Below are positions 1-64,000 of a stretch of DNA of 64,000 bases, piece by piece. The stretch's first letter is position 1. Each line of letters opens with the position of its first letter. Both the position numbers and the translations under genes were made by a program. The stretch comes from Phycisphaerales bacterium. Lineage in GTDB: Bacteria > Planctomycetota > Phycisphaerae > Phycisphaerales > SM1A02. The notes below the pieces were generated by a model. That model was not told where the DNA came from and did no database searches. It saw only the letters and a program-made list of their open reading frames with translations. The stretch is taken from positions 62,001-126,000 of the forward strand of contig JAJDDB010000016.1 of NCBI GenBank assembly GCA_029260575.1, read 5' to 3'.

Positions 1-651
1 CGCGACATGGGAGCGCTGGATCACGCAGGGCAATTCAGTGAAGGCGCAGAGCGCATGCGCGGCGCGATGATGCGGCATTTGTGGGTGGAGGAGCGCAAGC
101 GCTTTGCGCGCATGGCCACGCCGATGGACGACGGCACGTATCGACTGGATATGACAGTTGACTCAGCAAACTTCGGGCTGTTTGCGTTTGGGGCGCTGCC
201 GCCGAGGCATCCGGCTGTGATGGCGGAAATGAAAGCGATTGCGGACACACTATGGATCAAGACGCCGATCGGTGGCGTGGCGCGATATGAAAACGACTAC
301 TACCACCGCATCGAGCATGAAGATATTGAGAACGTGCCAGGCAATCCGTGGGTAATCTGCACGTTGTGGCTTGCGCTGCATGAGATTGAAGCGGCGCAAA
401 CGCTCGAAGAGTTGCAGCAGGCGCCGCGGTACCTCGAGTGGGTACACGAAAGATCACTGGAGTCAGGCGTGCTTGCAGAGCAGTTCCATCCGCATACGGG
501 TGAACCGGTGTCGGTGTCGCCGTTGACGTGGTCGCATGCCACAGTGATGACTGTGGTGCTGCGCTACCTGCTGCGGTATGCGGAATTGACCGGTACGCGA
601 TCGGGTTCGGTCGCTGAGCTGATCATGTCGAAGAACGATCCTGCGATTTGA
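1..651 (+). CDS. GH15-type glucoamylase, C-terminal fragment (5' end outside window)
   Basis: The reading frame is open from base 1, so the gene begins upstream of the window and only its last ~216 residues are seen. The fragment matches the second half of the (alpha/alpha)6 barrel of glycoside hydrolase family 15 (glucoamylase/trehalase-like): a 'GGVARYENDYY' stretch, then 'PGNPWVICTLWLAL', then 'SGVLAEQFHPHTGEP' and 'SPLTWSHAT', which are the usual landmarks near the C-terminus; the Glu of 'AEQ' sits where the family's catalytic base lies. The enzyme would release glucose from alpha-glucans, which fits the glycogen debranching enzyme encoded 42 kb away. It converges with the minus-strand gene that ends 25 bases later. 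The family call is firm; exact substrate cannot be told from the fragment. Confidence 0.82.
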   Translation, partial: RDMGALDHAGQFSEGAERMRGAMMRHLWVEERKRFARMATPMDDGTYRLDMTVDSANFGLFAFGALPPRHPAVMAEMKAIADTLWIKTPIGGVARYENDYYHRIEHEDIENVPGNPWVICTLWLALHEIEAAQTLEELQQAPRYLEWVHERSLESGVLAEQFHPHTGEPVSVSPLTWSHATVMTVVLRYLLRYAELTGTRSGSVAELIMSKNDPAI

Positions 652-675
652 TGTGTCTGCAAACGGTTGCAAGGG

Positions 676-1584
676 CTACGGCCGATACTTCGGCGGTTCG
701 AGACCGCGGACGGTCCACAGCCAGTGCAGGCTCGGCCAGAGTTTCGGCGGAACGAGCAGGCGCACCAGCCCGCGCACAAGTGGTCTGCCGAGGAATACCG
801 TGACATACAGTGACCCTGCCTGCAGCATGAGCGTTAACACGAGCAGTGTCGGTCGAAAGAAATATCGCTGTGGCGCACCGCTCTGCATACGATCGATCCA
901 ATCAAGCAATGCGAATGAGGAGAAGAACGTCGCGGTGCCGAGTATGACCAGGGTCCAGATGCCGATCGCAAACCAGCCGCGACGAATCAGTACGATCGAC
1001 CAGACCAATCCCCAGGGAAATGCGAGCACAATGCTGAGCCCAAGGAACGCAATCAGTTCCGGTGCGTAGTCAACGAGCCCGCTGAATCCTGCGCGCCCGA
1101 GGATTGCAGGAGCCGATTGCTCATCAAGCCAGTTTGCAAAGTCCGGATTCGGGATCCCGGCCGGCGGTACAACTGCATCGCTTGATGTGGGATACAGGCC
1201 GGAGTTGATTTCATCCATATGCATGTCGTTCAGCATGTCTGCCAGCCGAGCGGAGTTTCCCTCAGCGGCGGCGATACCCATTCCGCAAAACAACCCGGCA
1301 TTGCCCATCCACAGGGCAAACACAAACAGCAGCAGTGCGCCCGCAGCAGCGGCGGTAAGGCGGCGCGACCATCGGCTGAGCGCCGGGTATTCGTGCATGG
1401 GCGTGACCGCGCCGCATTCCGGACAGCGCACGATCAACAAGTCGTACTTCGGTTCACGGATGATTGTCTGACCGGTGAGGATGAACGTGCATTTGTGGCA
1501 GATGCGCTCGCCGGTGACCTGGCCAAGCCGCTGTTCAACGTTTTGAGATTCGTCGGCGGGATTGTGAGGTGTTTTGTTGGTCAA
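676..1584 (-). CDS. zinc-ribbon multi-pass membrane protein, unknown function
   Basis: The product of about 302 residues starts with a hydrophilic leader, then a zinc-ribbon with two CxxC knuckles ('CHKC' and 'CPEC', about 30 residues apart), then a first membrane span followed by an extracytoplasmic-looking loop and three or four further hydrophobic spans. I place the start at the TTG of base 1584: it overlaps the TGA stop of the upstream gene as TTGA and has a GAGG motif six bases before it, a typical translational-coupling arrangement; an in-frame TTG at 1629 would add 15 residues. The neighbour (1581-2198) has the same zinc-ribbon-plus-membrane plan, so the two are probably paralogues in one operon. 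Function unknown; zinc binding is inferred from the cysteine spacing only. Confidence 0.72.
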   Translation of the reverse strand: MTNKTPHNPADESQNVEQRLGQVTGERICHKCTFILTGQTIIREPKYDLLIVRCPECGAVTPMHEYPALSRWSRRLTAAAAGALLLFVFALWMGNAGLFCGMGIAAAEGNSARLADMLNDMHMDEINSGLYPTSSDAVVPPAGIPNPDFANWLDEQSAPAILGRAGFSGLVDYAPELIAFLGLSIVLAFPWGLVWSIVLIRRGWFAIGIWTLVILGTATFFSSFALLDWIDRMQSGAPQRYFFRPTLLVLTLMLQAGSLYVTVFLGRPLVRGLVRLLVPPKLWPSLHWLWTVRGLEPPKYRP

Positions 1585-2198
1585 ATCGCGCCTCGCATTC
1601 GTCGTTCCCGGCGTCGGCGGTAGCGCCAACGGGCGCTTCGGAACCGGCCGTGCAGCCAGAGCAGTCCATGCCCCAATGGGATGCCAAGTATTGCCACAAT
1701 CATGAATGGAAGCATCGTCGCTGCGAGAAAGGGAGCCGCGATGATGTACATGACAGGATCACCGTATTGCGAGACATTTGGTGGATACACGAGGAAAGTT
1801 ACCAGTACAAATCCAAACCAGCCAAGCCACATGTACAGACGTCTATGGTGAGAGAAACCAGCGGTGAGCCAGGTGCCGGAAACTACGGCTACAGTGAAGT
1901 AGGCGAAAACAATTGCTGCGTAATCGACACTATCCAACGGCCGCCAGATTTCCAGAACGACATTCCGCGTCAGCAACAACAGCGCAAACGCTATTGCCAG
2001 TTGCACGACCATGATCGACAGCGCGATGTCGAGGCGAAGCGTCCGAAACCACAGGCGTTTGAGCGCGTTCGGCTGACGAACGGCAGCAGTGGCGCACTGC
2101 GGGCATATCACGACCCAGAAGTCGTAGGCGCGATCGAAATCGGCGCGGTTTCGGGCGAGATCGGTGCCGCAATGCATGCAGATGTGCGTGATCGACAT
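1581..2198 (-). CDS. zinc-ribbon four-span membrane protein, unknown function
   Basis: A 205-residue protein with an N-terminal zinc ribbon ('CMHC' at residues 7-10 and 'CPQC' at about 33-36) followed by four strongly hydrophobic segments and a very basic C-terminal tail rich in Arg ('RRRRERRMR'). The tail is expected to stay in the cytoplasm. It is the first gene of a two-gene minus-strand unit and overlaps the next gene by four bases. The ribbon-plus-membrane plan recurs in the protein at 48862-49287 (there with the ribbon at the C-terminus). I do not recognise a named family and propose no activity. Confidence 0.72.
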   Translation of the reverse strand: MSITHICMHCGTDLARNRADFDRAYDFWVVICPQCATAAVRQPNALKRLWFRTLRLDIALSIMVVQLAIAFALLLLTRNVVLEIWRPLDSVDYAAIVFAYFTVAVVSGTWLTAGFSHHRRLYMWLGWFGFVLVTFLVYPPNVSQYGDPVMYIIAAPFLAATMLPFMIVAILGIPLGHGLLWLHGRFRSARWRYRRRRERRMRGAI

Positions 2199-2425
2199 GG
2201 TCGTAAGATACTCTGAAACAAACAGTTGCGTCGCGTGTTACAGACTCAACGCGGGTCGAATCTGACACTGTCGGGTGTTGATACAACTCGTTTGGGTTGA
2301 GGCACTTGACCGCTTTTCTCTGGTGGTTGTTAGGAGCGGCGGTATAGTAAATTTCGCTCCCAGCCCACGAATGCCTGGCGGGGCATGATTCCAGACACAA
2401 TTGAATCCTGGGAGGAGGCCCGATC

Positions 2426-4960
2426 ATGATGCGCACTCGAAATTTGCCATCGGCATGCACAGCGATCGCTGCGCTCGTTTGCATCTGCCAGTCCCTAGCA
2501 GCACAGCCGCAAGAATTTCACGTCAACACCAAGGGAAGCATCTTCATCATTCCGAGTCTTGAGTTGCGCTGGGATTCGAACAGCAACCTGATCCAGGACA
2601 CGTACATTCATTTGCATAACGACTTCCCTGCCCAGGTGAATGTACAGATGTATTTTGTCAACGGTGATCCGCCGCTGCCGGCCAACGGCAATGAGCGCGC
2701 TCATCCGGGTTGGAACCGGGCAGACCTCGAACTGGAATTGACATCCAACCAGCCGATGTACTGGTCATTATCAACTGGAACCGGTGCACCGAGCCCGATC
2801 ATCTTCCCGTTTACGATTCTCGATCCGGGTTTTCCACCCGGCCGGCCTGATCCTGAAGGGTCTTCGGATCGAGTGTTGCGTGGCTATGTCGTCGGCTGGG
2901 CGGTCAACAACGACGGCAAGGAGATCCGCTGGAATCATCTCGAAGCGACCGCAACGGTTGTGAACTTCAGTGATGGCGGCGCATGGGGGTACAACGGATA
3001 TCACTCACAATCGGTTGATCCGAACGTTTTGCAGGGTCAGGAGACCGGTACGCCAGGCGTGCTGAACATGGACAACGTCGAGTTTGCTGCGCCGTATGAC
3101 AAGTTGATGTTCAACTTTGCTGCGGACAATTCCAGTCTGTATTCCGCAACGACAGCGCCGATCACCGTGCGCAGCGATCTGACGCTGATGCCGGTCGGCG
3201 TTGATCTGCGTCAGGATAATTCCGGACCGGTGATTACCAAAGCGGACTTCCGTGTCTGGAACATGAATGAAGTTGCATTCACCGGCATGTTCAAGTGCGT
3301 GAACTGCTGGGACCAGACCACGTTTGCGCAGTATGGGGTTCCGAATCACTTCCCGCAGGCTGTGCTGCAGACACCTGTGGGTTGGGCGGAAGTCGATGGC
3401 ATTGCATCGCAGCTCTGCGAACAAACGCCAGGCGAAAGTCAGGACGCAGCGCTTGTCGGCGTGCTGGCAAAGCAGCTTGATATCGATTTCATCACCGAAT
3501 ACGCGGGGTACAACCTGTTCGGGCGCGGCTCGGAGCCGGCTGTCATTCGTTGGGATGTCATAGGCGGCCCGCCGACGCGCAGCACATCATCAGACGATGC
3601 TGCTGAGACTTCGACAACTGAAGTGAGCATTAACCTTGCAGCACACACCGTTGATGCGCAAGGCCCAAAGCCCAGGCCCGCTGATAATTCGATGCAGAGC
3701 CGTGGTGTTAACGCCATTGATCTCGATCCGGGTTCGCGCATGAGCGCGAGCAAGCCCGGCAATCTCGTGTATATCTCTAAGATTGACCTGCGTTGGGATT
3801 CGCAGGGCGTGTTGCGTCGCGACACGTTTGTTCACCTGACGAACTGGTTCAGCGATCCGGTCAAGGTGCGCATGTACTTCGTCAACGGCGACGATGCGAT
3901 TCAAGGCGAGCCGGGCTGGAACAACCTGGAAGTTGAGCTTGATCTGACGCCCAGGCAACCGGTTTACTGGTCCGCTTCGCGCGGCGATGCTTCCCTTGGC
4001 ATTCCATCGTTCATTGATCTTGATCCCGGCCCGCCGCCCGGTCGGCCGGATATTGATCTGTACGACCGCATGTTGCGTGGCTTCATCGTGGCGTGGGCGG
4101 TCGACGAATCCTGTGAAGAGATTGCGGGCAATGTGCTGATGGGCGACGCGATCATCGTCGATCACAGCACGTACAACACAGCATGGGGATACAACGGCTA
4201 CCACCTGCCGAATATCGCTGCCGTACCGTTCGGCGAGCCGTCAGGCACGCCGGGTGTACTGGAAATGAACAGGCTTGAGTATCCACTGGCGTTCAGCCAG
4301 CTCACATTCGTGGGCCCCGCGAGCTTCTCGCAGGCGTACAACGTCGGACAGGTCGTCGTGGACACGCTTCCCGATGTCACGCTGCATCAACTCTCGGGTG
4401 ATTTCACACCAAACTCGCCCGGGCCGTTGAAAAGCAAAGCGAATTACCACGTCTGGAATCAGAACGAAACCAAGTTTGCGGGGATGTTCCGATGCGTCAC
4501 GTGCTGGGATCAGACATTCCTGACAAATTATGACATTCCACAACACTTCGAGATCGCTACGCTGCAGACTCCCGTCGGCGCCGCTCGTATTGACGGGTTA
4601 GCCAGCATTCTGTGTGACAATCCTGCACCGCTCAGCGTTGCTGCAGCGATGCAGGGACTGCTGGCCAATTTCATTGCCATTGATGCCGGCAACACGACGT
4701 TCGCCTGGGCTGGTCACCAGATGTTTGGTGCCGGCATGGAAGATGCAGAAGTCAAAGGCAACCTCTGCCCGCCGTGCCCGTGGGACATTGCTGACCCCAT
4801 CGGCCCGGGAATGGATGGACAAGTCAACGTGTTCGATCTTCTGCTGCTGCTGGCCAACTGGAACACGAACGGCCCGGGCGCAGCGATCGCACCTGATGTC
4901 AACATCGTCAATGTCTTTGACCTGCTCGAGCTGCTCGCCAACTGGGGCCCGTGCCCGTAA
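2426..4960 (+). CDS. large exported protein with duplicated domain and dockerin-like tail (paralogue A)
   Basis: An 844-residue protein with a signal peptide (residues 1 to about 26, ending AAQPQ). The body holds two copies of one domain, starting near residues 36 and 442. Each copy carries the same landmarks in order: 'ELRWD'/'DLRWD', 'YFVNGD', 'PGWN', 'DPGxPPGRPD', 'WGYNGYH', 'TPGVLxM' and a Cys-x2-CysWDQ motif (Cys291/294 and Cys690/693), then 'xDGxxSxLC'. The last 65 residues hold two 'VNVFDLLxLLANW' repeats, the planctomycete dockerin-like or type-I anchoring tail with Asp/Asn-rich calcium-loop character. The start is supported by a GGGAGGAGG ribosome-binding site. A very similar gene follows 66 bases downstream in the same direction, probably cotranscribed. 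The repeated domain is not one I can name; the protein is inferred to be cell-surface or secreted. Confidence 0.8.
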   Translation: MMRTRNLPSACTAIAALVCICQSLAAQPQEFHVNTKGSIFIIPSLELRWDSNSNLIQDTYIHLHNDFPAQVNVQMYFVNGDPPLPANGNERAHPGWNRADLELELTSNQPMYWSLSTGTGAPSPIIFPFTILDPGFPPGRPDPEGSSDRVLRGYVVGWAVNNDGKEIRWNHLEATATVVNFSDGGAWGYNGYHSQSVDPNVLQGQETGTPGVLNMDNVEFAAPYDKLMFNFAADNSSLYSATTAPITVRSDLTLMPVGVDLRQDNSGPVITKADFRVWNMNEVAFTGMFKCVNCWDQTTFAQYGVPNHFPQAVLQTPVGWAEVDGIASQLCEQTPGESQDAALVGVLAKQLDIDFITEYAGYNLFGRGSEPAVIRWDVIGGPPTRSTSSDDAAETSTTEVSINLAAHTVDAQGPKPRPADNSMQSRGVNAIDLDPGSRMSASKPGNLVYISKIDLRWDSQGVLRRDTFVHLTNWFSDPVKVRMYFVNGDDAIQGEPGWNNLEVELDLTPRQPVYWSASRGDASLGIPSFIDLDPGPPPGRPDIDLYDRMLRGFIVAWAVDESCEEIAGNVLMGDAIIVDHSTYNTAWGYNGYHLPNIAAVPFGEPSGTPGVLEMNRLEYPLAFSQLTFVGPASFSQAYNVGQVVVDTLPDVTLHQLSGDFTPNSPGPLKSKANYHVWNQNETKFAGMFRCVTCWDQTFLTNYDIPQHFEIATLQTPVGAARIDGLASILCDNPAPLSVAAAMQGLLANFIAIDAGNTTFAWAGHQMFGAGMEDAEVKGNLCPPCPWDIADPIGPGMDGQVNVFDLLLLLANWNTNGPGAAIAPDVNIVNVFDLLELLANWGPCP
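4801..4960 (+). repeat. 3' end shared with paralogue B (copy 1)
   Basis: These 160 bases match bases 7411-7570 at 155 positions by direct comparison. All five differences are silent (three Leu/Ala/Asn third positions, one Leu first position, and TAA versus TAG), so the encoded tail is identical. The 60 bases immediately before differ at about 18 positions. The sharp change suggests gene conversion or a recent module swap restricted to the dockerin-like tail. Confidence 0.9.
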
Positions 4961-5026
4961 CGAATGATTTGACTCGTACGAGGGTAGATCATCACCACGC
5001 TTTACTACCAGGAAAGAGGATTCGTC

Positions 5027-7570
5027 ATGACATCCCGGCACTCACGAATATTGTGTTGCTCAATCGTCGCGCTTTTGAGCGTGCTCATGCTCGCGACACA
5101 ATCAGATGGCCGTGAATTTACTGCGAGTTCCAAGGGCAGTGTGTTCTTGATCCCGAACATCGAACTTCGATGGGATGATCAGGACAATCTTGTGCAGGAC
5201 ACGTTTGTGCATCTGCACAACGACTATCCGGGAACGACGCGCGTGTATTGCTTCTTTGTCAATGGCGATCCCGCTTTGCCGGCAAATGGCAACGAGCGCG
5301 CTCACCCGGGCTGGAATCGTGTTGATTTCGAAATAGAGATGACGGCCAATCAACCTCTGTACTGGTCCATGTCGACAGGCATGGGCGCGCCGAGTCCTGC
5401 GATTCCACCATTTTTCATTCTTGATCCCGGCAATCCACCCGGCCGGCCTGATCCCGAGGGCACAACCGACCGCGTGATGCGCGGGTTTCTCGTCGGCTGG
5501 GCAGTGAATGTCGATAGTGAGGAAATCAGATGGAATCATCTAGCTGCAACCGCAACAGTCGTTGATTATCGAGTCGGCGGCGCATGGGGGTACAACGGCT
5601 ATCACGCACAGTCGGTGGATCCGAACGTCTTGCAAGGCGACCAAACCGGCACTCCGGGCGTGTTGAATCTGGACGGCGTTGAATTCTCGCAGCCGTATGA
5701 TCGGTTGCTGTTCAACTTCCCAGCTGTGGGTTCAAGTCTGTATTCAGAAGCGGCAACGAACGTCGTGGCCAATAGTGATGTCACGCTCATGCCTGTATCC
5801 AATGACTTACAGCAGGAGACTGTTGGTCCGATCCTGACGGACGCACAATACATCGTCTACAACGAGAATGAGGTCCAACTCACAGGAATGCACCGCTGCG
5901 TGAGTTGCTGGGATCAAACGCTCATGCAGCTCTACGGCGGACCGAATCACTTTCTCCTTGTAAATCTTCAGACAGATGCCGGCTGGGCGGAAGTTGATGG
6001 CAAATCAAGTCTTCTGTGCCAGGGTTTGCCGGGCGTGTTGACCGATGCATCGCTCATCGGCGTGGTCTCTCGTGAGATTAAATTCACAGCAGGTAGTGAC
6101 ATTGACTATTCCGGCTACAACATGCTCGGCCGTGGCGGAGAAACTGCACGCATTTTCTACGATGTTCCCGATGGGCCCCCAGAACGTTCCATCGATGATT
6201 CCAAGCAACCTGTTGATCCGGAAAAAGCAGAGGCATATCGCCATGCGAAGCTGGCAGCACTGACAAATAACATGCCCGGCGATCAGCGCAGCGCGCAATC
6301 AAGCCGCGGGTTTGATTCATTTTCACGATTCAGTTCCAGTCGTCCGGGCAATCTTGTATTCATTTCGAAAGTCGATGTCCGCTGGGATCTGCAGGGCAAT
6401 GTCCTGCAGGACACATTCATACATCTGACAAACTGGTTCAGTGATGCTGTCAAGGTTCAGATGTACTTTGTCAACGGTGATGATCCAATTGTCAATGACC
6501 CGGGTGGTGAACGTGATCATCCCGGGTGGAACCACTTAAATATCCTACTCGATCTCACGCCGAATCAACCGGTGTATTGGTCTGCATTGCGCGGTGATGC
6601 TGCGCTTGGCATCCCGTCGTGGGCTGATCTCGATCCCGGCCCGCCACCCGGCAGGCCAAGCACCGACTTCGGTGGGCAGCGCATGTTGCGCGGCTTCATA
6701 GTGGCGTGGGCAGTAGATGAGGAGTGCCGTGAAATCGCCGGCAATGTGTTGATGGCCGATGCTAACGTCGTCAGCTATCTGTTCACTGGTTCCTGGGGAT
6801 ACACCGGCTACCACCTGCCGAATATTGCGAACGTACCGTTCGGTGAACCATCATCAAACCCCGGGACATTGGAGCTTGGTGGCACAGGTGAATTCCCCGG
6901 AGCGTTTGACCGACTCACGTTTATATCACCTGCTGCGAATTCATCTGCGTATGACGTCGGTCAACATGTTGCATTCAACACGCCGGATGTCACGCTGCAC
7001 CAGGTGACTGCGGACTTCACGCCGAATTCGCCGGGGCCTGTGACATCAAAGGCGAGTTACGAGGTGTGGAATCAGAATGAATTCAAGCTCACCGGCATGG
7101 AAAAGTGTATTACCTGTTGGGATCAGGGATTCTTGATTCAATATCCAGCTCCGCAACACTTTGATGTCCTCTTCCTCGGGACAGATGTTGGTGCAGCACG
7201 AATTGATGGGATTGCGAGCATTGTCTGTAACAATCCGTCAAGCACCAATGCAGCAATGCTTGGCGTGTTGGCGAACTTGATCACCATTGATGCATTCAAC
7301 GACACTGGATTTGGCTGGTTTGGTCACAACATGTTCGGCCAGGGTCTTGAAGATGCACAGATCGATGGCGAAGCGTGCGCACCATGTCCATGGGATATCG
7401 CTGACTCCATCGGCCCGGGAATGGATGGACAAGTCAACGTGTTCGATCTTCTTCTGCTGCTGGCCAACTGGAACACGAACGGCCCGGGCGCTGCGATCGC
7501 ACCTGATGTCAACATCGTCAACGTCTTTGACCTGCTCGAGTTGCTCGCCAACTGGGGCCCGTGCCCGTAG
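5027..7570 (+). CDS. large exported protein with duplicated domain and dockerin-like tail (paralogue B)
   Basis: An 847-residue tandem paralogue of the preceding gene with the same plan: signal peptide (hydrophobic residues about 8-24), two copies of the same roughly 350-400-residue domain separated by a hydrophilic, Ser/Asp-rich linker ('SQSSRGFDSFSRFSSSRPGN'-like region), and a C-terminal pair of 'VNVFDLLxLLANW' repeats. The Cys-x2-CysWDQ motif occurs in both copies ('CVSCWDQ' and 'CITCWDQ'). The sequence is clearly homologous to paralogue A along its length but with many substitutions, except the last 160 bases, which are nearly identical. The spacing of 66 bases from gene A and the AGGAAAGAGG ribosome-binding site suggest one transcript, ended by the strong hairpin at 7605-7633. 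Function unknown; export is inferred from the signal peptide. Confidence 0.8.
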   Translation: MTSRHSRILCCSIVALLSVLMLATQSDGREFTASSKGSVFLIPNIELRWDDQDNLVQDTFVHLHNDYPGTTRVYCFFVNGDPALPANGNERAHPGWNRVDFEIEMTANQPLYWSMSTGMGAPSPAIPPFFILDPGNPPGRPDPEGTTDRVMRGFLVGWAVNVDSEEIRWNHLAATATVVDYRVGGAWGYNGYHAQSVDPNVLQGDQTGTPGVLNLDGVEFSQPYDRLLFNFPAVGSSLYSEAATNVVANSDVTLMPVSNDLQQETVGPILTDAQYIVYNENEVQLTGMHRCVSCWDQTLMQLYGGPNHFLLVNLQTDAGWAEVDGKSSLLCQGLPGVLTDASLIGVVSREIKFTAGSDIDYSGYNMLGRGGETARIFYDVPDGPPERSIDDSKQPVDPEKAEAYRHAKLAALTNNMPGDQRSAQSSRGFDSFSRFSSSRPGNLVFISKVDVRWDLQGNVLQDTFIHLTNWFSDAVKVQMYFVNGDDPIVNDPGGERDHPGWNHLNILLDLTPNQPVYWSALRGDAALGIPSWADLDPGPPPGRPSTDFGGQRMLRGFIVAWAVDEECREIAGNVLMADANVVSYLFTGSWGYTGYHLPNIANVPFGEPSSNPGTLELGGTGEFPGAFDRLTFISPAANSSAYDVGQHVAFNTPDVTLHQVTADFTPNSPGPVTSKASYEVWNQNEFKLTGMEKCITCWDQGFLIQYPAPQHFDVLFLGTDVGAARIDGIASIVCNNPSSTNAAMLGVLANLITIDAFNDTGFGWFGHNMFGQGLEDAQIDGEACAPCPWDIADSIGPGMDGQVNVFDLLLLLANWNTNGPGAAIAPDVNIVNVFDLLELLANWGPCP
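7411..7570 (+). repeat. 3' end shared with paralogue A (copy 2)
   Basis: Second copy of the 160-base near-identical segment (see 4801-4960). It encodes both dockerin-like 'DLLxLLANW' repeats and the final GPCP. Confidence 0.9.
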
Positions 7571-7604
7571 CCGAACGTTACAACGCTTCTGCTTGAGAAA
7601 CGAC

Positions 7605-7633
7605 ACAACCCCGCACACGCGGGGTTGTTTTTT
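7605..7633 (+). terminator. Rho-independent terminator after the paralogue pair
   Basis: A perfect 10-bp stem (ACAACCCCGC / GCGGGGTTGT) with an ACAC loop is followed by a run of T, 35 bases after the stop of paralogue B. It separates this unit from the convergent nuoG. Confidence 0.85.
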
Positions 7634-7662
7634 CGTTGACAAGCAGACGATCAGAATTCTGT

Positions 7663-9306
7663 TCACAGCTCCACAAGCTGCATGTCGCTTTCGACTTCAT
7701 CTTCGCCGGCGGGCACGTGAACTTCCGTCATGAATTCGGTCAAACCGTGCTGGCGTGCCATTTGCTGGCGCATGTTCGCTGCGTTGTAGCGCTGCGGCCG
7801 TTCGCCGAGCCGCGCTGCCAGCAAGTCAAGTGCGATCTGTGATTCGCTCTTGCTGTAATCCGCGGGGTCGATCGCGCGTTCAAATGCCTGCAGACGATTG
7901 TTGACGTTCTCGAACGTGCCCGCCTTCTCTGCCCACGTCGCGCCGGGCACCACAACATCAGCCCGCTCCACCAGCTTGTTCGGCAACGTGTCAATCAACA
8001 CCACAAATCGATCGCCAAGCGCATCAAGCAGTTCCTGCGTGACCCATTCACTGGGATAGTTACCCGTGATGATGACAGCGTGATCCGCACTCGTGCTGCG
8101 CAGCGCGCTGAGGAACGCATCATATTCATGGACCGTACCCGCAATCTTCGTCAGCACACGCCGCACACCGCGCGCGTTGGGCGCTTTCTCCGCGTACATC
8201 GTGTACCCGTCCTTGAAGGTCTTATCCTCGCCCTCCATCGGCACGGGACCAACGCCGAACGTTGCCTTGGCATCGTGACTGGTGATGAAAGTACCGAGCG
8301 AATATGCATCTTCGCACGCCAGCATCGGGCTGATCAATGCAAGAACACCTGCTGCAGCGTCGAGTTTGTCGTTTACCTTGGCGTACGCAGCTTCATACGC
8401 AAGCGGCGCTTCGACATCTTCATACGGCTGCTCGCCGCGAATCATCGGCAGGCGCAAACGATTTTCATCGTGAATGAAATGCCATCCGTAGCGCTGCTCA
8501 TCGGTGATCCAGTATCGATTCACCTCCAGATTCGTGCGCGGCTTCATGCGATACACAACGCCCTTGTTGTGTTCGAGGAAGATGTTGTCACCGGAACACG
8601 TTATGCCATCAATCGATGGCGTCTTCTTCAGGAACCACACACGCTGCTGAAAGAGAAAATCCTTATCAAGCAGCGCGCCGACGGGACACAGATCGATCAC
8701 GTTCGCCGACAGTTCGTTATCCAGCGGTATGCCGGGGAAGATGTCGATCTGCTCGTGCGCGCCGCGGCCTTCGATGGTGATCTCGCCTGTGCCGGTGATT
8801 TCACGGGCAAAGCGCACGCAGCGGGTACACATGATGCAGCGGTCGGCATACAGCAGCACGTGCGGGCCGAGGTCCTTCTTTGGTTGCTTGATCTTCTGCT
8901 CAGCAAAGCGTGCCTGGCTGCGGCCGTACTGATAGGAATAATCCTGCAGCAGGCATTCGCCCGCCTGATCGCAGACCGCACAATCCACCGGATGGTTGAT
9001 CAGCAGGTATTCCATCACCGACTTCTGATTGGCAATGGCTTTGGGGCTGTCGGTGAAGACAACCTGCCCATCGCCCGCCGGCGTCTGACACGTCGGCAGC
9101 AGCTTGGGGATTGGCTCCAGCTTGTTGTCATTGCGGGGGTTGGGTGCCCAGACTTCCGCCAGACAGATGCGGCAGTTGGCGACAACGCTCAGCGACGGAT
9201 GCCAGCAGTAATGCGGAATCTCAATCTCGTGGTTGAGCGCGACTTCCAGAATGTTCTGGCCCTGCTCGAACTCCAGCGGCCGGCCGTTGATAGTGATCTG
9301 AGGCAT
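7663..9306 (-). CDS. nuoG: NADH-quinone oxidoreductase subunit G-like protein
   Basis: A 547-residue iron-sulfur subunit of respiratory complex I, in the peripheral arm on the cytoplasmic side. All the expected cluster ligands are visible: the [2Fe-2S] ferredoxin set Cys34, Cys45, Cys48, Cys73; the His-ligated set His105, Cys109, Cys112, Cys118 ('HPVDCAVCDQAGEC'); and the third set Cys157, Cys160, Cys163, Cys207 ('CIMCTRC' ... 'CPVG'). A shortened molybdopterin-oxidoreductase-like region follows, ending with 'AGTFENVNNRLQ'. I chose the ATG at 9306 because 'MPQITINGRP' is the family's usual beginning; an in-frame start at 9342 only adds non-conserved residues. No other nuo gene is adjacent, so the subunit is encoded apart from the rest of complex I. 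Shorter than the ~900-residue enterobacterial form, which is common outside proteobacteria. Confidence 0.92.
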   Translation of the reverse strand: MPQITINGRPLEFEQGQNILEVALNHEIEIPHYCWHPSLSVVANCRICLAEVWAPNPRNDNKLEPIPKLLPTCQTPAGDGQVVFTDSPKAIANQKSVMEYLLINHPVDCAVCDQAGECLLQDYSYQYGRSQARFAEQKIKQPKKDLGPHVLLYADRCIMCTRCVRFAREITGTGEITIEGRGAHEQIDIFPGIPLDNELSANVIDLCPVGALLDKDFLFQQRVWFLKKTPSIDGITCSGDNIFLEHNKGVVYRMKPRTNLEVNRYWITDEQRYGWHFIHDENRLRLPMIRGEQPYEDVEAPLAYEAAYAKVNDKLDAAAGVLALISPMLACEDAYSLGTFITSHDAKATFGVGPVPMEGEDKTFKDGYTMYAEKAPNARGVRRVLTKIAGTVHEYDAFLSALRSTSADHAVIITGNYPSEWVTQELLDALGDRFVVLIDTLPNKLVERADVVVPGATWAEKAGTFENVNNRLQAFERAIDPADYSKSESQIALDLLAARLGERPQRYNAANMRQQMARQHGLTEFMTEVHVPAGEDEVESDMQLVEL

Positions 9307-9424
9307 GCTGCAGATGGTAGCAGGGGGAGTCCAACCGGCCAAAACTCAAGCCCGTGATCCACGCTGATGCCATTTGAGAGAAGGCCATGACTCGCTACTC
9401 ATCGCCAACCGAAGGCGACAACGA

Positions 9425-10267
9425 TCAACTCGCTTGAAACTGCTTGGTGTCAAACAGGAAAGAGACAATCGACTTGGCCGAATTCACCACTAGCAAGGCG
9501 TGGCGCTTATCAGGCTTGTACCTTCGGACGTGTCTGTCGCCGAGTTGATTACTCAACGCGGAGAGTCCGTTGATAATTGAGGTTAGGCCTGACAATGTCT
9601 GTCGCAACGACGCATCCAGATTTGGCTTTCCGGGTTCGAGATTGAGGAGCTTCTGCACTCGGCGGAAGAGCTTCGTCAGATCACCATCATACTTGGGTGG
9701 ATCATCATCCAACTCGTCTTCGATGGATTTCAGGACAGCCTCAACAAGTGATCGTGCGTTTGTAATTGCCCCGTCATAATCACTATCACGAATCTTGTGT
9801 TCAGCCTTGCGAATCTGTTCATCTATGAACGCGTGACCGTCGTTTTCGGATCCTCCGAAAGGATGGCGACATTCAACAGCTGCGCCCTGTAGATCGCGAA
9901 CCTTCGCCAGTCCATTCTCGATGATCACTTCATAACCATCGTAGAACAGGCGTGGATTAATGAACTCCAATGCGTTCTCAACTTCAAACTCAGTGTCCAT
10001 AAACTCGCGAGGATCGAGTACGTGACAGATCAGTGCCGCCAGCGCAGGTGCGCCGTTTAGTCTCCGAATATGATCCTCGGCAAATTGCCACCGTGATGGA
10101 AACCCTTTCCCGTAAACATCATCGCCACCAAAGTCATTGAACAGACTGACAAGCTTAGGCCCGGACCGGTACTGTGTGACCGGTTCATCGCCGGTCACAA
10201 CTTTGCCAAATGCCGAAATGGTCCGAGCTGATAGCTTCATACCGCTAGGGTATGCAGCATCGGTCAT
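9425..10267 (-). CDS. abortive-infection family protein (Abi_C-type C-terminus)
   Basis: A 280-residue protein. The C-terminal ~130 residues match the abortive-infection C-terminal domain: 'ITNARSLVEAVLKSIEDEL', 'YDGDLTKLFRRVQKLLNL', 'LSGLTSIINGLSALSNQLGDRH' and 'RHALLVVNSAKSIVSFLFDT'. The N-terminal half ('YRSGPKLVSLFNDFG..DVYGKGFPSRWQFAEDHI') resembles the sensor-like domain often found in front of Abi_C, but I recall this only loosely. Family members act in phage exclusion; that role here is inferred, not shown. The start at 10267 is preceded by AGGGACAGG; the frame stays open upstream to 10573, but that stretch has no protein-like features. It stands alone, with the 21-bp repeat array upstream and nuoG downstream. 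Confidence 0.75.
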   Translation of the reverse strand: MTDAAYPSGMKLSARTISAFGKVVTGDEPVTQYRSGPKLVSLFNDFGGDDVYGKGFPSRWQFAEDHIRRLNGAPALAALICHVLDPREFMDTEFEVENALEFINPRLFYDGYEVIIENGLAKVRDLQGAAVECRHPFGGSENDGHAFIDEQIRKAEHKIRDSDYDGAITNARSLVEAVLKSIEDELDDDPPKYDGDLTKLFRRVQKLLNLEPGKPNLDASLRQTLSGLTSIINGLSALSNQLGDRHVRRYKPDKRHALLVVNSAKSIVSFLFDTKQFQAS

Positions 10268-10607
10268 CCTGTCCCTAGTTCTGTCCGAACGATGGGAGAC
10301 CTTAACAGTTGTAAATAGATGTAGGCCGCTGCGCATGTGAACGGGACTTTCTCGCTGGAATCTGGGGCGGAAAAAGGGTAAATCGCGAATGATCCGTGGA
10401 GTCTTTGTATCCTTCCCAGGAATCCTCACCCCTTTCCTCGGAAGCTCCGTTTGTCTCCATGCAAAACGTACGGCTTTCCATGGACAACTCGCGCAGAACC
10501 ATGGGTTGCTCGTCTGAAACCGAGGTTTCAGCGCCTCAAGGCCGAGTGCGGGCGCGCACGTCTTAGCCTCCATTGCTGATGTCTATACCCTGCGCCTGGT
10601 TGAAGAG
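10268..10607. other. gene-free stretch upstream of the Abi_C gene
   Basis: About 340 bases without a convincing gene. Both minus-strand and plus-strand frames are partly open but show no homology signal I can recognise. It holds one perfect 18-bp palindrome (10514-10531) and merges at its right end with the 21-bp repeat array. It should contain the promoter of the Abi_C gene; I could not pick a reliable -35/-10 pair. Confidence 0.5.
10514..10531. promoter_or_regulatory. perfect palindrome, possible operator of the Abi_C gene
   Basis: CTGAAACCGAGGTTTCAG: two 8-base arms with a 2-base centre, about 245 bases upstream of the Abi_C start. It has the form of a dimeric-regulator site, but it could also be a small hairpin at transcript level. 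No regulator gene lies next to it. Confidence 0.35.
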
Positions 10608-10964
10608 CCTGAGCGGCGCTTCGTCTCGCATTCGTAGTGCATCATCTCGCACGCGCGGATTGTCGTTGAACATACGGAAATACTCGTAGGGCGAGCTGAT
10701 GTGTTCATTGAACGCCCCGAGATGTACGTAGTGCTTGCGCCAATGTTCATCGTGCTTGCGAGAATGTTCGTAGAGCAATCGGGAAATGTGCGACTGCACT
10801 ACGAACAATCCCTCTTGTTCTACGAACATTCTGCATCGCTCTACGGACATTTCTAATCGCGCTATGATCGCTTGCTATCGCGCTACGAACATTGTCGATC
10901 ACTCTACGAACACGTTCGATCGCTCTACGAACATTCTCGATTGCTCTACGAACATTTCGGAAGT
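10608..10964. repeat. two-directional array of seventeen 21-bp units
   Basis: Read by eye, bases 10797-10964 are eight in-register 21-base units in plus orientation built around the core CTACGAACATT. Bases 10608-10796 are nine further units in minus orientation, becoming more degenerate to the left; the whole is exactly 17 x 21 = 357 bases with no slip at the orientation switch. The 19-base word CGATTGCTCTACGAACATT occurs perfectly at 10938-10956 and as its reverse complement at 10763-10781. In the same phase each unit reads as a heptapeptide like L-Y-E-H-S-R-K. On the minus strand this frame is open for 95 codons (10563-10850); on the plus strand unit 3 has a stop (TAA at 10854-10856). It could be a decayed heptapeptide-coding array, an iteron-like protein-binding array, or a hairpin-forming element. 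Confidence 0.85.
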
Positions 10965-10998
10965 CGCGAATGCACCATCGCCGGGTTTGATGTGCGGT

Positions 10999-13900
10999 TT
11001 ACAGCTCCACCGCTACATTGGCAGTCACGAACAGCACAACCATGCGGATGTCTGCGGGGGGGATGCAGTACATGTCTGCGACAGCATCGCGGTAGGTTTC
11101 GAGCTGCCCCCGGTAATGGTCTGCGCGATCAACAGCATCTTCTGCTGTGATGCGGTCGGTTTTGTAATCGATGATCGCAGCGCTGGTGTTCTGCTCGTCA
11201 CGGCTGGTGATGACGATGCGATCGATGATGCCGGTCTGCGGGCCGCCATCCACCAGACGCGCGAACGGCAGTTCGCGATGCACAGTCAGCGTTTCATTGG
11301 GCTTGCCGTGTGCAGTGCGGTCAAGCCAGTGCAGAACGTTTGGTTGCGCGAGGATCGCCTTGAAATCGCCAGCGATGTCTCGGGCCCACTGCGCTGACCT
11401 GCGGGGTAGTGCACGGCGAACTGCTTGCACCAACCGTTGTTGATCGAGCTGCGCAGCATCTTCATCAAACCATTCGATCTGTTCAAACATTGCATGAATT
11501 GCAGTGCCGCGATCATCGGCATCCTTGTCCCGACGATCGTGTTGTAGTGGCGCTACTGCGTGCGCTGATGGCGCGCTGCTGGAACTCACGCGCGATTTTG
11601 CACGCGGTATCTCGATTGGAATGCGAATCGGCTGCGCTTCTTCAGTTTCCGCCGGCTCTGCTGTAAAGCTGTCAAGCCAGTTGGCGCTGCCATGTTGATA
11701 CAACACCCGATCGGGTTCGATGTCCGCGACATCGTTGGACACAAGCGAACCGAGCAGCACGCCTGCCAGCGATTGCGGCAGCGATCGCGCTTTCTCGCCG
11801 GGCGGATCGACGAGCATGTACAAGCCCTGCCTGGCCCGAGTCAGCGCGACGTACAGCAGCGACAGGCTTTCGTGCACGATGTTGTTGATGGTGGCATCGC
11901 ACATGTCCTGCAGTTCAGGCAGCAGATGCAGCATGTCCTTGTTCGGAAAGCGAGTAATGCGCGTGATCGGGCCGGTGAGGCCGGCGCGTTCGTATGCGAT
12001 CGTCGGATTGTGATTGCCGCGCACCTTTGCGCCGAGATCAGGCAGGATCACCGCATCAAATTCAAGGCCCTTGGCTTTGTGAATGGTCATCACCTGAATC
12101 GGCGCGGGGCGGACATCGGGGACTTGCTGTGTTTCCACCAGCCGAATGAAATCATCAGGCCGCGCTGCTGGGCCGGCATCAAACGTGTCAGCCAGCTCGA
12201 TGAGCTGCAGCACTCGATCGCCTTCTCTGCGCGAACACATGCTGACAAGCTGTGCCGCCCAGCGCGCGAGCGTAGCTGCGTATCCATCCTCAGCAAGTTC
12301 ACGGCGAATGCGTTGCGATAGTGTCGTGCGGAGTTGCTGCCCGGAACGATCCGCAAGATGCTGCGGCACGTCATAAAGTTCTGCGACAGGTGAATTCGCG
12401 ACGTGATACGCTGCGATCGTGTCGCCGGGATGATCCGCAAGTGTGAGAAGATCGAGCAGAGCTTCAACAACAGGCGCATCAGTGAGCGAACCAGTCCCCC
12501 GTCCGCCTGCGGGAACATTGAGTTGATCCGGACCGAGTTCGTACAACAATCTGCCGACAGCTTTGTTCTGGCGGGTGAGGATGCCGATGTTGAGCTGGGG
12601 CGCATCACGATGCAGCTGCGCAGCGAGCTGCGCAGCGAGCTGTGCAGCGCATGTCAAGCGCAACCCATCTGCTTTTTGTCCTTCTTCAGGTCGTGGTAAT
12701 GTGCGCAGCTGCGCATACCCCGCAAGATCTTCGAGCACTGTCTCGTGTTCGGTGAAGAGTTCCGTCCAGCGGGTTGCAACGGGGTGATATTCACGCAGGG
12801 CTACGTTGTCCAGCAGCGCCTGGAAGACGTTGTTGACAGTTTCAACAATCGGCGGCGCGGAACGTCTGCTTCGAAACAGCGGTTCGCCATCCATCGGCAG
12901 CGCGTCGCCGGACTCGACGATCAAATTCGGCAGTTGTTCGAGGATTTCCGGCGCTGCATCGCGCCAGCCGTAGATGGATTGTTTGACATCACCGACACAG
13001 AAGAATGTTCTGCCGCGCGATTCATCTGCGACTACTTCCGCAACAAGTGGATGTAGCGCGTTCCACTGTGCGATGCTGGTGTCCTGGAATTCATCGAACA
13101 ACAGGTGGTCAATGGTTGCATCGAACCGAAAATACAGCTCAGCGGAGTTGTTCTCGGTGATGGCGGCCTGCAGCAATGGCGCGAGATCGCTGAACGTCAG
13201 CAAGCGATGACGGTTCTTAAGTCGTTCGTAGAGTTCAGCGAATTGCGACAGCAGCGTTGTAGTGGCGCGATTTCGTTGCCGAAGATCGTTGATGATGACG
13301 GCGCGGGCGTGTTTGATCAACGGGGCATACAGACGAATGACACTATCATCGATCTCTTTTCGTTGAAATGTGTCAGCACCCTGAACGATCTTCCCGGCAA
13401 TTCCTTTTGAGAGAAAATTCGCCCAATCGCGCTGGTCAAGTGCATCAACATTGATGCTGTGTCCGTTTCGCCAATGGCCGTTTGATTCATGAGGGCAGTT
13501 GCTTGCGAGCATTAAAGTCGCTGCGAGGAATTCATCATCAGACAATCGGCCGGCCGGTTCTGGTATTGAATCCCATGCGCCTGGGTTTGTGTTCAGCGAC
13601 ACATCATGAAGGTGCGTGATTTCGGCATCGAGCGTGTCGTGAACGCTTCGCCCAGCATCGGACATTGTCAGTTGTCGGAACAATGTGACGAGTTCAGCAT
13701 CACTGCCTGCTTCGAGCATGTGCGTAATTGATTCATCGCGAAGATGTCGCGCCTGGGCATCGTCAGCAAGTGCGCAGCCGATGGGTATGCCAAGTTCGGG
13801 CGCAAATATCTGCACGGCAGCGGCGAAGAAACTGTCAAGTGTTCGAATCTGCAGGACATGCAGTGATTGCGTCAATGTCCGAAGCAGCTCGATGATGTCT

Positions 13901-14166
13901 TTGGTGTCGAGATCGGCTTCCACCGCATTGGAGAGTTCATTGATCTTTGCAGGATTATCGAGTGCCTCGAGAAGCCGCATGATGACGCGCCCGCGGATTT
14001 CGCCGGCAGCGAGCCGAGTGAATGTTGTTGCGAGGATTCCTGGCGGGGGTTGGCCGCGCACGAGCAGGGACAGGTATTGTGAGGCAAGTTGATATGTCTT
14101 GCCGGTGCCGGCGGATGCAAGCAGTCGGCGGTGCGGCGGCAATGTCTCTTTGCGAAGCTTGATCAT
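10999..14166 (-). CDS. addA: AddA-like helicase-nuclease (UvrD-type exonuclease beta subunit)
   Basis: A 1055-residue superfamily-1 helicase with a C-terminal nuclease. Helicase motifs are all visible: Walker A 'ASAGTGKT' at residues 17-24, 'TFTRLAAGEIRGR' (motif Ia), 'LLFDEFQDTS' (motif II), 'VGDVKQSIYGWRDA' (motif III), 'TIHKAKGLEFDAVILPD' (motif V) and 'LLYVALTRARQGLYML' (motif VI). The C-terminal PD-(D/E)XK nuclease shows 'GIIDRIVI', 'AAIIDYKTDRI' and 'QLETYRDAV'. With AddB it would resect double-strand breaks to load RecA, and can degrade unprotected phage DNA. Its ATG overlaps the addB stop as ATGA, so translation is coupled. Confidence 0.88.
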   Translation of the reverse strand: MIKLRKETLPPHRRLLASAGTGKTYQLASQYLSLLVRGQPPPGILATTFTRLAAGEIRGRVIMRLLEALDNPAKINELSNAVEADLDTKDIIELLRTLTQSLHVLQIRTLDSFFAAAVQIFAPELGIPIGCALADDAQARHLRDESITHMLEAGSDAELVTLFRQLTMSDAGRSVHDTLDAEITHLHDVSLNTNPGAWDSIPEPAGRLSDDEFLAATLMLASNCPHESNGHWRNGHSINVDALDQRDWANFLSKGIAGKIVQGADTFQRKEIDDSVIRLYAPLIKHARAVIINDLRQRNRATTTLLSQFAELYERLKNRHRLLTFSDLAPLLQAAITENNSAELYFRFDATIDHLLFDEFQDTSIAQWNALHPLVAEVVADESRGRTFFCVGDVKQSIYGWRDAAPEILEQLPNLIVESGDALPMDGEPLFRSRRSAPPIVETVNNVFQALLDNVALREYHPVATRWTELFTEHETVLEDLAGYAQLRTLPRPEEGQKADGLRLTCAAQLAAQLAAQLHRDAPQLNIGILTRQNKAVGRLLYELGPDQLNVPAGGRGTGSLTDAPVVEALLDLLTLADHPGDTIAAYHVANSPVAELYDVPQHLADRSGQQLRTTLSQRIRRELAEDGYAATLARWAAQLVSMCSRREGDRVLQLIELADTFDAGPAARPDDFIRLVETQQVPDVRPAPIQVMTIHKAKGLEFDAVILPDLGAKVRGNHNPTIAYERAGLTGPITRITRFPNKDMLHLLPELQDMCDATINNIVHESLSLLYVALTRARQGLYMLVDPPGEKARSLPQSLAGVLLGSLVSNDVADIEPDRVLYQHGSANWLDSFTAEPAETEEAQPIRIPIEIPRAKSRVSSSSAPSAHAVAPLQHDRRDKDADDRGTAIHAMFEQIEWFDEDAAQLDQQRLVQAVRRALPRRSAQWARDIAGDFKAILAQPNVLHWLDRTAHGKPNETLTVHRELPFARLVDGGPQTGIIDRIVITSRDEQNTSAAIIDYKTDRITAEDAVDRADHYRGQLETYRDAVADMYCIPPADIRMVVLFVTANVAVEL

Positions 14167-17075
14167 TGCTCAGCCTCCGCATCGAATTCAGCGGTTGCGA
14201 AGCTGGCGAAGAATTCCGTGTGACAGAGCCGCGCGAAATCGTCCATTGGAAAGGCATGGTCGGGATTGCGTTCGAACTTGCCGGCGCGAATGCTCTGCAC
14301 TATTGCGCGAGCGCGATGTACAGCATGATCAAGATGTTCTCGGCTCCATTGTGCTTTTCGAAACGCTACGCCTCTCGAATCGCGCGGCAGGGTGATGTAG
14401 CCGAGTTCGACGTCTTCAGTGTGAACAACACCTGCAGCGCGCGCGATATAGTCGTACAGCGGCAGTTGCAGATCAAACCATTCGAGTGCTTCGAGGTCAA
14501 CAAGCGTTTCGCGGCCGTGATGTGAATTGTGCGGAGTTCGCGCCGATTCGCCGGTCTTGTAATCGATGATGCGAATACTGCCTGTGGATGTATTGCGATC
14601 AATTCGATCGATGACGCCACGCAGCGGCATCGGTTCCTGGCCGGATATATCGAGTGAAACGTTGTCTTTGAACGCAATTTCGGTTTCGAGAATCTCCCAA
14701 CCTTCACTGCGCAACTGCGTCTGCAGCGCTGCCATAGCGCGCAGGCGCTGGCTGATCATTGACAACTGCACGCGCACACTGATCGGCGGGTTGACGCCGA
14801 ACTTATCTCGAGCGACATCGTCGAGCACCCCGAGCATCGTTTTGCAAATCTGCTCTTCATCGGCGAGTTGCTTCAGCGAGTTGTCCTGGCCGAAGCGGCG
14901 CAGTGTCTCGTGCAGAACGTTGCCGAACTGCATCGCATCGAGTTCATTTGCCTGATCATCACTGTGCTGCAGGCCGAGCAAGGAGCCGAGTGCAAAGCGA
15001 TATGGACAGGCAAGATAGCTGCGGAATGCGGTCACGCTCATGGACGATGGTGGCGGCATAACATCCGGCAGGTCGGGAATGGTAAACCCCGATTCGTCGA
15101 TAGTGCGCGGCAGACCCGCCGGCCAAGAGATGTTTGTAGTGGAGTCTTCATCAAACAAGAGGCGAGCGCGGTTTGTGAGCAATTCATCATCGCCGGACAG
15201 TAAGAGGCGGCTTGGTGTAAGCGGTTCATCGCCTGAAGCGCGGCGGCCGGTGATTATCGTGACGTTGCTGCGGGAGTTTTGGGCAGCTTGCGTGTAATAC
15301 GCATCGCGCGCATAGCGACTGTCATTGTCTGGCAGTTCGAGTGCACTGCGCAGTGCGTTGGGCAGGAAGATGTCCGCTGAAACAGCGGAGGGTATGAAGC
15401 CGTCGTTGAAACCGGTGAGAATCAATACGGGCGATGGATCGGTGTGCAACTCCAGCCAACCGAGCATCTCGATCTGATCATCATGCAGTTCTTGAGCAAC
15501 GTGAACGTCCTGCAACTGCGAATGGATCAAGCGAAGAGCAGTTTCGGCGGTCGTTACTGGTTGTAATGCAGCGGCTGCGGATTCAACAGCTGTAAGGGTG
15601 TTTTCAAAAGCCTGCAAAATGCGAATGCGCTGCACGACAGTATTGGAATGCGGATCGGACTCCAATGCCGGGTCGTATATTGCATCGAAGACGATTCGCA
15701 GTCCGGCGCACCATTTGTGACACGGTTGTGGCGCCCCAGCCAATGGCGCGAGGAGTGCTTGAACAGCATCGAACACATCCGCAATTGTGCGATGCGATAA
15801 TGCTTTGCCCAGCCATGTTCCGGAGATGCGCTGCTGGATATGTTCAGCACGATAGCTGTCGAATTGCGTCAGCCAATCTGCGATGGCGCCGTTATTGCTC
15901 ACTGCAAGCTGCTTTTGCAACCAGCGTTGCATATCCGGATGGCGGATGAGCACCGCAAAGTTGTCCAACGATTGATCGCCGATCCAGTCGGTGATGCACT
16001 GCAGAAGTCTGCAGGGTGCTGTAGTTGTGAGTGCTCTTCCGGCCGCGTCATGCAGGGACAACCCCGCCCATGCGGCAGCCCGAGATAACGGCCCGGCAAG
16101 TGACGCATCTCCCATCCCAAGGATAATTTCATCAGCAGCGTACGTGCCAGAAAACGATGCGAGTGTGCGCAGCACCTGTTGTGCCTGATCTGCTGGTCCG
16201 TCTGCGACGAGAAGCGACACGCGTTCATCGTCAACGATTGCATCGGACCAGCACCCGGTGCGCACACAGCCAAATGCATCGAAACGTTCTTCCAGAACTT
16301 CAGGCGCATGGACTATTGCGGCAATCTGATCAGTTTCATTTGACTGAAGCACGCCGCGCATCAGGGCATTCAATTCGACCACGCCGATCATTGCGATCCG
16401 CCGATTGGAAGGCGGGTTGTTCGCAACGGCGCGCTGCAGCGCATGTTCGCGGCTGTCGTGCCGATCGATGAGTTGATGTTCTTTCAGGATTGCACGATAG
16501 CGTTCGTGCAGCACAGCCATGACGTTCCAGCGATCGCCCTGCTGCAACATTTCGAGTCGCTCAGCGCGCTCGATGACGTCAGTGAACCCAAGCCGCCCGC
16601 CGGCAAGCGTTTCGTGCAGCCCGGAAATCAACTGCGCCATGTGTTGCCACGCCAACCAGTCATCCGGTTCGGGCGGCACCGCAAACAACGGCCTGAGCGT
16701 GTCGTGGTCACAGTCATGCAGCGCATGCAACCACGCCAGTTGGGTTGACCACGCGTCAGCGCGAGCGCGTTCATCAATCGGCTCGACATGGGCCAACAGA
16801 TGTTCTGCCGCCTGACCGGGCGTGCAGACTGTCGGCGGAAGGAGTGCCTTGTTCTGCGCCTGGCAACAGCGCAGCAGCGCACCGAGCAACAACCGACCAG
16901 CCCGTCGACCGGGCACGATGCAGCAATATCGCTGCAGATCGACGACGGGTGCATGTGATTCAGCCGATTGCACGATCCACGTTGCAGCGGCAGAAAGCAG
17001 CGGCCGGCTCCAATCGACGAATACACGGTTGATACGTGTACTAATCGGCGCAGATTGTGCCTGCGAGTGCGTCAT
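14163..17075 (-). CDS. addB: AddB-like PD-(D/E)XK nuclease subunit
   Basis: A 970-residue partner of AddA. The N-terminal part has a helicase-like fold with a non-canonical phosphate loop ('VPGRRAGRLLLGALL'), as expected for the inactive helicase half of AddB. The C-terminal part starts with 'SVTAFRSYLACPYRFALGSLLGL' and 'FGNVLHETLRRF' and carries the nuclease core 'PLRGVIDRIDRN' and 'IRIIDYKTGES', followed by 'LQLPLYDYIARA'. Only one Cys flanks the nuclease on each side ('ACPYRF' and near-C-terminal 'RLCHTEF'), so the four-Cys iron-sulfur staple of Bacillus AddB appears to be absent. First gene of the addB-addA unit; its upstream region holds a candidate small RNA on the other strand. Confidence 0.78.
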   Translation of the reverse strand: MTHSQAQSAPISTRINRVFVDWSRPLLSAAATWIVQSAESHAPVVDLQRYCCIVPGRRAGRLLLGALLRCCQAQNKALLPPTVCTPGQAAEHLLAHVEPIDERARADAWSTQLAWLHALHDCDHDTLRPLFAVPPEPDDWLAWQHMAQLISGLHETLAGGRLGFTDVIERAERLEMLQQGDRWNVMAVLHERYRAILKEHQLIDRHDSREHALQRAVANNPPSNRRIAMIGVVELNALMRGVLQSNETDQIAAIVHAPEVLEERFDAFGCVRTGCWSDAIVDDERVSLLVADGPADQAQQVLRTLASFSGTYAADEIILGMGDASLAGPLSRAAAWAGLSLHDAAGRALTTTAPCRLLQCITDWIGDQSLDNFAVLIRHPDMQRWLQKQLAVSNNGAIADWLTQFDSYRAEHIQQRISGTWLGKALSHRTIADVFDAVQALLAPLAGAPQPCHKWCAGLRIVFDAIYDPALESDPHSNTVVQRIRILQAFENTLTAVESAAAALQPVTTAETALRLIHSQLQDVHVAQELHDDQIEMLGWLELHTDPSPVLILTGFNDGFIPSAVSADIFLPNALRSALELPDNDSRYARDAYYTQAAQNSRSNVTIITGRRASGDEPLTPSRLLLSGDDELLTNRARLLFDEDSTTNISWPAGLPRTIDESGFTIPDLPDVMPPPSSMSVTAFRSYLACPYRFALGSLLGLQHSDDQANELDAMQFGNVLHETLRRFGQDNSLKQLADEEQICKTMLGVLDDVARDKFGVNPPISVRVQLSMISQRLRAMAALQTQLRSEGWEILETEIAFKDNVSLDISGQEPMPLRGVIDRIDRNTSTGSIRIIDYKTGESARTPHNSHHGRETLVDLEALEWFDLQLPLYDYIARAAGVVHTEDVELGYITLPRDSRGVAFRKAQWSREHLDHAVHRARAIVQSIRAGKFERNPDHAFPMDDFARLCHTEFFASFATAEFDAEAEQ

Positions 17076-17143
17076 AGCTTTTCGGCACGGTAACAGGCGT
17101 TATGGCCCAAAGGCAGGATCTGACAAAACCACGCAGCGACTTC

Positions 17144-17173
17144 TTGCACTGCAGCACCCATTTGGCGTATCTT
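17144..17173 (+). promoter_or_regulatory. possible promoter of the candidate small RNA
   Basis: TTGCAC (17144-17149) and TATCTT (17168-17173) are separated by 18 bases, a plausible sigma-70-type pair with two mismatches to consensus in each box. It points at the hairpin-rich segment that ends in a terminator at 17295. Confidence 0.3.
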
Positions 17174-17179
17174 AAATTG

Positions 17180-17296
17180 AACGGCATGCATCTGAGATGC
17201 AATGCTCGGGAACAATTGTGATGCGGCGCAGGGGCCGCAGCCAACTAGTCGCAGGGTCGGGTTCGTGTGGGGACACGCCTGGCCCTGCGCTTTTTC
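17180..17296 (+). ncRNA. candidate small RNA of about 115 nt with three hairpins
   Basis: Between addB and the next gene lies a segment that is not coding on either strand but can fold into three hairpins on the plus strand: the near-palindrome TGCATCTGAGATGCA (17187-17201), GCGGC-GCAGGG-GCCGC (about 17223-17238), and a long stem from 17250 to 17289 followed by five T. A promoter-like pair lies just upstream. The T-run exists only on the plus strand, while both flanking protein genes read minus, which argues that it ends a plus-strand transcript rather than a neighbouring mRNA. It does not match 4.5S/SRP RNA, tmRNA, RNase P or 6S features that I know. Boundaries are estimates. Confidence 0.4.
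17250..17295 (+). terminator. strong Rho-independent terminator
   Basis: CGCAGGG (17250-17256) pairs with CCCTGCG (17283-17289). The inside continues with about five further pairs, including two G-T pairs, then CGTGT-GGGG-ACACG, giving about 17 bp with a two-base bulge. It is followed by CTTTTT. Confidence 0.7.
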
Positions 17297-17317
17297 GTGC
17301 GCAGCTCTGCGGTGCAT

Positions 17318-18082
17318 TCATTGAATCCCTGATGTTTGATCTTTTTCTATATTGCCAGTGCTGCTGTTTGCGGACAATGTCTGCATTTCCACGATCAGCG
17401 ATTGATCGCGGCACTGCACATCGATAATGCGGACAGTTCGATTGTCCGCAAGATCAATATCGCGATCGAGCAGTTCTCTGCCGGTGGTGAAATCTTCCAA
17501 CAGTTGCAGGACTGCATCGTCGCGCAACGCCTCTGTTTGGAGTTGCTGCAGTTGATCGGTGAGCCGCGCAAGCGGATCGCCGGGCAGCATGAGCCGTCCG
17601 ACGCCGGCCTGTTCAAGCTGGAAGCCGACGCCGGCGTCTGTGATCTGCGGTACCAGGCGGGCGACGATGAACTGGGCAGAATTCTCGTGATTGAGGTGAA
17701 TCTGCGCTGCGATGTCGATGCCGGCCTGCGTAAATCGCACCTGCACAGTGCCGAGCTCTTCCGGCCAGACGAGTTCGGGATCATGCACGATCCACATGGG
17801 CAGCCGGGTCGCCAGCCATTCGTTGACCTGCTGCTGGCGAAGCCGCACTTTCCAGGTTTCATGCGGCGGACGAATGTTATGCGCCTCTTCGACGAGCCTG
17901 GTTTCGAATTGCCCGGCCTTGTCGCGGGCAGTCTGCGTGTCTGGGGGCGGTTCGTACCAGTCCGGTGTCATCACGGCGAGCCGCCAGATCACGAGCAGCG
18001 CAATGACTACAACAGACAGCGCTGCGACCGCAGCGCGCATCATCAAGCGAAACCAAAACGTGCATTGTCTCGCGTATGCCAT
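17318..18082 (-). CDS. hypothetical membrane-anchored protein
   Basis: About 254 residues from the ATG at 18082; an in-frame TTG at 18118 and ATGs near 18043 are alternatives. One hydrophobic anchor near the N-terminus ('AAVAALSVVVIALLVIWRLAV') is followed by a soluble part of about 210 residues that contains 'VRLRQQQVNEWLATRLP' and 'VWPEELGTVQVRFTQAGIDIAAQI', a pattern seen in proteins that form long beta-barrel or tube-like lipid-binding domains, but I cannot assign a family. It lies directly downstream of the M3 peptidase gene in the same direction (gap of 54 bases) and is likely cotranscribed with it. Confidence 0.65.
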   Translation of the reverse strand: MAYARQCTFWFRLMMRAAVAALSVVVIALLVIWRLAVMTPDWYEPPPDTQTARDKAGQFETRLVEEAHNIRPPHETWKVRLRQQQVNEWLATRLPMWIVHDPELVWPEELGTVQVRFTQAGIDIAAQIHLNHENSAQFIVARLVPQITDAGVGFQLEQAGVGRLMLPGDPLARLTDQLQQLQTEALRDDAVLQLLEDFTTGRELLDRDIDLADNRTVRIIDVQCRDQSLIVEMQTLSANSSTGNIEKDQTSGIQ

Positions 18083-18136
18083 GTGCGGAGCAAGTGTAGC
18101 CGTGTCAACACACGACAAACCGATTGGCTGTTTTCA

Positions 18137-20371
18137 TTAATTATCAGCCGTTGCGACGTCCTCGCTGAGGCCGAGGTGTCGCAAGTACGCGGTCATGTCC
18201 GGTTCTCTGCCGAGGTAGTCAGTCACCAGGTTAATGCCGTCTTTCGTGCCACCGCGCGACAAGATGTGATCACGATAGTATCGCCCGGCTTTGGGGTTGA
18301 GCATGCCCAGTTCATCGAACCGCTGGAACATGTCTGAGGCGTAGACGAGCGACCATTGGTAGCCGTAATAGCCAGCCTGATAGCCGGTGAGGTGACCGAA
18401 TGCAGCGTGGAAGTAGGTTTCCGGAATCGGATCGTACAGTTCGACGTTTTCCTTCTTCGGATTCCAAAGGTCGTGTGCAAGTTGTGTGGTGTCGACTTCG
18501 CCGCTGGACGCAAGGTGGCACTTCATATCGAACAGGCCATAGAAGAACTGTCGCTCGGCCAGCATTCCCGAGCCGAGGTGTTTGGCTGCGATCATGCCGT
18601 CGAGCAGTTCATCGGGAAGCGGCTCGCCGGTCTTGTAGTGCCTGGCAAACGTGCGCAGTACATCTGCGTTCCACACCCAGTTCTCGAACATTTGTGATGG
18701 CGCTTCAACGAAATCGCGTTCGACGTTGGTGCCGGAGAAACTCCAGAGGTCTGCTTCGCTCAGGATCGTGTGCAGGCAATGGCCGAACTCGTGGAAGTAT
18801 GTTTCAACTTCATCATGCGACATGAGCGATGGCTTCTCGCGCGTCGGTTTGGTGAAGTTGCAGACGAGCGCAGCCACGGGAAGCGTGACACCGCCATCGG
18901 ACCAGTTCTTGTGTTGAGCAAGGCCCCACTGGGCTGCGTGGTTGTACTTGTTGTCGCGCGGGTGCAGGTCGATCGTGAATGTACCGATCTTCTTGTTTGT
19001 TGCGTTGTCGTAGACTTCGAACAGGCGAACGTCTTCGTGCCAGAGGTTCCAACCGAGTTCCCCAGCGCGGTCAGTGGCTTCACGATAGGTGAGGCCGTAC
19101 AGCGACTGCGTGATGGAAAACAGCCCCTCAGTGACGGCTTCAAGCGGGAAATATTCGCGGACGACGTTACTGTCGACTGCGTATTTATTCTTCTTCAGCA
19201 GGTTGTGATAGAAGGACGTATCCCAGGGATACAGTTCGGTATTCTGGTCTCCGGTGTGGTTGCGCTTGGCTAGGAGGAATTCCTGTTGATCCAGTAGCGC
19301 TTTCTTGCGAACCAACGGCCGAAGTGTCTTGTAGAACTCCGCTACTGTCGTTGCGTTCTTGGCCATCTTGACTTCGAGTTCATAATTCGCTGCGTGGTCG
19401 TATCCAAGAAGAGCAGCAGCATCTGCACGCAGCTTCAGAATCTGCTCGAGCACACGAATGTTCTTCTGACCGCCGCGGCGCTTGTACGCAATCCACACTT
19501 TCTTACGGGTCAATTCGTTGTCGCAGTAATCCATGATCGGCAGAAATTCCGGGTAGGACATACTTACGAGATAGACATCGCCGACACGACTGCGGTTTTC
19601 GAACTGCTCGAAGTAGTCATACGGCAGACCGGAGAGTTCTTCGCGCGTCAACGGCACACGTGTTTCATCTTCTCGGATGTTGGTTTCGAATTCGATGCTG
19701 AGTTTGGTGAGTTGTTTCTGAATCTCAGTCAGTTTGTCGCGCTGCGCTTTGGGAAGCTCCATGCCCGCCCGGCGATAGTCCCGCATAGTGTGTTTGAGCA
19801 TTCGCGCGTACTCGCCGGTGAGCGAAGGGTTTGTTGCGGCGTATGCCTTGACCGCTTCGTACAGGTCTTCGCGTTTGCTGAGTTCGATCGCCCAGTTCGT
19901 GACGACTTCTTCAGCCTCAAGACCAATCGCGCGTTCGTCGCCATCTGTCGATACGTATGCCATGAACATGGGTACGTTGGTGTCGAGCTCAACCTGGGCA
20001 AAGATGTTGTCCAGCTCCACAAGCGTGTTGTCGACCGTTCGCCTGCTTGCCGGGATGGCAACGACCGCGTCAATTCTGGTATCGGCCCGTGCGAGCGCTT
20101 CTTCAATTCGTTCGATCGAGGATGCGCTGCTGAGATCGAGAACCTTGCGGTACGATCCGCTTGCTGTCGCTGCCAGCGCCACTCGATGCGTTGTTTCGGA
20201 ACGAACCGTTGTGCTCGGCACATCTGCATTGGCTTGCGTCATCGGCTTCGTGGTGGAACTGCTGTTCTCACAGGCGGCTACTCCGACATGCAACATGCCG
20301 CATAGTGCAAGTGCTGCGAAACCGGGCAAGGGCAGTCGGGTTGACGTATTGGGTCGCTGCGCGTTGGACAT
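18137..20371 (-). CDS. M3-family zinc metallopeptidase, lipoprotein
   Basis: A 744-residue peptidase of the thimet oligopeptidase / dipeptidyl carboxypeptidase group (MEROPS M3). The zinc site is 'YFHEFGHCLHTIL' with HEFGH at residues 527-531, and the third-ligand region 'FVEAPSQMFENWVW' follows. The C-terminal 'GYQAGYYGYQWSLVYASDMFQRF' is the conserved substrate-side segment. The N-terminus is a lipoprotein signal: hydrophobic stretch and lipobox 'GVAAC', so the mature enzyme should be lipid-anchored outside the cytoplasmic membrane, unlike the mostly cytoplasmic bacterial members. It would trim short peptides, for nutrition or signal-peptide and peptide turnover. Confidence 0.9.
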   Translation of the reverse strand: MSNAQRPNTSTRLPLPGFAALALCGMLHVGVAACENSSSTTKPMTQANADVPSTTVRSETTHRVALAATASGSYRKVLDLSSASSIERIEEALARADTRIDAVVAIPASRRTVDNTLVELDNIFAQVELDTNVPMFMAYVSTDGDERAIGLEAEEVVTNWAIELSKREDLYEAVKAYAATNPSLTGEYARMLKHTMRDYRRAGMELPKAQRDKLTEIQKQLTKLSIEFETNIREDETRVPLTREELSGLPYDYFEQFENRSRVGDVYLVSMSYPEFLPIMDYCDNELTRKKVWIAYKRRGGQKNIRVLEQILKLRADAAALLGYDHAANYELEVKMAKNATTVAEFYKTLRPLVRKKALLDQQEFLLAKRNHTGDQNTELYPWDTSFYHNLLKKNKYAVDSNVVREYFPLEAVTEGLFSITQSLYGLTYREATDRAGELGWNLWHEDVRLFEVYDNATNKKIGTFTIDLHPRDNKYNHAAQWGLAQHKNWSDGGVTLPVAALVCNFTKPTREKPSLMSHDEVETYFHEFGHCLHTILSEADLWSFSGTNVERDFVEAPSQMFENWVWNADVLRTFARHYKTGEPLPDELLDGMIAAKHLGSGMLAERQFFYGLFDMKCHLASSGEVDTTQLAHDLWNPKKENVELYDPIPETYFHAAFGHLTGYQAGYYGYQWSLVYASDMFQRFDELGMLNPKAGRYYRDHILSRGGTKDGINLVTDYLGREPDMTAYLRHLGLSEDVATADN

Positions 20372-20631
20372 ATCTCAGACCTCGAGTTTGATGATGAGTA
20401 AGCCTGCGATGTACCTGCTTGTGCCGGGTACATGGTCATTGCAGTTTCGAGTAGGTGATGATATCGGCCGAGGCGGGCGAATGTTGCATTGATCGCCCGC
20501 AATGGCGGTTGTTATAGGCAGGAGCGGGTGCCGTTACCCATTTCGGGCAGATGACAGGACTTTACAGCGAAATCGATGCTGCGCATGAATTGCGCTGGCA
20601 TTGAGTACCTGCAGGTTCGGATGATTGATGC

Positions 20632-21252
20632 ATGCGTTTTGATCCACAATGCGGCTACACCGTCGAAACCGACGCTCTCGAAGCATCTGCACCTGCTGAT
20701 GCAGCAGCGAGCAATTCGTCTGCAGGCAGGGCGATTGCCTGTGTTGCGGTCATATTGACTGCGCTGCTGGGCGCGTGGATATGGCGGCAACAGATGCCCC
20801 GCGTGCAGGGCGCTCATGCAGCGGAAACGTTGCCTGACCGGCCGATTGGTGACTCGGCGCAGAACCCGGCTGCAATTGCGACAACAGCGAACGACAGAGC
20901 CACGGATGCTGAACAAGCTGCAGTCCATGCGGCAACGAACACGTCAATCGTTGAACAGACGCCAGCAGATGATTATGCGTTTGAGATCAACTACCAGGAC
21001 GGCTCGCAAATAGCTCAAAGCAATTTGGTGCTTGAACAGGGCAAAGAGCAACTCGCTGTCGGGCGCACCGCCCGGGCAATTGAACTGCTGCGTGAAGCGC
21101 TGCGCTTGAATCCTGAATCTGCAGAAGCACATTACAACCTCGGTCTTGCGTACGTGCTGCGCGGCGACATGCGTGCTGCCAAACGCGAGCGAGATCTGCT
21201 GCGTGATCTTGATCGTAATCTGTCGAACCTGCTTGGGAATCTTGTTCGGTGA
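20632..21252 (+). CDS. membrane-anchored TPR protein
   Basis: A 206-residue protein with a short cytoplasmic N-terminus, one membrane span ('AIACVAVILTALLGAWIW', residues about 34-51), a low-complexity Ala/Thr-rich stretch and, at the C-terminus, at least one clear tetratricopeptide repeat ('ARAIELLREALRLNPESAEAHYNLGLAYVLRGDMRAA' region) with a partial one before it. TPR units bind other proteins; the partner is unknown. The ATG at 20632 is chosen for lack of a better one and has no strong ribosome-binding site. It is followed 22 bases later by another small gene and then by a nuclease gene, likely one transcript. Confidence 0.7.
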   Translation: MRFDPQCGYTVETDALEASAPADAAASNSSAGRAIACVAVILTALLGAWIWRQQMPRVQGAHAAETLPDRPIGDSAQNPAAIATTANDRATDAEQAAVHAATNTSIVEQTPADDYAFEINYQDGSQIAQSNLVLEQGKEQLAVGRTARAIELLREALRLNPESAEAHYNLGLAYVLRGDMRAAKRERDLLRDLDRNLSNLLGNLVR

Positions 21253-21274
21253 TGCCGAACGTGGGGAGCGAAAC

Positions 21275-21769
21275 ATGATGAATCTGCTTGTTGATCAGCG
21301 CAAGGTGAAAGCAGCTGCGCGCTCGATGCACCAGTTCTGCCCGCGGGTGGTGAACATCTTCAGCCGCGATGTGGAGCAACCGGTGCTGGAGACTGCGACG
21401 CTGTACCTGTACATCAAGATTGCCCGTGAAGTGTTCGGCAGGAAATTCTGCGACAACCTGTGTGGGCAATTGCGAGCATTGCTGCGCAGTGTTGATGAAC
21501 ATGAAGCGGCTCTGCGCGTGGCCCGCATGGTGGAGACGGCGGAAGCGTTTCGGCGCGTCGAACAGCAATTGCAGCCGGACGCAATCGATGATGAGCGTTT
21601 TCGCATGCTGGTGCGCAGCGCGATTCGATCAATGTTCGCTGAGGCAGGTTTGCCGGGGCCGGATGACGAACAGCTGCGCGACAGTTTCGCACAATTCGAA
21701 GACACAGCCCGGCGGATCAAGGAGCACCTGACAGGCATCAAACGGCAGAACCGGTTTGTGATGGGATAG
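21275..21769 (+). CDS. hypothetical helical protein, 164 aa
   Basis: The start at 21275 is supported by GGGGAG six bases upstream; a longer frame to 21146 overlaps the TPR gene and is not protein-like. The product is rich in Arg, Glu and Leu, predicted mostly helical, with no signal peptide or membrane span. I recognise no domain. Its position between the TPR protein and the PD-(D/E)XK nuclease (gap of 5 bases to the latter) suggests cotranscription, not necessarily a shared function. Confidence 0.65.
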   Translation: MMNLLVDQRKVKAAARSMHQFCPRVVNIFSRDVEQPVLETATLYLYIKIAREVFGRKFCDNLCGQLRALLRSVDEHEAALRVARMVETAEAFRRVEQQLQPDAIDDERFRMLVRSAIRSMFAEAGLPGPDDEQLRDSFAQFEDTARRIKEHLTGIKRQNRFVMG

Positions 21770-21774
21770 GAACT

Positions 21775-23025
21775 TTGATTGCACGGGCAATCGGTGCTGA
21801 TACATTAATGTCGATGAGTGACATTGAGACAGCAGTCCCCGCTGAATCAGACATTCGGGCGTTAGAGCGATTCGTCGTGGAGAACGACGATCTTCTTGAA
21901 CTTGAAGAGCGCATCGGCCGGTTCAACATTTTCGACGCGCTGCGGATCGTGAACCGTGAGGTCAAGCACTCGGACTTCTTGGCATGGCTGTTAGACCCGA
22001 ATGAATCGCACGGCCAGGGTGGGTTGTTTCTGCGGGCAGTCCTGATGGACGTGCTGCGACGGAGTGTGCCGGCCCATCGGCCCAAAGGACTGAGCCCCAT
22101 CACACTCGACGGCGGCGAGCTGCGCGGCGTTGCAGTCGACCGCGAGTGGCATCACATCGACCTTGTCATCCGGTGCGATGAGCCGCGATTCGTGATTGCG
22201 GTCGAAAACAAGATTCGCGCGAGCGAACACTCCGATCAACTCGAACGATACAAGAGAATTATCCGCAAACAATTCGGGGATGTCCCCCGCCAGTTTGTGT
22301 TTCTCACGCCCGAGGGCACCACTCCCAGCGACGAAGACTGGACGATCTACGATTATCGCTCATTGCGAGATGTGTTGAGACGAGTCGTGGATTCCAATCG
22401 TACTGCCATCGGCGACGATGTTCTCACCTTCCTTGACCATTATCTTCGTTTGATCGGGAGCCGAATGATGAATGACCCAAACATCACGGAACTCTGTCGA
22501 GAGATTTACAAGACCCATCGCCAAGCGATCGATCTGATTGTCGAACATGCGGCGAGTGTGAACATCGGCATGGATGCAGTCGAAAAACTCATTTCCTCGC
22601 ATCCCCACTGGTGCGTGACCACGCGCGGCAAGGGCTCCATCGGATTGCATCTCGCCGAACTCTCGTCTAATCCGCTGTGGAATATGAACGCAGATGGAAA
22701 ATCTCGACCGTGGATCAATTCATACTTTGAGTGGTGGGATAACACAGTTCGATGGTACTTTCATGTCGGGCCGCACGACGACTTAGACTTGCGTCGTCGT
22801 GTGATTGAAAAACTCCGTGAGCACGCAGATCGTCTGAAGACCAAGTCCACCGGAAAAATTACGAACCAATGGACAACGGTCGCAAACCTGAAAGTCTATG
22901 GGTGGAAGAAACAGGAGCCGGATGCCGAAAAACTTATTGCTTCAGTGAGTAGGCTGCTTGATGAAAGAGCACCATTGCTTCGCGATGCGATGGCTCTCGT
23001 TGAGTCCGCTCTATCACAAAAGTGA
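21775..23025 (+). CDS. PD-(D/E)XK nuclease superfamily protein
   Basis: A protein of about 416 residues matching the PDDEXK_4-type family seen in many bacteria and phages. Landmarks: 'RFNIFDALRIVNREVKHSDFLAWLLDPNESHGQGGLFL' near the N-terminus, then the nuclease core 'EWHHIDLVIRCDEPRFVIAVENKIRASEHSDQLERY', where Asp and Glu-x-Lys ('DLVI' ... 'VENK') form the metal site, and 'QFVFLTPEG'. The start is probably the TTG at 21775 (ATAGGAA just upstream); ATGs at 21808 and 21814 would give slightly shorter proteins. The family is associated with DNA restriction and defence, but individual functions are largely unknown. No methyltransferase or restriction partner is adjacent. Confidence 0.8.
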   Translation: MIARAIGADTLMSMSDIETAVPAESDIRALERFVVENDDLLELEERIGRFNIFDALRIVNREVKHSDFLAWLLDPNESHGQGGLFLRAVLMDVLRRSVPAHRPKGLSPITLDGGELRGVAVDREWHHIDLVIRCDEPRFVIAVENKIRASEHSDQLERYKRIIRKQFGDVPRQFVFLTPEGTTPSDEDWTIYDYRSLRDVLRRVVDSNRTAIGDDVLTFLDHYLRLIGSRMMNDPNITELCREIYKTHRQAIDLIVEHAASVNIGMDAVEKLISSHPHWCVTTRGKGSIGLHLAELSSNPLWNMNADGKSRPWINSYFEWWDNTVRWYFHVGPHDDLDLRRRVIEKLREHADRLKTKSTGKITNQWTTVANLKVYGWKKQEPDAEKLIASVSRLLDERAPLLRDAMALVESALSQK

Positions 23026-23052
23026 AAAAGCTCACGTTCGGTGAACGTGGGC
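23025..23052 (-). terminator. terminator of atpD, convergent region
   Basis: A 9-bp stem (GCTCACGTT / AACGTGGGC, with one G-T pair) and 5-base loop lie 30 bases after the atpD stop. On the minus strand it is followed by TTTTT, so it terminates atpD; the plus-strand nuclease gene ends at its edge. Confidence 0.75.
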
Positions 23053-23082
23053 TTCGTAGTTTTGCATATTGAAGATCGCGCC

Positions 23083-24753
<1,671 letters not shown>

Positions 24754-24765
24754 TTACGATCAGAA

Positions 24766-25647
24766 TCAATCAAAGACCATGACCTCAGCGATTTGAGCTT
24801 CGTTGGTCATCACGGACATGAACTTGAAGTCCGGAGCCATATCCCCGCCGCCGGAGTAGGCTGCTTCGCCCGCCACGTCGTTGGAGATTTTGAGGTACTT
24901 GAACTCACTGACGCCGAGCCGGCTGACGTCGATGGAAGTCGTACCCATCGTCTGGCTGGAGTTGTAGACGGTGGTGACGGGCGTGGTCTGGACGGTTTCA
25001 GAAGGCTGAATCACCAGCCACGGGCCCAGAGCAGCGCCGTTTTCATCGACAGCCTGGATTTTCAGCCAGGAGTTGCCGCTGCCTGCACCGCGTTCGAAGT
25101 ACAGCAGTTCACCGAAGTCATCCTGGTCCGCATCATTGTCCATGACCGAACGGTCGAACTCGATGATGAATGAGAATTCATTTCCCGAGCCGGAGAGATC
25201 GACGTATTGATTGAGGTTGTCCGACTGCATCGCCTGGAGAATCAGATCAGCGAAAGCCTCTCGATCTTCCGAGGTCTGATTAGCAGAGTTGCCGTCTGCG
25301 GTGCCGAAGATGTAATCGCCAGACAGACCGTTGGTCGTGTTGGATCCCGCACGTACACGCCATTGACTGAGAGTGCCGGAATACTGTACATCGGTAACTG
25401 CTACCGGCTTGTAGAAGAAGATGAATTCATCACCTGAGGGGAATTCGACGGATGTCAATTTGGCATCGCCTTGTGGGTTCGGGCTGGAGCCGGTTGCCGG
25501 GCCGGAGACGTTGAACGTAGCCCGTTGTCCGTACAGTTCCTGAAATTTGTGTTCGTATTCACCGGCCAGGACGCTTGCGGCGCAGCCGAGACATACAACA
25601 CCACCCAGAATGCGAATCCCATTTTGATTTGATGGCATTTTGCTCAT
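24766..25647 (-). CDS. exported protein of unknown function
   Basis: A 293-residue protein with a signal peptide ('ILGGVVCLGCAASVLAG', cleavage near residue 29) and a mature part rich in Gly, Ser, Asn and Asp, typical of extracellular beta-sandwich proteins. It contains 'LLYFERGAGSGNSWLKIQAVDENGAALGPWLVIQPSE'-type segments, reminiscent of exosortase-system surface proteins that lack a PEP-CTERM tail; I see no PEP-CTERM or dockerin-like tail here. ATG at 25647 has AGGAG eleven bases upstream. It is a single-gene unit with its own terminator. Function unknown. Confidence 0.65.
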   Translation of the reverse strand: MSKMPSNQNGIRILGGVVCLGCAASVLAGEYEHKFQELYGQRATFNVSGPATGSSPNPQGDAKLTSVEFPSGDEFIFFYKPVAVTDVQYSGTLSQWRVRAGSNTTNGLSGDYIFGTADGNSANQTSEDREAFADLILQAMQSDNLNQYVDLSGSGNEFSFIIEFDRSVMDNDADQDDFGELLYFERGAGSGNSWLKIQAVDENGAALGPWLVIQPSETVQTTPVTTVYNSSQTMGTTSIDVSRLGVSEFKYLKISNDVAGEAAYSGGGDMAPDFKFMSVMTNEAQIAEVMVFD

Positions 25648-25931
25648 GACGGTTCTTTCTCCTGACAGGCATACCCCGAATGAACGACCGGCGTTTGCCC
25701 GTCGACAGTTGCCGCTTCTTCACGGCACTCCGAACAACGTCGAATTTATTCGGGTCCATACCAAGCACGAATCCCGAGACTGAACTTCAGTGTGAATCGA
25801 CCTGCCGTCTGCGCGAGGCAGGAGAAGATCGCGGTTTGTGCGATAGAGTCCGGGAATACTGCTGCAAATGCAGTTGCGTTGTTGATGGACCGTTCCCACC
25901 GGCCTACGCTCGTCGCCTACAGGACTTTTCC

Positions 25932-26339
25932 ATGCGATTCGAATTGATCGACAGTGTGATCGAACGGACGGATGATCGCATCGTTGCGATCAAGCAGGTG
26001 AGCCTTGCAGAGGAATATCTGCAGGACCATTTTCCGGGGTTTCCGGTACTGCCCGGAGTGATGATGCTGGAAGCGATGGTGCAGGCCGCTCGGAATCTGC
26101 TGGCTGATCGCTGCGATGAGCGTCTGGTGCTGGGAGAGATCAAAGCTCTGAAGTACGGAGCAATGGTTCGCCCGGGCGAGGCACTGATCGTTGAGGTGCA
26201 GCTACGGAAGACGGACGATGCAGGTCGATACGAATGTAAGGGCACAGGGCGGATCAGCCGCCCGCAAGTCCATAATGGCGGCGACGGGGAGACAGCGGTC
26301 AGCGGACGGTTTACCATGCGTCCGATACGACTACGCTGA
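25932..26339 (+). CDS. FabZ-like 3-hydroxyacyl-ACP dehydratase (hotdog fold), first copy
   Basis: A 135-residue single hotdog-fold protein. The active-site region is 'YLQDHFPGFPVLPGVMMLEAMVQAARNL', in which the catalytic His ('DHFPG') and Glu ('LEAM') of FabZ are both present. It would dehydrate a 3-hydroxyacyl chain carried by an acyl carrier protein. The start at 25932 begins the conserved N-terminus 'MRFELIDSVIER'; the frame is open upstream but not conserved. It is the first gene of a three-gene unit (dehydratase, ACP, second dehydratase), which suggests work on a dedicated ACP, not general fatty acid synthesis. Confidence 0.85.
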   Translation: MRFELIDSVIERTDDRIVAIKQVSLAEEYLQDHFPGFPVLPGVMMLEAMVQAARNLLADRCDERLVLGEIKALKYGAMVRPGEALIVEVQLRKTDDAGRYECKGTGRISRPQVHNGGDGETAVSGRFTMRPIRLR

Positions 26340-26413
26340 ATCGGACCACCGATCGGCTGGGAAACACCCTTTGAGACAGGAGCAGTGTGACGGATATGCA
26401 GGAGACAAGCGTC

Positions 26414-26815
26414 ATGAACCGTGAGGAGATCTTCGAGAAGGTTCAAGAGGTTCTCGAAGAGGCGCTGGGCGCTGATGAGGAGGACATCACACCGCAGGCA
26501 AGCCTGACAGGCGACCTGGAAGCAGAGTCCATCGACTTCCTGGACATCGTCTTCCGCCTCGAGAAAGCGTTCTCATCGCCGGATCGACCATTCAAGATCT
26601 CGCAGGGTGAATTGTTCCCAGAGAACCTGATGGAAAATCCATCGTGGGTCGACGATGGCAAGTTCACCGACGAAGGCATGGCTATGTTGCACGAACGCAT
26701 GCCGCACGTTGACTTCAAAGACTTTGATGACGATCGTGATGTGAACAACGTCGCGGAGTTGATCACGGTCAATTCAATCGTGGACTTCGTGGATCGCAAA
26801 CTGCAGGCAAACTAA
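26414..26815 (+). CDS. acyl carrier protein with an enlarged loop
   Basis: A 133-residue ACP. The phosphopantetheine site is 'DLEAESIDFLDIVFRLE', with Ser in the expected ESID context (normal form DSLD). The N-terminal helix 'REEIFEKVQEVLEEALG' and the last helix 'NSIVDFVDRKL' fit the fold. Ordinary ACPs have about 80 residues; here a stretch of roughly 50 residues ('RPFKISQGELFPEN' ... 'VDFKDFDDDRD') is inserted between helix II and the C-terminal helices. The start at 26414 has AGGAG nine bases before it; GTG at 26387 is an alternative. It lies between two dehydratase genes and is probably their substrate carrier. Confidence 0.85.
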   Translation: MNREEIFEKVQEVLEEALGADEEDITPQASLTGDLEAESIDFLDIVFRLEKAFSSPDRPFKISQGELFPENLMENPSWVDDGKFTDEGMAMLHERMPHVDFKDFDDDRDVNNVAELITVNSIVDFVDRKLQAN

Positions 26816-26865
26816 ACGAGCAACCGAATTCCGTACTGGATTCTGTGTGCCGCACAGGTTTTCTC

Positions 26866-27393
26866 ATGCGCTGGATGTGGATTGATCAGATCGTGGACTT
26901 TGAGGCGGAATCGCGCATGGTGGCGATCAAGAATGTCTCGTTGGCTGAAGAACATCTGCATGATCACTTCGCAGCCGATGCGAAACATCCGGATGCGCAG
27001 CCGATTATGCCGGCATGTTTCATTGTCGAAGGCATGGCCCAGACCGCAGGCATCCTTGTAGGCTCGGTGCATCGGTTTCGCGAGAAGGTGATACTGGCCA
27101 AGGTGCAGAAAGCTGTTTTGCACCGCGAGGTTTCGCCGGGACAAACGCTGCGCTACACCGCAACGCTGGATCGTATTGATACTGCTGGCGCCGCCACAAC
27201 GGGAACTGTGGAATGCCGCGGACATGGTCCCAATGATGATTCCTGGCAGCACATCGGCGACATTGAACTGATGTTCAGCCACATTGATCAGAACATTGCA
27301 GGCTTGAAATTCCCCGAAGAAAACTTCGTGTTCTCTGACAACTTCCGCACGATTCTGCGAGCTGCAGGTCTGGAAGATCTTGCTGAGGCGTGA
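26866..27393 (+). CDS. FabZ/FabA-like dehydratase, second copy
   Basis: About 175 residues, hotdog fold. The active-site segment 'HLHDHFAADAKHPDAQPIMPACFIVEGMAQTAGILVG' keeps the catalytic His ('DHF') and Glu ('VEGMAQ'), but has an insertion of about eight residues after the His compared with FabZ ('HFPGxPVMPG'), so the tunnel entrance may differ. It has a longer C-terminal tail of about 45 residues ('SHIDQNIAGLKFPEENFVF'). The ATG at 26866 starts the conserved part; an earlier in-frame start at 26845 is possible. It lies 50 bases after the ACP gene and ends the operon. Confidence 0.82.
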   Translation: MRWMWIDQIVDFEAESRMVAIKNVSLAEEHLHDHFAADAKHPDAQPIMPACFIVEGMAQTAGILVGSVHRFREKVILAKVQKAVLHREVSPGQTLRYTATLDRIDTAGAATTGTVECRGHGPNDDSWQHIGDIELMFSHIDQNIAGLKFPEENFVFSDNFRTILRAAGLEDLAEA

Positions 27394-27487
27394 ATAATCC
27401 CTTGCGGCACACTGTTTATTTTCAACACAGACGAATCCGCTGCGCACCGGCTGGTGTTCGGCAGTGTCCAGCAAAAGGAGCTATGAC

Positions 27488-28018
27488 ATGCCTCGATTGA
27501 ATATCGTCGAACCAAAATCAGACACCGGCCCGGGAGCGGACCTGCTCAATGGACCACTCAAGAACAAACAGATCAACATCTTCAAGGGCATGGCCACGAA
27601 CCCAGGCGTGCTCAAAGCTTTTCTCGGTTATGCAGGCGGCGTCAAAGCCGGCTCGCTGACCGAGTCCGAGCACGAAATCGTGCAGCTCGTCATGGCCCAG
27701 GAAAACCATTGCGACTACTGCACCGCAGCCCACACGCAGATTGCCAAAGGCACCGGTCTTTCGGATGACGAGATCACCGGCGTGCGCAGCGGCAATGCGA
27801 CCAACGACAAGCATCAGGCACTTGCTGAATTCACGCTGTCGGTGTGGCAGAAGAACGGCTACGTTAGCGATGAAGAGCTCGATGCGTTTCGCGATGCGGG
27901 CTACGACGACGCGGCGGTCATTGAAGTTATCGCAGAGATGTCGATAGCTGCGTTCACGAACATGTTCAATCACGTGAACGAGACGACAGTTGACTTCCCA
28001 GAGCCGGCTGCGGTGTAA
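27488..28018 (+). CDS. AhpD-like carboxymuconolactone decarboxylase family protein
   Basis: A 176-residue all-helical protein with the peroxidase-type motif 'QENHCDYCTAAHTQIAK' (Cys75, Cys78, His82), as in AhpD-like alkylhydroperoxidases. The usual partner Glu is present in 'SEHEIVQLVMAQ'. It likely reduces peroxides or organic radicals with thiols in the cytoplasm. The ATG at 27488 has AAAGGAG seven bases before it, a very good ribosome-binding site. It follows the dehydratase operon by about 95 bases and may have its own promoter. Confidence 0.88.
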   Translation: MPRLNIVEPKSDTGPGADLLNGPLKNKQINIFKGMATNPGVLKAFLGYAGGVKAGSLTESEHEIVQLVMAQENHCDYCTAAHTQIAKGTGLSDDEITGVRSGNATNDKHQALAEFTLSVWQKNGYVSDEELDAFRDAGYDDAAVIEVIAEMSIAAFTNMFNHVNETTVDFPEPAAV

Positions 28019-28431
28019 CTGCACACCACAGGAGGCCACGAACGCACCCGGGTGGAAACGGATTTGTTCTTCTCTACGGATTCTTATCCGTTTGAATCCG
28101 TGTTTATCCGTGACAAAAAACGAACAGCGGCGACCCCCGGAAGGGTCGCCGCTGATTGATCATCCGGAGCAACTCGCTCCGGCCAATGGCCCCGACCGGG
28201 GGAGGCAATCCAGCTCGGGGCCGATCCAAGGGGGTCCGTTTCGGGGCGTTGTTGCTGCCGGTTCCATGGCTGCGACTGCCCCTTCCACCCGATCAGAACA
28301 ACAATCCAATTCACATCCGCCACTGCCAAATGCATTTGGGGCGGAACGGGCATTCGTCGTCCGTCTGTCCGGACAGGTCCGGTAGGGACGTTGGTTTCAC
28401 GCGTGCAGGTGTGACTCGTACAATCCCAGCC
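28019..28431. other. gene-free stretch with hairpins and short repeats
   Basis: About 410 bases between the AhpD-like gene and coaD. It holds three copies of ATCCGT at exactly 10-base spacing (28086, 28096, 28106), a 12-bp perfect hairpin (28125-28154), a second hairpin (CCGGAGC-AACTC-GCTCCGG, about 28160-28178) and a GC-rich stretch. Frames through it are open on the plus strand, but the translations look like low-complexity noise. The peptide read from the ATCCGT part resembles frequently mis-annotated intergenic ORFs in other genomes, from memory. TACAAT at 28419-28424 may be the -10 box of coaD. Confidence 0.55.
28115..28154 (-). terminator. perfect 12-bp hairpin with T-run on the minus strand
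   Basis: CAGCGGCGACCC (28125-28136) pairs with GGGTCGCCGCTG (28143-28154), loop of six. On the minus strand it is followed by TTCGTTTTTT. No minus-strand gene lies nearby, so it may act only as a weaker hairpin end for the AhpD-like gene or belong to an unrecognised element. Confidence 0.45.
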
Positions 28432-29013
28432 ATGACGAAGTCACAGCCGATGAGCCGGCACGAACACGTTGCGATCTATCCCGGATCGTTCGATCCCATA
28501 ACGCTCGGCCACTTGGATGTGCTGGCCAGGGCCCGAAAACTTTTTGATCGCATAGTCCTGGGCATCGGACACAACCCCGACAAGCCGTCGCTGCTTTCAT
28601 TTAGTGAACGCCTCAGCATGGCGGAAACGCTGGTGCAGCAGATGCTCGACGATGACCCGGATGGCGCGCCGGTCACCGTAGCCCACTATTCCGGCCTGAC
28701 AGTCGACTTCGCCCGCACGCAAGGAGCTTCAGCAATCCTTCGCGGCATTCGCAACATCACCGACCTGGCTGCGGAGACCCAGCTTGCCATTACCAATCGT
28801 CAGGTCGCTGATATCGAAACCGTCTTCATCGTGACCGGCGAGCAGTTTGCGTTTACCAGCTCAAGTCTGATTCGACAGGTCGCAGCGCTTGGCGGTTCGG
28901 TTGATCGGCTGCACAGCATCGTCCCGCAGATGGTCATCGATGTGCTGCGTGAGAAGCAAAACGATCCGGAAAATCCGCTCGGCAGACTGGTTCGCGACGA
29001 CTTCGTGGAGTAA
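28432..29013 (+). CDS. coaD: phosphopantetheine adenylyltransferase
   Basis: A 193-residue nucleotidyltransferase that makes dephospho-CoA from 4'-phosphopantetheine and ATP, the fourth step of CoA synthesis. Landmarks: 'AIYPGSFDPITLGHLDVLARA' with the T/HxGH nucleotide motif (TLGH), 'KPSLLSFSERLSM', 'AILRGIRNITDLAAETQLA' for substrate binding, and 'AFTSSSLIRQVAALGGSV', the ISSTxxR-type motif. The ATG at 28432 or the Met seven codons on (28450) could be the true start. It is followed 28 bases later by a degenerate MBL-fold gene in the same direction. Confidence 0.93.
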   Translation: MTKSQPMSRHEHVAIYPGSFDPITLGHLDVLARARKLFDRIVLGIGHNPDKPSLLSFSERLSMAETLVQQMLDDDPDGAPVTVAHYSGLTVDFARTQGASAILRGIRNITDLAAETQLAITNRQVADIETVFIVTGEQFAFTSSSLIRQVAALGGSVDRLHSIVPQMVIDVLREKQNDPENPLGRLVRDDFVE

Positions 29014-29041
29014 ACGGGTCCGCTAAACTGTCAACCTGTCC

Positions 29042-29728
29042 ATGTCACTTGAATACCGCATTATCTCGATCGGCACGCTGGCGGCGCATCCTCTGTGGAA
29101 TGAGCGCGGCGATGTCCGCACCGGTCATGCCACAACGACGCTGATCCGGGCCGGAGATGCAAACATTCTTATCAACCCGTCATTGCCTGCACAGGTGGTG
29201 CTTGCCAGGCTTGGCGAGCGCGCGGGATTGCGTGGCGAAGAAATCACGCATGTCTTTTGTACGAGTTGGGCGATGGATCATCGTCGCGGCATTGATGGAT
29301 TTGACCATGCTCGCTGGCTGGTTCATGAACCGGAACGGATGAACGCGCTGGCTGCGATCGAAACACATATCGCTGATGCGGAAGTCAATGACGATGACGA
29401 CCTTATGCGAGCACTGCAGCATGAACGAGAACTTCTGCAGCGGACGACTGATGCGCCCGAGAAGATTGGCCCTGCTGTTGATTTATTTCCGCTGCCGGGC
29501 GTGACGCCAGGCACATGCGGCGCGATCCTGTCAATGCCTGCCGCAACTGTGCTGGTATGCGGCGATGCGGTTGCAACAATCGAACACCTCGAGCAAGGCA
29601 AGGTCCTGCCGAGTTGCGCCGACGTCGAACAAGCGCAGGAATCCTTCCGCGAGGTCGTGGAGATAGCCGACGCCATGATTCCCGGTCGGGACAACATCGT
29701 GTTCAATCCGCTGCGCCGCCGAATGTGA
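29042..29728 (+). CDS. metallo-beta-lactamase-fold protein lacking zinc ligands
   Basis: A 228-residue protein whose overall pattern is that of MBL-fold hydrolases ('ILINPSLP', 'THVFCTSWAMDHRRGIDGF', 'LFPLPGVTPGTCGAIL', 'VLVCGDAV'). The zinc-binding HxHxDH motif reads S75-W-A77-M-D79-H80, so both His of HxH are lost; the 'PGHTPGH' His is Val154; Asp174 of 'CGDA' remains; the last His ('vpgH') is Asn/Pro in 'IVFNPLR'. The normal two-zinc site therefore cannot form. It may be a pseudoenzyme with a binding or scaffold role. Located 28 bases after coaD, probably the same transcript. Confidence 0.75.
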   Translation: MSLEYRIISIGTLAAHPLWNERGDVRTGHATTTLIRAGDANILINPSLPAQVVLARLGERAGLRGEEITHVFCTSWAMDHRRGIDGFDHARWLVHEPERMNALAAIETHIADAEVNDDDDLMRALQHERELLQRTTDAPEKIGPAVDLFPLPGVTPGTCGAILSMPAATVLVCGDAVATIEHLEQGKVLPSCADVEQAQESFREVVEIADAMIPGRDNIVFNPLRRRM

Positions 29729-29736
29729 TCGCTGAT

Positions 29737-29877
29737 TCAGTCCGCAGCGTCTGAAATCGCCTCGCCGGTTGCTTCCACGTCTTTGCCAACACCCTCGACT
29801 GTGTTGCACGCGGTCAGAAAACTGACAGCACCAAGCAGGGCAAGCACAACAGCGATTTTCTTCAACAGAGATTTCAT
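29737..29877 (-). CDS. entericidin-like small lipoprotein
   Basis: A 46-residue lipoprotein: 'MKSLLKKIAVVLALLGAVSFLTAC' signal with lipobox and then 'NTVEGVGKDVEATGEAISDAA', the signature of the entericidin A/B family (small outer-membrane or membrane lipoproteins linked to stress and programmed lysis in enterobacteria). ATG at 29877 has AAAGGAA upstream. The open frame continues to 29970 but the extra residues are not conserved. It ends 8 bases from the convergent MBL-fold gene. The role in planctomycetes is unknown. Confidence 0.85.
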   Translation of the reverse strand: MKSLLKKIAVVLALLGAVSFLTACNTVEGVGKDVEATGEAISDAAD

Positions 29878-29973
29878 GGTTCGTTCCTTTCGAGACCGTC
29901 GCGGCAGCAGTGATGCTACCGCAGGTGATGCGAGTTTCTGAACTGTGAATTGAACCGCTGCGACGAACAACTG

Positions 29974-31497
29974 TCAACTGCCATGCACTGTTAACTTCGT
30001 GATGGCAGCGCGATCGGAATCGGTCATCTCAGACCACGCGGAATCGTAGTTGAACAGTTCACGCACGCATGTCGATCCGAATCGTCCGTCGAGCACTTCG
30101 AGATGTTCGCCGGTGATCAGAGCCGGGTGCGGCACACCGCAGGCCCGACACAAACGGGCGATCTCGTGGTGCAAGGTAAGGATGTATCGCGCGAAGCGCA
30201 CAGATTTGAGAGTGGGATCAAGCCCGCGCATAAGCCACTTATTCTGCGTTGCAACACCGGTGGGGCAGTGGCCGGTGTGACAGCGCTGCGCCTGGATACA
30301 TCCGATGGAGAGCATTGCCTCGCGGGCCACGCCGATCATGTCGCAACCAAGTGCAAACCCGAACAGCGCCGACTCCGGCAGGCCGAGACGACCGGAGCCG
30401 ATGAACACGATCTTGTTGTGTAAGTCATGCTGCGCAAAGATTCGAAACACACGCGAAAAACCGATCTTGAACGGATGTGAGACGTGGTCTGAAAACGCCA
30501 ACGGCGCAGCACCGGTTCCGCCTTCACCGCCATCGATTGTGATAAAATCAGGCCCGCGACTGGTCTGTTGCATGCGCGCTGCGAGTGTTTGCCAGAATCC
30601 GATTTGTCCTACAGCGCTCTTGATGCCGACGGGAAGGCCAGTCTGATCCGCAAGCTGTTCAATGAAATCGAGCATTGAATCCACATCATGAAACGTAGTA
30701 TGCACGGGCGGACTGATGCAATCGCGATCCATCGGGATTCCACGAATCTCCGCAATCTCCGGCGTAATCTTCACAGCGGGCAGCACGCCGCCTAGCCCGG
30801 GTTTGGCACCCTGGCTGAGTTTGATCTCGATTGCCCGAACCGGGGCGGACTCGACCGATTCACGAAATCGTTCGGTTGAAAAACTGCCATCGGGATTGCG
30901 ACACCCGAAGTAACCGGTGCCGATCTGCCAGATCAGTTCGCCGCCCTTGCGATGGTACTGCGAAATGCCGCCCTCGCCGGTGTTGTGCAAACAGCCGGCT
31001 GATGCACAACCTTTGTTGATCGCTTCAATGGCAGCGGCGCTCAACGAACCGAAACTCATTGCTGAGACGTTGACGATTGAATTCGGTCGAAATGCTTTTG
31101 CGCGGTTGCGCCACTGGCCGAGCACTTTCGCACATGCAAGCCGCTCGGGGTGACCCGGGTCATGTTTCGGCTCAGGCAACGGCAGCGCTGCGTGATTGAT
31201 GATCAGGTAATTCGATGCCTGTTCAATTTCGTTATCTGTGCCGAAGCCAAAGTAGTTGTTCTCTGATTTTGAAGATGCGTACACCCAACGGCGCTGATCG
31301 CGGCTGAACGGCCGTTCCTCATCATTGTCGGTCACGATGTATTGGCGCAGCTCCGGACCGACAGATTCGAAGATGTACCGAAAATGGCCGATGATCGGAA
31401 AATTGCGCAGGATTGAGTGCTGGCGCTGCATGAGGTCGTAGATCGCTATCGCAACCAGCAACAACACGACAGCGAGAATACTCCAGAGCCAGATCAT
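29974..31497 (-). CDS. FMN-binding glutamate synthase family protein
   Basis: A 507-residue protein with one N-terminal membrane span (residues about 3-19) followed by a TIM-barrel FMN domain of the glutamate synthase large-subunit type: 'NVSAMSFGSLSAAAIEAINKGC', 'LHNTGEGGISQYHRKGGELIWQIGTGYFGC', 'EIKLSQGAKPGLGGVLP', 'ITIDGGEGGTGAAPLAFSDH', and the cluster motif 'CIQAQRCHTGHCPTGVATQ' (C-x5-C-x4-C, 3Fe-4S type). It lacks the glutaminase domain of true GOGAT, so it probably uses another electron or nitrogen donor. Membrane-anchored versions are widespread and poorly characterised. It stands alone on the minus strand. Confidence 0.88.
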   Translation of the reverse strand: MIWLWSILAVVLLLVAIAIYDLMQRQHSILRNFPIIGHFRYIFESVGPELRQYIVTDNDEERPFSRDQRRWVYASSKSENNYFGFGTDNEIEQASNYLIINHAALPLPEPKHDPGHPERLACAKVLGQWRNRAKAFRPNSIVNVSAMSFGSLSAAAIEAINKGCASAGCLHNTGEGGISQYHRKGGELIWQIGTGYFGCRNPDGSFSTERFRESVESAPVRAIEIKLSQGAKPGLGGVLPAVKITPEIAEIRGIPMDRDCISPPVHTTFHDVDSMLDFIEQLADQTGLPVGIKSAVGQIGFWQTLAARMQQTSRGPDFITIDGGEGGTGAAPLAFSDHVSHPFKIGFSRVFRIFAQHDLHNKIVFIGSGRLGLPESALFGFALGCDMIGVAREAMLSIGCIQAQRCHTGHCPTGVATQNKWLMRGLDPTLKSVRFARYILTLHHEIARLCRACGVPHPALITGEHLEVLDGRFGSTCVRELFNYDSAWSEMTDSDRAAITKLTVHGS

Positions 31498-31537
31498 GAG
31501 TTGCAGAGTGTAGCCGCCACGGGAGTATTCACGCGAA

Positions 31538-32731
31538 TCAGCTCAGCAGTGCGACGACTTCTTCATGATTCATCTTGCGGGCGATATCCAGCGCGGTTGT
31601 TCCCTCGTTATTGCTCAAGCTCGGATCAGCGCCTCGTGCAAGCATCAACTGCACGACCTCCAGCCGACCTGAATACGCAGCAATCCGCAGCAACACGCCG
31701 GGGCCGGCATCAAGACCAGCAGGCGATGCGTTGATATCCGCAACAGTGTCGAGCGCGGCATCGACATCAGTCGAGTCACCGACTTCGATCGCGTCCATCA
31801 GAGTCAACCGTCCCCTGCAGCGAGCTTTGAAGAGTTCGATGACGTTGTCGCGTTTGCAGTACGTAGCCCAACCCAGAGCGGTGCACTGTTCTCGGGAATC
31901 GATAATTGTGTGATCAGCTCCGCGCTCCAGCAGCCAGGCAACTGTCTCAATCCAGCCGCCCCAGGCTGCGCCGTGCAAAGGCGTGATCGTCCAACGCGCG
32001 ACATCGGCAGTGTCGTTGAGAGCAGCGCCCCGCGCAAGCAGGGGATCGATCATTTCGTTTCGACCGTTCATGCACGCCCAAATCAGCGCTTCCTGAATGA
32101 TCTGAGCATCTGTCATTTCAGAACGCTTGTTGCAGTCAGCCCGCCATGTGCCCCGGCCGATGTCTGTCAATGATCCATCCGAATTGAACATCGAATCGAT
32201 GAGCTGGGCTTCGCCGAGCGCGGCTGCGTAGACAAGATCAGTGCGCGCGCCGCGTACAAACAGATGCTTGCCGACATCGCGCTGCAGTTGACATTCGACG
32301 GTGTGATACAAAGCAGTGTGCAACACGCCGCGATCATCATCAAGCGTGACGCCACGCTTCAATAGCAGATCAATCATCGGCTTGGCGACGCCGGCCATCG
32401 CAGCTGGCGCGCTGCTTGCGACAAGACCCAAGAGATTGCCGCCGGACGTGTGTGGTTGTGTCGGCCCTCCGCCAACTGTTGCTTTGACATCAGCTCCAGC
32501 ATCTATCAACGCATTTGTCAGTTTAAGAATGTTCGTCGGCAGCGGACAACGAATAGGATTGCCCGCGACGTGATGCAGCAATGTGGCGCCGGCAAAGTAG
32601 CCCGCGTACGGTTCTTCAGTTTCCGGCACGCGGTCATGTACGACCTCCGGGTGCGCGAGAAGGATCGACTGCAGTTGTGCAAGATCACCGCTGTCAAGCG
32701 CCGTCAGCGCGAGCTGAAACGTTTGGGTCAT
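31538..32731 (-). CDS. ankyrin repeat protein
   Basis: A 397-residue protein from the ATG at 32731, made largely of ankyrin repeats; the clearest are 'TPLHGAAWGGWIETVAWLLERGADHTIIDS' and 'VLLRIAAYSGRLEVVQLMLARGADPSLSNNEGTTALDIARKMNHEEVVALL' at the C-terminus, with less regular copies before. No signal peptide or catalytic domain. Its start lies inside the end of gpmI (38-base overlap), so the two genes are probably cotranscribed and translationally linked. Ankyrin repeats bind other proteins; target unknown. Confidence 0.82.
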   Translation of the reverse strand: MTQTFQLALTALDSGDLAQLQSILLAHPEVVHDRVPETEEPYAGYFAGATLLHHVAGNPIRCPLPTNILKLTNALIDAGADVKATVGGGPTQPHTSGGNLLGLVASSAPAAMAGVAKPMIDLLLKRGVTLDDDRGVLHTALYHTVECQLQRDVGKHLFVRGARTDLVYAAALGEAQLIDSMFNSDGSLTDIGRGTWRADCNKRSEMTDAQIIQEALIWACMNGRNEMIDPLLARGAALNDTADVARWTITPLHGAAWGGWIETVAWLLERGADHTIIDSREQCTALGWATYCKRDNVIELFKARCRGRLTLMDAIEVGDSTDVDAALDTVADINASPAGLDAGPGVLLRIAAYSGRLEVVQLMLARGADPSLSNNEGTTALDIARKMNHEEVVALLS

Positions 32732-34400
32732 GGCTCTGCTCCACACTTTTGCTGGATGCGATCAACGATTTTCCTGTCATTTCATTGGGGGTTGCAATGC
32801 CCAACATTTCAAGAATGGTGGGGGCAATATCCGCCAGTCGGCCACCGGGGCGCAGTTCTGCATCGCGATAGGGCTCGCCGACAACAATCAGAGGCACATC
32901 GTACACAGTATGTGCTGTATGCGGCGCGTTCGTTTTCGGATTCCACATCTGCTCCGCGTTGCCGTGATCTGCAGTGATAATCAGCGCCCCGCTGCAATCT
33001 AGGATTGCTTCGGTGATGCTGCCGACACATTCGTCAACGGTTTCAACTGCCTTGATTGCAGCATCGAGTTTGCCGGTGTGGCCGACCATATCCGGGTTGG
33101 CGAAGTTGACGATGATCAGCGCTGGGCAGGAATCCGAAGCGATGCGCTCCAGCACCGCATCGCGCACGAGCGCAGCGGACATTTCCGGTTTTTGATCATA
33201 CGTCATCACATCTGTCGGACTGTCGATCAATGCGCGATGCTCGCCTTCAAACGGCTGCTCGCGATAGTCGTTGAAGAAGAACGTGACATGTGCGAATTTT
33301 TCAGTTTCGGCGCATCGAAACTGCTTGAGCTGCGCATCTGCGACGACTTCGCCGAGGATGTTTACCATCTTCGGCGGCTTCTCAAACGCCACTGCCGAGA
33401 CATCCAGATCTTCCTCATAACCCGTCATCGTGCAGAAATACAGACCGGTGACGCGCTCGCCACGATCAAAACCGCCGCGCGCAACATCCTTCCATTGTTC
33501 ATCGTTGTAGACAAATGCTTTGGTCAGTTCGCGCGGACGATCACCACGAAAGTTGTAGAAGATCACCGCATCGCCATCTGCGATCACGCCGACCGGCGCA
33601 CCGTTTTCGTGTATCTGCGTTGGGATGATGAACTCGTCACCACTTTGACTGTCATCTGTTGGTTCGTCGTAGTATTGCTGCACAGCCTGTTGTGGTGAGA
33701 GTGCAGTTGCTGGTGCAATGGATTCGAGATTGGGGTGCGAAACATCGCGGTTGCTCAGGCATTGATACGCACGTGCGATGCGATCCCACCGGTTGTCTCG
33801 ATCCATTGCAAAAAACCGGCCGATGACTGTGGCGGCCCGGCCGACGCCTGTCTCGGCGAGTTTGGCTTCGAGTTGCTGCATGAATGCGAGACCGGTGTGC
33901 GGCCCGGTGTCGCGGCCGTCCATGAAACAGTGAATGAAGAGACGATCGCTGGGAAACTCCTGCTGCACCGCCAGGTCCAGAAGTGCAAAGAGATGTTCGA
34001 TGCTGCTGTGGACATTGCCATCACTGAGCAGGCCCATGATGTGTACAGCATTCTCGTTTTTCTGCGCGTGTTTGAATGCGCCGATGAGCGCTTCGTTGGC
34101 AAAGAATGCGCCGCTGCGAATCGCCCGAGTGATGCGCATAGTTTCCTGATCGACGATTCGGCCGGCCCCGATGTTCTGATGCCCGACTTCGGAGTTGCCC
34201 ATGACGCCTTTGGGGAGGCCGACATCTTCTCCACAGGTCCGGATCAGCGTGTTCGGCCAAGCAGCCATTAGTTTGTCTGCCACAGGCGTTGCGGCGAGCT
34301 TGACCGCATTGAACGGATCTTGCTCCGCATTGGGGTTGTGCCCCCATCCATCGCGGATAACCAGCACGACAGGCGCAATCTTCAGCAATGGGTCGGTCAT
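32694..34400 (-). CDS. gpmI: 2,3-bisphosphoglycerate-independent phosphoglycerate mutase
   Basis: A 568-residue, manganese-dependent enzyme that interconverts 3- and 2-phosphoglycerate in glycolysis. Landmarks: the metal-binding Asp17 in 'VVLVIRDGWG', the phosphoserine nucleophile Ser70 in 'KGVMGNSEVGHQNIGAGR', 'LSDGNVHSSIEHLFALL', 'DGRDTGPHTGL', 'IVNFANPDMVGHTG' and 'IITADHGNAEQM'. The C-terminus runs some 25 residues past the usual end and is covered by the start of the ankyrin gene. Slightly longer than the ~510-residue standard form. Confidence 0.94.
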   Translation of the reverse strand: MTDPLLKIAPVVLVIRDGWGHNPNAEQDPFNAVKLAATPVADKLMAAWPNTLIRTCGEDVGLPKGVMGNSEVGHQNIGAGRIVDQETMRITRAIRSGAFFANEALIGAFKHAQKNENAVHIMGLLSDGNVHSSIEHLFALLDLAVQQEFPSDRLFIHCFMDGRDTGPHTGLAFMQQLEAKLAETGVGRAATVIGRFFAMDRDNRWDRIARAYQCLSNRDVSHPNLESIAPATALSPQQAVQQYYDEPTDDSQSGDEFIIPTQIHENGAPVGVIADGDAVIFYNFRGDRPRELTKAFVYNDEQWKDVARGGFDRGERVTGLYFCTMTGYEEDLDVSAVAFEKPPKMVNILGEVVADAQLKQFRCAETEKFAHVTFFFNDYREQPFEGEHRALIDSPTDVMTYDQKPEMSAALVRDAVLERIASDSCPALIIVNFANPDMVGHTGKLDAAIKAVETVDECVGSITEAILDCSGALIITADHGNAEQMWNPKTNAPHTAHTVYDVPLIVVGEPYRDAELRPGGRLADIAPTILEMLGIATPNEMTGKSLIASSKSVEQSHDPNVSARADGA

Positions 34401-34512
34401 TCAGTGGCCTCTGCACATCCCAGACTGCAATGCTGGGAGGCGATAGTTGTCGAATTCTGAACTAGATCACCTATCAGTTGTTGGTGGTCCATGCGGTGCG
34501 TATGCTCAGGAT

Positions 34513-35313
34513 ATGCAAACAGCGTCAGAGAAACAGGTTTCCCCCGGCGAGTCACTGAAAGTTCGTCTTGAGGCGGTCCAGCAGCGAATCAAAGATGCTG
34601 CCGACCGAAGTGGCCGGCGGAGCAAAGACATCATTCTCGTTGCGGTCACGAAGCACGCATCGATTGATGAGATTCGGGAGTTGATAAAGCTCGGCCACGT
34701 CGATTTCGGGGAAAACCGGGTGCAGAATCTCGTGCAGCGCGCAGCCCAGGTGGATGAGTTTCTGCAACGGCACAAGGAATTGACGCGCGGCAGGCGCTCT
34801 GACGTGCCCAAGCAGGTGCGCTGGCACATGATCGGCCACCTGCAGCGCAACAAAGTGCGCCGCGTCATGCCGTTGGTGCGGTTGATTCATTCGGTGGATT
34901 CACTACGCCTCGTTGAGGAAATACAAACCGGCGCGACCAAACGCGAAGAGCCGATCGAAATTCTCATCCAGGTGAATACCGCGGGTGAAAAGAGCAAGTT
35001 CGGCGTCGCGCCAGCTGCGGTGCGCCACCTCATCGATCAGATCGACACGATGATGAACATCCGCGTGCGCGGGCTGATGTGCATGGCTCCGATTGTGGAA
35101 GACCCGGCCGAAACCCGGCGGTATTTCGAACTGGCCAAGGAATTGTTCGACGACACCAAGCGCAGCAGCGCTGGCGGCGACTGCTTTGACATCCTGTCGA
35201 TGGGCATGAGCAACGACTTCGAGGTCGCCATTGAATGCGGCGCGAATATCGTGCGCGTCGGCACCGCAATCTTCGGCGAGCACACGGAAGAACCAACGCC
35301 GGACGAGCAATGA
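34513..35313 (+). CDS. YggS-family pyridoxal-phosphate-binding protein
   Basis: A 266-residue single-barrel PLP protein (YggS/PLPBP/ALR N-terminal-like). The PLP Lys is in 'ILVAVTKHAS' (Lys47), followed by 'DFGENRVQNLVQRA', 'WHMIGHLQRNKVRRV', 'ILIQVNTAGEKSKFGV' and 'LSMGMSNDFEVAIECGANIVRVGTAIFG'. Such proteins control cellular PLP supply and amino-acid balance without clear catalysis. I start at the ATG at 34513, preceded by CAGGAT; the open frame to 34447 is not conserved. It is divergent from gpmI. Confidence 0.93.
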   Translation: MQTASEKQVSPGESLKVRLEAVQQRIKDAADRSGRRSKDIILVAVTKHASIDEIRELIKLGHVDFGENRVQNLVQRAAQVDEFLQRHKELTRGRRSDVPKQVRWHMIGHLQRNKVRRVMPLVRLIHSVDSLRLVEEIQTGATKREEPIEILIQVNTAGEKSKFGVAPAAVRHLIDQIDTMMNIRVRGLMCMAPIVEDPAETRRYFELAKELFDDTKRSSAGGDCFDILSMGMSNDFEVAIECGANIVRVGTAIFGEHTEEPTPDEQ

Positions 35314-35534
35314 TTCTGGCAATCGCCCGCCGAAACGTGGGGGTTCGCTGCAACAAATTGCGCGAGTTCGAGAAAAATTTCACAAAGTGAAACTGGCCTC
35401 GCGCGGTCATTGCTGCGCGAATTCAGCAAGAAAGAGATGCTGGAATCTGCGCGCCGCGCGGTATGCTCTGACTCAGATCGATTCACATAAGGCGCAACGT
35501 CCGTTTCGCCTAACTCGAAACTGGGAGGTGCAAC

Positions 35535-38312
35535 ATGCTGGGGATTCGTTGCATGACCGCGTTGAGCATCAGCGCGGTATTTGTTTGTGCGCACAGCGCA
35601 TCCGGCCAGATCAGCGGTGCACATCCTTCGATTGCGCCGAACAACGTGAAGGAGAAATCCGTTGAAAATGTTCAACAGGTGCTGGGCGGAATCAGTGATC
35701 CGGACGGCGCTTCGTTTGTAAATTGGGAAAGCCCGCATGTGAACCCTATCGATATCACGCCGAATGGACTACGCATTCTTGCGGTGAACACTGCGGACAA
35801 TCGCCTTGAAGTGTTTCGGCTCAATTCCGATGGCTATCTGGAACCGTACGCTTCAATTCCCGTCGGGCTTGACCCGGTGAGTGTGCGGGCCCGTAACAAT
35901 GTCGAAGCGTGGGTTGTCAATCACATTTCAGATTCGATCAGCGTGGTGAACCTGACGACGCTGCGTATTACGCGAACCATTCGCACCGGCGATGAACCGG
36001 CTGACATTGTCTTCGCAGGAACGCCGAAGCGGGCATTCGTGTCAATATCGCAATTCAATCAACTCGAAGTGTACGATCCGAATGATCTGACCGCATCACC
36101 GCAGATTGTGCCGATCGAAGGTGAAGACCCGCGCGCATTGGCAACTGACGGAACGCGCGTGTTCGCTGCGATTTTCGAATCCGGCAATGGCACGACCGTT
36201 CTCAACGAAGTTCTTGTGTCGAGTCCGGATCTGAATCCGTATCCGGGTGATCCGAACCCGCCGCCGAATGATGGCAGCGCGTTTGATCCGCCGCTGACGT
36301 CGGGCCTCGAGACACCGCCGCCGGTGAGCATGATTGTCAAGAAACAATCCAATGGCATGTGGGTGGATGACAACAACGGCGACTGGTCAACAGCTGTGTT
36401 CTGGGATCTGCACGATCACGATGTCGCCATCATCAATGCCGACACACTGAACGTGACGTACGCAACCGGGTTGATGAACATCCTGATGAACCTCTCGGTG
36501 CATCCGACGACCGGCAAAGTCGTTGCCATCGGAACGGAAGCGCATAACGAGATTCGTTTTGAACCGAATCTGAACGGCGTCTTCTCAACTGTTATGACAG
36601 CGTCATTCGATCCGACTGGTCCCGATACACCGTTTGCGGTGTTGTTGAATCCGCATATGCCGGTTCCGATCAGTGGTGATTTCGACAAATCCGAGACGCT
36701 TGGCGATCCGCGCGGTATTGACTGGCTCCCGAACGGTAACAAGGGGTTTGTCACCGGACTTGGCTCAAACAACGTTGCAGTGATCGGACCAAATCTTGCT
36801 CGCATCGGTTCGCCGATTGCAGTTGGTGACGGACCGACGGGTGTGCGCGTGCATCCAGGTCGTCCGTTGGCGTTTGTCGTGAACAAATTCGATGGCAGCA
36901 TTTCAATGCTGAACACGACGGATCATGTTGAAGAGCAGCGCTTGCCGTTTCACGATCCGACTCCAACTGTCATCAAGACCGGTCGACCGCATCTGTACAG
37001 CACGACGATCAATTCGATGAGCGGCGCGCTGTCCTGCGGAACATGTCACGTTGATGGCCGAATGGATCAGATTGCCTGGGATCTCGGCGCGCCCGACGGC
37101 GAAATGAAGGCATTTAATCAGCAATGCACCGGCGGATCTCCGAATTGCGTGAATTGGCACCCGATGAAGGGTCCCATGACCACGCAAACGCTTGTCGGAA
37201 TCGTGAATACTGAGCCGCTGCACTGGCGTGGTGATCGGGAAGACCTCGCAGCATTCAGCGGCGCGTTCGTTTCGTTGTTGGGTAAGGAAACTGAACCGTC
37301 ACCTGCGGAGATAGATGAATTCGAGGCGTTTGCGGCAACGATGCAGGCGCCGCCGAATCCATATCGCAACATCGATGGTTCACTCAACACGGGCGTCTTC
37401 AACGGCGGCGATGCGGCGAGTGGACGTGAAATTTTCAATGGTACGCCGACATCGCTGAACTGCATTGCGTGTCATGCGCTGCCGACCGGTACGGATTCCA
37501 CGATCCTGCCACCATTGATGGCTGAAGGCATCACGCAGAACATGAAGACTGCACAGCTGCGCAACCTGTATGAGAAGACCGGCTTCGAATTCTTCAACTT
37601 CGAGAACGCAAGAGGTTTCGGGTTCATTCATGACGGTTCGATCGCTTCACTGCAGGATTTCATAAACCTGCCCGAAGTCGGCGTGCTGGATGCCCAGCAG
37701 AAGCTGGATCTCGAAGCGTTCCTGTTGAGTTTGGCGACGGACACGCATGCTGGGGTTGGCGTGCAAGTAAGTATCACGAACTCCGGCGACGCGTTGGATG
37801 GCGCGCAACTTGCGATGCTCGGCGAGATGCTGAGCATTGCTGAGATCGGTGATGTAGCACTCGTTGCCAAGGGGTTTGATGACATCGGGCCGCGCGGATG
37901 GTATCTGCTCGGTAGCGGCGTGTATCAATCCGACCATGCAGGTGAAACGGCAGCGCATACAGACTTGCTTGCACTTGCAAGTAGTGCAGCACCGATGTCG
38001 TTTACGATCGTACCGGCCGGCACGGAAGTGCGCATCGGTGTTGACCGTGACGAAGATGGATTCTTCGATGCCGATGAGGTCGATGCGTGTTCAAATGTAG
38101 CTGATCCGACGAGCACACCTGACGATCCCGGGTGTCTGTCCGACTTTGTCGGCGCACCCAACGGGCCGGATGGCGATGTCAATGTCTTCGATCTTCTTCG
38201 ATTGCTTGAAGACTGGGGCGATGTGACTACACCGGCGAATATTGACTGCCAGGATGATGTGAACATCTTCGATCTGTTGCAGTTGCTTGAAGACTGGGGC
38301 GCGTGTCCCTGA
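35535..38312 (+). CDS. exported beta-propeller / cytochrome c chimera with dockerin-like tail
   Basis: A 925-residue exported protein. Order: signal peptide (residues 1 to about 25), a YVTN/NHL-type beta-propeller region (about 50-480, with 'PNGLRILAVNTADNRLEVFRL' and 'SDSISVVNLTTLRITRTIRTGDEP'), a cytochrome c region with two haem sites, CGTCH (Cys501-His505) and CIACH (Cys643-His647), as in MauG or dihaem peroxidase relatives, then 'DRDEDGFFDADEVDAC' (a calcium-loop motif) and two 'DVNxFDLLxLLEDWG' repeats at the end. It has a strong CTGGGAGG ribosome-binding site and its own hairpin terminator. Probably a surface-attached redox protein; substrate unknown. No haem-export gene is adjacent. 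Confidence 0.85.
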   Translation: MLGIRCMTALSISAVFVCAHSASGQISGAHPSIAPNNVKEKSVENVQQVLGGISDPDGASFVNWESPHVNPIDITPNGLRILAVNTADNRLEVFRLNSDGYLEPYASIPVGLDPVSVRARNNVEAWVVNHISDSISVVNLTTLRITRTIRTGDEPADIVFAGTPKRAFVSISQFNQLEVYDPNDLTASPQIVPIEGEDPRALATDGTRVFAAIFESGNGTTVLNEVLVSSPDLNPYPGDPNPPPNDGSAFDPPLTSGLETPPPVSMIVKKQSNGMWVDDNNGDWSTAVFWDLHDHDVAIINADTLNVTYATGLMNILMNLSVHPTTGKVVAIGTEAHNEIRFEPNLNGVFSTVMTASFDPTGPDTPFAVLLNPHMPVPISGDFDKSETLGDPRGIDWLPNGNKGFVTGLGSNNVAVIGPNLARIGSPIAVGDGPTGVRVHPGRPLAFVVNKFDGSISMLNTTDHVEEQRLPFHDPTPTVIKTGRPHLYSTTINSMSGALSCGTCHVDGRMDQIAWDLGAPDGEMKAFNQQCTGGSPNCVNWHPMKGPMTTQTLVGIVNTEPLHWRGDREDLAAFSGAFVSLLGKETEPSPAEIDEFEAFAATMQAPPNPYRNIDGSLNTGVFNGGDAASGREIFNGTPTSLNCIACHALPTGTDSTILPPLMAEGITQNMKTAQLRNLYEKTGFEFFNFENARGFGFIHDGSIASLQDFINLPEVGVLDAQQKLDLEAFLLSLATDTHAGVGVQVSITNSGDALDGAQLAMLGEMLSIAEIGDVALVAKGFDDIGPRGWYLLGSGVYQSDHAGETAAHTDLLALASSAAPMSFTIVPAGTEVRIGVDRDEDGFFDADEVDACSNVADPTSTPDDPGCLSDFVGAPNGPDGDVNVFDLLRLLEDWGDVTTPANIDCQDDVNIFDLLQLLEDWGACP

Positions 38313-38339
38313 TCGGCTGGATGCGTGTGGGATCAAAGC

Positions 38340-38375
38340 AGACAGGCAGCGTTTCATTTGGAACGCTGCCTGTCT
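38340..38375. terminator. 14-bp perfect hairpin between convergent genes
   Basis: AGACAGGCAGCGTT (38340-38353) pairs with AACGCTGCCTGTCT (38362-38375), loop of eight. It lacks a strong T-run on either side, so it is a hairpin-type, possibly bidirectional, transcription barrier between the cytochrome chimera and the SDR gene. Confidence 0.6.
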
Positions 38376-38398
38376 CGTGTGTGCATGAAGAACATGAA

Positions 38399-39121
38399 TC
38401 ACCATCGACCCACGGACGCGCCACCATCGACGTGCATGATTTCTCCAGTGACGAAGGGGGAGTTCTCGAGATACAGCACGGCCTGCGCAACGTCTTCTGC
38501 GTCGCCCATCCGACCCATCGGACTCAGCGTTGCCAGAAAATCATGTTGCGCATCCGGATGCATAGGCGTTCGTATGATGCCCGGCGAAACAGCGTTGATG
38601 CGCACACCCTGGTCGGCATATTCCAACGCCAATGCGTGTGTGATCGCATTCAACCCGCCCTTGGTGAGAATCGGCAAAGTGCTGGGCACGACCTTGAGCG
38701 GATTCTCCGCCAGTGATGTTGTAATGTTCACGATGTGACCGGTGCCGCGCTCGACCATGTGTCGCAGCACTCGCTGCGTCAGGTTGAAGAAACCGCGCAC
38801 GTTTGTGGACAACAGCGCTTCGTAGTCATCTTGTGAATATTCGATGAACGGCTTGGGGATGAAGATCCCAGCGTTGTTTACGAGCAGATCAACTGCGCCA
38901 AAGTTTGAAAGTGCAGCATCGATGACCGCCTGTGCTGTTTGTGCGTCACCGACGTCGCCAGCAACCGTGACGATGTCAGACGCGCCGATTTCCGCAACGC
39001 TGGGGTGATCGGCTGTGATGTTTCGTGAATTGGCGACGATGGCATATCCCCCGGCGACCAGGGCTTTGGCGATTGCGAGCCCGATTCCGCTGGTTGCTCC
39101 GGTGATGATTGCGACTGGCAT
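38399..39121 (-). CDS. short-chain dehydrogenase/reductase lacking the catalytic tyrosine
   Basis: A 240-residue SDR of the FabG type: nucleotide motif 'TGATSGIG' (residues 7-14), 'NNAG' (82-85), 'VNITTS' (131-136), and 'PGIIRTPM' near the C-terminus. The YxxxK motif reads P150-I-L-T-K154: Lys is kept but Tyr is Pro. I checked this against the bases. With no tyrosine the usual acid-base step cannot work, so it may use another residue, or bind NAD(P)H without reduction. The gene is transcribed away from a HxlR-type regulator, a common regulator-target arrangement. Confidence 0.85.
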   Translation of the reverse strand: MPVAIITGATSGIGLAIAKALVAGGYAIVANSRNITADHPSVAEIGASDIVTVAGDVGDAQTAQAVIDAALSNFGAVDLLVNNAGIFIPKPFIEYSQDDYEALLSTNVRGFFNLTQRVLRHMVERGTGHIVNITTSLAENPLKVVPSTLPILTKGGLNAITHALALEYADQGVRINAVSPGIIRTPMHPDAQHDFLATLSPMGRMGDAEDVAQAVLYLENSPFVTGEIMHVDGGASVGRW

Positions 39122-39251
39122 GGTTGTGGCTCCTACTAAAGTTTCCCGATTCGCGGGTGTGTTTCCGGGATGGTCAACACAGCGGTATGGCAGTCTTGTT
39201 TCGCACAGATACGAACTTTCTTTGGAATATGAAGAATCAAGTTTCTATTAA

Positions 39252-39276
39252 GTAACTAGATGTAACCGCTGTAACT
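39252..39276. promoter_or_regulatory. three GTAAC boxes in the SDR/HxlR intergenic region
   Basis: GTAACT, GTAACC and GTAACT start at 39252, 39262 and 39271, i.e. about one helical turn apart, between the divergent SDR and HxlR-type genes. Such phased direct repeats can be bound by a winged-helix regulator; there is no direct evidence here. Confidence 0.3.
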
Positions 39277-39362
39277 CGTCCTAGAGGCGAGTGGAATGGG
39301 ATGCAGGGTCTCGGAGACCCGAGTTGGTACTGACGCACAAACGGATGCCTGGAGATCAGAAC

Positions 39363-39746
39363 ATGTTGCCACGTCGAAAGAGCACTGTTGCCCCGCCGCC
39401 GAGTGAATGTCCATTGATGGAGTGCATGAACCTGCTAGCAGGTGCGTGGACAGTCAATGTGGTGTGGTATCTGCGTGATGGTTCCCGGCGGTTTGGAGAA
39501 TTGCGCTACGACCTATCAGGGATTTCCGCAAAGACACTGACAGCCCGGCTACGGAGATTGGAAACCGATGGCCTTGTCAGCAGAACCGTAAAGCCGACAT
39601 CGCCGCCATCTGTGGAATATGACCTGACAGCCTTCGGCAGGCGGCTGCTGCCTGCAATTGAAGCGATTGCAGAAGTCGGGATGGATCTCAAACGTGTTCG
39701 TGCATCAGGCGAAGTTCATGCACCCGTTGAGACAGCATCTTCATGA
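39363..39746 (+). CDS. HxlR-family winged-helix transcriptional regulator
   Basis: A 127-residue MarR-related regulator of the HxlR type, with the family landmarks 'CPLMECMNLLAGAWTVNVVWYLRDGSRRFGELRYDLSGISAKTLTARLRRLETDGLVSRTV'. The N-terminal Cys residues ('ECPLMEC') can act as redox or electrophile sensors in this family (as in HypR and YodB). ATG at 39363 has GGAG eight bases upstream; earlier in-frame starts give only unconserved residues. Divergent from the SDR gene, which it probably controls; ends 48 bases before the convergent rex gene. Confidence 0.9.
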   Translation: MLPRRKSTVAPPPSECPLMECMNLLAGAWTVNVVWYLRDGSRRFGELRYDLSGISAKTLTARLRRLETDGLVSRTVKPTSPPSVEYDLTAFGRRLLPAIEAIAEVGMDLKRVRASGEVHAPVETASS

Positions 39747-39794
39747 CATGAATTTAGGCGCTGCACCGAGGTCTTTTCTGGATTCGGGAATCGA

Positions 39795-40454
39795 CTACTC
39801 GCGATCATCGAGTGAGCCGGTTACGCCGAGCGATGCCTGGAACGCGAGTTGTTCCAATGCGACAGACAGATCAACATCTCCGACGCTGACCTTGTCATGC
39901 ACATCCAGGCGGACGGGAGCGAAGTTGAGAATGCCAACGACACCAGCGTCGATAAGTTGATCGGCCACGGACTGGGCTGACTCTGCGGGCACAGCAATTA
40001 TTGCGAGCTTTATATCGCGCTCGGCAACGAGGCCGGGCAGGTCGGACATCGGCCGAACTTTGTGTCCTTCGACATCGGTGCCGACCACCTTGGGATCGCC
40101 GTCAAAGATGGCGACAATGTGAAAGCCCTTGCGCTGGAAACGGTTGTAAGGCAAAAGCGCCCGGCCGATGTTGCCCGCGCCGACGATACAGCCATTCCAG
40201 GGGCGATCGGTCCCGAGGATTTTGCGGAGTTCCTCGACGAGTTCTGGAACGCGGTATCCGATGCCGGGGTGGCCGAACTGCCCGAAATAGGCAAGATCCT
40301 TGCGGACCTGAGCATCGGTGAGCGAAAGCCGGTCTCCAAGTTGCTTGGAGCTGACCGTGAGGCGATTCTGAGCCAGCAGGGACTCAATCTCGCGCAGATA
40401 CAGCGACAGCCGGCGAACTGTGGGGGTCGGGATTTTGTCTCGAGCAGGCTTCAT
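39795..40454 (-). CDS. rex: redox-sensing transcriptional repressor Rex
   Basis: A 219-residue NADH/NAD-sensing repressor. The N-terminal winged helix ('IPTPTVRRLSLYLREIESLL' ... 'LSLTDAQVRKDLAYFGQFGHPGIGY') is followed by a Rossmann domain with 'VGAGNIG' at residues 91-97 and 'IIAVPAESAQSVADQLIDAGVVGILNFAPVRL'. Rex normally releases its operators when NADH rises, derepressing respiratory and fermentation genes. In this window a close match to its palindrome lies before atpD. The ATG at 40454 begins the conserved region; the open frame to 40562 is not conserved. Divergent from metF. Confidence 0.94.
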   Translation of the reverse strand: MKPARDKIPTPTVRRLSLYLREIESLLAQNRLTVSSKQLGDRLSLTDAQVRKDLAYFGQFGHPGIGYRVPELVEELRKILGTDRPWNGCIVGAGNIGRALLPYNRFQRKGFHIVAIFDGDPKVVGTDVEGHKVRPMSDLPGLVAERDIKLAIIAVPAESAQSVADQLIDAGVVGILNFAPVRLDVHDKVSVGDVDLSVALEQLAFQASLGVTGSLDDRE

Positions 40455-40545
40455 GCTTTGAAATCGGCGGGCAGTGTAGCAATGACACGCCTGATGACGA
40501 CCATCAGCCAGAACAAGCGGAATCTTGGCGTACCATAGTGGACCA

Positions 40546-41466
40546 ATGCACATCTGCGACATATTTCAACGTCACTCGACAACCTTCAGTTTCGAGTTCT
40601 TCCCGCCCAAGAGCGACGAAGCCTGGGGTCGGCTGTTTGAGCGCATCGCTGACTTTGAGTCGTTGGGGCCGTCGTTCGTCTCCGTGACATATGGCGCGGG
40701 TGGATCAACTCGCGAGCGAACGCATGAGTTAGTAGTCAAACTCAAACAGCAGACTGCACTGGACCCAGTGCCACATCTGACCTGCGTGCTGCAGACATCA
40801 GCGGATATGCAGCGAATTCTGGAGCGATATGCCGAGGCTGGCGTCAGCACGATCATGGCTCTGCATGGCGACGCCCCCCGGGATGTCAGCAACTACAACC
40901 GCCATGACGATGAATTTGTATATGCCATTGATCTGGTGCGGCACATCAAGCAATTCGGTGAACACGGCGGGCATCAGGATAGACGCGGATTCGGCATCGG
41001 CGTAGCGGGATTCCCGGAAGGCCATCCGGAAACGCCAAACTGTTTGACGCACATGGATCACCTGAAAGCAAAGGTGGATGCTGGTGCTGACTACATCTGT
41101 TCGCAAATGTTTTTCGACAACAACATGTTTTTCGACTGGCGTGAGCGTTGTGAACTCGCAGGGATACGCGTGCCGATTCTGGCAGGCATCATGCCGATTC
41201 AGTCAATAGCCAGTCTGAAGCGGATGGCGGATCTGGCAGCAGGAACGCGATTTCCTGCCGCTCTGCTTCGTTCCTTGCAGCGCGCCCAGGACGACGCTGA
41301 AGCTGTCGAACGCGTCGGCATACATTGGGCAACGGAACAATGTCGCGCCATTCTGGACACCGGCGTCAATGGCATTCACTTCTATACGCTCAACCGGAGT
41401 GACGCAACGAAACAGATCTTCATGACGTTGGGCGCAAAGGATTCTGCGACACTGCGTTCGATCTGA
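40546..41466 (+). CDS. metF: methylenetetrahydrofolate reductase
   Basis: A 306-residue FAD-dependent TIM-barrel enzyme that reduces 5,10-methylene-THF to 5-methyl-THF for methionine synthesis. Landmarks: 'FSFEFFPPKSDEAWGRLFERI', 'FVSVTYGAGGSTRERTHELV', 'PHLTCVLQTSADM', 'ALHGDAPRD', 'FGIGVAGFPEGHPE' and 'ADYICSQMFFDNNMFFDW'. ATG at 40546 gives the normal N-terminus; it has only a weak ribosome-binding site. It is 24 bases upstream of the HYExO gene and may be cotranscribed with it. Confidence 0.95.
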   Translation: MHICDIFQRHSTTFSFEFFPPKSDEAWGRLFERIADFESLGPSFVSVTYGAGGSTRERTHELVVKLKQQTALDPVPHLTCVLQTSADMQRILERYAEAGVSTIMALHGDAPRDVSNYNRHDDEFVYAIDLVRHIKQFGEHGGHQDRRGFGIGVAGFPEGHPETPNCLTHMDHLKAKVDAGADYICSQMFFDNNMFFDWRERCELAGIRVPILAGIMPIQSIASLKRMADLAAGTRFPAALLRSLQRAQDDAEAVERVGIHWATEQCRAILDTGVNGIHFYTLNRSDATKQIFMTLGAKDSATLRSI

Positions 41467-41490
41467 ACAGCTCGGCAACGAGAGGGAAAC

Positions 41491-42039
41491 ATGGCGCAAC
41501 GCCGGTTTCATTACGAGCAGGCATTCGAACATTATCTGCGGGCCAACCGGGTGCCGTATGTTGCTGTTGACGAAGCGAAGAAGTCGCTGCTCCCGGCCGG
41601 CGATGCCCATCGGAGTCTCAAGTCATTTGACTTCGTCGTGTACACCAGCGCAGGAAATCTGTTCGTGGATGTCAAAGGAAGGATGTATGGGTCGCCGGCA
41701 AAGTCAGGTGGTGAAACGACACATACCCGCCGGCGCTATGAGAGTTGGGTAACTCAGGACGATGTCGACAGCCTGCGATGCTGGCGGGAATTGTTCGGCG
41801 AGGGCTTTCGACCGACGTTCGTTTTTCTGTACTGTCTGCGGCAGCAACCACCTGACGTCTTGTTTGAGCAGGTCTTCAGCTACAACAACCGATGGTATGC
41901 CATGCGAGAAGTCGATCTGGAGCAGTACCGCCGCGTGATGGTGCAGCGATCGGCCAAGTGGCAGACAGTGCATGTGCCGGCCGCAGAGTTCGAGCGCATC
42001 AGTTGCCCGTTCATGGTTCGCCCGGCGGCCAGGCCATGA
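41491..42039 (+). CDS. HYExO-family protein (planctomycete family)
   Basis: A 182-residue protein with the N-terminal 'RFHYEQAFEHYLRANRVPYVAVDEAKKSLL' (H7, Y8, E9) that names the family, known to me only from planctomycetes. The centre 'SLKSFDFVVYTSAGNLFVDVKGRMYG' has the pattern Asp47 ... Asp60-x-Lys62, similar to the PD-(D/E)XK nuclease core, which suggests but does not prove a nuclease-like fold. Ribosome-binding site GAGAGGG. Soluble, no signal peptide. Function unknown. Confidence 0.85.
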   Translation: MAQRRFHYEQAFEHYLRANRVPYVAVDEAKKSLLPAGDAHRSLKSFDFVVYTSAGNLFVDVKGRMYGSPAKSGGETTHTRRRYESWVTQDDVDSLRCWRELFGEGFRPTFVFLYCLRQQPPDVLFEQVFSYNNRWYAMREVDLEQYRRVMVQRSAKWQTVHVPAAEFERISCPFMVRPAARP

Positions 42040-42184
42040 GATTCGGCATCCAGAGCCGCCCGGGCTGCGAATGAAAACTCGTGTGCTTGTCTGCTTGCGA
42101 CCACGGTGGGGTCCACTTATGCTGAATTCAATGCGAAAACTCACGAACAGCCTGAAGGAAATTCCCTGTAGAGGAGTCTGTGTA

Positions 42185-42364
42185 ATGATGTGGGTTCTGG
42201 CGATACTTGCGGTTCCAGCGACAGTGCTGGCCCAAAGTACGCCCGACAACCCGACATTGCGGCAATCGCCACCGGTCTGGTGGGGGTATGGCATATTGTT
42301 TGTGCTGCTGGTTGCAGTGTTGGCGGTAAGCCTGATGCCTTCGAAACGCGGGCACCAGGATTGA
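42185..42364 (+). CDS. small membrane protein, 59 aa
   Basis: Start at 42185 has GAGGAG eight bases upstream; frames reaching back to 42071 add basic, non-conserved residues. The product has a signal-peptide-like segment ('MMWVLAILAVPATVLAQS'), a short loop and one membrane span ('YGILFVLLVAVLAVSLM') with a basic tail. It opens a row of three small membrane or exported proteins. Confidence 0.65.
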   Translation: MMWVLAILAVPATVLAQSTPDNPTLRQSPPVWWGYGILFVLLVAVLAVSLMPSKRGHQD

Positions 42365-42444
42365 ATCGCAACTTCGCAGGCGCGATGTGCCGATGGGCAA
42401 CCAGGAATCTGAACGACCTAACCAACCTGAAGAAGGATGTCCCG

Positions 42445-42759
42445 ATGCAGGAAAATGAGACGAGGAGCAGATCGAGCCTTCGCGGGCTGATCATGCTCAA
42501 TATGGTGTTGCTTACATTGCTCGCCACCGTGACCTTTGGCTCCAAAGCCGACGCCCAAGCCAGGCAACGTGGTGATTATGCGATGGTGGCAGGCGGCGCA
42601 AACGGAACCAACGCCAGCGTCGTCTATGTCGTCGATACTGTCAACCACCAGATGATCGCGGTGACGTACGACCAGAACGGCAAGACAATTGCCGGCGTGG
42701 GCGCACGAAATCTTGTACGCGATGCAGCCCAGGTCGCCACCGGCGGCCGCCGAAACTAA
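42445..42759 (+). CDS. small exported/anchored protein with one propeller-blade-like motif
   Basis: A 104-residue protein: basic N-terminus, hydrophobic segment ('GLIMLNMVLLTLLATVTFGSKADAQA'), then 'YAMVAGGANGTNASVVYVVDTVNHQMIAVTYDQNGKTIAGVGARNLVRDA'. The 'VVYVVDTxNxxMIAVTYD' part looks like a single beta-propeller blade. The next gene (42782) has the same plan ('LLYVINKREGIMMVYEIEDARKRQVLLRDG'), so they are probably paralogues that may associate into larger assemblies. GAAGGA ribosome-binding site. Function unknown. Confidence 0.7.
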   Translation: MQENETRSRSSLRGLIMLNMVLLTLLATVTFGSKADAQARQRGDYAMVAGGANGTNASVVYVVDTVNHQMIAVTYDQNGKTIAGVGARNLVRDAAQVATGGRRN

Positions 42760-42781
42760 CGGTGGAACAAGGAGCAACGAC

Positions 42782-43102
42782 ATGACCAAGCGAACTACCA
42801 TTAATCATTCGGCCGCTGTGCTCTGGGCGTCCGCGTTTGTGATCATCGCGATGATCATCCTGCAGGCCGGCCGAATGACAGGCAATACAGCGTATGCAGA
42901 GATGGCAACATCATCAGATGTGTACTCACTGCTGACGACCAACTCGGGCACCGGCGGTGAGACCGATCCAAACGAATTGTTGTACGTGATCAACAAGCGC
43001 GAAGGAATCATGATGGTCTACGAAATCGAAGACGCTCGAAAACGACAGGTGCTGCTTCGCGACGGTGGCAGCCTTGATGCACTATTCAAGGCAGCGAACT
43101 GA
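42782..43102 (+). CDS. small anchored protein, paralogue of the preceding gene
   Basis: A 106-residue protein with one membrane span ('AVLWASAFVIIAMIILQAG') and a soluble C-terminal part containing 'NELLYVINKREGIMMVYEIEDARKRQVLLRDGGSLDALF', again one blade-like unit. AAGGAG ribosome-binding site. It follows its paralogue by 22 bases and is ended by a strong terminator at 43139-43169, so the three small genes form one unit. A related protein is encoded at 57920-58198. Confidence 0.7.
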   Translation: MTKRTTINHSAAVLWASAFVIIAMIILQAGRMTGNTAYAEMATSSDVYSLLTTNSGTGGETDPNELLYVINKREGIMMVYEIEDARKRQVLLRDGGSLDALFKAAN

Positions 43103-43138
43103 CAAACAGCACCGTATCATGAATCGGATTTGAATCGG

Positions 43139-43169
43139 CGGCGTGCGCCAATGCGCACGCCGTCTTTTT
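43139..43169 (+). terminator. Rho-independent terminator of the small-protein unit
   Basis: CGGCGTGCGC (43139-43148) pairs perfectly with GCGCACGCCG (43153-43162) with a 4-base loop, followed by TCTTTTT. It lies 36 bases after the stop of the last small gene and 34 bases before the debranching-enzyme start. Confidence 0.85.
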
Positions 43170-43203
43170 CATTACACTTGCGCAACAGCGAGGCGTATGA
43201 ATC

Positions 43204-45198
43204 GTGGCGAAGACACCTACATTGAGCACCGATCGGCAGTGGCTCCTGACCAACGGGCTGGGCGGCTTTGCATTCGGTACAGAAGCTGCGATACATACAA
43301 GGCGATATCACGGCCTGCTTGTCGCTGCAATCAGCCCACCGGTGCGGCGTACGGTTGCGCTTCACAGTATTGTTGAACAAGTAGAATTTGACGACGAGAC
43401 ATTTTCACTTGGCGCATATCTCTTCGGCGATGAACTCCAGAAACACCCCGATGGCTGGAATTACCTTGTCAGGTTCGAACGCATCACTGCCAGCGAGATC
43501 GTGTGGACATACGACCTTGGCAGGTTGCGGATATTCAAGCATGTTCGGTTGCAACAACTGCGTAATGCAGTTTCGGTTGTGTATCGCCTTGATGGTGAAT
43601 TGCCGGCAATGTTGCGGCTGCGCCCTATGACGCCGATGCGCGGATTTCATTCGATGTCACATGAAGGTTGGCACGAACCACAGCCGCAACATGTGGCGAC
43701 TGCTGCGTTGCTCGTGCATAACGGTGACATACGGCTGCGATTCATCGGTCGCAGCGCGACTGCTGAAGCAACTGCGCGAATTGAATCGCAGTGGTGGAAT
43801 GACGTGCGGTATGCAGAAGATCGCGCCCGAGGGCAGGACTGGGCTGAAGATCTGTGGTCGCCCGGCGTTGTTGAATTTGATCTGACCGGTCTCGCGGCGC
43901 AATCACGAGCGATTGAATGTCGACTTGATGCTGAAGTCGCTTCTCCGATGCTGCCACCGGTGCGCATGGCGCCGCAGCATGACGTTGACGATGCGACCGA
44001 TCGATTGGCGGGAGCTGCACAGCAATTCGTCGTCAAACGATTGACGCCGGACCATTCGGGTTCATTCGATTCGATCATTGCGGGATATCCGTGGTTTGCC
44101 GACTGGGGGCGTGATGCCATGATCAGCCTGCCGGGTCTGCTCATCAGTACTGGACAGATCGATCGGGCGGTCTCCGTGCTGCGCGCGTTTGCTGCATCGA
44201 TGCGCAACGGCTTGGTGCCGAACTGTTTTGACGATGAAGGCGGCGGCGCGCAGTACAACAGCGTTGATGCAAGTCTCTGGTTTGTGCAGGCAGTTGCGCA
44301 GGTGCGCGAGCACGTTGATCAGGCAACGCGATGGGAACTTCTCGAACACTGCAGAACGATCATTGATGCCTATCAGCGTGGCACCGAGTTCGACATCTGT
44401 ATGGATGCGGACGGCTTGATCATCGCCGGTAACGAACACACACAAATCACGTGGATGGACGCAGCCCGCGATGGCGTTGTCTTCACTCCGCGTCATGGCA
44501 AGGCGGTCGAAATAAATGCACTGTGGTACAACGCGCTGCGCGCGATGGCTGCGATGTCTGACCGTGAGAGTGAGCAATCGGAGTTAACCGCACTGGCAGA
44601 CCGCATTGCAAAATCGTTCGCGCAGCTATTCTGGTGGTCCGATCGCAATTGTCTGCATGATGTTCTTTCACCGACTGAAACCGGCGGCTTTGAATCAGAT
44701 GGAAAGCTCCGGCCGAACCAGATCTTTGCGGTGAGCCTGCCGTATTCGCCGCTTTCGAATTCGCAGCAACGTGATATTGTTGAAGTTGTGCAGCAGAAGC
44801 TCTTGACGCCGTTCGGCCTGCGCACGCTTGAACCGGATGATCCGCAGTACATCGGTCGGTTTGAAGGCGATCTGTTCGCGCGAGACGGCGCGTACCACCA
44901 GGGCACGGTCTGGCCGTGGCTGATCGGACCGTTCTGTGAAGCGCTGCTGCGCATCCATGAATTTGACAGTGCGTCTAAAGCACGAGTGCAAGAGATCGTT
45001 GCGCCGCTGCTGAACGAGCTCGACAGTGGTTGCGTCGGTCAGATTGCGGAAGTCTATGACGGTGATGCGCCACATCGACCGGACGGCTGTGTTGCCCAGG
45101 CGTGGTCGGTTGCGGAGTTGCTGCGCGTGCAGTCGCTGTTGCAATCCACATCAAAACAAACACCGAAACGTCGAAACGCCGAAAGCCAAACTGTTTGA
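43204..45198 (+). CDS. amylo-alpha-1,6-glucosidase (glycogen debranching enzyme, GH133 type)
   Basis: A 664-residue debranching enzyme of the archaeal/bacterial type. N-terminal sugar-binding beta-sandwich with 'WLLTNGLGGFAFGTEAAIHTRRYHGLLVAA', then the (alpha/alpha)6 catalytic domain with 'AGYPWFADWGRDAMISLPGLLISTGQ', 'NGLVPNCFDDEGGGAQYNSVDASLWF', 'ITWMDAARDGVVFTPRHGKAVEINALWYNALRAM' and 'AYHQGTVWPWLIGPFCEALL'. The acidic residues of 'DWGRD' and 'NSVDASLW' are where the catalytic pair is expected. It starts with GTG at 43204. It releases glucose from branch points of glycogen. Confidence 0.93.
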   Translation: MAKTPTLSTDRQWLLTNGLGGFAFGTEAAIHTRRYHGLLVAAISPPVRRTVALHSIVEQVEFDDETFSLGAYLFGDELQKHPDGWNYLVRFERITASEIVWTYDLGRLRIFKHVRLQQLRNAVSVVYRLDGELPAMLRLRPMTPMRGFHSMSHEGWHEPQPQHVATAALLVHNGDIRLRFIGRSATAEATARIESQWWNDVRYAEDRARGQDWAEDLWSPGVVEFDLTGLAAQSRAIECRLDAEVASPMLPPVRMAPQHDVDDATDRLAGAAQQFVVKRLTPDHSGSFDSIIAGYPWFADWGRDAMISLPGLLISTGQIDRAVSVLRAFAASMRNGLVPNCFDDEGGGAQYNSVDASLWFVQAVAQVREHVDQATRWELLEHCRTIIDAYQRGTEFDICMDADGLIIAGNEHTQITWMDAARDGVVFTPRHGKAVEINALWYNALRAMAAMSDRESEQSELTALADRIAKSFAQLFWWSDRNCLHDVLSPTETGGFESDGKLRPNQIFAVSLPYSPLSNSQQRDIVEVVQQKLLTPFGLRTLEPDDPQYIGRFEGDLFARDGAYHQGTVWPWLIGPFCEALLRIHEFDSASKARVQEIVAPLLNELDSGCVGQIAEVYDGDAPHRPDGCVAQAWSVAELLRVQSLLQSTSKQTPKRRNAESQTV

Positions 45199-45315
45199 TA
45201 GTCCGTTGCTGGCTACGACTGTTGAATGTTCCGGATTTCGACCGCAGCAATAGACGAATTTCGGCGTTTTGGAGTGTCGTCGTTTCAGCGTTTTCCGCTG
45301 CTACAATGATCGGTC

Positions 45316-46230
45316 ATGATGCAGCACACGGTCAATGCGGTTATGGCGGATGAACGGGCAGCTTCGTTCACCCGCAGATCAATCAAGACCGACTCGAAGA
45401 TGCAGGGTTTGCGACTGGCGCTGTCGATGGTCGATCTGACAACGCTGGAAGGCAAAGATTCGCCCGAGAAAGTTCGATCGCTATGCCGCAAAGCGATTCA
45501 ACCGTATGACGGGCAGATTGATCCGCCGCTGCCGTCCGTCGCCGCAGTGTGTGTGTACCCGTCTCTCGTATCGGTAGCCCGCAAGGCGCTGGCAGGTTCC
45601 AACGTAAAGGTCGCTTCGGTGGCAACGGGTTTTCCCAGCGGACAATTCCCCTTGGATGTGCGCTTGCGCGATGTTGCGGAAGCTGTCGAAGCCGGTGCTG
45701 ATGAAATCGACATGGTGATCAATCGCGGCGCGTTCCTTGCCGGGCGCATTGGTGAAGTCCGTGATGAGATCGTGCAGGTCAAACAGGCGTGCGGGCAGGC
45801 CCATCTCAAAATTATCCTAGAAACCGGCGAGCTGGAAACATACGACAATGTTCGCCGCGCAAGTGATCTTGCGATTGAAGCCGCAGCATCGACCGGCGAG
45901 CTGCGCGGCGGAGAAGTGTTCATCAAGACCAGCACGGGCAAGGTGCAGCCGGCAGCGACGATGCCGGTGACGCTGATCATGCTCGAAGCAATTCGCGATC
46001 ACTATCTTGTGACCGGCGTGCGCATCGGCATGAAGCCCGCAGGCGGCATCCGTCACGCCAAGCAGGCGCTGCATTACCTGGTGATGGTCAAAGAGACGGT
46101 GGGCGATGCGTGGTTAACGCCGGAGCTGTTTCGATTCGGCGCTTCGAGTCTGACAAATGATCTGCTGCGTCAGATTGTGAAGACAACAACGGGCAGGTAC
46201 AGCGCCGCGTATGATTTTTCGGAAGCGTGA
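45316..46230 (+). CDS. deoC: deoxyribose-phosphate aldolase
   Basis: A 304-residue class I aldolase that splits 2-deoxyribose-5-phosphate into glyceraldehyde-3-phosphate and acetaldehyde. Landmarks: 'MVDLTTLEGKDSPEKVRSLCRKA', 'VAAVCVYPSLVSVARKAL', 'VKVASVATGFPSGQ', 'DEIDMVINRGAFLAG', 'LKIILETGEL' and the Schiff-base Lys in 'GEVFIKTSTGKVQPAAT'; 'GMKPAGGIRHAKQALHYL' is the second Lys region. It has about 40 extra residues at the N-terminus compared with E. coli. It is followed by two ALDH genes that could oxidise the released acetaldehyde. Confidence 0.94.
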   Translation: MMQHTVNAVMADERAASFTRRSIKTDSKMQGLRLALSMVDLTTLEGKDSPEKVRSLCRKAIQPYDGQIDPPLPSVAAVCVYPSLVSVARKALAGSNVKVASVATGFPSGQFPLDVRLRDVAEAVEAGADEIDMVINRGAFLAGRIGEVRDEIVQVKQACGQAHLKIILETGELETYDNVRRASDLAIEAAASTGELRGGEVFIKTSTGKVQPAATMPVTLIMLEAIRDHYLVTGVRIGMKPAGGIRHAKQALHYLVMVKETVGDAWLTPELFRFGASSLTNDLLRQIVKTTTGRYSAAYDFSEA

Positions 46231-46338
46231 GGACGCAAAGGACCGTGATGAGGAATCAGCGTATCAAACGATAGAGTTTACCAGTGACCCAAACGCAGTG
46301 CGGGGGCGTGAGTCGATCTGCGGGGAATAGGAATAAAG

Positions 46339-47847
46339 ATGGACACCAGCGCTGAATCACGAACGCAGTCCACACTGATCAACGGTGAAGCCGAATCAGC
46401 AAGTGAACCTGTGCAATGGGAGTATTCTCCCGCGCCGGAACGGGCGGCTGTGGAAATTGCTGACCGCTACGACCTGTTCATCAACGGTAAATTCACGGCG
46501 CCGAAATCGCGCAAACATTTTGCAACGATCAATCCAGCTACGGAACAAGTCATCTGCGAAGTGGCGGAAGCGGGCAAGGCGGATGTGACTGCTGCTGTTG
46601 CTGCAGCGAAAGCTGCCCAGCCGAAGTGGGCGAGACTCAAACCGCAGGAACGCGCGAAATATATGTACCGTATTGCCCGGCGGATTCAGGAACGAGCGCG
46701 AGAGCTGGCAATTATTGAATCAACCGATGGCGGCAAACCGATCCGGGAATCGCGTGATGTAGATGTCCCGCTGGCTGCGCAGCATTTCTTTTATCACGCA
46801 GGTTGGTGCGACAAACTGCGGTATGCGTTCCCGGGAGCTGGGCGCGATCCCAAACCGGTCGGCGTGTGTGGGCAGATCATCCCCTGGAATTTTCCGCTGC
46901 TGATGGCTGCATGGAAAATTGCGCCGGCTTTGGCATGCGGCAACACGTGTGTGCTCAAGCCAGCTGAAACGACACCGTTAACAGCGCTGCGGCTGGCGGA
47001 GATTCTCGAAGAAGTCGAATTACCGGCTGGTGTTGTAAATATCATCACCGGCGGCCCTGAATCCGGACGCGCGCTTGTCGAACACAACGACGTCAAGAAG
47101 ATCGCGTTTACCGGTTCAACCGAAGTCGGCAAGCTGCTGGCGAAGATGGTTGCAGACACCGACAAGCGCATCACTCTGGAACTCGGCGGCAAGAGCCCAA
47201 ACATCATCTTCGCAGATGCTTCGATCGACCAGGCTGTCGAAGGCATAATCAGCGGCATCTATTTCAACCAGGGTCATGTCTGCTGCGCAGGTTCGCGGCT
47301 GCTCGTGGAAGAGGGCGCGGTGGATATAGTGGTCGACAAACTCACGCACCGGCTGCAGTCGCTGCGCGTGGGTGATCCGCTGGATAAGAACACCGATATT
47401 GGCGCAATCAACAGCAAGGCGCAGTTGTCGACGATTCACAAGTATTTGGAAGCCGGCCGTAATGAGGGTGCGGCTTTACATGAAGTAAATGGACAGCCGC
47501 TGCCGCGCAAGGGGTATTGGTGTCGGCCGTGCTTCTTCACCGGCGTGCAGCCGAGCCATGTTGTGGCGCGGGAAGAAATTTTCGGGCCGGTACTGGCGGT
47601 GATGAGTTTCCGCACGCCAGAAGAAGCGCTGGAACGCGCGAATAACACGCCGTACGGTCTGGCTGCTGGTGTGTGGACAGATAAAGGCAGCAAGATTTTT
47701 GAAATTGCGCGGCGCCTGGATGCCGGTGTGGTGTGGTGCAACACCTACAACAAGTTCGACGCAGCAAGCCCGTTCGGCGGGTTCAAAGAAAGCGGGTTCG
47801 GCCGCGAGGGTGGATTGCAGGGATTGCGGGCGTATCTTGAATTATGA
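46339..47847 (+). CDS. aldehyde dehydrogenase family protein (complete)
   Basis: A 502-residue NAD(P)-dependent ALDH. 'PWNFPLLMAAWKIAPALACGNTCVLKPAETTP' (cofactor), 'AFTGSTEVGKLL', the catalytic Glu281 in 'LELGGKSPNII', and the nucleophile Cys315 in 'YFNQGHVCCAGSRL' are all present. The C-terminal 'NTYNKFDAASPFGGFKESGFGREGGLQGLRAYLEL' is also normal. The first ~40 residues are a non-conserved extension. Between deoC and a short ALDH gene in the same direction, it likely oxidises the aldehyde made by deoC. Confidence 0.93.
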   Translation: MDTSAESRTQSTLINGEAESASEPVQWEYSPAPERAAVEIADRYDLFINGKFTAPKSRKHFATINPATEQVICEVAEAGKADVTAAVAAAKAAQPKWARLKPQERAKYMYRIARRIQERARELAIIESTDGGKPIRESRDVDVPLAAQHFFYHAGWCDKLRYAFPGAGRDPKPVGVCGQIIPWNFPLLMAAWKIAPALACGNTCVLKPAETTPLTALRLAEILEEVELPAGVVNIITGGPESGRALVEHNDVKKIAFTGSTEVGKLLAKMVADTDKRITLELGGKSPNIIFADASIDQAVEGIISGIYFNQGHVCCAGSRLLVEEGAVDIVVDKLTHRLQSLRVGDPLDKNTDIGAINSKAQLSTIHKYLEAGRNEGAALHEVNGQPLPRKGYWCRPCFFTGVQPSHVVAREEIFGPVLAVMSFRTPEEALERANNTPYGLAAGVWTDKGSKIFEIARRLDAGVVWCNTYNKFDAASPFGGFKESGFGREGGLQGLRAYLEL

Positions 47848-47913
47848 AAGCCAGAAATGCGGAAAGCCAAACATCCAGCCGGGAAGAGGCGATGCGAGCG
47901 GCGGTGAATTGAT

Positions 47914-48789
47914 ATGACGCGATTGAATGTATTGAAGACGTACAAGCTTTACATCAACGGCGCGTTTCCGCGCACGGAGTCCGGACGTTCGATGAAAGTG
48001 CCGGCTGCGAAGGGTGCTGAAGTGCTAGCACATATCTGCCAAGGCTCGCGCAAAGACATGCGAAATGCAGTCGAGGCGGCACGGGCAGCGCAGCCGAAGT
48101 GGGCGGGGCGCACTGCGTACAACCGAGCGCAGATAATGTACCGCATGGCGGAAATGCTTGAAGGCAAGCGCGATGAGTTTGCTGAGGCGCTCAAACATTC
48201 AACAGGTAACACGATTGCTGCGACGCGCAAAGAAGTTGATGCGTCAATTGATCGGCTGGTGTGCTTTGCCGGCTGGGCGGATAAGTACGCACAGATGCTC
48301 GGATGCAATAACGCGGTAGCGGGGCCGTACTACAACTTCACGGTTCCCGAGCCGACGGGCGTCATCGTTGTTGTCTGTCCGGATGAACCAGCACTGCTCG
48401 GTTTGGTGTCACTGCTTGCGCCGCCAATGTGTGCGGGTAATGCTGTCGTTGTGATTGCCAGCGAGAAGTATTCTTTGCCAGCAGCAGTGTTCGGAGAGGT
48501 GTGTGCGACGTCGGATGTGCCGGCTGGAGTCGTAAACATCATCACTGGCAAACGAGCTGAACTGCTTGAACACATTGCCAACCATCGCAACGTGCACGCA
48601 ATCAGTGCGGCAAACATGAACAAGCGCGATCGTGCGACGCTTCGCATGGGCGCTGCGGAGAATGTCAAGCGCGTGTCGGTGATAAAGCGCAGCGCGGATG
48701 CGTGGTTTGATGTGGATGCATGCGAATCGCCGTGGACGATCGAACCCTTCGTGGAAATGAAGACGATCTGGCATCCGAGCGCGACATGA
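47914..48789 (+). CDS. short ALDH-family protein lacking the catalytic domain
   Basis: A 291-residue relative of ALDH (normal length about 480). It keeps the N-terminal NAD-binding half: 'LYINGAFPRTESGRSMKV', 'AAQPKWAGRTAYNRAQIMYRMAEMLE', 'PEPTGVIVVVCPDEPALLGLVSLLAPPMCAGNAVVVI' and 'AGVVNIITGKRAELLEHIA'. The segment with the catalytic Glu and Cys is missing, and the protein ends with 'WTIEPFVEMKTIWHP', the usual far-C-terminal tail, so the catalytic domain has been lost from the middle. It may be a regulatory or structural partner of the complete ALDH upstream. The reading frame is clean, so I treat it as a real gene. Confidence 0.8.
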   Translation: MTRLNVLKTYKLYINGAFPRTESGRSMKVPAAKGAEVLAHICQGSRKDMRNAVEAARAAQPKWAGRTAYNRAQIMYRMAEMLEGKRDEFAEALKHSTGNTIAATRKEVDASIDRLVCFAGWADKYAQMLGCNNAVAGPYYNFTVPEPTGVIVVVCPDEPALLGLVSLLAPPMCAGNAVVVIASEKYSLPAAVFGEVCATSDVPAGVVNIITGKRAELLEHIANHRNVHAISAANMNKRDRATLRMGAAENVKRVSVIKRSADAWFDVDACESPWTIEPFVEMKTIWHPSAT

Positions 48790-48861
48790 TGTTTGATCAC
48801 ACCAATGGGAATGGGTGAGCTTCGATAGCGTGATGCAGTACAGTCATCAGCAGGGGGCGCG

Positions 48862-49287
48862 ATGAAACACAAGACGTGGTTTCGGTTGGTATTGAAGGCT
48901 ATTGGTATATTGCTGATCGGTCAGTGGTTAAACGAATTTGCGAATTCGATTTGGTGGTTGCTTGATGTCGTGATCTCTGGCGGTGACTTGTATCGTGGAT
49001 ATGCCAACAACCCGTATTACACAGCACCGACGACTGATTACCGTGAAGCAGTGCGACTGACGTTCGAGTTCATCGGCCCGATACTTCCATTCGTTTTTGG
49101 CCTCTATCTTTTGTTCGGTGGCAAATGGCTTGTCGATAAGATCATTCCGTCGAATCGGCCGTACTGTCCGAATTGCGGATACCCGTTGACTGACACTGCC
49201 AGTGAGCAGTGTCCGGAGTGTGGAATTGCGTTGCCAACGCTTGATGCGCCATCGGTGACTGAGACTTCAGAATCCCAACAAGAGTGA
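48862..49287 (+). CDS. two-span membrane protein with C-terminal zinc ribbon
   Basis: A 141-residue protein with hydrophobic spans at about residues 9-35 and 71-88, followed by a zinc ribbon 'CPNCGYPLTDTASEQCPECG' with two CxxC knuckles and an acidic/Ser-rich tail. The zinc-ribbon form is the one found in many planctomycete membrane proteins. ATG at 48862 has GGGGGCGCG upstream, a weak ribosome-binding site. Function unknown. Confidence 0.68.
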   Translation: MKHKTWFRLVLKAIGILLIGQWLNEFANSIWWLLDVVISGGDLYRGYANNPYYTAPTTDYREAVRLTFEFIGPILPFVFGLYLLFGGKWLVDKIIPSNRPYCPNCGYPLTDTASEQCPECGIALPTLDAPSVTETSESQQE

Positions 49288-49344
49288 ACGAAGACCCGCG
49301 TCGTTGCCCATGCTGAGACGGCGCAGGCTTCTGTTCGAGTTTGC

Positions 49345-50340
49345 TCACTCCGGAACGAGGACAAGAAACGGCTTTTGGGTTTCAGCGCCAAGTTCCGGGC
49401 GTTTTGGATCCAGCGGAAGGCGCAAGGCTTCGCCGTTGACCAGCCGCGCGGGGAATCGATCGCGGAGTGCTTTGACATCGGAGCTGATCAGACCGCTTTG
49501 CGGATCGACAGCGCGATAGTCGAATAGGCCGACTGTGACAACGCTCATTCTGCGCTCGTCTTCATGAAAGAAATACGCTTCGTAGCCCTGGGCGCGAAGT
49601 TGTTGCACGTAGGCTTCAGCTCTACGGCGGGCTTCGGCGACAGTCGTGCCACCTGCATCGTCAGCCATCCACAGCGCGATGTCCAGTGAGTACATCGGGT
49701 CGACATTCGGATAGCGCTGGCGGACAGCCAGCAATGAATGCGGATGCACCCGGCCGATCGGTTTTTCTGTGGCGATTCGGCTGAGCATTGCCCGGGCAAA
49801 GGCGGGACGTCCGCCGATGTCAATGCTCTTTACCTGCTGGAGTGTGCTGCGGGCACCGGGATCATCCGGGCGGTCAAACCTGCCGAGCGCGACAATGGAC
49901 CCACGATCGGTACTGTGTACCCAGACGCCAGCAAGCGTCGGATCAAGCGTTCGAACCTCGCTGCTCATGTTCTGCGCAGCCTGGCGATGAGTATTGCCGG
50001 AGAACGTGCCGAGCACGACGACCCAGACGCTGGTGGGGGCCACTGCATCATCGGATGTGGCCTGCGATCCGGATGGGCGGGGCAGCGTTTCGGCAGATTT
50101 GGACGTCCCGCGGGTTGTGCGATCGGCGGCTGCATCCCAGTTCTGGCCGAGATCGAGATCATCCAGGCCGACGGGTTCGAGGGCGGTTGCTTTGGGTGTT
50201 GCGTCCACGGTTTTGCGCTGCTGTGGAGTGCGATCATTTAACCCTGATGAAGTCTTGTTCTGTTCCTGACAACCTGCGAGCAACAGCGCAGCGAAGGTGG
50301 CAGCGAGCGGCATCATCCGTTGCAGTGGGCAGTTGCGCAT
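49345..50340 (-). CDS. lipoprotein with SPOR-like repeats
   Basis: A 331-residue lipoprotein: signal 'MMPLAATFAALLLAGC' with lipobox, then a Ser/Thr/Pro-rich linker, then two segments with the rhythm of SPOR-like domains ('SVWVVVLGTFSGNTHRQAAQNMSSEV' and 'AEAYVQQLRAQGYEAYFFHEDERRMSVVTVGLFDY'). SPOR domains bind denuded peptidoglycan, but planctomycete cell walls and the divergence here make this only a suggestion. ATG at 50340 has GGAG nine bases upstream. Convergent with the zinc-ribbon gene. Confidence 0.72.
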   Translation of the reverse strand: MRNCPLQRMMPLAATFAALLLAGCQEQNKTSSGLNDRTPQQRKTVDATPKATALEPVGLDDLDLGQNWDAAADRTTRGTSKSAETLPRPSGSQATSDDAVAPTSVWVVVLGTFSGNTHRQAAQNMSSEVRTLDPTLAGVWVHSTDRGSIVALGRFDRPDDPGARSTLQQVKSIDIGGRPAFARAMLSRIATEKPIGRVHPHSLLAVRQRYPNVDPMYSLDIALWMADDAGGTTVAEARRRAEAYVQQLRAQGYEAYFFHEDERRMSVVTVGLFDYRAVDPQSGLISSDVKALRDRFPARLVNGEALRLPLDPKRPELGAETQKPFLVLVPE

Positions 50341-50601
50341 CGCAAGGGCTCCAATCTGACTGGTGGCAGTGCTGGGCAAGAGGTACCGATTGCGTCCGAG
50401 AATGCTCTAACCCTAGGAAACTGCCTTACTTGTGTCAAAGCAGGCAAGCTGTTTAAAGTTCAAGGCTCAGCGGCTGGTCCGACGATACATCTGATGTTGC
50501 CGGTGGTTCAAATGAGGTGGGTCATCACCGGCAGTCGAGACTAGGTGACGCAGCAAAAACCACGTACACGGCGAGCGGCCTGCCAAGGAGCGACCGTCCA
50601 T

Positions 50602-50916
50602 ATGTCAGAAATCTCATCCATAGGTCCAGGTCAGGGAGGTACACCACCAGTGAATCGGGTGACCAGTGCGGCAGCATACCAGCGCAACGGCGTACACACC
50701 GAACCCAAACCCGCAGCCAGCGCCGGCGATCGGGTTGATCTGTCTGATCACGCGCGAATGGTGGCGCACATGCAGGCTATGCCCGAAGTGCGGCTCGAAC
50801 TTGTCGAACAAGCTCGCAGCGCGATCGATGATCCTGCGTACCTCAGCGATGATCGTCTGAACGCAGCTCTAGATTCGCTGCTGGACGACATCAACTCTGA
50901 CGAAGCGTTGCGGTAA
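50602..50916 (+). CDS. flgM: FlgM-type anti-sigma-28 factor
   Basis: A 104-residue protein whose C-terminal half matches FlgM: 'DRVDLSDHARMVAHMQAMPEVRLELVEQARSAIDDPAYLSDDRLNAALDSLLDDI'. FlgM holds the flagellar sigma factor (FliA) inactive until the hook is finished and is then exported. The N-terminal half is disordered-looking, as usual. ATG at 50602 has AAGGAG eleven bases before it. No other flagellar gene is in the window, so it is unlinked from a flagellar cluster here. Its presence implies a motile (swarmer) stage. Confidence 0.82.
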   Translation: MSEISSIGPGQGGTPPVNRVTSAAAYQRNGVHTEPKPAASAGDRVDLSDHARMVAHMQAMPEVRLELVEQARSAIDDPAYLSDDRLNAALDSLLDDINSDEALR

Positions 50917-50943
50917 CCCGCACCGTCGCTGCTCACGCAGCCA

Positions 50944-52320
50944 CTACTCGGCTTCAATCAAGCCGAGTTGGCGATACTTCTCCTGATATTTCTGATAGAG
51001 CGCTTTGTGTCGACTACCGAGATCAATCTCTCGGCCGTCGATAAAGGCGATCAGTGTGTCAGTGGTGATCTCCAGCGGATCGCCTGTGGTAATAATCAGT
51101 GTTGCGGACTTGCCCGTATCAATCGTGCCGTAGTCATCGCCTACTCCGAGAATGTCCGCGGGGTATTGTGTAACCGCGCGCAACGCCTCGATCTTTGGCA
51201 AGCCATACGCTGCAGCGGTGGCGACATTGTGATTAAGATTACGTTCATGGGCAGCACCTGCGCCGGAGGCAATGCAAAACTGCACTCCCGCTTCGTGGAG
51301 TTTTGCAGGAAGCGTGAATGGCTGCGACGGCGGGTAATGCCGCCTGCCGGGCAGACGATGCAGACCGGTGATGATGACGGGTACGTTGTGCTCAGCGAGC
51401 AGCGGGGCAACCGAATCGGCTCCTGAACCGCCGACGAGAACAATCCGATAGCCACGACGGTTGGCCCATGCAACAGCGGATTCGATCTGGCCGGCGCTTG
51501 AAGCGTTTACGAAAATCGGCTTGGCGCCGGACACGACATCGCGCATGGCTTCCATGCGCAGATCCGTTTCGAGTTCATCGTCATTGTCCTTGGCTGCGAC
51601 ATATGCCTCAGCTTCATCAAAGAAACGTTCGACGTTTTCGAGATCTTCTTCGATCTCCTTCCGCTGCTGCTCTTCAGAGGTTTCCATCCACCATGCGTTG
51701 ACTGGTTCGGTGCGCGGCCAGTTGATTGACAAGCCGGCTTCAGCTTCTATTGCCATCTGTTCCCACGTCCAACCATCCATTCGCATGATTGAACATCTGC
51801 CGGAGACAAGCCCGCCCTGCGGGAAGACTGCGCCGAGCAGAATGCCATTGGCGCGAGCAACTGGAATGAGATCACTGTCGGGGTTGACCGCGACGGCTGC
51901 TCGGACTTCCGGCCGTATGCGGCCGAACTCGTTTGAGTCCTGCGTGACATCAACAGCACCGACTTCAGTGAGGCCGAGATCTGTGCGTGCAGCAATGAGC
52001 CCGGGATACACGTGCAGCGCTGTAGCGTCAATCTCGCGCACATTGCGTGGCAGGCGACCTGCAGGTCGGCCAGTTCCGAGGTCTTGAATCACGCCGTCGT
52101 TGAACAGCACGTAGCCGTCGCGGATAGTGTCGCCGGAGACAGTATGCACGATCGCGCTGTGAATCAGAATCGGCTGGCTCTGATTGGGCGCGGGAACCTG
52201 GCGCGATTGCGCGGCTGCGACTGTTGCCAAGAGCACAAGTGCTGCGCCGCAGACAGCAGCGCGCGACAGGATGTTGAATCGGTTCATATTCAGAGAGCTC
52301 GCTTGCGTGAAGAGTTTCAT
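50944..52320 (-). CDS. amidohydrolase-like exported protein, metal site lost
   Basis: A 458-residue protein with a signal peptide (hydrophobic residues about 19-37 of the long form) and the outline of an amidohydrolase: 'AIVHTVSGDTIRDGYVLFNDGVIQDLG', 'LHVYPGLIAARTDLGLTEV' and 'ADILGVGDDYGTIDTGKSATLIITTGDPLEI'. In active members the second motif reads PGLIDxHxH; here Asp and both His are replaced, so the usual metal site cannot form. ATG at 52320 overlaps the stop of the upstream gene (TAATG), a coupled start; a Met 11 codons in (52287) is an alternative. It may work as a partner of the upstream protein. Confidence 0.8.
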   Translation of the reverse strand: MKLFTQASSLNMNRFNILSRAAVCGAALVLLATVAAAQSRQVPAPNQSQPILIHSAIVHTVSGDTIRDGYVLFNDGVIQDLGTGRPAGRLPRNVREIDATALHVYPGLIAARTDLGLTEVGAVDVTQDSNEFGRIRPEVRAAVAVNPDSDLIPVARANGILLGAVFPQGGLVSGRCSIMRMDGWTWEQMAIEAEAGLSINWPRTEPVNAWWMETSEEQQRKEIEEDLENVERFFDEAEAYVAAKDNDDELETDLRMEAMRDVVSGAKPIFVNASSAGQIESAVAWANRRGYRIVLVGGSGADSVAPLLAEHNVPVIITGLHRLPGRRHYPPSQPFTLPAKLHEAGVQFCIASGAGAAHERNLNHNVATAAAYGLPKIEALRAVTQYPADILGVGDDYGTIDTGKSATLIITTGDPLEITTDTLIAFIDGREIDLGSRHKALYQKYQEKYRQLGLIEAE

Positions 52321-55300
52321 TATCGCTGCACCTCGGATTGCATGAGTTGGCGGAGCATGTCGTTGCAGCCGCAGTCGCCGGGGTGCAGATGTTCCGGATC
52401 AACACCAGCGCGGACCTGCTCCAACATCCATTGCACTGCTGCGTCGACTCGAGCTGCTACAACGCCGGTCGGCGTGATGTCTGGCGTGTCAGCTTCAGCA
52501 GGTGCATCATCTTTGTCCTGGCTTGAAGTTGCAGCACCGTGCGCCGCGGCCAGGACTTTCTGGATGAGCCGCTGGTGTTCCGCATCTGCTACGTGTTGCA
52601 ACTCAAGATTGTGCTGCTGATCGTAGTAGCACGCGCCTTCGATCCATGTCTGCTGGCAGACGGAATACGTGCTCAGCGGATCGCCGGACCAGATGACAAA
52701 ATCTGCATCCTTGCCTTGTTCGAGCGAGCCGGTTCGATGATCGATGCGCAACTGTTTGGCTGGATTGATTGTGACGAACTTCAGCGCTTCGTGCGGCTCC
52801 ATGCCGCCGTAGCGAACAGCTTTGGCCGCCTCGCCGTTCATCCGCCTGGCCAGTTCACTTGAATCGGAATTGAACGAGACATTGACACCGACATCTGTCA
52901 TAAGCGCGCCGTTGTACGGGATGGCATCCATGACTTCGACTTTGTACGCCCACCAGTCGCTGAACGAACTTGCGCCCGCGCCATGTTCTGCAATTGCCTC
53001 TGCGACTTTGTATCCCTCAAGCACGTGTTGGAACGTACCGATGGTGAAGCCGAATTCATCCGCCACGTGGATGAGCATGAGGATTTCATCCTGACGATAG
53101 CTGTGACAGTGCACGAGTCGCTCGCCATTGAGGATTTCGACGAGCGCATCAAGTTCCAGATCGCGGGCCGGCGGCATTGTTCGTTTGCGTTTTTCGCTGG
53201 ATAGATCAAGATAGCGCTGCCAGCGATGTTCGTATTCACGAGCAGCGGTAAACGCATCACGAATGACAGTCTCTACACCCATGCGCGTGTTTGGATATCG
53301 CGATTGCGATCGTTTGACGTTTTCACCAAGTGCAAACTTAATGCCTGGAATCGCATCATTAATGCGATAGTCATCTGCTGTGCCGCCCCACTTGAGTTTG
53401 ACGACGGAGTTCTGCCCACCGATGGGGTTGGCAGAGCCGTGCAGTTGATTACATGCTGTAAGACCACCGGCAAGCTGGCGATACCAATTGATATCGTCGG
53501 GATCAACGACATCGCCGATGCGCACTTCAGCGGTGTTGACCTGCGTCCATTCATTGACGCCGCCGTCGATACCGGTGTGAGAGTGGCAATCGATAAGTCC
53601 GGGCGTGATATGCATGCCGTGGGCGTTGATGATGCGTGGTGCGTTTGGTGAGCGCACCTCATCAGCGCGAAGCGCCTGGCCGGGCTTCGGCGATGCACCG
53701 ACTTCAAGGATGCGGCCATCACCTTCAAACGCCCAGCTCACAGTCGGACCGACATATTCAACCTTCCCGTCGTTAATGAACAGGTCACCTTCTTCGATGA
53801 CGCCTTCCGGGCCGCTTGTCCAGATGGTTGCGCCGCGAATGAGCACATCTTCGGGCTGCGGAACTACCGTGAGTCCGTATGCGCCAAGTGGAACAGCCAA
53901 TTGATCCGGCGGCATTTCGAAGTGATCAGCATCGTCTTCGTCCACGCCATCGCCGGTCGTACGAACACGCGATCCCGAAAACGTCGCAAGCCCCTGCATT
54001 GAAGTTGCATTGCCCGTTATGGAATCACCATCGATAGTTGCATTGAGTTGCATGGCGCCAATCGGACTGGTGTCTGTGTCGACGACGAGCTCGCCGGTCT
54101 GTGCATCAAACGTGCCGGTGCCCAATTCCATGTGCTCGCCCATCATTGTGATCGAGACATCAACAGCAGCGTCGTCATTGGACTCCATCGTCATCACAAT
54201 ATTGACAGCTTCTGGAAGCTGGTCACCTCTGAATTCAACGCTCCAATCGCCTGCAACTGCGCTCGCAGCGACGCCCTGCTCGTCTGCGGAAGCAAGCTGT
54301 TTTTCGTCATCCCCATCTGCATTGTCTTCTTCGGCAACTTGCATGCGGAAAAAGAACGGCGTGCGATCGGGAAGTCTGCCGCTGCCGGTAAACTCATCAC
54401 CGTCGATCACACCAGAAAGCTGCACATACCCCTCAGCATCAAATGCTTTGCCATCAATGACACAGGAAACCTGGTCGCGCTGTGCTATGACTTTCTTTGC
54501 TTTGATCTTGGTTGGTTTCGGTTTCTTCTTTGCTTCATCGGCTGCAGCGTCGTCCGCTTCTGCATCCGGCTCATCGTCGCCTTCGGCTTCTTCTGCCGGG
54601 AGCTCAATCGTGAACAACGACTTGGTCGTGTCGATGCGCGCATCCAGTTCGTGACCAAGTGATGTCGCAAGTGTGCCGCTGCCCACGAGCGATATCTCGT
54701 CGTCCTTGGAAATTTCATAGCGCTGCCCATTGACCCACGTGTCGCGGATCTTGGATTTGTCATCAAAGAGCGAACCTTCGACGACAACGAGGTTTGCAAG
54801 CTTCCCCGGGGCAATAGTGCCTATGACGTGGTCCAGGCCGAGCAATTCTGCGGGGACCGTGGTGACGCTGGCCAGAGCCTGCTGCTCGGTCAGGCCGTGT
54901 TTGATCACGCTGCGCAGCGCGCTGTGGAACTTGGATGGGCTCTTGAGTTTGTGTGTCGTCAGCGCGACGGTCGCGCCGGCATTGATCAGGCGCCGAGGAT
55001 TGGTCGGCGCCTGTTCCCATGTCGCCAATTCGCGAAGCGATGTTCCTTGCGCTTCGTGCAGCGTCGAGACACTTGGTCGACCAGGGAATTCGATCGGGAT
55101 GATCATCGGCAGGGCGAGGTCAATTGTTTCCTGCAATCTGCGGAATTCCGTGCCGCTGCCGAGCAGCATAATGTCAATATTAAATTCTTCAGCAAGGCGA
55201 GCTGCGCGCTGGGCCTTCAGTTCATCGCCGACTTCAAACAGCACGGATTGCGAACCATCAAGAACCGATCCAAGCGCATCAAGTGCATCGGCTGGTGCCG

Positions 55301-56006
55301 GCGGTTCGTTGCCCTGCGGATTGTCGGCATACACACGCTGGCATGCTGCGTGCCACTGCGCATCAAGAAACGTCTGTCGGATCAGCGCGATTGAACCCAT
55401 GTGCGAGCCGGGATACGTGGCGCTGTTCCACCCGCCGCCGTAGTCGAATCCCATCATCATTGCTGCGCGCTGTTGATACATCGAGGTGTCATCATCATCG
55501 CTGCCGAGTGCGGTGATGGAACCGGTGCCGCGGAAGATGCCATCGCTTGGATAAACCGCAGCGACGGTAAAGCCGCTGCTGCGATACTGCTCGCGCTTTG
55601 ACGCAGGCAGCAGCGGATAGTCCATCATGTTCAGTTCCGGATGGACACGCCCGTTCCAGTGTGAGCCGACATCGTCGTTCTTTGGTTTGACCGACACGAG
55701 CACAGCAGCGTCAATGAGGCCTGGATAGACGGTCATCGATTCGCCGGGCCATCGCCGGGCGTCAGCGGGAATGTCAATATCGACGCCGACCGCTTCGATG
55801 ATTCCGTCACGAATGACGATCGTGGCATTTTCAATGATTTTGCCGGGGGCGGTGACAACGGTCGCACCGACTATGGCGTGCGCTCGAAGCTGGGTCGGGC
55901 GCATGCCGTTGACGTTTGGCTGCTGGGGGGATTGCGCGAGGCTGACTGTCGAAGCGGCTGCCAGCAAGCCCGCAAGCGCAAGTGTTACATGACGTAGACG
56001 ATGCAT
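52320..56006 (-). CDS. large exported protein with two amidohydrolase-like regions
   Basis: A 1228-residue exported protein with a signal peptide (about residues 1-24). The first region (about 30-445) has an amidohydrolase outline but 'VYPGLIDAAVLVSV' in place of the HxH metal motif, and ends 'IGTIAPGKLANLVVVEGSLFDD'. A central region (about 450-700) contains an acidic/Lys-rich low-complexity part followed by a beta-rich domain. The last region (about 730-1210) has an intact 'ITPGLIDCHSHTGI' (His808, His810) and 'LEQGKDADFVIWSGDPLS', so only this half looks catalytically competent. Substrate is unknown; such proteins often cut cyclic amides or dipeptides in the periplasm. It is followed by a coupled third amidohydrolase-like gene. 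Confidence 0.85.
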   Translation of the reverse strand: MHRLRHVTLALAGLLAAASTVSLAQSPQQPNVNGMRPTQLRAHAIVGATVVTAPGKIIENATIVIRDGIIEAVGVDIDIPADARRWPGESMTVYPGLIDAAVLVSVKPKNDDVGSHWNGRVHPELNMMDYPLLPASKREQYRSSGFTVAAVYPSDGIFRGTGSITALGSDDDDTSMYQQRAAMMMGFDYGGGWNSATYPGSHMGSIALIRQTFLDAQWHAACQRVYADNPQGNEPPAPADALDALGSVLDGSQSVLFEVGDELKAQRAARLAEEFNIDIMLLGSGTEFRRLQETIDLALPMIIPIEFPGRPSVSTLHEAQGTSLRELATWEQAPTNPRRLINAGATVALTTHKLKSPSKFHSALRSVIKHGLTEQQALASVTTVPAELLGLDHVIGTIAPGKLANLVVVEGSLFDDKSKIRDTWVNGQRYEISKDDEISLVGSGTLATSLGHELDARIDTTKSLFTIELPAEEAEGDDEPDAEADDAAADEAKKKPKPTKIKAKKVIAQRDQVSCVIDGKAFDAEGYVQLSGVIDGDEFTGSGRLPDRTPFFFRMQVAEEDNADGDDEKQLASADEQGVAASAVAGDWSVEFRGDQLPEAVNIVMTMESNDDAAVDVSITMMGEHMELGTGTFDAQTGELVVDTDTSPIGAMQLNATIDGDSITGNATSMQGLATFSGSRVRTTGDGVDEDDADHFEMPPDQLAVPLGAYGLTVVPQPEDVLIRGATIWTSGPEGVIEEGDLFINDGKVEYVGPTVSWAFEGDGRILEVGASPKPGQALRADEVRSPNAPRIINAHGMHITPGLIDCHSHTGIDGGVNEWTQVNTAEVRIGDVVDPDDINWYRQLAGGLTACNQLHGSANPIGGQNSVVKLKWGGTADDYRINDAIPGIKFALGENVKRSQSRYPNTRMGVETVIRDAFTAAREYEHRWQRYLDLSSEKRKRTMPPARDLELDALVEILNGERLVHCHSYRQDEILMLIHVADEFGFTIGTFQHVLEGYKVAEAIAEHGAGASSFSDWWAYKVEVMDAIPYNGALMTDVGVNVSFNSDSSELARRMNGEAAKAVRYGGMEPHEALKFVTINPAKQLRIDHRTGSLEQGKDADFVIWSGDPLSTYSVCQQTWIEGACYYDQQHNLELQHVADAEHQRLIQKVLAAAHGAATSSQDKDDAPAEADTPDITPTGVVAARVDAAVQWMLEQVRAGVDPEHLHPGDCGCNDMLRQLMQSEVQR

Positions 56007-56173
56007 GGGTGCTCCTTACAAGCGATTTGATCTGCGATTCTACCGGCGCAGGGCATGCGTGATGCAGGGGCGAGGAGCAGGCAAGACCGGACCAGTGGTC
56101 TACGCGCGACCCAGCAGCGGCAGAAGCGTCAAGTTGCGGTAGCTGGCAGTGTGCCGACGGCTGGCTGTCCGAG

Positions 56174-56785
56174 TTATTTTCGGGTCGAGGTTACTTCGAG
56201 GCTCTTGAAAAATTCGCCATCTGGGCCGGGCGTGTGGATTTCATAGACCATGGTGTCCACATCAATGATTCGTGTGACCGTCTTGAAGGGTTTGTCCTTT
56301 TCGCCAGTCATGATGTCATCGTTTGCCCCGCGCATCTGCAATTCGTTGCCAGCCGCGTTCATCGTTCCGCGTGCAGTCATGAACGAAGTGCTCATATTGT
56401 CAATCCAAAGACTGATGTACTGCTTCCGGAAGTTGTCATAGCCGACAATATCCATTCCCAGGAATTCTTGTTCAAGGACATCACCGCTGTACTGGCCTTG
56501 TACGAAGCGTCCACCCATGATCCATTTGTAGGTCGCTGTGGATTTAGACTGCTGCGGTTCTGCGCCGGGATACCACCACATCTTCACGTCCTGCTCCCAT
56601 TCGCCGATGAACGCATCGAGTTTTTTGTTGTGTTCGCTTGGTTCGGAATACTTCTTCCAGAGCTGCTGCATCTGCGCATTATCAGGTTGTTGCGGTTCTT
56701 CGTCCTGTGATGTGACGTGAGTTGTGACAACAGCAGTCGTGATGATGAGTGTAAGAGCGCACAAAAGGAGTTGAGCAGTCTTCAT
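56174..56785 (-). CDS. DUF1579-type exported protein
   Basis: A 203-residue exported protein with a signal peptide (residues 1 to about 26). The mature part has the DUF1579 outline: 'NKKLDAFIGEWEQDVKMWWYPGAEPQQSKSTATYKWIMGGRFVQGQYSGDV' and 'GYDNFRKQYISLWIDNMSTSFMTARGTM'. The family is beta-barrel-like (lipocalin-like) with unknown function. A single gene on the minus strand, 168 bases from the amidohydrolase pair. Confidence 0.85.
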   Translation of the reverse strand: MKTAQLLLCALTLIITTAVVTTHVTSQDEEPQQPDNAQMQQLWKKYSEPSEHNKKLDAFIGEWEQDVKMWWYPGAEPQQSKSTATYKWIMGGRFVQGQYSGDVLEQEFLGMDIVGYDNFRKQYISLWIDNMSTSFMTARGTMNAAGNELQMRGANDDIMTGEKDKPFKTVTRIIDVDTMVYEIHTPGPDGEFFKSLEVTSTRK

Positions 56786-56897
56786 TGTGATACTTCCTTC
56801 AGCATTGCGTATTCGGAACTCGTGGGCGTGACCAGCATTGAATCCGACCAGCAGTATCTCTGCACCGCGGTGCTGAGAAAAGAGCTATTGTGCGATC

Positions 56898-57329
56898 ATG
56901 CCGGAAACAGCGCCACCAGAGACACGATTGCACGGCAGCCGGCACACCAGAGCGGCACGTTGGTTCCTGGCAGCATCGATTGTGGTCATCGTACCCGCAG
57001 GGTTTGCGAGCAAATTCTATAACGGGCCAGGCGACACGTGGGTAAACAACAGTCTCGGCGGCGTGCTGTACGTCGTGTTCTTCTGCCAGTTGTGTGGATT
57101 CATCTGGCCGCAGCGCAAGGCAATTTTGCCGATTGTGACCTGCGTACTGGCTGCGACGTGTGCGCTGGAGACGTTGCAATTGTGGCGGCCGGGAATTCTT
57201 CAGGCGATACGGAGTACGTTCGTGGGGCGAACGCTGATTGGTACGACATTCAGTGCATCTGACTATTTCTACTACGTCGTTGGCGCACTGTTCGGTTGGC
57301 TGTTGCTGCGATTAGTTGTTCGGAAATGA
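56898..57329 (+). CDS. DUF2809-type small membrane protein
   Basis: A 143-residue membrane protein with about four hydrophobic spans. 'PAGFASKFYNGPGDTWVNNSLGGVLYVVFFCQLCGF', 'CALETLQLWRPGILQAIRSTFVGRTLIGTTFSASDYFYYVVGALFGWLLLR' match the DUF2809/VanZ-like pattern. Function unknown. Its last 18 bases overlap the end of the convergent DUF6265 gene. Confidence 0.78.
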   Translation: MPETAPPETRLHGSRHTRAARWFLAASIVVIVPAGFASKFYNGPGDTWVNNSLGGVLYVVFFCQLCGFIWPQRKAILPIVTCVLAATCALETLQLWRPGILQAIRSTFVGRTLIGTTFSASDYFYYVVGALFGWLLLRLVVRK

Positions 57330-57818
57330 ATCCGGTGCGCGCAACCATCGCCAGGTTTCGATACGGCGCTTCCCGTTCTGTGTACCTTCGATGCTTGCGT
57401 GCAGTTCGTTCCCATCGCGTTCATAGACGATGCGCTGTGGAAAATCGTGATCGGGGTTTTCGAAGACGACGCGGTTGTCGCTGTAATCAATCATGGTGAA
57501 TGCGACGCCGGGCGTTCGGCCAAGTGGCTGGGCGATGTAATTGGTTTCGCCGTCTTTGCTCTGGATACGGAGGAATTCATAGAACGCGGTCTGGCCATTC
57601 ATCACGAGCCGATTGATACCGATGCTTCCATCAGGATGAAACGGCAACCAGTATTCCTCACTGACGCGCTGATCCTGGTCAGTGTTATGTATTGAAGACC
57701 AGCGACCGGCCATAAAGGCACAGGCGTGCGCTTCACCGATGTGCTTCACGAGCGCGGGTGTGGAGTTGCAGCCGGCCAGTGTGAGAATAGCCAGAATCGT
57801 CGCAAGCAGTCTGGTCAT
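57312..57818 (-). CDS. DUF6265-type lipoprotein
   Basis: A 168-residue lipoprotein: 'MTRLLATILAILTLAGC' with lipobox, then 'FMAGRWSS', 'SEEYWLPFHPDGSIGINRLVMNG' and 'VVFENPDHDFPQRIVYERDGNELHASIEG', which are the landmarks of DUF6265. The family is of unknown function; the fold is likely lipocalin-like. It converges on and slightly overlaps the DUF2809 gene. Confidence 0.82.
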   Translation of the reverse strand: MTRLLATILAILTLAGCNSTPALVKHIGEAHACAFMAGRWSSIHNTDQDQRVSEEYWLPFHPDGSIGINRLVMNGQTAFYEFLRIQSKDGETNYIAQPLGRTPGVAFTMIDYSDNRVVFENPDHDFPQRIVYERDGNELHASIEGTQNGKRRIETWRWLRAPDSFPNN

Positions 57819-57919
57819 TTCAGTTTCCTCGAATTGAAGTCTCAGGGATTATGGAATAGCCCAATTGAACCGGTGTCGCTGGCTGTAGAACCATGATCCC
57901 ATTTTGGGAGGAGGCTGTC

Positions 57920-58198
57920 ATGCAAACCGGAAATGATCGGTTCTCGAAATTGCTCGGCACTGCGATCGCAGTGGGGTTGTTCTACGTGGGTACCGCAATA
58001 TTTGTGCACTCCGGCGAATCCATGACGCCGACGGCGAACGCTCAATTGATTGCGCCATCTCTAACGCAAAGGCATGACGATGTGCTGATCACAACAAGCA
58101 GCGATGGCACGCGCCTGCACCTGTGGACCTTCGGCGATGGCAAGTTGCTCGATGCGGATCGATTCCCGAGCTACCAGGGACGGATCGACACAAAATAA
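57920..58198 (+). CDS. small anchored protein, relative of the 42-43 kb set
   Basis: A 92-residue protein from the ATG at 57920, which has a very strong GGGAGGAGG ribosome-binding site. It has one membrane span ('LLGTAIAVGLFYVGTAIF'), a linker and a C-terminal blade-like segment ('DVLITTSSDGTRLHLWTFGDGKLLDADRF'). The plan resembles the small proteins at 42445-43102. It ends 12 bases from the convergent YcaQ-like gene. Confidence 0.7.
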   Translation: MQTGNDRFSKLLGTAIAVGLFYVGTAIFVHSGESMTPTANAQLIAPSLTQRHDDVLITTSSDGTRLHLWTFGDGKLLDADRFPSYQGRIDTK

Positions 58199-58210
58199 TC
58201 GGAATGTGAT

Positions 58211-59503
58211 TCAATCGTTCCTGACGACACGGTCAGCGCCAACTCCGACGGCCAATCGCCGTAACGCGCCACCGAGTCGGCTGCGCCGTGCGCGCGTGGG
58301 CTTGATGTCTGGCTCCCACCACAGACCATTGACGACGAGTTCACTTCGGTCGCGATGGGTCTTGGCATCGAGCCGGCCGACAATTCTGTCGCAATCAAGA
58401 ATTGGTAGAACGTAGTAGCCGTATTTTCGCTTTGCTGCGGGGACAAAAGCTTCAAATCGATAGTCAAAGTTGAACAGTCGCAGCGCGCGGTGGCGATCGC
58501 GAATGACAGGATCAAACGGGCTGAGCAGTCGCATACGATCCGGCGGCGCGGGCAATCGTGCCAGACGTCGGCGCCAATCGTGCCAGGCAATGGCGCTGCG
58601 CGGTTTCGAGCCGTCGAGTGCTTCAACGGTCACTGCAACTGCGCGGCCACTGCGGACGGCGTCCTTTGCCCAAGTTCGAGTTTCTGTGATTGGAACAGCG
58701 CGAAAGAACGCAGCAAGCTCTGCAGGAGTCGCAACACCAAGGCGATCCAGCGCCGTCGCACACGCCCATTCAACGTGCTCACTGTGTTCTGACTGCTTGC
58801 AATCGTGAAGTACGGGCAACACACGTTCGGTCAGATCGTAGACCTTGTGAAAGCTTTGCCTTGCAGTGACAGACAACCTGCCGATGCGCCAGAGGTATTC
58901 CAATGCTGCCTTCTGCGGTTTCCAGCCCCACCATCCGCCACTGGTGGTACGGTCGTGTTCGAAATCGGCGCTGCGCAGTGGCCCTTCCTTCGTAATGCGT
59001 TCGGTGACGTGCGCAACCATGGCAGTCCAGTTGTCACCCATCTGTTTGCGCAACCATTTGTCGGGACTGTCATATCGCTGCTGGTAACGTTGAAAGCGAT
59101 GTTGCCAGTGCGGCCACCAGACGGTGGGGATGACCGAAGCATCGTGCGTCCAGTGCTCGAAAAGCTTGCGCTGTTTCTCCAGCAGCCGGGTCAGGAGGTC
59201 CGGTGTGTAGTCATCGAAGCGGCTGTGAAGGATGTGATGGTGGGCTCGCTGAATCGTGCTGATGGTGTCGACTTGGACGAAGCCAAGCTGCTCGATTGCC
59301 TTATACAGACCGGCAGGCGTCAGTTTGCGGGTGGGCTTTGGATCTGCCAAAAGGCCGTGCCCACCCAGAATGAGTGTTCGGGCCTCGTCGTCGTGGACAA
59401 TTTGTGGATGAGTCTTGGGGGTCGCCACAGGGCATGAGGGTACCGTCGGGCCTGTCGAACGAAAAGAGACGGTCCGGTGGCGGCATTTTTCTGAAATCGC
59501 CAT
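58211..59503 (-). CDS. YcaQ-like DNA glycosylase (winged-helix, crosslink repair family)
   Basis: About 430 residues of the HTH_42/YcaQ family, which unhook interstrand crosslinks and remove bulky alkylated bases. Landmarks: 'GLYKAIEQLGFVQVDTISTIQRAHHHILHSRFDDYTPDLLTRLLEKQRKLFEHWTHDASVIP', where QVD is the Q-x-D catalytic motif of the YcaQ (AlkX) branch (AlkZ-type enzymes have QxQ), then 'LLSPFDPVIRDRHRALRLFNFDYRFEAFVPAAKRKYGYYVLPIL'. The start is uncertain: I use the ATG at 59503; the family's conserved part begins about 40 residues later. Divergent from feoA. Confidence 0.85.
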   Translation of the reverse strand: MAISEKCRHRTVSFRSTGPTVPSCPVATPKTHPQIVHDDEARTLILGGHGLLADPKPTRKLTPAGLYKAIEQLGFVQVDTISTIQRAHHHILHSRFDDYTPDLLTRLLEKQRKLFEHWTHDASVIPTVWWPHWQHRFQRYQQRYDSPDKWLRKQMGDNWTAMVAHVTERITKEGPLRSADFEHDRTTSGGWWGWKPQKAALEYLWRIGRLSVTARQSFHKVYDLTERVLPVLHDCKQSEHSEHVEWACATALDRLGVATPAELAAFFRAVPITETRTWAKDAVRSGRAVAVTVEALDGSKPRSAIAWHDWRRRLARLPAPPDRMRLLSPFDPVIRDRHRALRLFNFDYRFEAFVPAAKRKYGYYVLPILDCDRIVGRLDAKTHRDRSELVVNGLWWEPDIKPTRARRSRLGGALRRLAVGVGADRVVRND

Positions 59504-59591
59504 CTCCGGGCGATCAACACGGTTCCAAATCCATATACTTGTTATTGAGACGCAGTTGCAACTAGCATGTGCGCGTCCAGGAGCTCCGTTG

Positions 59592-59855
59592 ATGGCCATC
59601 ACCGAAACAAGACCTGCCGCAGTTCCCGTCCCGCTGTCCACATTGCCGCGTGGCGCCAGCGCGACAGTGTGCCACCAACCGCAATGCTGCGCGGATTGTG
59701 AATTGCTCAACGCAATGGGCATGACCGATCGTTGCAAGGTTCGGGTGTGTCGGCGAGGGAATCCGCTGATCGTGCAGGTTGCTTCAACACGATTGGGCTT
59801 GTCTTCGGCAATGGCAGCGCACATCCAGGTGTATCCAGACGTTTCGGCGGAGTAG
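59592..59855 (+). CDS. feoA: FeoA-type ferrous iron transport protein, Cys-rich
   Basis: An 87-residue SH3-like protein with the FeoA pattern 'LSTLPRGASATV' ... 'LLNAMGMTDRCKVRVCRRGNPLIVQV' ... 'LGLSSAMAAHIQVYPD'. FeoA helps FeoB at the inner face of the membrane. Here the first loop holds 'CHQPQCCADC' (Cys27, 32, 33, 36) with further Cys48 and Cys53, six in all, more than typical FeoA, so metal or cluster binding is possible. ATG at 59592 has AGGAG eight bases upstream. feoB starts 25 bases later. Confidence 0.87.
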   Translation: MAITETRPAAVPVPLSTLPRGASATVCHQPQCCADCELLNAMGMTDRCKVRVCRRGNPLIVQVASTRLGLSSAMAAHIQVYPDVSAE

Positions 59856-59880
59856 GAAACACCCGCGCCGACGGAAGAAC

Positions 59881-61881
59881 ATGACTGCCAATGCCACCAA
59901 ACCGGCCGACGCACCTTCGGCGGCGGAAATTCTGCCTTCACGATTCCGTTACGCGCTGCTTGGCAATCCCAACACGGGCAAGACAACACTCTTCAATCGC
60001 CTGTGTGGTGTTCGATCAAAGACCGCAAACTTTCCAGGCAGCACTGTTGAAGCGCGCATCGGTGTCATACCACGCCGCGATATCACGTTTGAAATTGTCG
60101 ATCTTCCGGGCCATTATGGATTAAACCTTGATCGGCCGGAATCTTCGTTCTGCAAACAATTTCTCAGTGGAGAGTATGCGCACGCGCCGACGCCTGATGC
60201 TGTGTTGGTCGTAGCCGACGCCACAAACCTGTCGAGAAACTTGTTGCTTGTAAGTCAGGCCATTCAGCAGGGGTTGCCTGCTGTTGTCGCGCTGAACATG
60301 ACTGATCTCGCACAGCGGCGCGGCTTGACGATCGACACAGACAAACTCAGCGAAGTGATCGGCTGCCCGGTCGTTCCCATCAGTGCGCGTACAGGTGACG
60401 GTATAGATGAACTGCTGCGTGTGATGCGCACTCCAATATTGAGCAGTGCAGCTCTTCCGAACCCGACGGACGTTCAGGAAACTTCCAACTGGGCTGAACA
60501 GATTGTCCCGCTTTGTGTCGGCGGGGATGATGCGGTAGGCAGCGCAAACGATTCAGTAACCGATCGACTGGACGCAGCATTTACACACCCGGTGTTGGGC
60601 ATCGTTGTGTTCGCTGCAATCATGACCGGGTTGTTCTATACGATCTTTTCATTGGCGACGGTGCCGATGGATCTCATTGAATTGACGTTCGCGCACGTCG
60701 GGCAATGGATCGGCAACCTGCTGCCGGCGGGAGCGATCAACGACATGCTGGTGGACGGTGTGCTTGCGGGAATTGCCGGTACGGTTGTCTTTTTGCCGCA
60801 GATCGTGCTGCTGTTTTTCATGCTTAGCGTGCTGGAAGATACGGGTTATCTGGCCCGCGCGGCGTTTGTGATGGACAAATTACTTCGGCGGTTCGGCCTG
60901 CCGGGGCAGGCGTTTGTGCCGCTGCTTTCCGCGCATGCGTGCGCGATTCCGGCAATCATGAGCACGCGCCTTATTCCCGGCCACAACGATCGGCTGGCGA
61001 CGATCTTTGTCGCGCCGTTTCTGAGCTGTTCAGCGCGCGTACCGGTGTATGTGTTGATGATCGGGATCCTGTTCACAGACCAACCGCTGGTCGCAGGCAT
61101 CGCGTTTACAGGCTGTTATGTTTTGGGTGCGCTTGCGGCGCTGGTGACATCGCTCGTATTTCGGCGGACGATTCTTCGTGGGCCTTCCACGCCGATGATT
61201 CTGGAACTGCCCACGTACAAACTCCCATCGATTCGCACAGCATTGCTGACAACGTATGACCGCTCGCTGGTGTTTCTGCGTAAGGCGGGAACGGTGATCG
61301 TGGCAATCTGCATTGTGCTGTGGTGGATGGGCGAATATCCGCGTGTTGATGCGCCGCCGGAGGTGGCGACGATGCGGGCCGAAGCGGAGCAACTTGCACA
61401 TGAACAACCCGAGACTGCAGCGCAGTTGCTGGTGCAGGCTGATGAAGTCGAAGCCCAGAATGCCAAAGCAAAGAGTTTTGTCGGCCGCATTGGACACATC
61501 GCAGAGCCGGTATTTGAACCGCTTGGGTATGACTGGCAATTGACAGTGGGTGTACTGAGCAGTCTGCTGGCCCGCGAGGTGTTCGTGTCAACTATGGCGG
61601 TCATTGTGACCGGCGAGGAGGACGGCGAAGACGAAGCGGTGCGCGAACGTATTGTGGCAGCAAAGCGCGATGATGGTGGGCTGTTGTTCACGACCGCGAC
61701 GTCAGCAAGCCTGCTTGTGTATTACGTGCTGGCGATGCAGTGCCTGCCGACGCTTGCGGTAACGAGGCGTGAGACGGGTAGTTGGAAGTGGGCGGGTGCG
61801 CAGCTCGTGTATATGACCGGCCTGGCGTATGTACTGGCGATGCTGACGTTTTATGTGCTGCGGTGGAGTGGGGTGAGTTGA
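59881..61881 (+). CDS. feoB: ferrous iron transporter FeoB
   Basis: A 666-residue membrane transporter with an N-terminal G domain: G1 'GNPNTGKTTLFN', G3 'DLPGHYGL', G4 'NMTDLA', G5 'SARTGDG'. It is followed by the core of about eight membrane spans, with the Gly/Pro-rich gate segments 'FLPQIVLLFFMLSVLEDTGYLARAAFVMDKLLRRFGLPGQAFVPLLSAHACAIPAIMSTRLI' and the second half 'SSLLAREVFVSTMAVIVTGEED'. It imports Fe2+ across the cytoplasmic membrane. ATG at 59881 is the first codon of the conserved N-terminus. Middle gene of feoA-feoB-Cys-rich unit. Confidence 0.95.
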   Translation: MTANATKPADAPSAAEILPSRFRYALLGNPNTGKTTLFNRLCGVRSKTANFPGSTVEARIGVIPRRDITFEIVDLPGHYGLNLDRPESSFCKQFLSGEYAHAPTPDAVLVVADATNLSRNLLLVSQAIQQGLPAVVALNMTDLAQRRGLTIDTDKLSEVIGCPVVPISARTGDGIDELLRVMRTPILSSAALPNPTDVQETSNWAEQIVPLCVGGDDAVGSANDSVTDRLDAAFTHPVLGIVVFAAIMTGLFYTIFSLATVPMDLIELTFAHVGQWIGNLLPAGAINDMLVDGVLAGIAGTVVFLPQIVLLFFMLSVLEDTGYLARAAFVMDKLLRRFGLPGQAFVPLLSAHACAIPAIMSTRLIPGHNDRLATIFVAPFLSCSARVPVYVLMIGILFTDQPLVAGIAFTGCYVLGALAALVTSLVFRRTILRGPSTPMILELPTYKLPSIRTALLTTYDRSLVFLRKAGTVIVAICIVLWWMGEYPRVDAPPEVATMRAEAEQLAHEQPETAAQLLVQADEVEAQNAKAKSFVGRIGHIAEPVFEPLGYDWQLTVGVLSSLLAREVFVSTMAVIVTGEEDGEDEAVRERIVAAKRDDGGLLFTTATSASLLVYYVLAMQCLPTLAVTRRETGSWKWAGAQLVYMTGLAYVLAMLTFYVLRWSGVS

Positions 61882-61893
61882 TGCAGGTGCTTC

Positions 61894-62082
61894 ATGCCGT
61901 TTGATGACTGGCAATTCTGGATTGTGACGATCATCGGTCTGGTGGGTCTGTGGAAGATCCTGCGCACGGTTCTGCCATCGAAGAACAAGACCGGATGTTC
62001 ACATTGCGCCAGCGGCAGCGCTGCTGCCACAAAGAAGCGGCCAACGAAAGTGTCGCTGACCGTGGACAACAAGCGCGTGTGA
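61894..62082 (+). CDS. FeoB-associated Cys-rich small membrane protein
   Basis: A 62-residue protein with one membrane span ('WIVTIIGLVGLWKILRTVL') and a following 'GCSHCASGSAA' CxxC pair, then a basic tail. Such small proteins often follow feoB and are annotated as FeoB-associated Cys-rich membrane proteins (FeoC-like partners). It starts 12 bases after feoB, so it is part of the same transcript. The role is inferred from position and Cys pair. Confidence 0.82.
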   Translation: MPFDDWQFWIVTIIGLVGLWKILRTVLPSKNKTGCSHCASGSAAATKKRPTKVSLTVDNKRV

Positions 62083-62163
62083 TTGCGGTTGCCCCGACGA
62101 CTGCGGGGTCTATCATGGGCGATTCACGAATACGAAAACCACTTTTTGCGAGGGAAGGCCATC

Positions 62164-63141
62164 ATGCGACGGGCCAAGATCAGCGTTATTGGAGCGGGAA
62201 ATGTCGGAGCGACCTGTGCCCACTGGGCCGCAGCGAAGGAACTGGGCGATGTTGTCCTAGTCGACATTCCTGAGAAGGAAGGCGTCGCCAAAGGCAAGGC
62301 GCTTGACCTCATGTGTGCCGGCCCGATGGAACGGTTCGATGCCAATGTCGTCGGCACCAGCGATTACGCCGACACTGCAGGCTCGGACGTCGTCATTGTC
62401 ACTGCCGGCATCCCGCGCAAGCCGGGGATGAGCCGCGACGATCTGATTGCCACCAACGTGAAGATCGTCAAGTCGGTGTCGGAACAGGTCGCAAAGCACT
62501 CGCCCAATGCAGTGATGATTCTTGTTTCGAATCCACTTGACGCAATGGTGTACACCGCCTGGAAAGCATCGGGTTTCCCGACCAGCCGAATCGTCGGCCA
62601 GGCGGGCGCACTTGATGTCGCGCGGTTCCGAACGTTCCTTGCGATGGAAATCGGCTGCTCCGTTGAAGATGTTCAGGCACTGCTGCTCGGCGGGCATGGC
62701 GACACTATGGTTCCGCTGCCACGCTATAGCTCGGTGCATGGCATTCCTGTCAGTGAATTCCTTTCACAAGCGCAGATTGATGCATGCGTCGAGCGGGCCA
62801 AGATGGGTGGCGGCGAAGTCGTCAAGCTCATGGGCACCAGCGCGTACTACGCCCCCGCAAGCGGTTCCGTACTCATGGCTGAAGCGATCATCAAAGACAA
62901 GAAGCGCATCCTGCCGTGTGCTGCGTACTGCAACGGCGAGTTCGGCATCAACGGGTTCTTCGTAGGCGTGCCGTGCATGCTCGGCGCGGGTGGTGTCGAA
63001 CGCGTCATCGACATCGAACTGACCGACAGCGAACAGAAGCTGATGGACAACTCGGTGGAAGCAGTGAAAGAACTAGTGGAAATCGTGAACAACACTTTTC
63101 CGGAGCTTGCGGGTAAGAACGCTCCGGTCGGCGCGGCGTAA
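62164..63141 (+). CDS. mdh: malate dehydrogenase
   Basis: A 325-residue NAD-dependent LDH-like malate dehydrogenase of the TCA cycle. '[30 protein letters not shown]' (cofactor loop and acidic Asp), '[22 protein letters not shown]' (substrate-binding Arg residues), '[10 protein letters not shown]', and catalytic His in '[13 protein letters not shown]' are present. ATG at 62164 has GGGAAGG upstream and begins the conserved N-terminus. The terminator at 63197-63221 follows; next is sucD on the other strand, the adjacent TCA-cycle enzyme region. Confidence 0.95.
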
Positions 63142-63196
63142 GACTCTCAACGCAGAAACCGTGAGATTGCAGAGACAGAACTCTTCACTGACAGAT

Positions 63197-63221
63197 AACC
63201 CCCGACGTGCCGGGGGTTTTT
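63197..63221 (+). terminator. Rho-independent terminator of mdh
   Basis: AACCCCCG / CGGGGGTT stem with a 6-base loop, followed by TTT. It lies 56 bases after the mdh stop and faces the end of sucD. Confidence 0.85.
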
Positions 63222-63245
63222 CGTTCGTGGGTTGAGAAATATGGC

Positions 63246-64000
63246 TCACGCCGTTGCAGCAAATGCGACGCCGAGCGCTTCAGCCATTGAAGCGCCGATA
63301 TCTGCGGGGCTTTCCGCAACTGTGACGCCGTTGGCGCGAAGTGATTTCATTTTTGCATCTGCAGTGTCATCAGCGCCGCCGATGATCGCGCCTGCGTGTC
63401 CCATGCGTTTGCCTTTGGGCGCAGTCCTGCCAGCGATGAACGCGACCACGGGTTTACTCATGTGCTTCTTGATCCACGCTCCGGCTTCGGTTTCGTCGGA
63501 CCCGCCGATTTCGCCGATCATGACCACGCCATCAGTTGCCTTGTCTTTTTCAAACATGGACAGCAACTCGATGAAGTTCAACCCCTTGACGGGATCGCCG
63601 CCGATACCGACACATGTGCTCTGGCCGATGCCGAGTTGTGACGTCTGCCAGACAGCTTCGTAGGTAAGTGTTCCGGAACGCGAAATGATGCCGACCGCCT
63701 TGCCGGTGGGGGCGTCATCCTTGGCCATGTGAATGTATCCGGGCATGATGCCGATTTTGCAGCCGTCTGCGAAGATCGCGCTCGCGCCTTCACCGGAGGT
63801 TTTTCTGCCGGGCGTAATGACGCCGGGGCAGTTGGGCCCGATGAGATGCACATCGGGATAATCACGAAGGGCGGCTTTGACGCGAATCATGTCCTGCACC
63901 GGTACGCCTTCGGTGATCGCGCAGATGACTTCAACGCCGTCCGCTGCAGCTTCGAGAATCGCGTCGCCTGCAAACGGCGGTGGAACAAAGATCATCGTTG
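63246..64000 (-). CDS. sucD: succinyl-CoA ligase alpha subunit, 3' part (5' end outside window)
   Basis: The reading frame runs off the right edge, so only the last ~250 residues are seen (of about 290). '[39 protein letters not shown]', '[13 protein letters not shown]', '[34 protein letters not shown]' and the phosphohistidine region 'GHAGAIIGG' identify the alpha subunit of ADP/GDP-forming succinyl-CoA ligase, the TCA-cycle step that makes ATP or GTP. The beta subunit, normally beside it, should lie just beyond the window. Confidence 0.94.

Follow-up and report, generated by a model that had tools for sequence, protein, structure and literature searches.

The window, by which we mean the whole 64,000-nucleotide stretch of DNA that was analysed, carries an array of seventeen 21-bp units arranged in two arms of opposite direction. 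The array lies, as a preliminary description of the locus had placed it, between an AbiJ-like gene with an Abi_C C-terminus and the flank gene that we take to be addA, a name carried over from that description (Table 1). Beyond the AbiJ-like gene is a second flank gene, presumably nuoG, which was named by recognition. The AbiJ-like gene likely starts at about 10268 rather than at 10573.

Table 1. Features of the array locus, in window coordinates
Feature	Position	Strand	Evidence or remark
nuoG-like flank gene	7663..9306	-	In six relatives, homologs of 60-72% identity directly follow addA
Stretch from addA stop to nuoG start	9307..10998		1.69 kb (1,693 bp) here vs 30-257 bp in six same-family relatives
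AbiJ-like gene (Abi_C C-terminus)	9425..10268	-	PF14355, 5.7e-17; PADLOC AbiJ, 5.5e-22, residues 130-375 of the long ORF
Left arm, nine 21-bp units	10606..10794	-	Phase-sum against shuffles; reads toward the Abi_C gene
Inverted repeat, left half, 19 bp perfect	10763..10781	+	Repeat search
Switch between arms	10795..10798		Placement of the facing cores; identical spacing in the C3 homolog
Right arm, eight 21-bp units, core CTACGAAC	10799..10966	+	Tandem Repeats Finder, direct repeats, unit scoring
Inverted repeat, right half, 19 bp perfect	10938..10956	-	Repeat search
addA-like flank gene	10999..14166	-	ORF; homologs in 26/31 genomes

Scoring against the unit CTACGAACATTCTCGATCGCT resolved the array into eight plus and nine minus units, the same tally as in the preliminary description. 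The plus slots (10799+21k) match this unit at 13 to 20 of 21 bases and the minus slots (10606+21k) at 8 to 17. The earlier text had envisaged that similarity among the units might not exceed that of shuffled controls; the matches of the minus arm sum to 110, far above 2,000 shuffles (mean 59, maximum 74). The plus arm was also called by Tandem Repeats Finder (10819-10956, period 21), and direct-repeat analysis returned seven 21-bp copies in register, in steps from 10799. The distance from the end of this arm to the stop codon of addA is ∼32 bp. We also recovered the 19-bp perfect inverted repeat reported previously, which is part of a longer inverted repeat within the array. The claim that no phase slip occurs at the switch holds approximately for the helix face and fails for the register. 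Specifically, the facing cores are 32 bp apart, with 30 bp between their dyad centres, rather than 21 or 42, and the 21-bp register thus slips by about one turn; this spacing amounts to about three helical turns, which keeps the cores on approximately one side of the helix. Because the core has partial dyad symmetry of its own (GTTC-TAC-GAAC), the direction of a unit is only partly meaningful.

Arrays of constant period upstream of a gene family

A strict unit pattern matches the source genome, which its relatives place among the planctomycetes, at three loci: the window (C16), C3 and, marginally, C32. Relaxing the pattern of the core brings in C4, C27, and C28, where the arrays have other unit sequences. 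Searches with the unit sequence matched none of 40 relatives, and homologs of the array must therefore be sought through their period and a linked gene. The C3 array shares homology with that of the window (76% over 257 bp, switch included) and is likewise two-directional, with the same 32-bp spacing at its switch; the genes adjoining it (L009 7325-9944) encode a Vsr-like nuclease, a type IV-like restriction enzyme, and a type II DNA methyltransferase. The C3 array and several unrelated 21-bp arrays of the source genome lie just upstream of copies of one gene family, and the genes that directly follow the C3 and C32 arrays are homologous, at 29% identity.

We assessed this linkage on 74 family genes gathered by protein search alone, testing periodicity against block shuffles. 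Within 900 bp upstream, 60 of the 74 genes have a significant array with a period of 20, 21, or 42 bp, against 2 of 73 downstream regions (Fisher 7e-25), where one of the two downstream arrays belongs to a gene remnant with uncertain boundaries and a few loci are near-duplicates from one assembly, which brings the effective number somewhat below 74. Upstream arrays were not significant in the other 14 genes. Across 56 arrays the median is 9 units, and the array ends a median of 192 bp before the ATG; most run in one direction. Gene linkage and array class are both shown by these sequence statistics. An 800-kb portion of the source genome, sampled regardless of arrays, served as a base rate: it held only a handful of arrays overall, with 21 the commonest period. 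This sample contained three further gene-less arrays (C27:3591, C27:219110, and C27:304000), of which two are flanked by converging genes. In addition, full arrays are retained at two decayed family genes; arrays without a gene are thus not rare in the class. A solo 20-bp array at C27 (L064 3983-4397), with no family gene, has a unit resembling those of a period-20 family clade from the source genus and others. The preliminary description had further considered that related genomes might hold no related arrays; such arrays exist phylum-wide, traceable through period and gene linkage and not through unit sequence.

Array-bearing genes fall on both sides of the deepest split in the family protein tree, indicating that the linkage is old. 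Period 20 is nearly confined to one clade; the period is therefore largely inherited, which weakens any argument from period alone. Unit sequences are unrelated between most loci and alike only for close proteins (Mantel rho 0.10, p 0.02). Arrays are also replaced: the L171 and L200 genes are 84% identical, yet their arrays and leaders are unrelated, with period 21 in both, so that independent or replaced arrays return to the same period.

Protein searches recovered 24 family copies or remnants in the source genome and 0 to 8 in close relatives. Of 392 genomes sampled from the phylum, 16 carry the gene, and they are spread over distant bacterial families; a search of named genomes with a three-sequence family alignment returned seven loci, mostly planctomycete. 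It has no Pfam, NCBIfam, or PHROG match. An AlphaFold2 model predicts a three-helix bundle followed by a beta sandwich (pLDDT 91; pTM 0.51, too low for a reliable placement of the domains relative to each other), and Foldseek matched the second half to fibronectin-III (FN3) domains (e.g., 1k85, TM by target 0.81); no DNA-binding fold is recognisable in the protein. Of the 74 loci, 17 have a GNAT-like gene within 1.5 kb downstream, some encode small beta-rich proteins there, and a tail-fibre-like repeat protein follows the family gene in one genome group. The ∼577 bp after the family gene are 78% identical between L111 and L117, with no match reported between the genes themselves; this segment overlaps the GNAT-like gene. 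No match to the family was found in named phages and plasmids. Three IMG/VR contigs (L182, L183, and L184) carry family genes 79-94% identical to a planctomycete copy and no array; in L182 and L183 the neighbour is a DNA methyltransferase gene, which is oriented differently in these two contigs.

Dyads, reading frames, and RNA folding

A dyad was significant (p<0.05 against column permutations) in 41% of the 56 unit consensuses, with a combined Fisher p of 9e-17, the other 59% of units having none at this level. Besides the core of the window class, examples are TCTGGAAC-N5-GTTCCAGA and TGAACATGTTCA. This excess bears on the main rival explanation, a neutral minisatellite, in which an ancestral 21-bp repeat upstream of the family is kept by slippage and unequal recombination and, read by no protein, inherits its period while its sequence drifts. 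The near restriction of period 20 to one clade, the persistence of gene-less arrays, and units that are alike only for close proteins all accord with such drift. We nevertheless hold it to be unlikely, though the strongest of the rivals, since a dyad excess in unrelated units is not expected from drift, the strict upstream position of the arrays is unaccounted for, and the unrelated arrays of the 84%-identical L171/L200 pair share period 21.

G-T and A-C mismatches at the dyads are balanced (141:119, p 0.19), and this lack of a G-U bias speaks for double-stranded DNA, not RNA. A transcribed hairpin array, acting as leader or guide-like RNA, accordingly seems very improbable. RNA of the window array does fold better than shuffles (z of -4.7 for the plus and -3.0 for the minus strand), but this excess follows from a two-directional layout that most members lack, and no Rfam match rose above chance. 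The cruciform element suggested previously faces the same restriction, being conceivable for the two-directional members only while most arrays run one way.

A heptapeptide-repeat gene, live or decayed, was another option of the preliminary description, for which one frame open throughout and a period that is a multiple of three would be expected. The 95-codon minus-strand ORF on which it leaned is present (10563-10850), and a 93-codon ORF runs over the C32 array. However, neither ORF matches any family above chance, the window array as a whole is closed in all six frames, and frames across the arrays are open at the null rate (84% vs 85% in permuted arrays). With a homologous clade of period 20 in addition, a coding origin is barely credible. 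A ribosome-binding-like motif, AAAGGAGGTG, was observed near the upstream array edge at L161, L171, L172, and L204, in two distant families; it was rejected as a general signal, because it is not general and the frames that follow it are not consistently open.

A gene-less array in a variable stretch

The window array and the AbiJ-like gene share a ∼1.6-kb stretch that is missing between addA and nuoG in six relatives. At the addA-nuoG junction of a relative from another genus (G016; L221 2560-2650 reversed), we noted four tandem 20-bp repeats of the TGCTGCAGACTCGCGGCGCA type. A profile HMM scan that does recover known remnants detected no family gene or remnant near the window array. Moreover, the right arm aligns with the C3 array in such a way that its gene-proximal end faces the addA stop, with too little space for a gene between them. 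This array is a solo copy, the gene part of which was lost or never present. On the simplest account it stayed behind as a relic when the gene part was lost, and the AbiJ-like gene is a neighbour in the same variable stretch. This stretch may have arrived in a single event, and it may be an insertion here rather than a loss in the relatives.

Alternatively, the array could regulate the AbiJ-like gene, toward which its left arm reads. The orientation fits, the spacing of ∼340 bp is within the range of family genes, and gene and array occupy the same extra stretch. None of six other Abi_C loci in the relatives carries an array, however, and AbiJ/Abi_C was rejected on this ground as a general array partner; solo arrays at other loci, two of them between converging genes, likewise indicate that a regulatory role for the neighbour is not general. 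We therefore regard this regulation as improbable.

A further rival treats the arrays as a platform for recombination or insertion, i.e., as hot spots or ends for moving or swapping modules and their cargo, here the AbiJ-like gene. It would account for the absence of the array and the AbiJ-like stretch from the addA-nuoG interval of the six relatives, for the rise in copy number from 0 to 8 in relatives to 24 in the source genome, for 84%-identical genes with unrelated arrays and leaders, and for related genes in the three IMG/VR contigs. Against it, the analysis turned up no recombinase or transposase associated with the module, and arrays are lacking both from the IMG/VR copies and from the other Abi_C genes of the relatives. 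We consider this platform unlikely, slightly more so than the minisatellite and less so than regulation of the AbiJ-like gene.

Proposed mechanism and comparison with known systems

The window array is real and very probably a member of the helically phased class. Our best explanation, to which we would give an even chance, is that it represents, in solo form, a phased array to whose dyads a protein binds and which acts in cis on a dispersed module. This module comprises an array of ∼9 units of 20-21 bp as its upstream element, a leader of ∼190 bp, and the gene for the three-helix-bundle and FN3-fold protein, followed at some loci by small beta-rich proteins or the GNAT-like gene, and it is dispersed in multiple copies across Planctomycetota. 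Each array would serve as a platform that places a protein site, often dyadic, on the same helix face every two turns. The product of the module or a partner protein may assemble cooperatively along the array and act in cis on the module, through its expression or DNA handling. Slippage and conversion presumably turn over the units within an array quickly, while period and symmetry are kept. In the window, where the gene part is absent, the array would survive as a relic or serve the neighbouring AbiJ-like gene. Binding as the mechanism is conceivable on the sequence evidence, with a likelihood just short of even; the match of the C-terminal half of the family protein to FN3, with no DNA-binding fold recognised, counts against it. 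A bolder version, which is rather unlikely, is a two-part chromosomal system across Planctomycetota in which each helical-bundle and FN3-fold protein assembles on its own fast-changing, two-turn-phased upstream dyad array, solo arrays being relics or targets in trans.

Upstream of one and the same family, the arrays vary in sequence from locus to locus whereas their period, and often their symmetry, persists; they thus offer a testable case of a DNA-protein pairing that turns over rapidly. Binding of the arrays by the family proteins would make the latter a new DNA-binding family in which a single genome holds many natural specificities; without such binding, the arrays would be an unusually clean minisatellite case with period inherited and sequence lost. 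Either way, the family gains a genomic context, and the arrays can be used to locate decayed or missing copies.

Among the three options of the preliminary description, an iteron- or centromere-like protein-binding array fits best, given the constant 20/21-bp period over unrelated sequences and the dyad excess, the binding itself being what we infer. Iterons and plasmid centromere arrays (parC, parS-type) are short in-phase repeats near the gene of their binding protein, with sites on the same helix face. The direct repeats in helical phase are shared (periods of 20, 21, or 42 in 60 of 74 upstream regions). In contrast, the arrays described here are chromosomal, occupy ∼24 loci per genome, and differ in unit at each locus; no Rep, ParA, or ParB partner was identified for them, the family lacking any Pfam, NCBIfam, or PHROG match and the window neighbour being AbiJ-like. 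REP/REPIN elements with RAYT are similarly dispersed palindromic repeats tied to a gene family, but a REP sequence is shared genome-wide, whereas units here differ per locus and the strict pattern occurs at only three; RAYT, moreover, is a TnpA_REP transposase, and the present family has no Pfam or transposase match. CRISPR arrays resemble ours as regular arrays beside a gene and differ in their constant repeat and unique spacers, whereas here the whole 21-bp unit repeats imperfectly; incidental inspection noticed no Cas gene near the arrays. Degenerate minisatellites or VNTRs share tandem units of 10-60 bp that vary between loci. They do not predict a fixed 20-21-bp period over unrelated sequences, dyads, or linkage to one family, and the upstream bias reported above runs against the absence of gene linkage expected of a neutral minisatellite. 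Such arrays are undescribed in the open-access literature that we searched. Of the known kinds that were tested, the array-gene module fits only the minisatellite, and that as a loose descriptive label. Should binding prove to be the mechanism, the module would work like an iteron or operator array without belonging to those families.
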